Of a stretch of DNA of 21,708 nucleotides, positions 1 through 21,708 are shown piece by piece (position 1 is the first letter of the stretch; each line of letters starts with the position of its first letter). Under the pieces are notes generated by a model. That model was not told where the DNA came from. It did not search any database and saw nothing but the letters and a program-made list of their open reading frames with translations. The DNA is from a virus. Made by a program: the position numbers and the translations under genes. Where the stretch lies: IMG/VR virus record IMGVR_UViG_3300030106_004100, positions 1 to 21,708 of that record, one strand, 5' to 3'.

Positions 1-251
1 ACACCTTTTTGAGTACCAACTGAAAGAGTTACGCTTTGCTCTGTTACGTCTTGCGACGAAAGAGTTGCGCCAGTTCTAACAGTAAACTCGTTAGGAAGTC
101 GGATTTTTAAGTCCGATCCAATTTTAGCCCCACTTTGAGCGTACTGGTCATCATATTGCCGATTGATCGTACCAATGAAGTTTAGCTTCTGATGTAGTAT
201 CGCAAGGGCTTCTTTCGTGATTATGCTCGGTGTGAGCAATGAATTAGCCAT
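1..251 (-). CDS. Major capsid (coat) protein, P22 gp5-like family, N-terminal part only
   Basis: This is the first 83 or so codons of the coat protein; the rest lies beyond the left window edge. It starts with ATG at 251 and begins MANSLLTPSIITKEALAILH. That opening, followed by a NRQYDDQYA segment and a KIGSDLKIRLPNEFTVRTG strand region, matches my memory of the P22-like coat family in marine podoviruses, where the N-terminus is a helix leading into the HK97-fold spine. The product would form the icosahedral shell on scaffold cores. It lies 10 bases after the scaffold gene, the usual portal-scaffold-coat order. Family recognition is by eye from an N-terminal fragment, so confidence is good but not complete. 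Confidence 0.82.
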   Translation of the reverse strand, partial: MANSLLTPSIITKEALAILHQKLNFIGTINRQYDDQYAQSGAKIGSDLKIRLPNEFTVRTGATLSSQDVTEQSVTLSVGTQKG

Positions 252-261
252 GTCAATTTAC

Positions 262-1134
262 CTATTTAATATAGCCCCTTGCTCTTCGATATTCTTCAGG
301 AGACATCTTATCCAAGTCCTTAGCGACTTTTCCTTTAGGTGTCACCGTCTTCGAGGGCGCAGGAGCGTTAGTAGTATTAGCACGACGTTTTCTGGAGTTC
401 ACTTGTAACGCTGTTGAGATTCTTATCAAATCATCTCTAGCGTCTCTATCACTTTTAGCGTTCAGAGCGTTGGCAATCTTTAAGTTCTTGCCAAGGTAAT
501 ACGCAACATCAGGGCCATTCGGCAATTCAACAATCGTCCTTGCCACCAAATCACTTTGATGAAAATTAGGGTTAGTGACGGTTTCGTTGAAGTCCTTATA
601 GTCGATAGCAAAAGCGTTAGATTTCTCTATAAACTCTTGAGACGCAATTTGTGCCTTCTGAGCTTGTAATTGAGCAATCTGAGCTTGTTGCTGCTGTTGC
701 ATCACCTGCTGCACGTTCTGAGCATTGAGGTTCGAGGTGTACTGCAGAACTGCTTGTTGATGTCTTGCTTCGTCGTAGTCGTAGTCTTCAAGTCTCGGAT
801 AGGCTTGTGGCGCATCCTGAGCTTGAGGCTGACTCTGAGCCTGTAAGTAAGCAACTTGCTGTTCTAGTTCTTGTACACGAGTGTTCGCCTCGTTTTTTTG
901 TCGTGCCAGTTGTGAGATTCTTTCTTGAACAGAGTTACGCTTTTTTTGCTTTTCCTCTGCTACTTGTTCGGGTGTCTCGTCCCCGGATGACTCTTCTGCT
1001 TTTTTCTCCTCGGTTTCTGGAGTTTCTACTGCTTCAGAGGTTTCGCCCTGTTCAGGCTCGGGAGCATCTTGTTCGGCTTGCTCGATTTCCGTCGGCAATA
1101 TTTCAGCCTCAGCGATTGCTGCATCAGTTTCCAT
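262..1134 (-). CDS. Capsid scaffolding protein
   Basis: 290 aa, immediately upstream of the coat gene. The N-terminal third (about residues 1-65) is extremely acidic and rich in Glu, Ala and Pro. It is followed by a Gln-rich coiled coil at about 80-175 (many QAQ and QQQ stretches) and a basic C-terminus ending in KDLDKMSPEEYRRARGYIK. Such a composition, helical throughout with a positively charged C-terminal tail, is typical of P22-type scaffolds, whose C-terminal helix pair binds the coat protein. A GGAG ribosome binding site (about 1144-1148) sits some 9 bases before the ATG at 1134. The protein should form the temporary core of the procapsid. The functional call rests on position and composition, since scaffolds diverge fast in sequence. 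Confidence 0.8.
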   Translation of the reverse strand: METDAAIAEAEILPTEIEQAEQDAPEPEQGETSEAVETPETEEKKAEESSGDETPEQVAEEKQKKRNSVQERISQLARQKNEANTRVQELEQQVAYLQAQSQPQAQDAPQAYPRLEDYDYDEARHQQAVLQYTSNLNAQNVQQVMQQQQQAQIAQLQAQKAQIASQEFIEKSNAFAIDYKDFNETVTNPNFHQSDLVARTIVELPNGPDVAYYLGKNLKIANALNAKSDRDARDDLIRISTALQVNSRKRRANTTNAPAPSKTVTPKGKVAKDLDKMSPEEYRRARGYIK

Positions 1135-1160
1135 ATGAGTACGTCTCCACGAATGTTTAC

Positions 1161-1180
1161 CTTGCTAAGAGGGCAGCAAG
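1161..1180. other. Small stem-loop between ART-like gene and scaffold gene
   Basis: CTTGCT at 1161-1166 is the reverse complement of AGCAAG at 1175-1180, with an 8-base loop. It lies in the 79-base gap between the stop of the 467-aa gene and the scaffold start. There is no following T tract on the transcribed strand, so it is not a standard terminator. It could tune or process the message before scaffold and coat. A six-pair stem can arise by chance. Confidence 0.25.
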
Positions 1181-1213
1181 TAAGCCCACGCTTTTACGGT
1201 GCGTTAGACCGAA

Positions 1214-2617
1214 TTAAGCTATGTTCCTAAATCTTTGATCTAAGATGCTTGATAATATGTTCGAACTGTCTTTTTTTTCTGGATCGAATTCTGCGTTGAT
1301 AGATCGTAACTGTTCAGGCTTGAGAAAGATTCTATGTTCTGCGCCTTCTACGCCTTCCATTTTAAACGTATCAGCATCCATCTTTATTGTGTCAAACCCT
1401 GCCTCTTCCAAAGCATTACGAAATACATCGTTGTTGACTAAATCTCCTGTTTCTGGATCTTCTGCATACATGGTGGATTTTCTCATTACCCTGTTAAGAT
1501 CCTGCGCTGATATGCCTTCATTATCAAAGGCTCTCATTCCAATGTCTTGAACTAATTGTTTATAGTCTTCGTTTGAAACTCTATTGTCTCGTTGCAATGC
1601 TTCTAAAAAATCTACTAACTCGCCTTCTGGTAAAAGATCTAAACTATCATCAAAAGCAAGCTCTCTAGCTCTGTCTTCTAGTACCTCGTCAAATTCTGCT
1701 TTTGTGTCAAAATCTGATTCACTGGTTCCTCTGTAATATAGATCGTCTTTTGCTTCATCTAAATAATCTTTAAAATCCATTTCTGGTTGTTTGTAGCTGA
1801 GAGTTGGGTTATCTCCGTATGTTCTTATGTCAAAAACCTTTTCTGATCTTCCCATCATAGGATAGATAACGCCTAGATTTTCTCCTTTTACTTCGCTTCT
1901 TGCTTGTTGTAAAACTTCAGGGTCATTGTAATCCCTGTCAGTTTCATCTGCGATTCTTTCGGCTCTAAGTTGTATTTTGTTGGTTAAGTCTGGCCCTTCT
2001 CCTGCGTAATTTATACTTGCATCATCAGGCGAGGTCGTGGTGTAGATTGCTCGTCCTACGTAACCTTCAGGAGACATTTTTTCTAAATCAAGTTCTTCAA
2101 TGTCAAAGGTGCTACCAATATACAAAGGCTCGTCATCAAAGCCCATTTCTTTCGCTCTTTGCATCCGAGAGGCGGTGTCCATTGGCAGCCCTGACAGTCT
2201 TCTTACAGCTGGGATCATCATCGCCATTGAGCCAAGTTCTCTCGCAGCGTCCTCGCCTAGTGTGCTTTGTACTCTAGGAATGATCTCCTCATTTAAGACT
2301 TGAAAGGCTGTATCAAGTCCAACTGTGTCAGCTATCTGACTAACAGAGTTAATTAGAGACTGCATCCCTGCCTGACCCTCCATTGAGCGAGGGTTATAGG
2401 TGAGCATCTCTCTAACTTCGTCTGCGGCTGCTACTGCGTCACTCAGTGGTCTTTGCTTGTCTTCTATTGTGTTAAGAGAACCTAAACCAACCGCAAGGGC
2501 AGGAACCTCGGCAGCAATCGCAGAACCAACTGTCATAGCTGGCTCGATGATGCCTAAAAGACGGTTTACACCATCACCGCCCCTTTGTTCCATTCTGGGA
2601 GCAAGTTGATTAGCCAC
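1214..2617 (-). CDS. ADP-ribosyltransferase-like 'polyvalent' protein (ART-PolyVal type), probable injected effector
   Basis: 467 aa, GTG start at 2617 overlapping the preceding stop by 8 bases. The N-terminus (20-50) is hydrophobic and Ala/Gly-rich. Residues 148-206 read SRMQRAKEMGFDDEPLYIGS, then a GYVGRAIYTTTSPDDASINYA stretch. This resembles the phage/plasmid ART fold, in which LYHGT and GxGIYxT..A..YA carry the His and Tyr of the H-Y-E motif. The C-terminus (about 426-454) has RIFLKPEQLRSINAEFDPEK followed by DSSNILS, a tail I recall from ART-PolyVal proteins (F.P.qIRS..A.FDP...S.nLLa). The middle is a long acidic insert. The expected His is Ile168, so activity may be altered or lost. 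Family members are thought to be delivered with phage DNA to modify host proteins. Recognition is by motif memory only. Confidence 0.6.
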   Translation of the reverse strand: MANQLAPRMEQRGGDGVNRLLGIIEPAMTVGSAIAAEVPALAVGLGSLNTIEDKQRPLSDAVAAADEVREMLTYNPRSMEGQAGMQSLINSVSQIADTVGLDTAFQVLNEEIIPRVQSTLGEDAARELGSMAMMIPAVRRLSGLPMDTASRMQRAKEMGFDDEPLYIGSTFDIEELDLEKMSPEGYVGRAIYTTTSPDDASINYAGEGPDLTNKIQLRAERIADETDRDYNDPEVLQQARSEVKGENLGVIYPMMGRSEKVFDIRTYGDNPTLSYKQPEMDFKDYLDEAKDDLYYRGTSESDFDTKAEFDEVLEDRARELAFDDSLDLLPEGELVDFLEALQRDNRVSNEDYKQLVQDIGMRAFDNEGISAQDLNRVMRKSTMYAEDPETGDLVNNDVFRNALEEAGFDTIKMDADTFKMEGVEGAEHRIFLKPEQLRSINAEFDPEKKDSSNILSSILDQRFRNIA

Positions 2618-3041
2618 TTGCAGACAATAGACTGCTTAGACGATTAGTCGGATTCTGGCCTTGCATTTGCCCCATACGACTTGCGAGTCGTTGGATACGC
2701 TCCATCCTACTGCCTTGTCCTGACATTCCGGGCATCTCGCCCATGCCACGCATTTGACCCATTCCTCTACCTGCTGGTTCTCGATAGGGAATGAAGGTTT
2801 GTAAGCCTGTACTTGGATCAATCACGATCTGGTATTTCTTGCCGTCTTTACCAGTGACCATTTGCATCGGATTCATAGGTAGCTCAGGCATATTCGTTTG
2901 AGGCGTTGACGAAGGCAAGGCCGTGCGAGGTATAGTCATTTGATTAGCAAGTGCAGTAGCTCCTGCCGTACCTACTGGTGGGTTTTCCCTGCGAGACATA
3001 ACCAAGTCTTGGGCAGGGGTTCGGTTCATAGGTTGATTCAT
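2610..3041 (-). CDS. Met/Gly/Gln-rich small protein, unknown function
   Basis: 143 aa, no recognised domain. The ATG at 3041 overlaps the stop of the preceding 38-aa gene (ATGA). The N-terminal 60 residues are Pro/Thr/Met-rich and look disordered. A short ordered patch at about 62-90 (MVTGKDGKKYQIVIDPSTGL) could form a beta hairpin. The C-terminal 50 residues are a low-complexity run of GMGQMRGMGEMPG-like and RMGQMQGQ repeats. It sits between the basic mini-protein cluster and the ART-like gene, inside the head operon, so a minor virion or head-interior role is possible. No function can be assigned from the sequence. Confidence 0.6.
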   Translation of the reverse strand: MNQPMNRTPAQDLVMSRRENPPVGTAGATALANQMTIPRTALPSSTPQTNMPELPMNPMQMVTGKDGKKYQIVIDPSTGLQTFIPYREPAGRGMGQMRGMGEMPGMSGQGSRMERIQRLASRMGQMQGQNPTNRLSSLLSASG

Positions 3042-3154
3042 TTGTCGTAACCGCCCTTTTTCATTTTCTTTTTTTTGCCGCCCATACGAGCTTTCTTTGC
3101 TGCTTTCATTCCTGCTTTGGTGTAAGGGAACTTCCTACCTTTGACCATTGGCAT
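3038..3154 (-). CDS. 38-aa Lys-rich mini-protein
   Basis: Too short for usual ORF cut-offs but well supported. The ATG at 3154 is preceded by a strong AGGAGAG site about 5 bases upstream, and the TGA overlaps the next ATG. It begins MPMVKGRKFPYTKAGMKAAK and ends in a poly-Lys, Gly-rich tail. Lys plus Arg make up 15 of 38 residues (about 39%). I recall similar MPMV..KKFPYT..GK..AKKA peptides in head operons of marine phages, function unknown. Nucleic-acid binding or neutralising charge on packaged DNA is a plausible role, but this is inference. Confidence 0.65.
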   Translation of the reverse strand: MPMVKGRKFPYTKAGMKAAKKARMGGKKKKMKKGGYDK

Positions 3155-3164
3155 AACGTCTCTC

Positions 3165-3419
3165 CTATTTTCTGAATCGTCTGGTTTTCTTTGCTATCTT
3201 CTTTGGTTGTGCTGAAGTCTTTTTGCCTTTCTTTATATCGGCTCGTTTCTTGCGAGTTGTTGCTGCGTATTCTTTATCTGACATTGCCTTGATAGCTGCG
3301 GAGGGCAGATAACGCTCCCCGGTGGCTTTCTTGCCTTGCGTTGATGGCTTGCCTGACTTTGTGCGCCACTTCTGCGCAGTCCACTTTTTTAAACTCTTCT
3401 GTGATTTTTTGAGAGCCAT
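3165..3419 (-). CDS. Very basic small protein (DUF5872-like)
   Basis: 84 aa, about 36% Lys plus Arg (23 Lys, 7 Arg). Visible signatures are KKWTAQKWRTKSGKPSTQGK, then ATGERYLPSAAIKAMSDKEY, then AATTRKKRADIKKGK and a QPKKIAKKTRRFRK tail. I remember this pattern (KW.TKSGKPS..ATGERYLP..AI..L...EYAATTRKKR) as a small domain shared by marine phages and some giant viruses, which I believe is catalogued as DUF5872, but I cannot verify the number. The motif is too conserved for a mere charge-neutralising peptide, so a defined fold is likely. Third in the run of basic mini-genes between portal and ART-like protein (2nd to 6th head-operon genes after portal). Confidence 0.72.
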   Translation of the reverse strand: MALKKSQKSLKKWTAQKWRTKSGKPSTQGKKATGERYLPSAAIKAMSDKEYAATTRKKRADIKKGKKTSAQPKKIAKKTRRFRK

Positions 3420-3533
3420 TTATTTCTTCTTTTTGCGTTTTAACTTTTTAAAGTCTGCGCCTGTAATTTTTGTCCTTGGCTTTGCTACTCTTGCGAGTTT
3501 CTTTTGTTTAGAAGAATACTTTTTAAATGGCAT
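3420..3533 (-). CDS. 37-aa extremely basic mini-protein
   Basis: ATG at 3533 shares a base with the previous stop (TAATG), and its own TAA at 3420-3422 abuts the next gene's ATG at 3419. It begins MPFKKYSSKQKKLARVAKPR and ends in LKRKKKK. 17 of 37 residues are Lys or Arg (46%). Peptides with the pattern KKYS.KQK.LARVA.PR.KITGADF..L are, as far as I remember, recurrent in marine phage head operons. The conserved central GADF segment suggests a specific partner. Function unknown; DNA contact inside the capsid is one possibility. Confidence 0.68.
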   Translation of the reverse strand: MPFKKYSSKQKKLARVAKPRTKITGADFKKLKRKKKK

Positions 3534-3742
3534 TAGTCTCGATAGCCTCCACCTTTCGCTTTATATTGCTTTGCGAGCATTTGTGCTTTTCTTGCCGTCC
3601 ATTGTCCTCGGCTGCCGCCCTTGTTCCCTGCTTTGATCTTATTAAAAAGATTCTTTCGCATGGTAGGCTTAGTGTAGTTACCAGCCTCATTAACACGAGA
3701 CTTTGTTTTCTTTTTTGCTTTGGTTTTTCGCTTTACGACCAT
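3533..3742 (-). CDS. 69-aa basic protein with GNYTKP...QWTARKAQMLAK motif
   Basis: 22 of 69 residues are Lys or Arg (32%). A poly-basic N-terminus (KRKTKAKKKTKSR) is followed by a conserved-looking core: VNEAGNYTKPTMRKNLF, then IKAGNKGG, then GQWTARKAQMLAKQYKAKGG. I recall this core as a recurrent stand-alone module in aquatic phages and some eukaryotic viruses, of unknown function. The gene overlaps the preceding 96-aa gene by 10 bases and is followed by the 37-aa gene with a one-base overlap, so it is translated as part of a tight cassette. Confidence 0.72.
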   Translation of the reverse strand: MVVKRKTKAKKKTKSRVNEAGNYTKPTMRKNLFNKIKAGNKGGSRGQWTARKAQMLAKQYKAKGGGYRD

Positions 3743-4023
3743 TTTGTTTTATCTGCCCAAAATGCTGCTGACATTTTGCCTTTTGCTATGTTTTTTGCGT
3801 GTCTTGCTTTGAAAGACTTTCTTTTGTTTTTCATCGCTTGACTCTCGCCTTTCTTTGGTGCGCCAGCAGTTGAGGCTCCTTGTTGTCCAAATCTGATCGT
3901 TTTGATCTTGTCGCCTTGCTTTGCCACGACAATGTGAGACTTCTTCGGGTGGTTAGGTGTTCGCTTTGGTTTGTTGAATCCTGTAACTCCTGCCCTCGTA
4001 AGTCTGGGATCTTTTTTTCGCAT
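3733..4023 (-). CDS. 96-aa basic protein, RFGQQG / KGKMSAAFWADKTKW motifs
   Basis: About 28% Lys plus Arg. Motifs in order: DPRLTRAGVTGFNKPKRTP near the N-terminus, then SHIVVAKQGDKIKTIRFGQQ around 29-48, and a C-terminal KSFKARHAKNIAKG followed by KMSAAFWADKTKWS. The IRFGqqG..g..K and ARHaknI.KGK.SAAyWAdk.kW patterns are widespread in marine phage and plankton-virus genomes in my memory, always unassigned. First gene after the portal (10-base gap), heading the basic mini-protein cassette. Position suggests expression with head proteins; the role is unknown. Confidence 0.72.
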   Translation of the reverse strand: MRKKDPRLTRAGVTGFNKPKRTPNHPKKSHIVVAKQGDKIKTIRFGQQGASTAGAPKKGESQAMKNKRKSFKARHAKNIAKGKMSAAFWADKTKWS

Positions 4024-4033
4024 TAACTTTGCC

Positions 4034-6010
4034 TTAAATAACTGGGAGTCCTACCGACTGACGTAATCTCATTTGAGCGATCTGTTTAGATTCTAAGTCT
4101 TCCTGCGCTTCTGCGAGCTTCATTTGCTCAACCGCTGTTTTAACAGTGTTCATTGATGCTTTGCTCTCTCGTTCGATTGCCTCGGCTCTTTCGGTCGCTA
4201 CTTCTGCTTGTTTTAATGCGAGTTCTAACTGCGCTGCTTGTTGCTCCAGTTGCTTGCTTGCCTGTATTTGGGACTGAAGCGCAACGGCCTCCTCTTGGTT
4301 AGGCTCTATGATTCCTGCTTTGACTCCTGCGCTTCTAAGACGTTTGATTGCTTCATCGCCTCCCACTAGATCAAGGTTTTGGAATAAGATGTCTCCAACC
4401 AACTGACTCATGGCAGGGTTTTGAGCAATCATCGAGGACAGTTGTTCTGCTGTCTCTTGCTTGCGAGTTGTAAAGGATGGGCCGCTTGCGATCTTGATAT
4501 CGTAGTTTCCTACGTTCAAATCCATTGTCTTGACGAATGTCCCGGTCTGAGCGTCCATCAAAGTCTTGTTTACTTGAACTGTCTCTTCTCGCTCGTCTTC
4601 GCCTATGATTCTGATTGTTCTTTCGGTGTCGTACACAGCAGGGATCATATCAATCATAATCCTTCCGGCTAACTCCATTGAGTCGATTAACTGATCTTGG
4701 TACTCGAAGTTAGACATCTCGCCCTGAAACTGTCTCCGGCCGATTGCTATGCCTGACGTCTCTTGACCTTGCTGCCCGAGGTTTGCATCAAATATCCCGG
4801 TGGTTGCTTTGATGTCCTCGGCTGCGAACTGAGCATCTTGTAAGAGTCCGGGTGATCCTTGAGCCGGGGATTCTCTATAGGGTTTCTGCCCTTGGTCAAA
4901 ATTAAACTGAAGAACTGGATCGTTTGAAACCATCATGTTCTTCCACTTGGACTCGTGCCCTTTGATCATGGCAGGGGTCACAAAGTATGGCTGTTTAGGC
5001 GTGAGGGCTGTAACCTCGACTGCTACGCTTCGAGAGTAGTTATAAAGCCTCTGAGCGTCCTTAGCTTTGCGTACAATGCCCCTTGTGATGTATTTTCCGT
5101 TTATGTTGGAAGTCTTACCAAACATCGGCACAAGAGGAATAAATCTTCCGACACACTCAACCTCTTCAAGTATCTCCATGCCGCTGATCTTGAATCGCTC
5201 TAGCTTTCGCTTCTGAACCTTTCTTGTCTTGCCTAACGTGATGCCTTGTAAATTTAACTCGTCCCTGACTGGCTGGACTTCTTCCAAGTCTAGGACTCGT
5301 CCGTCTGACAGTTGGACTAACGTTCTTTCTTCGTTCACGATTCTGAAGTAATCAGCTACTCGTACAAAGTCCTCACTGACCCATGAATCCATATTCCCAG
5401 TTGTAGTGAAATCGCTCTCACCGGGATAAGACTCTGCTTCGGGGTAAAGCCTTTCGAACTCCTTACGTTCCATGTCCTCAAACATAAAGCCAAATCGAGC
5501 CTCTTGAACGTGCTGCGCTTGGATAATCGGATCAAGGAGTACAGAAAAGGGATTCTTGATCTCTCGGAGGATGATGTCTTGATCCAGAGAAACGTCATCG
5601 ATGTAATCGTGATCTACCAGTAGACAACCCCACCCGGACTTAACCGCAAACTTAAATGCCGTTTTAAAGGCTTGTATGCCTCTCTGGTCGATTTGACGTA
5701 TTAAGCCTTGGTAGACTTCAGCTATGGCCTCATCGCCTTCCTCTGCGGCTCTGACTTTGACTGAGGGCATTTGTGCCATCTGGCCGCCAACAACTCGGTC
5801 AACAGATGCAGAGAGCTTGTCAAAAGTTAAGCAAGGACGATTGTGTCTTGATTCTCGGACTGAATCCTCCCACTGTCCTTCATCGTCATCAATAAACGAC
5901 ACATCCGCTACGGATTGCTCATAGATGTCTGACCACCCATCAGATGCCGTTTCAAAGCGTTCTAACGCCTCTTTGACAATCTCGTTTTGTTCTTCGCTAT
6001 TTCTCTTCAT
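4034..6010 (-). CDS. Portal protein, P22-type
   Basis: 658 aa from the ATG at 6010; P22 gp1 is 725 aa. The dodecameric portal sits at one capsid vertex, and is the DNA channel and terminase docking site. Family features are an N-terminal helix with RFETASDGWSDIYEQSVADV, a RPCLTFDKLSASVDRVVGGQ segment, VKVRAAEEGDEAIAEVYQGL, and the central GWGCLLVDHDY stretch. Later there is a FGKTSNINGKYITRGIVRKA loop and ETSGIAIGRRQFQGE, all consistent with the P22_portal family. The C-terminus is a long coiled coil (about 575-650), as expected for the barrel. The ATG overlaps the terminase stop as ATGA, which is why I prefer it to the GTG at 6016 (660 aa). Confidence 0.9.
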   Translation of the reverse strand: MKRNSEEQNEIVKEALERFETASDGWSDIYEQSVADVSFIDDDEGQWEDSVRESRHNRPCLTFDKLSASVDRVVGGQMAQMPSVKVRAAEEGDEAIAEVYQGLIRQIDQRGIQAFKTAFKFAVKSGWGCLLVDHDYIDDVSLDQDIILREIKNPFSVLLDPIIQAQHVQEARFGFMFEDMERKEFERLYPEAESYPGESDFTTTGNMDSWVSEDFVRVADYFRIVNEERTLVQLSDGRVLDLEEVQPVRDELNLQGITLGKTRKVQKRKLERFKISGMEILEEVECVGRFIPLVPMFGKTSNINGKYITRGIVRKAKDAQRLYNYSRSVAVEVTALTPKQPYFVTPAMIKGHESKWKNMMVSNDPVLQFNFDQGQKPYRESPAQGSPGLLQDAQFAAEDIKATTGIFDANLGQQGQETSGIAIGRRQFQGEMSNFEYQDQLIDSMELAGRIMIDMIPAVYDTERTIRIIGEDEREETVQVNKTLMDAQTGTFVKTMDLNVGNYDIKIASGPSFTTRKQETAEQLSSMIAQNPAMSQLVGDILFQNLDLVGGDEAIKRLRSAGVKAGIIEPNQEEAVALQSQIQASKQLEQQAAQLELALKQAEVATERAEAIERESKASMNTVKTAVEQMKLAEAQEDLESKQIAQMRLRQSVGLPVI

Positions 6011-7260
6011 GACCACTCACTCGCAAAGTCGAGTTCTTGAATATATGTGTCTTCCTCAAATGCTTGTGCAAACATTCGGAAGGCATCAGCCCCATTGCTT
6101 GCTGCGTTATGGAGAGGCACTTTTCTGAATGTGTCGTGTTTTTCATCGAACTGGTACTGATAGTTCGCAAGAGCTTCTAAACCTTCTTCGCAGTTTTCCT
6201 CATGGAACCAGCATGATTTAAATTTATCTCGCACCATCGCAATGCCATCTTCAACGCTTGCTATCCTCGGAACAGTTGTTATCGGATGCACTCCTAAGCC
6301 TTCTAAAATGTCTCTCCTGCTTCGGTTGTTGCTGCCTAACGAGATCACCTCAACATCGTGAGGCAGGTAGTGCGTTCCGTACAAATAGCCTTTTTCCTTG
6401 AGGACATGAGCGTAATGATCTAAGTCCACTAACCTATGTTCATAGTAATCAATGAATCTAAACTCTTTCCCAACTGCTTGCATGAACCATATTGCAGTCG
6501 AATCGTTACGACCGAGATCAAAAAATGTATGCACCTCAAGGCTTTCAACTGGAAACCAACAAATCCTACCCTCGTCTCTTGCTTGCTTGAGTTGATTTCT
6601 GTAGATGCTGCCATCCACGAATTGTTTTAGCTCGCCCTCATAAACATGGAGATATTCTTCCTCGTTCTGGTCTTTGAGGATTTGCATCTCTTCTGGGAGC
6701 GTTGTCTGACTAAAGTAAGGATTGTCCCGATAACTAACTTTCTTGACCATTGCGTTTTGCGGTGGATGCAGAACGAATCTCTGGTAGGCTGCGTCAGTCT
6801 TGTGTTCTGGATTGAAGCTAATCCAAATCTCGGATCCGGGCTTTCTGATTGAAGGTATCAACGTCCTCCAAGAGTTCTCACTAACAGAACTCGCCTCCTC
6901 TACCCAACAAAGGTCAATATTATCAATACTCTTGATCGACTGGATATTTGCAAGAAGTCCAGTGAAGATAAACGTCGTGCCATTTACCCCACGGATCTCG
7001 TTCTGAGTTACTTCGTAGAACCTTTCAAGTCCTAACGCTTCGATCCTTGATGCCAGGAGAGAGTGAACAGAGTCCTTAATTGATCTCTGAATCTCTCTGG
7101 CGCATAAAATTCTTTTTGGGCTTTCTGTTCCCTTGAGGAGAAGTGCTGACGCCATCTGTACAGACTTCCCGGCTCCTCGCCCTCCCCAATAGCATTTAAT
7201 CCTGTAAGGCTCGTACAGTTCTCTAAATGCCGTTGGGACTTTACGCTTCAGGGGTGTCAC
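6007..7260 (-). CDS. terL: Terminase large subunit (ATPase-nuclease), Terminase_3/PBSX type
   Basis: Motor and headful nuclease that packages DNA through the portal. Counting from the TTG at 7269 (420 aa), Walker A GGRGAGKS is at 29-36, Walker B IDLCWVEEA at 118-126, the coupling motif WISFNP at 149-154. The RNaseH-like nuclease domain starts near 247, with acidic residues in FFDLGRNDS (D251, D256), FIDYYE (D274) and LPHDVE (D305). There is no ATG near the start. The choice is GTG 7260 (417 aa, used here) or TTG 7269 (420 aa), both overlapping the preceding gene and lacking a clear ribosome binding site, so translation is probably coupled. The order small terminase, TerL, portal is standard. 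Confidence 0.92.
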   Translation of the reverse strand: MTPLKRKVPTAFRELYEPYRIKCYWGGRGAGKSVQMASALLLKGTESPKRILCAREIQRSIKDSVHSLLASRIEALGLERFYEVTQNEIRGVNGTTFIFTGLLANIQSIKSIDNIDLCWVEEASSVSENSWRTLIPSIRKPGSEIWISFNPEHKTDAAYQRFVLHPPQNAMVKKVSYRDNPYFSQTTLPEEMQILKDQNEEEYLHVYEGELKQFVDGSIYRNQLKQARDEGRICWFPVESLEVHTFFDLGRNDSTAIWFMQAVGKEFRFIDYYEHRLVDLDHYAHVLKEKGYLYGTHYLPHDVEVISLGSNNRSRRDILEGLGVHPITTVPRIASVEDGIAMVRDKFKSCWFHEENCEEGLEALANYQYQFDEKHDTFRKVPLHNAASNGADAFRMFAQAFEEDTYIQELDFASEWS

Positions 7261-7540
7261 TGAATTCAATTTGATATGCTGCTATCTGAACTGGGTAATC
7301 CTCATCCCCTGAAAGCTCTATACTCTTGAGATCAGGTAGATACTTACTTACAAGTTTAATCCTGCTGTCGATGGCTCCTTTGATACGACTTACTGCAACA
7401 CTGTCCATTTCAGTGTCCAGCTCCTCTAATTTGTTAATAGAATCAAGGACTTTCTCAAGGTGCTTCTGGTTGGCAAGTTGTTCTCGCAGACTATCCTGCC
7501 TGATCTTTCGATTCGTCTGCGCTCTGGTCATTGCCATCAT
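7241..7540 (-). CDS. Probable terminase small subunit
   Basis: 99 aa, mostly helical, directly upstream of and overlapping terL. The N-terminus (MTRAQTNRKIRQDSLREQLA) is basic and could bind DNA. It is followed by a helical part with LEKVLDSINKLEELD and the stretch RIKLVSKYLPDLKSIEL, a pattern I recall in small proteins encoded just before TerL in marine P22-like phages. A GGAAG site precedes two adjacent ATGs (7540 and 7537). A small terminase would recognise the packaging site and load TerL. The assignment depends on position, size and that remembered motif; no classical HTH is obvious. Confidence 0.5.
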   Translation of the reverse strand: MMAMTRAQTNRKIRQDSLREQLANQKHLEKVLDSINKLEELDTEMDSVAVSRIKGAIDSRIKLVSKYLPDLKSIELSGDEDYPVQIAAYQIEFSDTPEA

Positions 7541-7679
7541 TTACTTCCTTTAACTTCTTCAATACTTCAATCTGTTCAATCATTTGTTTGATCTGCCCAC
7601 CAAGCAAAACGCATTGGTTCATCGCATCGTTTCGCTGCTGTTCCAGTATCTCAATTCTGCCCTTGAGTTCTTCTGTCAT
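7491..7679 (-). CDS. Small coiled-coil protein
   Basis: 62 aa. Residues 1-45 form one long amphipathic helix (EILEQQRNDAMNQCVLLGGQ and onward, with Leu/Ile/Met heptads), followed by an acidic Asp/Asn/Ser tail. I recall similar 'LEqQRn.AlnqCv.L..ql' peptides near terminase genes in many phages, with no known function. The start overlaps the preceding stop (TGATG) and the 3' end overlaps the small-terminase gene by 50 bases, a large overlap that suggests strong selection for compactness. A structural or packaging accessory role is possible. Confidence 0.6.
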   Translation of the reverse strand: MTEELKGRIEILEQQRNDAMNQCVLLGGQIKQMIEQIEVLKKLKEVNDGNDQSADESKDQAG

Positions 7680-8017
7680 CAGAAGTGTCTATGGTCTGTT
7701 GGGTTATTTACCTTCACTTTGATAAAGCTGGCGTCTTTTTTTCCGTTGGCATAAGTGGCAGTGACTTTAATCACGCCATCTCCCGAATGAGCCGAGCTTG
7801 CGTAGAAACTAGCAACGTTACTACTGACTGAGGGAGTTGTAAGGGTAAGCCCTTGTCTGCCTTTACTTTCGGCCGTAACGCCTGAGACTGACGTACTCTG
7901 GTCTGAGGCTGCGTTATTGAAATCAACTTTGTAGAGCATCTCAGTTGTGACGTTTTGAGAATAACTACGATTTTGTGAACTATTCCTATGGGGGTCAATG
8001 AGAATTCGTCTACTCAT
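7679..8017 (-). CDS. Beta-rich 112-aa protein, Ig-like, unknown function
   Basis: N-terminus MSRRILIDPHRNSSQNRSYS is followed by alternating short hydrophobic strands rich in Ser, Thr and Val (MLYKVDFNNA, LTLTTPSVSSNVASFYASSA, GVIKVTATYANGKKDASFIK), the look of a small Ig-like beta sandwich. Such proteins in phages are often surface decorations or appendage parts. It shares the MS(R/T)RIL.DP opening with the 125-aa gene at 21014-21391. It overlaps its neighbours by 1 and 4 bases. I cannot name a family. Confidence 0.6.
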   Translation of the reverse strand: MSRRILIDPHRNSSQNRSYSQNVTTEMLYKVDFNNAASDQSTSVSGVTAESKGRQGLTLTTPSVSSNVASFYASSAHSGDGVIKVTATYANGKKDASFIKVKVNNPTDHRHF

Positions 8018-8148
8018 TTCCTGCGCCTAGTCTTCGCTTTCTTCTTAACAATCTTGTTGATCTCTCTGGCTTGCCCCTTATGAGTCCGGCTTGCCTTGTT
8101 CAGAGACTTCGCTATTTTTTTGAGTTTTCTTTCGACTCGTTTTGTCAT
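8014..8148 (-). CDS. 44-aa very basic helical mini-protein
   Basis: From the ATG at 8148 the protein begins MTKRVERKLKKIAKSLNKAS and ends KKKAKTRRRK, 20 of 44 residues being Lys or Arg (45%). The RKLKKIAK.LNKASRTHK..A pattern matches small phage proteins I remember. An open frame extends upstream to an ATG at 8232 (72 aa), but those extra 28 residues look unlike the family and overlap the leader hairpin region, so I use the internal start. It is the first gene of the leftward head operon. It may contact DNA; function unknown. Confidence 0.55.
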   Translation of the reverse strand: MTKRVERKLKKIAKSLNKASRTHKGQAREINKIVKKKAKTRRRK

Positions 8149-8247
8149 GGGATTCCCGAAACAATCAGCGGGGAGGGAGATAGAAAGTAAAAACATTCCC
8201 CGCGTCATGCCATCAATGAAAAGATGATTCATGCATCGGTACGCTGA

Positions 8248-8271
8248 GACTCTCTCAAGGGGTTGAGAGTC
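8248..8271. promoter_or_regulatory. Leader hairpin upstream of the head operon
   Basis: CTCTCAA (8252-8258), a GGGG loop and TTGAGAG (8263-8269) form a perfect 7-bp stem, extended by GA/TC across a two-base bulge. No T tract follows on either strand, so it is not an intrinsic terminator by itself. It lies 100 bases upstream of the first head gene, in the 249-base gap 8149-8397. In the rest of that gap I see no gene and no convincing promoter. It could be an mRNA stabiliser, processing site or operator. Confidence 0.35.
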
Positions 8272-8397
8272 AGCAGTCGCACCTTCACATACCTTACACC
8301 AAATAAAACGTGTTGCAAACCTTTTTCTTTGCCAAGCACTTTCCTTGAAACGTACATAAAGAAAGGGCTTTAGACGTTTTTGAATAGGGGGAGTATA

Positions 8398-8607
8398 TCA
8401 ATCTTTGCGATTGAGTAATTCTAAAAGATCAACACCACGCCAAACAGTTACTCCTTCCGAGAGCTTGATGGGCTTTGGGAACTTGCCTGATTTAACTCCT
8501 AACCACCAAGTTGATTGAGAAACCGGGACTATTGGCGGGATATCCTTGTTTTTATCACCGATAATCTGTTTAAGCCGATAAAAGCTGTCCTGATATACGC
8601 GAACCAT
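8398..8607 (-). CDS. AlpA-family transcriptional regulator / excisionase-like
   Basis: 69 aa. The layout FYRLKQIIG..., then PPIVPVSQSTWWLGVKSGKF, then PKPIKLSEGVTVWRGVDLLE is the compact winged-HTH pattern of the AlpA family: r.k.vi.....p.s.sTww..vk.G.FP.P.kl......WR..di...l. These DNA-binding proteins regulate prophage and satellite genes or act as recombination directionality factors. ATG at 8607 with AGGATC about 9 bases upstream. It is transcribed leftward, divergent from the 8818 gene across an operator-rich region, as expected for a switch regulator. No integrase is seen in the window, so regulation is a more economical guess than excision. Confidence 0.78.
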   Translation of the reverse strand: MVRVYQDSFYRLKQIIGDKNKDIPPIVPVSQSTWWLGVKSGKFPKPIKLSEGVTVWRGVDLLELLNRKD

Positions 8608-8714
8608 ATGATTTGATCCTGTTCTATTAGTTTCAGGGAAATGTTATTCAGGCATGGTGTCTACAACAAGAAAAAGCTCGCGCAAATAATAATGCGTAAT
8701 TAACAGCGCGAAGC

Positions 8715-8759
8715 TTAGTGCAGAAAAATAGCTTAATTAATTGCACTAAATTAATTGCA
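8715..8759. repeat. Operator-like repeats in the divergent AlpA/8818 promoter region
   Basis: ATTAATTGCA occurs twice in the same orientation (8736-8745 and 8750-8759, 14 bases start to start). TTAGTGCA (8715-8722) is inverted as TGCACTAA (8742-8749). A looser inverted pair, AGCTCGCGC at 8675-8683 and GCGCGAAGCT at 8706-8715, lies next to them. Together with the palindrome at 8758-8771 this makes a densely repetitive 100-base control region between divergent genes, probably bound by AlpA or another phage regulator. Confidence 0.5.
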
Positions 8760-8782
8760 TTACATGTAATGATATGTATAAT
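8755..8782 (+). promoter_or_regulatory. Sigma70-type promoter for the 8818 gene
   Basis: -35 TTGCAT (8755-8760), 16-base spacer, -10 TATAAT (8777-8782, perfect consensus). The predicted transcription start is near 8789, about 30 bases before the ATG at 8818. The spacer is occupied by a perfect palindrome, so the promoter is probably repressed by a dimeric regulator. Confidence 0.7.
8758..8771. promoter_or_regulatory. Palindromic operator CATTACATGTAATG
   Basis: A perfect 14-base palindrome lying from the end of the -35 hexamer into the spacer of the rightward promoter. Bound protein would block RNA polymerase. Candidate binders are the AlpA-type protein (8398-8607), the small basic protein at 9117-9281 or the HTH protein at 12518-12718. 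Confidence 0.6.
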
Positions 8783-8817
8783 GGTTCTTGTAAGTTAAAT
8801 AAATCAAGGGGAACAAA

Positions 8818-9102
8818 ATGAAAAAAAGATTTCAAAACATTTCAGATTATGAAAGAGAGTCCTTAACTCATCTTTACGCTTCTCTTACCTTCTGCGAAGA
8901 AAACGAATTGCCGACAAGAGAAATTAAAAAGGCGATCCGACATATAGAAATAAAAATTGAATATCACGAGAGAGAGACTCGGGTACAAGAAAAAATTGCC
9001 AAGATAAAAGCAAAATATAAAAACTGGCCTATCAGTGCTGTTCAAGTTGATCATGGGGGGGTTCGCAAAGAAACATCTCGCATGAAAGACTTTGTTGTAT
9101 AA
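8818..9102 (+). CDS. Unknown 94-aa early protein
   Basis: ATG at 8818 behind an AAGGGGAA site, first gene after a strong consensus promoter. The protein is charged and helical: an N-terminal part (SDYERESLTHLYASLTFCEE) and a long Lys/Glu/Ile-rich helix at about 33-68 (IKKAIRHIEIKIEYHERETR onward) that may be a coiled coil, then a polar tail with HGG. I recognise no family. Expressed alone with the small basic gene that follows, opposite to AlpA, it may be an early regulator or a host-interaction factor. Confidence 0.6.
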   Translation: MKKRFQNISDYERESLTHLYASLTFCEENELPTREIKKAIRHIEIKIEYHERETRVQEKIAKIKAKYKNWPISAVQVDHGGVRKETSRMKDFVV

Positions 9103-9116
9103 CCTAACTGACGAGA

Positions 9117-9281
9117 ATGAACGAAACCAAAGAGGAGAAAAAAGCCCGGCTCAATCGTGACCGGGTTCAACGGCATAGGGCGAAACGCAGAAGGCAAGGA
9201 CTCGTTAAGGTTGAGGTGTATGTCCTGCCTCAGTTCAGAAAAAAGCTGTTAGACTTTTCTAAGGGGCTTTCTTCCGTTTAG
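9117..9281 (+). CDS. 54-aa basic protein, possible ribbon-helix-helix DNA binder
   Basis: ATG at 9117, TAG at 9279-9281, 14 bases after the previous gene. The sequence runs NRDRVQRHRAKRRRQGLVKV then EVYVLPQFRKKLLDFSKGLS. This resembles small phage proteins of the form R..RvqRhR.rrR..Glv.vEv.vp...r..l..la, in which a basic arm precedes a beta strand and helix, as in MetJ/Arc-type repressors. It could be the repressor for the palindromes upstream. Only a weak GAG-type ribosome binding site is visible (GACGAGA). Its 3' end overlaps, on the opposite strand, the 35-aa gene ending at 9259. Confidence 0.55.
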   Translation: MNETKEEKKARLNRDRVQRHRAKRRRQGLVKVEVYVLPQFRKKLLDFSKGLSSV

Positions 9282-9366
9282 CTTTTCCGGGCTTGGCTTT
9301 TGGGGGTTCTACTTCTGGGGTCAAGCCTAATAACTTTTTAATCTTTTCCCATAACTTTTTAAGCAT
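9259..9366 (-). CDS. 35-aa cationic amphipathic peptide, candidate lysis factor
   Basis: ATG at 9366 overlaps the stop of the preceding HTH gene, and an AGGAAAG site stands about 6 bases upstream. It begins MLKKLWEKIKKLLGL, which on a helical wheel separates Leu/Ile/Trp from Lys, then continues with a Pro/Lys-rich tail ending KRKKAP. The helix resembles membrane-active cationic peptides. It is the last gene of the lysis operon (holin, EF-hand membrane protein, lysozyme). Cationic lysis peptides such as disruptin of phage phiKT have been described as replacing spanins at the outer membrane. That role here is inference; a simple DNA-binding tail is the alternative. Confidence 0.55.
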   Translation of the reverse strand: MLKKLWEKIKKLLGLTPEVEPPKAKPGKAKRKKAP

Positions 9367-9769
9367 AGTTCTTTCCTAATTTTTCATCTAATAAAACTTG
9401 TACTAAGTCAAATGCAGTATTCTTCAGTTCTCTAGCTTTGGTCAGGCTAACGCTTGCCTCTTTTGCTACTCTCTTCATGTCCCCGGTGCTGTAAAACCAT
9501 TTCAATACTAAAGGGTACTTACTGTTTACTTTGCTGATCTGCCCAATGATTGAGTCAATCAAAATTAAATCGCTGCTGATAACGTCCCGTGGTGGTGACT
9601 TCGTTTCCTTTGCATTAATGTATGACTTCAAAGGATTCTTTTTACCTCCAACCTCTAGGGCATAGTGTCCATCTAGGAGACTGTGAGCCTTGTAGGGATT
9701 GGCTGATTCCTGAGCCAGTTCCCTCACCCACAACTCAATCAACTTATCAGCTTTATCGGCTAGGGTCAT
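9359..9769 (-). CDS. HTH protein, possibly antiterminator/ArpU/RinA-like
   Basis: 136 aa, helical. Residues 80-131 read KYPLVLKWFYSTGDMKRVAK, then EASVSLTKARELKNTAFDLV, a sigma70 region 4-like HTH (ky..vl..wY....s...vA.e..vs..kar.l...a...v...L). Late-gene regulators of the Q/ArpU/RinA group carry this kind of C-terminal domain after a variable N-terminal half. It overlaps the lysozyme gene by 17 bases. Placed at the end of a leftward operon, it could activate late transcription of the head genes. The family assignment is tentative. Confidence 0.45.
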   Translation of the reverse strand: MTLADKADKLIELWVRELAQESANPYKAHSLLDGHYALEVGGKKNPLKSYINAKETKSPPRDVISSDLILIDSIIGQISKVNSKYPLVLKWFYSTGDMKRVAKEASVSLTKARELKNTAFDLVQVLLDEKLGKNYA

Positions 9770-10241
9770 TGGCTAACGCTAAGACTCGTTTACTCAATCT
9801 TTTCGCGCGATTCGGTGTTTGATGTAAAGCCCATTTGCTATCCATCATTTCCAAGGACGCACCGCCATAAGCTCCTTCTTGAAAGTACGAATTAAACTTT
9901 TTAAAGCTAGATAGCCCTTTTCTACCCAATTGAAAAGCCATGTTAGTGACGATATGGCAGCGTTCTTCGCTCCACGAATCAAATTCGTCGCCATAAATTG
10001 CTCGGCAATCTTCAATAGCTGTTTGAACATCTTTCTCAAAGTGTGCTTTAACCGAGTCCATTGGAACTGTATCGCCCTCCACAAATCCATATTCTGCATC
10101 TCCCTCCACGATCTTATGACCAATGCCGCAAGTCAAATAGCCCTCAGTACACTTATATATCAAAGACTCGCCCTCGTCGTTTGTGACAAGTCCCTCGTCT
10201 GATTTAATCTCTTCGTATAACTGGTCTAGGTTAACGCCCAT
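9753..10241 (-). CDS. Endolysin, T4-type lysozyme (GH24)
   Basis: 162 aa from the ATG at 10241, close to T4 lysozyme (164 aa); it cleaves the peptidoglycan MurNAc-GlcNAc bond. Signature: IKSDEGLV... followed by YKCTEGYLTCGIGHKI, with catalytic Glu16, Cys31 in the position of T4 Asp20, and Thr37. T4 has eight residues between Glu and Asp; here there are fourteen, a six-residue insert (TNDEGE region). A Cys at the Asp20 position is compatible with activity, as known for T4 D20C and some natural lysozymes. Further family motifs are VPMDSVKAHFEKDVQTAIED, NMAFQLG, and WALHQTPNRAKR. The ATG at 10259 and TTG at 10277 are upstream options; 10241 fits T4 length. No signal or SAR segment, so it needs the holin. 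Confidence 0.88.
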   Translation of the reverse strand: MGVNLDQLYEEIKSDEGLVTNDEGESLIYKCTEGYLTCGIGHKIVEGDAEYGFVEGDTVPMDSVKAHFEKDVQTAIEDCRAIYGDEFDSWSEERCHIVTNMAFQLGRKGLSSFKKFNSYFQEGAYGGASLEMMDSKWALHQTPNRAKRLSKRVLALANDPSR

Positions 10242-10296
10242 AGTGTTTCCCGAATACATAACCAACCATAAAACCAACTGCGATTAGTATTTCCAT
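10231..10296 (-). CDS. 21-aa single-span membrane peptide
   Basis: ATG at 10296 shares its first base with the EF-hand gene's stop (TAATG), and its TAA at 10231-10233 falls just inside the lysozyme gene. It reads MEILIAVGFMVGYVFGKHYG plus Arg: an acidic N-terminus, a 14-residue hydrophobic span and a basic end, a tidy N-out/C-in membrane peptide. It could be a mini-holin or antiholin, a regulator of the holin, or just a leader that couples translation into lysozyme. The ribosome binding site is poor, so expression would rely on coupling. Confidence 0.4.
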   Translation of the reverse strand: MEILIAVGFMVGYVFGKHYGR

Positions 10297-10619
10297 TATT
10301 TTTTACCATTAAAACTTTGGAACCCAAAAAAGGCTGCAATTAAACCTGAGACACTAATAAAGTAAACGGAGGCAATGTCCCCGAGGATGGTAGCAGCCTG
10401 ATCCAGTTTTAAAAAAGAGGTGATGACTATGCCGCTTGGATAGAGGAGCATCCCCCATAAGGCAAACCAGCACATTGTTTTCTGAGCATCTGCTTTCTCA
10501 TTCTGCAACTCTAACGCTTGCAGTCTCTCGGTGGTGGCAAGTTCTGCGTCTGTTACTACGCCATCTCCGTCAGTATCGTACTTGTTATATTCACTTCCCG
10601 GCTCTAGTTCTTTGTTCAT
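10296..10619 (-). CDS. EF-hand membrane protein in lysis cassette
   Basis: 107 aa. An EF-hand calcium loop, DTDGDGVVTDAE at 15-26, has Asp/Asp/Asp at positions 1, 3 and 5, Gly at 6 and Glu at 12, all as in canonical loops. It is followed by a helix and two membrane spans at about 48-69 (MCWFALWGMLLYPSGIVITS) and 77-100. ATG at 10619 overlaps the holin stop (ATGA). I recall comparable 'YDTDGDGVVTD.E + 2 TM' proteins beside lysozymes in marine phages. A second holin, antiholin, or calcium-sensing lysis-timing factor are all possible; the sequence does not decide. Confidence 0.72.
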   Translation of the reverse strand: MNKELEPGSEYNKYDTDGDGVVTDAELATTERLQALELQNEKADAQKTMCWFALWGMLLYPSGIVITSFLKLDQAATILGDIASVYFISVSGLIAAFFGFQSFNGKK

Positions 10620-10996
10620 TTCTTTCTCAGATTCATGAGTTTATCAACGCCTTTTACTCCAAAAGATGCGGAGACTGCTAGGAATAAAAGATAGCTGTAC
10701 CAATCTGGTAGTTCTTCAAGAGCCTGAAACCCTGATTTTACTCGGTCAATAATGAGGGGATCATCCATCACAACTCCTGCACCGACCGCAAGTAAGGGTA
10801 TGGAAAGCAAAATTGTGAACCACTCGTCTTTCCAAGAATTAGCAGAGGCATCAGCCATCTTAGACTCCCAATCTGCATCATTCTGAATTTGGGACATCTT
10901 CGCTTTGTGTTTTGCCTGAGCTATTTCACCTCTGTTTTTTATTATCCCAGTAGCAATGTTAGCAACTGGCGCAATCAGTGAACTTAATAGACTCAT
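10616..10996 (-). CDS. Holin, GTA-type 3TM superfamily
   Basis: 126 aa. N-terminal amphipathic segment (SLIAPVANIATGIIKNRGEI), a polar charged linker, then WKDEWFTILLSIPLLAVGAG (span about 59-77), a GFQALEELPDWYSYL loop motif and a second span about 99-117 ending ASFGVKGVDKLMNLRKK. The WKDEWf.illsip.....gf.aL..lPdWY.y.l...vaasFGvkg pattern is the GTA_holin_3TM family, found in alphaproteobacterial gene transfer agents and aquatic phages. It would open the inner membrane so the cytoplasmic lysozyme can reach the wall. ATG at 10996 overlaps the ninG stop as ATGA. Confidence 0.85.
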   Translation of the reverse strand: MSLLSSLIAPVANIATGIIKNRGEIAQAKHKAKMSQIQNDADWESKMADASANSWKDEWFTILLSIPLLAVGAGVVMDDPLIIDRVKSGFQALEELPDWYSYLLFLAVSASFGVKGVDKLMNLRKK

Positions 10997-11406
10997 GCAG
11001 CCTCCTCCCTTTCTTTTAAGGCTTGTCGATAGTAAAGAATCTTATCGATTAACCACTGACGATCCCACTTCCATGTCTTCGTGGATTCTCGTTTGAGGTT
11101 TTCTACTGCCTCGTCTCCGATCTGAAGTCTTAGCTTTCTCTCAAATTCTACAGGCTTCCCATGTTCAAATTCATTGCAACGAGAGCATTGAGTTCTGACA
11201 TTATCCTCATTATATTTTACTGGAGAGTACGTCCGGGGAATAAAGTGTCCGGCTTGTCTGTCCCTGCCCTCGCATCGTTTCCCACAAGTAAAACACTCTG
11301 AACCGTAAACTGCTTTGATGTAATTAGCAAAGATAGGCCATAAGGTATTCTGAAGTTGAGGAACAGTTTTCTTTTTTAAATCTTGCGGTCCCTTCCTGCC
11401 TCTCAT
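10993..11406 (-). CDS. ninG: NinG/Rap-like recombination nuclease
   Basis: 137 aa from the ATG at 11406, which overlaps the previous stop (ATGA); a TTG at 11421 would add five residues. Zinc and core motifs: ECFTCG (C38, C41), RQAGHFIPRTYSPVKYNEDN (H54), TQCSRCNEFEHGKP (C74, C77), then a long IGDEAVENLKR helix. The CxxC, GHFi.R, N.r.QC..CN..l.G order is that of lambda NinG (Rap, 'recombination adept with plasmid'), a structure-specific endonuclease acting on recombination intermediates. It would work with the ERF/YqaJ system in the rightward operon and the NinB-like protein just upstream. Confidence 0.87.
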   Translation of the reverse strand: MRGRKGPQDLKKKTVPQLQNTLWPIFANYIKAVYGSECFTCGKRCEGRDRQAGHFIPRTYSPVKYNEDNVRTQCSRCNEFEHGKPVEFERKLRLQIGDEAVENLKRESTKTWKWDRQWLIDKILYYRQALKEREEAA

Positions 11407-11600
11407 GTCTCTGGAACCCAACTAGGAGCCTTCCAATATTTAGCGACTAACTCTTGTTCTTTCCTCAGTCCTCGAAGATGACGTTCTTGCTTGTTGACTC
11501 GTTTGCCATAACAAGCGTTGCACCAATGCTCATCAGGATCGAGGGTCATCTTGTGCGTGTTGTCACACGTTGAGTTTGAGCATTTCTTTTGAAAAAACAT
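11403..11600 (-). CDS. 65-aa Cys4 zinc-ribbon-like protein
   Basis: Two Cys pairs, CSNSTC near residues 7-12 and CNAC near 27-30, form a plausible zinc site. A basic helix follows (YGKRVNKQERHLRGLRKEQE) and a Trp-rich tail (YWKAPSWVPET). Start and stop both overlap neighbours (TAATG upstream, ATGA downstream), so it is translated with the nin-like genes. Small zinc proteins are common in lambdoid nin regions and usually bind nucleic acids; the exact role is unknown. Confidence 0.62.
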   Translation of the reverse strand: MFFQKKCSNSTCDNTHKMTLDPDEHWCNACYGKRVNKQERHLRGLRKEQELVAKYWKAPSWVPET

Positions 11601-11941
11601 TAGCTTACTCCCTCTTTAGATTTTACTCCTTCCAGTTGGAGATTCAAGTCTGTCGCAGCCCACGCCTCTACTTTAGAAAGGAGAGCGTTCATTGAGATAA
11701 AATTATTTTTTCTGTCGTACTCACTCAAATCAAAGTCCATTTGCTTGTATTGGTGACTTCGCATTGGAATGACTCTTTCTTTGAGTCCCGGTACTTTGAC
11801 TCTCTTCGTGTTGCCCAACTCTATAAGAATCAACTCTTTTACGGTGTCGTGAGATACAGCCACGCCTGAGTCTTGAAGGTGACTAGCAATGACTCGACTC
11901 CATTTGTGAAGGCAGTCATTCTGTTCAAGCGACCGTTTCAA
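11600..11941 (-). CDS. NinB-like / recombination-associated protein
   Basis: 113 aa. The start KRSLEQNDCLHKWSRVIASH followed by VKELILIELG and later VIPMRSHQYKQMDFDLSEYD resembles NinB-type proteins (R..EQN...H.w...i......g......w K..i......g......vPm..s...l...e), single-strand DNA binders that assist phage recombination. It is immediately upstream of the Cys4 gene and ninG, which fits. The only available start is TTG at 11941, overlapping the upstream gene by 17 bases. Family membership is moderately supported. Confidence 0.5.
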   Translation of the reverse strand: MKRSLEQNDCLHKWSRVIASHLQDSGVAVSHDTVKELILIELGNTKRVKVPGLKERVIPMRSHQYKQMDFDLSEYDRKNNFISMNALLSKVEAWAATDLNLQLEGVKSKEGVS

Positions 11942-12341
11942 GTTCAGTAGCCCTATAGTTTGAGAAAACCCATTTTTTGTTTTTAAGTCTCAAGTGATAG
12001 AACTCTTCTCCGTTCTCGCAGATGTCCTCGTGTCTCCGGGTGAAGTTATAGCTATCGCACTTTTCGCACCAAGTCTTCTCTTTAATTCCTGACATCCTTG
12101 CGAATTGACTAGCTCTCTTGTAATTGTCTTCCCAACATCTTTGATTCAACCAAGTCGCGGGGTTCTTGATGAACTTGCCCTCTAACCAATCTGCATCAGT
12201 TTTAAGGCGTTGTGGAAGGTGGTCTAAAATAAGCTCATGCTCTGCCTTGGTATACTTTTTCCAGCTTGCAAAGGCGGCTCCCTTCCCGGTCTGCTTGGGG
12301 TACAAGCTCCAAAAGTGTTCAAAGTTTTGAGTATATTCCAT
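11925..12341 (-). CDS. Helicase-loader / replisome-organiser-like protein with zinc motif
   Basis: 138 aa from the ATG at 12341, preceded by GGGAGA; a TTG at 12356 would overlap that site. N-terminal pattern FEHFWSLYPKQTGKGAAFAS WKKY (7-30) and FIKNPATWLNQRCWED (57-72) match the C-terminal domain of DnaT/replisome-organiser phage proteins (F..fW..YP.K.gK..A...W.k ... f.php.tWLnq..We). A C2HC-type zinc site follows: C92, C95, H104, C108. It is thus a stand-alone version of a domain usually at the end of longer initiator proteins. It likely helps recruit host DnaB helicase to the phage origin; this is inferred from the family. Confidence 0.68.
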   Translation of the reverse strand: MEYTQNFEHFWSLYPKQTGKGAAFASWKKYTKAEHELILDHLPQRLKTDADWLEGKFIKNPATWLNQRCWEDNYKRASQFARMSGIKEKTWCEKCDSYNFTRRHEDICENGEEFYHLRLKNKKWVFSNYRATELETVA

Positions 12342-12517
12342 TTTTTTTTCTCCCAATAACCATTTAACCGACGAGCGATTTTTTAAAAACTATGACGGAG
12401 GAAATAGCGATATCGAATAACGAGTCTACAAACTACAGATTTATCCATTTCTTAGTTTCCCTTTTGTCCAGATGGTGCGCTGGGATAACGGTTTTCTTAT
12501 TCCGTCACGTTGGGTCA
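12342..12517. other. 176-base gap, no supported gene
   Basis: Between the HTH regulator and the helicase-loader-like gene. It contains a run of nine T on the given strand (12341-12349, the poly-A spacer before the gene start) and the GGGAGA ribosome site. A 25-codon GTG frame coupled to the regulator stop (12441-12518) exists but has no supporting feature. I see no clear promoter or terminator. Confidence 0.4.
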
Positions 12518-12718
12518 CTATTTCCTTTTTCTGACTAAATTCAAAGACTTACCCGAAAGATACTCGTACAACCTTTCTATCTTCAAAACGCCAGGATCAT
12601 CCCAATAATCATTTTTCAAATGATATAGCCACCTTTCTTTAAGGTTACAATCCTTTGCAATCTTTGGAAGCGGCTTTGGACTTTCCCGCAATAATTCAAT
12701 CGTCTTCTCTTTTAGCAT
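12518..12718 (-). CDS. Small HTH regulator (Cro/repressor-like)
   Basis: 66 aa. KTIELLRESPKPLPKIAKDC followed by NLKERWLYHLKNDYWDDPGV and LKIERLYEYLSG gives a helix-turn-helix: helix 2 PKIAKDC, turn N-L, helix 3 ERWLYHLKN. The pattern t..lL..s...l..ia...gls.rWl..l..g...dP.v..i..L..yL is common in small phage Cro-like repressors. It is divergent from the early recombination operon, with a palindromic operator between them. Its predicted promoter would start transcription exactly at the ATG (leaderless), as in lambda cI from PRM. It probably represses the early operon and itself. Confidence 0.72.
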   Translation of the reverse strand: MLKEKTIELLRESPKPLPKIAKDCNLKERWLYHLKNDYWDDPGVLKIERLYEYLSGKSLNLVRKRK

Positions 12719-12724
12719 CCTGAC

Positions 12725-12752
12725 ATCATAACCATTTTTTGTTTGTATTCAA
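12725..12752 (-). promoter_or_regulatory. Promoter for the HTH regulator, probably leaderless
   Basis: Read on the minus strand: -35 TTGAAT (12752-12747), 16-base spacer, -10 TATGAT (12730-12725). Only six bases separate the -10 from the ATG at 12718, so initiation would fall on the start codon and no ribosome binding site would be needed. The palindrome 12749-12762 covers the -35. Confidence 0.5.
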
Positions 12753-12766
12753 CTGCAGTTGATAAT
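12739..12766 (+). promoter_or_regulatory. Early rightward promoter
   Basis: -35 TTGTTT (12739-12744), 16-base spacer, -10 GATAAT (12761-12766). The predicted start near 12773 leaves a leader of about 36 bases to the ATG at 12809. The palindrome 12749-12762 fills the end of the spacer and touches the -10. A second possible -10, AATAAT at 12784-12789, pairs with TTGATA (12759-12764) at a long 19-base spacing. Confidence 0.5.
12749..12762. promoter_or_regulatory. Palindromic operator TCAACTGCAGTTGA
   Basis: A perfect 14-base palindrome located between two divergent genes and overlapping the predicted -35 of the regulator promoter and the spacer/-10 of the early promoter. One bound dimer could control both directions. 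The adjacent HTH protein is the obvious candidate. Confidence 0.65.
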
Positions 12767-12808
12767 TCTTTTTTCATGTGCATAATAATACAGATCAGGG
12801 AGGACATT

Positions 12809-13090
12809 ATGACAAACGATCAATTAATCAAAGAGAGTGAACGGATTGGCCGGGACGAGTACAGCGTTTGGGCTGAGTTTAGGGACGACGAAACTGGATT
12901 AGTCTGGACAGTGAAACAGTTAAAGGGTGATCTTTCAGAATCAGATAATCCTCTGCAACTATTGGAGGGAATCGTAAAAGGTTATGAGTTTTGGAAAGAC
13001 GAGAAAAAAGATTGTGCTTTATCGCATGATCCCTCTGTTGGTTTTGACGCAACAGACGACATCCGTTTCGTCAAGGAGCATAACCTATGA
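12809..13090 (+). CDS. Unknown 93-aa first early protein
   Basis: Starts at the ATG 12809, behind a strong GGGAGGA site. The frame is open further upstream, but that would run through the operator. The protein is acidic: SERIGRDEYSVWAEFRDDET, then a VWTVKQLKGDLSESDNPLQL stretch and KGYEFWKDEKKDCALSHDPS. Two Trp-containing beta-like segments suggest a small mixed fold. I recognise no family. As the leading gene of the early operon it may be a host-takeover or anti-host protein. Its stop overlaps the next ATG (ATGA). Confidence 0.6.
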   Translation: MTNDQLIKESERIGRDEYSVWAEFRDDETGLVWTVKQLKGDLSESDNPLQLLEGIVKGYEFWKDEKKDCALSHDPSVGFDATDDIRFVKEHNL

Positions 13091-13263
13091 GCCTCAAGAA
13101 CCTTAGCATCCTTGCAGCGATTCTTTTAGCTCTTGGGTGGATTGGAAATCAAGACTATCAAGACGAGTTAATCGAAGAACAGCAGTATTTCAAAGACGTT
13201 TGTGATGGTATTCATCCAGACTACAAAAACCTTCAACCACCATGTTCAATCAAGGGGAACTAA
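13087..13263 (+). CDS. 58-aa small membrane protein
   Basis: ATG at 13087 inside an ATGA overlap, TAA at 13261-13263. The N-terminus MSLKNLSILAAILLALGWIG is a single membrane span with a positive start (or an uncleaved signal). A Gln/Glu-rich stalk follows, then YFKDVCDGIHPDYKNLQPPC with two Cys that could form a disulfide outside the cytoplasm. Short phage proteins ending in ..Y...Vc.G..PDYk are familiar to me from early regions, function unknown. It may sit in the inner membrane and influence superinfection or host physiology. Confidence 0.6.
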   Translation: MSLKNLSILAAILLALGWIGNQDYQDELIEEQQYFKDVCDGIHPDYKNLQPPCSIKGN

Positions 13264-13264
13264 T

Positions 13265-13888
13265 ATGTTAGAGATAAACAAAAATCTAGAAACACAAGCC
13301 TTTATGACTGCACTTGTAAAGGCTCAGTCAGAGATCACTCACGCAAGTAAAGACAAGAAAAACCCTCACTTCAATTCTAAGTACGCCACGCTAGAGGCTA
13401 TCATCGATGCAGTTAAGGAGCCTCTCAACAAGAACGGCATTTTCTATCAGCAGAAAGTACACGAGCGTGAGAACGCTGTTTGTGTTGAGACAATCTTCCA
13501 CGGCCCGGATGGTCAGATGAGCTTTGGGCTTACGACTGTGCCACTGGATAAGAACTCGCCTCAAGGGTATGGATCTGCCCTGACATACGCAAAACGATAC
13601 TCACTTGCTACAGCTTGCGGAATCGGGTCGGATGAAGACGATGATGGAAATGGTGCGGAAGCCACTCACAAGAAAAGCACCAAAGAACAAATCAAGAAGA
13701 TTGGCAAAATGCCAAAGCAAGAAGTTAAAGAGAGTGGAATCATTGCAAAAGCCCTTGAAGCAAAAATAGTTTATCCCAAAACAATCGAAAACTGGCGCAA
13801 AGAAAAGATGACTGACGCAGAGATAGAGGCAAAGCTAAAAAGAGCTTTAGATCAAGCAACTCAAAAGGCTGTTACTGATGGACAATAA
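13265..13888 (+). CDS. erf: ERF-family single-strand annealing protein
   Basis: 207 aa from the ATG at 13265 with AAGGGGA upstream; the frame is open earlier but would overlap the membrane-protein gene. ERF signatures: KDKKNPHFNSKYATLEAIID, PLNKNGIFYQQKVH, VETIFHGPDGQMSFG, QGYGSALTYAKRYSLATACG and the acidic SDEDDDGN. The C-terminal third is a Lys/Glu-rich helical tail. ERF (as in P22) forms rings on single-stranded DNA and anneals complementary strands during circularisation and recombination. It is followed at an 11-base overlap by its nuclease partner, a Redbeta/Redalpha-like arrangement. Confidence 0.92.
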   Translation: MLEINKNLETQAFMTALVKAQSEITHASKDKKNPHFNSKYATLEAIIDAVKEPLNKNGIFYQQKVHERENAVCVETIFHGPDGQMSFGLTTVPLDKNSPQGYGSALTYAKRYSLATACGIGSDEDDDGNGAEATHKKSTKEQIKKIGKMPKQEVKESGIIAKALEAKIVYPKTIENWRKEKMTDAEIEAKLKRALDQATQKAVTDGQ

Positions 13889-14696
13889 ACGAGTCTTTTT
13901 TGAGCAAGGTTCCCCGGAGTGGCTGGAGTGGCGAGGGTCACTCCGAACCGCCTCTGAAACTCCGACCGTTATGAATCTTAACCCTTATCAGTCGCAAAAC
14001 GCTTTACGGAAGCAAAAGGCAGAGCAAAAACCCACTTTTGTTAACGAGGCGATGGTCAGAGGCTCAAACATGGAGCCTATTGCTAGGGCAGCAGTAGGGG
14101 AGGAGCTTGGAATACATTTGGAGCCACGTTGTTATGAAATGGGGCTTTTTGGAGCCTCTCTGGACGCTTTTGGCGAACTGGAAGGGGTAAAGGTCATCGT
14201 AGAGATAAAATGCCCCTCAAGCCCTTCTAGTGCGTACTGGAGCGATTTGGACGAAAAGCACCCTGCATTTTGGCAATTAGTTCACCAAAAACTTTGTTCC
14301 GGGGCTGAACGGACGTTTCTTTACACTTATGACGAGGGACGCACCCGACTTCAAGAATGTCATATCACTGAGGATCATTTCACCCAACTCATAGAAGCAT
14401 GGAACAAGTTTGAATCTGAGCGAGTAGACGAGGCTTTTGAAAAGATTGCGACTGAGTACAAGAGCCTCAAAAGAATCGAGAAGCAAATCAAAGACGAATT
14501 GGATGAAATCAGTAAAACCCTAAAGGATCAGGGCGAGTGTTTTGGCTTTGGAGTGACAATTAAAACTGTTCAAAAAAAAGGATCTCTTAATCTTAAAAAG
14601 TTGGAGGAGGAAGATCCCAATCTTTTCAAGCAGCTCGAACCGTATTTTTCCAAGTCATCGAGTTACAAAAAAATCAACATAACAGAGGCAAACTGA
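13878..14696 (+). CDS. YqaJ-family viral recombinase exonuclease
   Basis: 272 aa. The YqaJ/lambda-exonuclease fold shows in order: GSPEWLEWRGSLRTASETPT (11-30), RGSNMEPIAR with E66, GASLDAF with D96, VIVEIKCPSS with E109-x-K111, and FWQLVHQK with Q133/Q137. These are the metal-binding and catalytic residues of the PD-(D/E)xK group. The C-terminal 90 residues form a coiled coil (about 180-225) and a basic end. It would resect 5' strands to give the tails that ERF anneals. The ATG at 13878 lies within the end of erf, and its TGA overlaps the next ATG (TGATG). Confidence 0.92.
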   Translation: MDNKRVFFEQGSPEWLEWRGSLRTASETPTVMNLNPYQSQNALRKQKAEQKPTFVNEAMVRGSNMEPIARAAVGEELGIHLEPRCYEMGLFGASLDAFGELEGVKVIVEIKCPSSPSSAYWSDLDEKHPAFWQLVHQKLCSGAERTFLYTYDEGRTRLQECHITEDHFTQLIEAWNKFESERVDEAFEKIATEYKSLKRIEKQIKDELDEISKTLKDQGECFGFGVTIKTVQKKGSLNLKKLEEEDPNLFKQLEPYFSKSSSYKKINITEAN

Positions 14697-14929
14697 TGCT
14701 TGCAGAACGAGGTGAAGATTTTAAAAAAAACGTCATTGGTATTATCTATGCAGATGGCAAAGACGGAGGAACACAACTATTTTTAGATTCAGTTTTTTTA
14801 ATGCATCCGTCTGAAATAACTGCTGATGTACTGGCCGATCTGAGTTTTGAGATAAAAATGATGTCTAAAGACATATATGATCTAGCGGTAGAGAAAGGAA
14901 AAAAGGAGCGTAAAGATGTCAGTGAATAA
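14696..14929 (+). CDS. Unknown 77-aa protein between exonuclease and SSB
   Basis: ATG at 14696 coupled to the exonuclease stop (TGATG); its end overlaps the ssb start by 14 bases. A predicted beta-rich N-terminal half (FKKNVIGIIYADGKDGGTQL FLDSVF) precedes a helical half (EITADVLADLSFEIKMMSKD) and a Lys-rich tail. No family recognised. Co-translation with recombination genes suggests an accessory DNA-metabolism role. Confidence 0.62.
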   Translation: MLAERGEDFKKNVIGIIYADGKDGGTQLFLDSVFLMHPSEITADVLADLSFEIKMMSKDIYDLAVEKGKKERKDVSE

Positions 14930-15272
14930 AGTGATTTTGGTCGGGAATCTAGGCAGAGATCCTGATATTAAATATTGGGAGGATGGTACTAAGACCATGA
15001 CCATCAGCCTTGCTACTTCCGATAAATGGAAAACGCCTGAAGGTGAAAGAAAAGAATCAACTGAATGGCACAAAGTAGAGTTTAGAGGGGCAATTGCAGA
15101 AATAGCTGACACGCTCAAGAAAGGTTCAAAGATATATGTCGAGGGCAAGATTCAGTATCGGGAATGGGACAAGGACGGAGAGAGGAGATTTTCGACAATC
15201 ATTAAAGCCTTCAACTTCCAATTCCTGTCACCAAAAGATGAACCGCTTGTAGACGATGACATCCCATTTTAG
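14916..15272 (+). CDS. ssb: Single-stranded DNA-binding protein
   Basis: 118 aa. A classic bacterial-type SSB OB fold: NKVILVGNLGRDPDIKYWED at the N-terminus, TMTISLATSDKW, STEWHKVEFRG, KGSKIYVEGKIQYREW, then a very short linker and the acidic tip DDDIPF. That tip is the partner-recruiting tail of cellular SSBs. The linker is much shorter than in E. coli SSB (177 aa). It coats single-stranded DNA and probably coordinates with YqaJ/ERF and replication. An AAGGAGCG site is embedded in the preceding gene just before the ATG. Confidence 0.95.
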   Translation: MSVNKVILVGNLGRDPDIKYWEDGTKTMTISLATSDKWKTPEGERKESTEWHKVEFRGAIAEIADTLKKGSKIYVEGKIQYREWDKDGERRFSTIIKAFNFQFLSPKDEPLVDDDIPF

Positions 15273-15311
15273 GAGTCAGAATCAGAGCAAGACACACTAA
15301 GGAGATGTAAA

Positions 15312-15536
15312 GTGAATAAACAACTGTGGCAAAGAGCTTACCATCTTGGAAGGTTTGCATTTCGAGATGAAAAAGCAGCTTACATATCAGCTAACCATGA
15401 GGGGCTGGTAAAAGAAATGCTTGTTGCACGAGATTGTTGGGTGCGAGGAAATACTAATTGGGAAGACACGGACTTTATAAGTCGCTGCCAAAGAGTTTAT
15501 CAACAGAAATTGTACGACAATTTGAATGATTCATAA
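15312..15536 (+). CDS. Unknown 74-aa protein, GTG start
   Basis: GTG at 15312 with a GGAGAT site 6 bases before it; there is no ATG option that preserves the N-terminus. The protein is a compact helical one rich in aromatic and basic residues: LWQRAYHLGRFAFRDEKAAY, then a CWVRGNTNWEDTDFISRCQR stretch. No family recognised. It lies in the early operon between ssb and the last gene. Confidence 0.55.
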   Translation: MNKQLWQRAYHLGRFAFRDEKAAYISANHEGLVKEMLVARDCWVRGNTNWEDTDFISRCQRVYQQKLYDNLNDS

Positions 15537-15554
15537 AAAATAAATGGAGGTAAC

Positions 15555-15890
15555 ATGAATCGATTAGAAGAGATGCAGGAACAGTTTGAGGGTTACCACA
15601 ACAAGTACCCGGAGGTTTGGGAAGAGTTCAAGAAACTAACCTTTCAGATGATTAACACTGGACGTACCAGATACTCTGCAAAAGCAATCTTTGAGGTCAT
15701 TAGGTGGAGTCGAGATGTAGGTGGGGATGGAGTCTCAGAGTTTAAAATCTGTAATAACCACATTCCTTTTTACGCCAGAGCCTTTGTGAAAACATACCCG
15801 GAGCATGAGGGTTTCTTTCAGATCAAGAAGCAAACAAGCGTGTACAAGGTTGCGAACAATTGGGGAGATCCAACGCCAGAGGATGTTTAG
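15555..15890 (+). CDS. Conserved phage protein of unknown function (111 aa), possible winged-helix-like fold
   Basis: ATG at 15555 with a GGAGG site. FEGYHNKYPEVWEEFKKLTF, then YSAKAIFEVIRWSRDVGGDG, then FKICNNHIPFYARAFVKTYP and EGFFQIKKQ. I recall the pattern 'np.vw..F..la......g...ysa..i.e.iRw.......fKi.Nn..pyyaR.f....p...gfF' as a frequent small phage protein beside recombination genes, never characterised. It is the last gene of the rightward operon; its TAG overlaps the stop of the convergent 608-aa gene by four bases. Confidence 0.65.
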   Translation: MNRLEEMQEQFEGYHNKYPEVWEEFKKLTFQMINTGRTRYSAKAIFEVIRWSRDVGGDGVSEFKICNNHIPFYARAFVKTYPEHEGFFQIKKQTSVYKVANNWGDPTPEDV

Positions 15891-17713
15891 TCTCTAGGGA
15901 CTATCTCTTTAGACTTTGATTGTCTGCGTCTGTTTTCTCGCAAATCTCGTTCGAGTAAGTTTCTGATTGATTGGAGAGCATTTTCTTGATTGATGCCTCT
16001 TACTCTATTTGTTGCGCCTTTTGCTAGATTAATGCCTGTTTGCATCATTGTTGGCTGGCCTAACAAAGTATTCTCAACTCCTGATTCTACGCCTCTTTGT
16101 AAATCTCCTTTGAAAGATGTCATAGCACTTGGTCTGTCAAGGACGTCGTCTAAACTTTCTGCAAAAATTGTAAGAGTAAATAAATCTTGATCTTTTATGC
16201 CGCCAACCGTTTGAACTTTGTTGATTGCATCTAATAGTTTAGAGCGAGAAACAGCGTTTCCGGTCAATCTTCTTAATAATGTACCCAACTGCTTTCCAGT
16301 TGTAATTGAGTCAAAATCAGTTTTTTTGCCTGTAACAGATTCAATGCTGTCTATTGCGTCTGCAAGAATACTGAAATTATCGTTTGCTTTTGCATAACTG
16401 TCGCTTTTGTTTCTTAGATAATTATTTATATCTCGATTAAAATTTTTAATTACTTGCTCTGTGTTCCCAGCAATCCCTCCGGGCTGGGCTTTATCATAAT
16501 TAAGTTTTTCGTTTACTGCTTGTTTGAGATCATGCAACCCTTTAGCGTCTTTCGGATTTTTAGCAAGGTCAAAAATGTCTTTGACTAATTTCATAGAAGT
16601 TGGATTTTTTTCAATCCTTGTTGTGCCTTCAAAAATTGGGTTTAAGTTTTCATCAAATTTTATGTTTAATCGTTCTGAAAGATCATTTATAAATCTTCTG
16701 CCAATATTTAAAATTTCTTCATCGCCATCTATAGAAACGCCTCTTAAAGTGTTGGCCTCTTTATCAACGTCTTTCCCTGCTTTAGTTTTTGCAACTTTTA
16801 ATTTTTTGATATTGTTTAAAAGTGCTGCTCCGGGTATATCGTGCGCTCTGTTTAATTGCTCATCTCTTTTGTTAGTTAATCCCTTTGATCTTAAATTGAG
16901 CATTTCTAACATTCTTTCTTTGTCAGCAATAGATGCCTGTTTAATCATTTGAACAGTAGATTCATCAAACCCCTGTTTTATTGTTTCAATAGCTTCTCTG
17001 TCTTTTTCTATTGTTCTATCTTTAGTAAAACCTTCGGGATCTGGAATTCTTGTTTTAGCAAGTTCTGCGCTTTCATCTCCTGCTCTAATTCTGTTTGCAG
17101 TTTCCTCTTTTTTTGTAATTGTTGGCTCTAGTTGTCTGCCAGTGAGAAACTGACTAGGGCCGCCAGATAAAATTGGAGGTAAATATCTTCCAGCAAATCT
17201 ACCTAAATTTTCTTGTAATTGTCTTCCTGCCTCCGAGGTAGGCTCATAAAACGGAATCAATCGATTACGACCAAACGCTTCAGCCCTTTGCTCTGCGGTT
17301 CTTTGAATGTCTCTTGCGCCTTCTTGTGTTCCAAAACTGCCATCTGATAGAGCTTTTCCAAATCCTTCTACTGTCCCAATCACACTACCGATCGCAGGAA
17401 TAACCGACGTTGCACCTGAAAGCACAACATCTGCTACGCCTCTTGCTCCTTCTAACCCTCCCGGTACGTCTTTAAACAATTCGTCTAAAGGTGTTTCAGA
17501 TGGAAATCTGTCAACAAAATCATCAACTGCTTGAGGCGTAATTGATCTAAATAACTGCTTTCTCCCTTTTGCAATATCTGGCTGTTGATTTCTAATTTCA
17601 TCTAACAAAGTTCTAGTTGGTGCAAATTCCTCTAAAGTTGGAATTTCAGATTCTTGAGATTGAGAATTATCTGACTTTTTTCGAGATCGTATTTCTTCAA
17701 GTAAAGTAGCCAT
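15887..17713 (-). CDS. Large virion protein, probable internal/ejection protein
   Basis: 608 aa. The N-terminus repeats an 'LLEEIRSRK ... LLDEIRNQQ' motif (residues 4-12 and 36-44). A Gly/Ala/Val hydrophobic region (about 85-125, GLEGARGVADVVLSGATSVI onward) could insert into a membrane. The rest is long, helical and highly charged (about 180-600). Size, helical composition, a hydrophobic patch and last position after two similar genes resemble the ejection-protein sets of P22-like (gp7, gp20, gp16) and T7-like phages, which form a conduit for DNA entry. No residue-level family match, so the call is positional. The gene is AT-rich compared with the portal and terminase genes. Confidence 0.55.
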   Translation of the reverse strand: MATLLEEIRSRKKSDNSQSQESEIPTLEEFAPTRTLLDEIRNQQPDIAKGRKQLFRSITPQAVDDFVDRFPSETPLDELFKDVPGGLEGARGVADVVLSGATSVIPAIGSVIGTVEGFGKALSDGSFGTQEGARDIQRTAEQRAEAFGRNRLIPFYEPTSEAGRQLQENLGRFAGRYLPPILSGGPSQFLTGRQLEPTITKKEETANRIRAGDESAELAKTRIPDPEGFTKDRTIEKDREAIETIKQGFDESTVQMIKQASIADKERMLEMLNLRSKGLTNKRDEQLNRAHDIPGAALLNNIKKLKVAKTKAGKDVDKEANTLRGVSIDGDEEILNIGRRFINDLSERLNIKFDENLNPIFEGTTRIEKNPTSMKLVKDIFDLAKNPKDAKGLHDLKQAVNEKLNYDKAQPGGIAGNTEQVIKNFNRDINNYLRNKSDSYAKANDNFSILADAIDSIESVTGKKTDFDSITTGKQLGTLLRRLTGNAVSRSKLLDAINKVQTVGGIKDQDLFTLTIFAESLDDVLDRPSAMTSFKGDLQRGVESGVENTLLGQPTMMQTGINLAKGATNRVRGINQENALQSIRNLLERDLRENRRRQSKSKEIVPRD

Positions 17714-18969
17714 TATTTTTGCTCGTCTCTTCTAATTAATTCTGCTTCTAAAGCATTTACAAAATCCTCGCCCATGACTTCTACAAGTTTTTTACGATCT
17801 GATCTGTTTGCTATTTCTTCAAGTTGCTTTGTAGATTGAGAACGAAAGTTGAAAAGCATTTCTTCTCCACCATATTGTCGATTAGCAGCTTTTTTTAATT
17901 CTTCTAAACCTTCTTTATAATCTCTATTTTGAACGTAATCTGTAATTACTAAATCAACTGGGACATTTAATTTATTTGCTTTGTTGGTGAAGTCTTTTAA
18001 AACCATTTCATATTTTTGTAGTTGAGGACTGTATAATCTTGCAGCTCGGTCTATAAAATCAACTCTTTGCTCTGGTAGTAATATTGTTCCCTCGGTTGCT
18101 TGTTGAATAATGGTTCTGACAAAATTTGGAATCTGATATTCTCCCTCTGCGTCTGTACTAGCCAACCACGCCTTTGCTTGCGCTGCTGTTTGAAACTCTG
18201 ATTCCCTTACCACTGAACCCGGATCAAGCATTTTCATAAAATTAAAAACAATTGCCAAGTCTCCTGCTGGCGAGGGATCTGTTGCAGATGCTCGTATCCT
18301 TCCAAAAGCATCGTCTATTTGAATAATATCTTTTGTATTTTTGTCGTACCTATCAGCTAGAGGTTTGTATTCTTGCTTAGATTGTAATGCTGCTGTTCTT
18401 AATTGTTCTCTGGTTGCGTTTTCAAGCGTCACTCCTTGCGGTAAAAATTTTTCTATTTTTTTATCGTTCTGGCTTTTTTCACTTTTTGCCCTTACTTGAG
18501 AAACGTCAAAGGTAGGAAGGTTCTGAGAAGTTACGATAGGACGATTGATTCTTTCCTGAAGCTCGTCAATTCTTGCTTGATTGTCTGGTACTGGCTCAAA
18601 CTCAGGACGTTCAACAACTGACGGATACATCGTGTCGAGCATTGGATCTGCTTGTTCCATAACTTGTTTTTGTGCTTTTCTTTCTTCCCTTCGGAGCGAT
18701 CCACGATCAAACAAGTTGCCGAGTAGATTCCTGACACCTCGACCTAGTTGTCGATAAGGGTTTTCTACTCCCTCAAATCCTGGTAACACTTGAGGGCCAG
18801 AGGGAGTCATAACCGTCCTGCGCCCTTTAAAATTAGGATCAGTCTGAAAGGGTACGCTTACAAATGTTCCTGTTGTGGGATTAAAAACATTCTGTATCCC
18901 CTGCTGAGGCATATTGCGATTCTGGATCATTTGATCCATTGCCATGATTCTTTGAAGTCTGTTCGCCAT
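17713..18969 (-). CDS. Virion-associated protein, second of the ejection-type set
   Basis: 418 aa, start coupled to the previous stop (TAATG) and stop coupled to the next gene the same way. N-terminal 130 residues are Met/Gln/Pro-rich and disordered. From about 150 it is helical, with DLAIVFNFMKMLDPGSVVRE followed by SEFQTAAQAKAWL, and LLPEQRVDFIDRAARLYSPQ. The 'DLAlif.fmKmLDPgSVVREsEF..A' stretch is one I recall from large structural proteins of marine phages, of unknown exact function. With its two neighbours it probably forms part of the virion core or DNA ejection apparatus. Confidence 0.6.
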   Translation of the reverse strand: MANRLQRIMAMDQMIQNRNMPQQGIQNVFNPTTGTFVSVPFQTDPNFKGRRTVMTPSGPQVLPGFEGVENPYRQLGRGVRNLLGNLFDRGSLRREERKAQKQVMEQADPMLDTMYPSVVERPEFEPVPDNQARIDELQERINRPIVTSQNLPTFDVSQVRAKSEKSQNDKKIEKFLPQGVTLENATREQLRTAALQSKQEYKPLADRYDKNTKDIIQIDDAFGRIRASATDPSPAGDLAIVFNFMKMLDPGSVVRESEFQTAAQAKAWLASTDAEGEYQIPNFVRTIIQQATEGTILLPEQRVDFIDRAARLYSPQLQKYEMVLKDFTNKANKLNVPVDLVITDYVQNRDYKEGLEELKKAANRQYGGEEMLFNFRSQSTKQLEEIANRSDRKKLVEVMGEDFVNALEAELIRRDEQK

Positions 18970-21014
18970 TACTTGTTATCCTTAGAAAATAATCCACCGA
19001 TTGCGGTGCTGAATCGATCTCCTCGCCTTAAACCTTCATATCCCATTGCATCACCTATATTGGAATAAATGCTCCCTCCGAGATTGCCAAAGGTCGGGGC
19101 GTTCCCTGTCAAACCTTCTGCCCCTGATAAACCTAAATCAATCAAACCACTTAGCTGATTTATAAGCGTCTGATCTCGGTTCATAGCGTCTAGGTTTGCA
19201 AAGCGTGACATATCAAACTGTTCCCCTACTCTGTCAGCTTCAGACTCAAATCTTCGGATATCAGCCTGAAGAGCCTGATCGTCTTGGAATCGTTGAGCGT
19301 CTGAGATAGCCCCAAGCCGATCTATTTCTCTTCCAAATCCTTCTCTGCCTGAACCAAGTAACTGCGAGTAGAACTGCTGATCTGCGTCAAGCCTTGCCTG
19401 ATCCTGAACTCTTCCAATGTCAGCCAAGTCTCCTGCGTATTGGGCAGCAGTCCCGATAGCTTGCTGTTGCAATTCTTGCAGAGTCCCACCTGTATTCAAT
19501 CGGCCTTCAGCAGCAGCAGCCGATTCAATGGCTCGTCTCCCTTCATCCTGTAAGAATCGTAAGGTTGGATCTTGTGGGTTGAAAGGATCAATTAGATTAA
19601 CGTCTGTTCTTATAGCAGTCGGGATTGTTCCAGTGTCTAAGCCTAGCAGGAGATCAGCTACGTTTATTTGATTTACTGTGGGGTCAATGGTTTCTATAGC
19701 TGCTGCTTCTTCGATGAGAGGGAGAATATCAACCTCTGGCTGAATCATTCGACTTTCTGGAAAGCTCGGATCTCGGTTTACTAAATCACGGAGTTGATTA
19801 ATTTGATAGCCAAGGAAAGGAGCTTTCTCGCCTGTACCTACGTTGTAAAAAGGACGGAAAACTTCTTGTCTGCCTATCATGCGCTCAAGAAACTCTAGTT
19901 CAGCATCACTAGCGTCTTTCAGAGCATCAACGTAGTATTCTGTCGCCTTTCGATCAATTGCAGCCGCAGCAGCAAGATCAACGATATTATTGATCGATGC
20001 GCTACCGCCTTGACCGCCTTGAGCAAATGCTTGAGATAAAGCACCGCCCACGGTTTCTAGTCCTCTTCTAAAAAGATCACCAAGCGTATCTAAAAAACTA
20101 TCATCGTCTTCCATGTCATCGTCCTCGTTGCTACCTCCACCGTCTCCGGGTGGTGATTGTGGTAAATCGTCTTCGCCTTCAGGGTTTTGATTTCCCGGTG
20201 GCAATCCTGCCGATTGATCTGTTGATTCATCGGTTGTTTGTTCTGTTTCTGCTTCTTCCTCTGACTCTGAAGATTGATCCGTACTTTCGTCATCAGTAGG
20301 AGGTAAATCTATTTCACCGCTAGGCGGTAACTCACTGTCTCCCGGCTCATCTTCTACTGGAGGCTCATTGTCGTCATCAGGAGTTGGAAGCTCTGGGAAC
20401 TCTTCCTCACGTGTGTCATCGCCCGGATCGTCTGGCGTGTCGCTAGGAGGAGGCAGCTCAGGGGAGTCGTCCTCTCTTCTGGGGAAAGGAAAAGTAAAAT
20501 CATCTTCTTCCCCTGTATCTGTTTCTTGCGAGGGGCCGGGGGGCAAGTCGTTCCCATCGTCTGGCAGAGACGGTTCTGCCAAAAAGTCTTCGTACTCTTC
20601 TGCGCTAACAACTCCGTCATCATTTGCATCTGCGCCTTCTGCGAGTCTTGCGTTTTGTCTTGCAACTGCCTCAGCAGGGGTCAAACCTTCAGAACTTATA
20701 ATCTCAGCAATTCTATTTTTGTACGCTTGTGAGGCGTTCTCAGGAAACCCCGGAACATCTACGCCATAGAAAGGAGCGAGCGACTCCCTAGCTTCCTCCG
20801 CAGACATTGTGCCTTTTGTAAAAAACTCTAACTGTTCATCTGTCAAGTCAAAAGGATTTACCAAACCCTCTCTGATGTCTTGTAAAAGCTCTTGACGTTT
20901 TTGTGCGTCTTCAATGTCCTCAAGTTCTGCATCAGTTGGCGGTTGAAACAAAGGTGGAGGAGGTTCAAAATCAACATCCAATACATTAGGTATGTCGTCT
21001 GTATCAATTGCCAT
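18969..21014 (-). CDS. Large virion protein with EF-hand, acidic Pro-rich domain and gp7-like C-terminus
   Basis: 681 aa. Residues 1-125 are helical and acidic. DANDDGVVSAEE at 129-140 is a good EF-hand calcium loop (Asp, Asn, Asp at 1, 3 and 5, Gly 6, Glu 12). About 145-305 is a low-complexity Asp/Glu/Pro/Ser region, almost certainly disordered. The C-terminal half holds FRPFYNVGTGEKAPFLGYQI, then LRFLQDEGRRAIESAAAAEG and RLNTGGTLQELQQQAIGTAA. This last part resembles P22 gp7/DNA-transfer-type proteins, where 'f..deg..ai...aaa.G.l.SG.tl..L' is recurrent. It is probably an ejection or internal virion protein. Starts at the ATG 21014, overlapping the previous stop (TGATG). Confidence 0.65.
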   Translation of the reverse strand: MAIDTDDIPNVLDVDFEPPPPLFQPPTDAELEDIEDAQKRQELLQDIREGLVNPFDLTDEQLEFFTKGTMSAEEARESLAPFYGVDVPGFPENASQAYKNRIAEIISSEGLTPAEAVARQNARLAEGADANDDGVVSAEEYEDFLAEPSLPDDGNDLPPGPSQETDTGEEDDFTFPFPRREDDSPELPPPSDTPDDPGDDTREEEFPELPTPDDDNEPPVEDEPGDSELPPSGEIDLPPTDDESTDQSSESEEEAETEQTTDESTDQSAGLPPGNQNPEGEDDLPQSPPGDGGGSNEDDDMEDDDSFLDTLGDLFRRGLETVGGALSQAFAQGGQGGSASINNIVDLAAAAAIDRKATEYYVDALKDASDAELEFLERMIGRQEVFRPFYNVGTGEKAPFLGYQINQLRDLVNRDPSFPESRMIQPEVDILPLIEEAAAIETIDPTVNQINVADLLLGLDTGTIPTAIRTDVNLIDPFNPQDPTLRFLQDEGRRAIESAAAAEGRLNTGGTLQELQQQAIGTAAQYAGDLADIGRVQDQARLDADQQFYSQLLGSGREGFGREIDRLGAISDAQRFQDDQALQADIRRFESEADRVGEQFDMSRFANLDAMNRDQTLINQLSGLIDLGLSGAEGLTGNAPTFGNLGGSIYSNIGDAMGYEGLRRGDRFSTAIGGLFSKDNK

Positions 21015-21391
21015 CAGATCACCACGTATTCGCCTGAAGCATCTAAGAAGACAACTCTTAAGACATCGAACTGAGTTGCTATTGACTTAGACGCTGATCC
21101 ATCTATTGTTTCGGCTCCTGCTGTATCTACGGTCACGGCCCCACTTCCCATGCGTTTGACTATCACTTGTTGTCCGTCCTTTGGTGAAACGTGTAGGGAC
21201 ACGACCACGGTACTAGAACTATCAACCTCAACGATCTCTAGGGCAGCTTCCCCGGTTGTCGTGTAGGCTGCTGTCTGTCGTGAGTAAAAAGGTTTCACTA
21301 TAGAAAAGATATCGATCACTACTTGGCGCAGAGGCTCTGCTTCTGGGTTGACTCTAATCCCTTTTGGATCCCTTAGTATTCTTGTACTCAT
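21014..21391 (-). CDS. Beta-rich 125-aa virion protein, appendage-like
   Basis: N-terminus MSTRILRDPKGIRVNPEAEP, then repeated Val/Thr-rich strands: ALEIVEVDSSSTVVVSLHVS, DGQQVIVKRMGSGAVTVDTA, GAETIDGSASKSIATQFDVL, and a final RVVFLDASGEYVVI. The 'dG..v.ikr...gavtvd..g.eTIDG.......qfd.l....d..g.y.vi' layout is that of small beta-structured phage appendage or fibre-tip domains. It heads the three large virion genes and shares its MS.RIL.DP opening with the 112-aa protein near the terminase. Exact place in the virion unknown. Confidence 0.6.
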   Translation of the reverse strand: MSTRILRDPKGIRVNPEAEPLRQVVIDIFSIVKPFYSRQTAAYTTTGEAALEIVEVDSSSTVVVSLHVSPKDGQQVIVKRMGSGAVTVDTAGAETIDGSASKSIATQFDVLRVVFLDASGEYVVI

Positions 21392-21392
21392 G

Positions 21393-21614
21393 TCAGTTTA
21401 GTAGCTTCGTGTTGGCGTTCACAAACACTGGTTTGCAGTAAGCAGTAATGTTCACTTGTGAATTTCTTTTCTTGTATCGTTTCTCTTTTGCGTAAGTATG
21501 CCCAAATTCTACCCACTCACTAAATTGGTTGCATCTCAGAATATCCCGCCAATAGCTTACCTCTTGTTGCTGGCCGTCTATTAGGACTATTAAGGCAAAA
21601 GCGAGCTTGCTCAT
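21393..21614 (-). CDS. Unknown 73-aa protein with FALIVLIDG start and YCKPV end
   Basis: ATG at 21614. The N-terminus MSKLAFALIVLIDGQQQEVS is one hydrophobic strand or short signal-like segment, then YWRDILRCNQFSEWVEFGHT, and a C-terminus ending NITAYCKPVFVNANTKLL. Two Cys (CNQF and YCKP) may pair. I recall small marine-phage proteins of the pattern 'fal.vlidG......f.di..Cn.fa........ayCkP..v' just beside structural genes, function unknown. It precedes the 125-aa virion gene by one base. Confidence 0.62.
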   Translation of the reverse strand: MSKLAFALIVLIDGQQQEVSYWRDILRCNQFSEWVEFGHTYAKEKRYKKRNSQVNITAYCKPVFVNANTKLLN

Positions 21615-21708
21615 TTAACATTTAACCCTGCCGCATTGCCTTATGTTTTTTTGTCGTTCTCTTGCTTCTTGCAGTCGCTCTTTTGCGTCTTTGAGTTGAT
21701 AAGGTTTA
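21615..21708 (-). CDS. C-terminal end of a charged helical protein, cut by window edge
   Basis: An open frame enters from the right edge and ends with TAA at 21615-21617, abutting the ATG at 21614. The visible 30 residues include KPYQLKDAKERLQEARERQK, a Lys/Arg/Glu-rich helix, then NIRQCGRVKC. The tight stop-start junction supports it as a real gene of the same operon, but nothing can be said about function. Confidence 0.5.
   Translation of the reverse strand, partial: KPYQLKDAKERLQEARERQKNIRQCGRVKC

Follow-up and report, generated by a model that had tools for sequence, protein, structure and literature searches.

A compact divergent control region with back-to-back promoters and a predicted leaderless HTH gene in a marine-type phage

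Introduction

How can 90 bp hold the control of genes transcribed away from each other on both sides? The question is raised by a stretch of 21,708 nucleotides (hereafter the window; IMG/VR record IMGVR_UViG_3300030106_004100) from a marine-type phage. As an earlier note on this DNA had claimed, a divergent gap at positions 12719-12808 separates a leftward gene for a 66-aa HTH protein (12518-12718, minus strand, start codon ATG at 12718) from a rightward recombination operon beginning at 12809. The gap has a GC content of 32%, compared to 43% for the window. Our preferred account, held with moderate confidence, combines mutually exclusive promoters, a leaderless mRNA for the HTH protein, a Cro-like autoregulatory role of this protein and the candidate site TCAAC-N4-GTTGA. 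The window was compared with five close relatives from IMG/VR (L001 to L005), in which the HTH protein is 94-100% identical, and with the diverged L009 (58-59% identity); six distinct gaps were found in this set.

Genes around the gap

On the leftward side, the next gene lies 176 bp beyond the HTH gene and encodes a 138-aa replication-initiation-like protein (11925-12341, minus strand; phrog_270, 2.6e-18). The rightward operon, entirely on the plus strand, opens with a gene for a 93-aa protein with no assigned function (12809-13090) and continues (13087-15890) with genes for a small protein, an Erf annealing protein (13265-13888), a YqaJ/RecE exonuclease (13878-14696), an SSB (14916-15272) and others. 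A search for phage DNA similar to the locus gave zero matches.

The gene at the Erf position belongs to one sequence type in the window and to another in L003 (L003:4814-5452) and L009 (L009:2440-3168), in otherwise similar phages, an apparent module swap. After its HNH gene, L003 also carries a 292-aa ORF (L003:7796-8674) that appears PAPS-reductase-like by eye, and the window has no such ORF.

Two promoters and a predicted leaderless mRNA

A consensus scan placed two promoters in the gap; both are putative, being matches to a consensus that may differ from the host's. The leftward promoter, TTGAAT-16-TATGAT on the minus strand, has its -35 box at 12747-12752 and its -10 box at 12725-12730, and ends 6 nt before the ATG, as the earlier note had described for this -10. 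The rightward promoter, TTGATA-16-CATAAT on the plus strand, extends over 12759-12786 (-35 box at 12759-12764, -10 box at 12781-12786), and its mRNA is predicted to start near 12793, with a leader of about 16 nt that includes the Shine-Dalgarno (SD) sequence AGGGAGGA (12797-12804, plus strand). The earlier note had misplaced this second promoter, putting its spacer and -10 in the palindrome discussed below and its start at 12773. Such a promoter needs GATAAT as its -10, a hexamer that is below threshold in the window and broken in L001 (GAAAAT).

The same arrangement recurs in all seven gaps (window, five close relatives and L009): the leftward spacer is 16 bp, the distance from -10 to ATG is exactly 6 nt, and a rightward promoter with a 16-bp spacer stands back to back with the leftward one, the -35 boxes being 6 bp apart, or 8 in L009. 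All six columns of the leftward -35 box are invariant in the six close gaps, and so are the six bases GTCAGG between the leftward -10 and the ATG (12719-12724, minus strand), which have an equal length in L009. The leftward -10 reads TATTAT in L005 and TATAGT in L009; on the rightward side, the -35 reads TTGAAA in L001 and L009 and the -10 reads TATAGT in L009. Over the six close gaps, 28 of the 30 columns in the four promoter boxes and the six bases preceding the ATG are invariant, against 40 of 60 in the remaining gap columns, counts that are descriptive because the gap sequences are related. Shuffling the window gap produced a leaderless-placed promoter in 1.5% of cases, a back-to-back pair in 0.7% and both in 0.1%; the corresponding values for the L009 gap were 1.7%, 0.9% and 0.15%. 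These recurring back-to-back promoters support the earlier claim of a compact divergent control region.

RNA polymerase covers roughly -55 to +20. Since 75 bp separate the two predicted starts in the window, the two promoters should not be bindable together: they would be two sigma-70-type promoters set back to back, both of which could not be occupied by two RNA polymerases at once. Transcription of the recombination operon and that of the HTH and replication side should then exclude each other.

The leftward transcript is predicted to start at the A of the ATG at 12718, so that the regulator would be translated from a leaderless mRNA. This part of the earlier note is well supported as a prediction from sequence: the 6-nt spacing is invariant in seven gaps, the -10 variants (TATGAT, TATTAT and TATAGT) are all promoter-like, and no SD sequence was found before the HTH gene in the window or in L009. 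The operon-first genes at 12809 and 8818 do have one, with SD energies of -11.1 and -7.6 kcal/mol, respectively, compared to -2.2 kcal/mol for the HTH gene and -0.9 kcal/mol for its L009 counterpart. No upstream in-frame start for the HTH gene was found in the window. Distant homologues mostly carry an SD-like sequence before their start, and the leaderless state therefore looks specific to this clade.

The palindrome and its variation

The perfect 14-bp palindrome described in the gap was confirmed as TCAACTGCAGTTGA at 12749-12762, its single occurrence in the window. It overlaps the leftward -35 box as described; on the rightward side it overlaps the -35 box instead of the spacer and -10. 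A palindrome of at least 14 bp was obtained in 54 of 5000 gap shuffles, and about 1.2 are expected in the whole window; the palindrome is thus unusual for the gap (about 1%), not for the window. In the 21.7-kb window, just two perfect palindromes are 12 bp or longer, TCAACTGCAGTTGA and CATTACATGTAATG (8758-8771), each in a divergent gap. The second gap (8608-8817), located between an AlpA-like gene and the ORF at 8818, holds CATTACATGTAATG directly upstream of a TATAAT -10 and also contains the inverted repeat TTAGTGCA...TGCACTAA; it is kept in relatives, with one or two base differences in its palindrome.

Among the six close gaps, the perfect palindrome TCAACTGCAGTTGA is present in two (window and L001) and is replaced by TCAACAACAGTTGA in L002 and L003, TCAACTACAGTTGA in L004 and TCAAGTACAGTTGA in L005. 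Its centre, CTGCAG, has three of six columns invariant and varies more than any other part of the gap; none of the inner changes is compensated, and L002/L003, L004 and L005 each break the symmetry. The L001 gap differs from that of the window by a single, derived change, which makes a 16-bp palindrome, TTCAACTGCAGTTGAA. The L009 gap has only TTCAA and TTGAA arms at another spacing, and the dyad is lost. The earlier note had expected an operator to be conserved in related gaps and drift to refute it, and drift of the perfect 14-mer, up to its absence in L009, is what was found. What remains of its operator claim is the 16-bp extension in L001 and the shorter TCAAC-N4-GTTGA, kept in 5 of the 6 close gaps. 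In four of five close records tested, this pattern occurs once per genome, solely in this gap, and a reversed-pattern control had zero occurrences in the close records tested.

More distant sequences did not extend the motif. In a dyad search over 16 gaps, the window's own palindrome alone stood out (8/300 shuffles), which argues for no shared operator motif. An IMG/VR scan for TTCAA-N3-CAGTTGA-N-AATT returned 107 stretches, with an HTH gene in the known relatives only, so that the others look like chance.

The HTH protein and its homologues

The AF2 model of the 66-aa protein (pLDDT 82.6) comprises four helices (residues 2-12, 17-23, 28-35 and 44-55), the HTH being formed by 17-23 and 28-35. 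The protein is thus predicted to adopt a compact all-helical lambda-repressor-like (Cro/CI/XRE) fold with its HTH in helices 2-3. Among solved folds, the nearest in Foldseek were SinR, CapH, the N-domain of AcrIIA15 with palindromic DNA, and 434 Cro, with probabilities of 0.97-1.00 to SinR, CapH and 434 Cro, yet all E-values were above 0.1. The window protein matched no Pfam or PHROG profile at E <= 0.1; its homologues match phrog_9425/6223 ("transcriptional repressor"), and the family profile matches CapH in the PDB at 0.0012.

Homologues were recovered by tblastn in phages of Rhodobacter, Paracoccus, Stenotrophomonas, Pseudomonas, Vibrio, Shewanella, Sphingomonas, Variovorax, Achromobacter and Escherichia. 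Most of the distant regions read have the gene pointing away from an early gene, with recombination, SSB or ATPase genes nearby, and directly upstream of a primase/helicase gene; 14 further metagenomic or genomic loci have mostly the same layout. The window fits such an HTH module upstream of primase, being divergent from an early operon and followed, 176 bp away, by the replication-initiation-like gene. An HNH-based search added one distant relative (L040), which yielded no detectable HTH homologue. Titanvirus phages are reported as lytic; in this group, the HTH gene is present in two phages, and a longer "endonuclease" version in two others (PMC8601537). In RcThunderbird gene 36 (L023:2683-3189), a GIY-YIG-like endonuclease part precedes the HTH domain in a single fused gene, and sister phages have a stand-alone HTH gene there. 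The gaps upstream of the HTH gene in Septimatrevirus and Paracoccus phages (L043, L046 and L045) contain, close to the HTH promoter, ACAA...TTGT or AATTTTG-like elements; these recall 434-type sites and were not significant in the dyad test.

Possible roles of the palindrome and of the regulator

The 66-aa protein is most likely a Cro-like autoregulator of the gap region; it belongs to a phage protein family whose genes usually stand between divergent early operons. TCAAC-N4-GTTGA would be its best candidate site, where a dimer would cover both -35 boxes. From its sequence, the palindrome is a plausible binding site and possibly a single 434-Cro-like operator; it is rated no higher because its arms are largely the -35 boxes of the two promoters. 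When -35 boxes starting with TTGA are set back to back, TCAA-N6-TTGA arises automatically; the outer four pairs are thus forced, and the inner three alone bear on an operator. The palindrome may therefore be a by-product of the promoter pair, with a CTGCAG centre due to chance and an HTH protein acting elsewhere or otherwise, a reading to which we give slightly less than an even chance. It differs from the preferred account in the role of the palindrome alone, and our confidence in the two overlaps, operator and by-product being almost evenly balanced. Four of the seven palindrome pairs fall in the -35 boxes, no other piece of the gap varies as much as the centre, whose symmetry is broken in four relatives, L009 has 8 bp between its -35 boxes and no such dyad, and the window is long enough for 1.2 such palindromes to be expected, all of which favors a by-product. 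However, the fifth pair, C-G, lies outside the -35 boxes and is kept in 5 of 6 gaps, and the sole difference between L001 and the window lengthens the palindrome, an outcome expected for less than 1% of random substitutions (2/270 possible changes). Moreover, 434-type operators keep their outer bases fixed and vary the inner ones, which makes the drift of the centre weak evidence against an operator.

That the protein acts at another site of the gap, such as the dyad TGCATAATAATGCA over the rightward -10, appears improbable. This dyad is perfect in L002-L005 and scores best in the L002 and L005 gaps, and CATAAT is invariant in the six close gaps; however, it is broken in L001 and in the window (one mismatch), does not exceed shuffles (62/300 and 152/300) and may just be a conserved -10. 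Even less probable is a lambda-like lysis-lysogeny switch in which the HTH protein would be the prophage repressor, close to the genetic switch proposed in the earlier note. The divergent layout, the single candidate operator and a predicted leaderless regulator as in phage PY54 (PMC4488713) could suggest it, as could a weak AlpA/excisionase-like gene at 8398-8607. Against it, six records yielded no tyrosine integrase and three, one of them 34.7 kb long, neither a resolvase nor an HTH_3 repressor, and neither integration genes nor opposing CI/Cro repressors were found in the window and its relatives, all of these records being possibly fragments. In addition, a replication-like gene follows the HTH gene, and homologues occupy an equal layout in Titanvirus phages reported as lytic (PMC8601537). 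A device timing early genes fits better than a lysogeny switch, and a switch in the lambda sense is not supported.

Comparison supports the back-to-back promoters, their spacing, the missing SD sequence and the fold. From these we infer that the HTH protein would bind in the gap, repress both sides and serve infection timing rather than lysogeny. More speculatively, and rather unlikely in our view, the whole may form one 20-bp element, in which the outward -35 boxes are the half-sites of a single Cro-like operator for which two polymerases and the leaderless-made regulator compete, its symmetric centre having been gained recently in the window/L001 clade over an older promoter pair.

Comparison with known systems

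In lambda, cI expressed from PRM is a leaderless regulator, and lambdoid phages carry three-operator arrays. The locus resembles lambda cI and 434 Cro by its predicted leaderless regulator, its fold class and a 14-bp dyad whose outer bases are fixed and whose inner ones vary, but it has one candidate site and no CI partner was found. In the temperate phage PY54, Cro binds one palindrome and the cI and cro mRNAs are leaderless, starting at AUG (PMC4488713). Its divergent regulator genes and single palindromic Cro operator recall the candidate operator and predicted leaderless mRNA of the gap; however, PY54 has two repressors, compared to one HTH protein here with no lysogeny genes found, and its Cro operator is situated upstream of cI, presumably without effect on cro itself (PMC4488713). 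Overlapping divergent C and M promoters were described for EcoRV, and a leaderless C transcript for AhdI (PMC5333194). In the EcoRV region, a small regulator gene similarly points away from its neighbour and the polymerase sites overlap, but the setting is restriction-modification, and the part of that source used here does not describe an operator made from shared -35 boxes (PMC5333194). The Pr/Pc promoters of pLS20 are also overlapping, divergent and adjoining a regulator gene, but they belong to a Gram-positive plasmid with two operators and DNA looping (PMC4207663). Given these precedents, the gap would be a compact new example of known designs, and its unusual point may be that both -35 boxes are shared with a single candidate operator.

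The closest likeness in gene content is with the modules of Titanvirus, Septimatrevirus, Queuovirinae and Lokivirus, where a homologous HTH gene points away from an early gene or operon and comes first before replication genes. These modules differ by gaps of about 130-190 bp in most, by HTH genes that are usually SD-led and directly abut the gene for a primase/helicase of about 740 aa, where the window has the gene for the 138-aa protein at a distance of 176 bp, and by gaps that have no significant palindrome in common with the window. Our literature search found no transcript study of this HTH-primase/helicase module, and most annotations encountered for the recurring HTH gene say only hypothetical or DNA-binding.

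If true, the proposed arrangement would make this gap both a very compact control region for divergent genes and a simple test bed for the mutual exclusion of promoters combined with a leaderless autoregulator. In many phages, including some reported as lytic, the small HTH gene is again found next to a divergent gene and precedes primase/helicase genes, and a common device for timing early genes could emerge among them.
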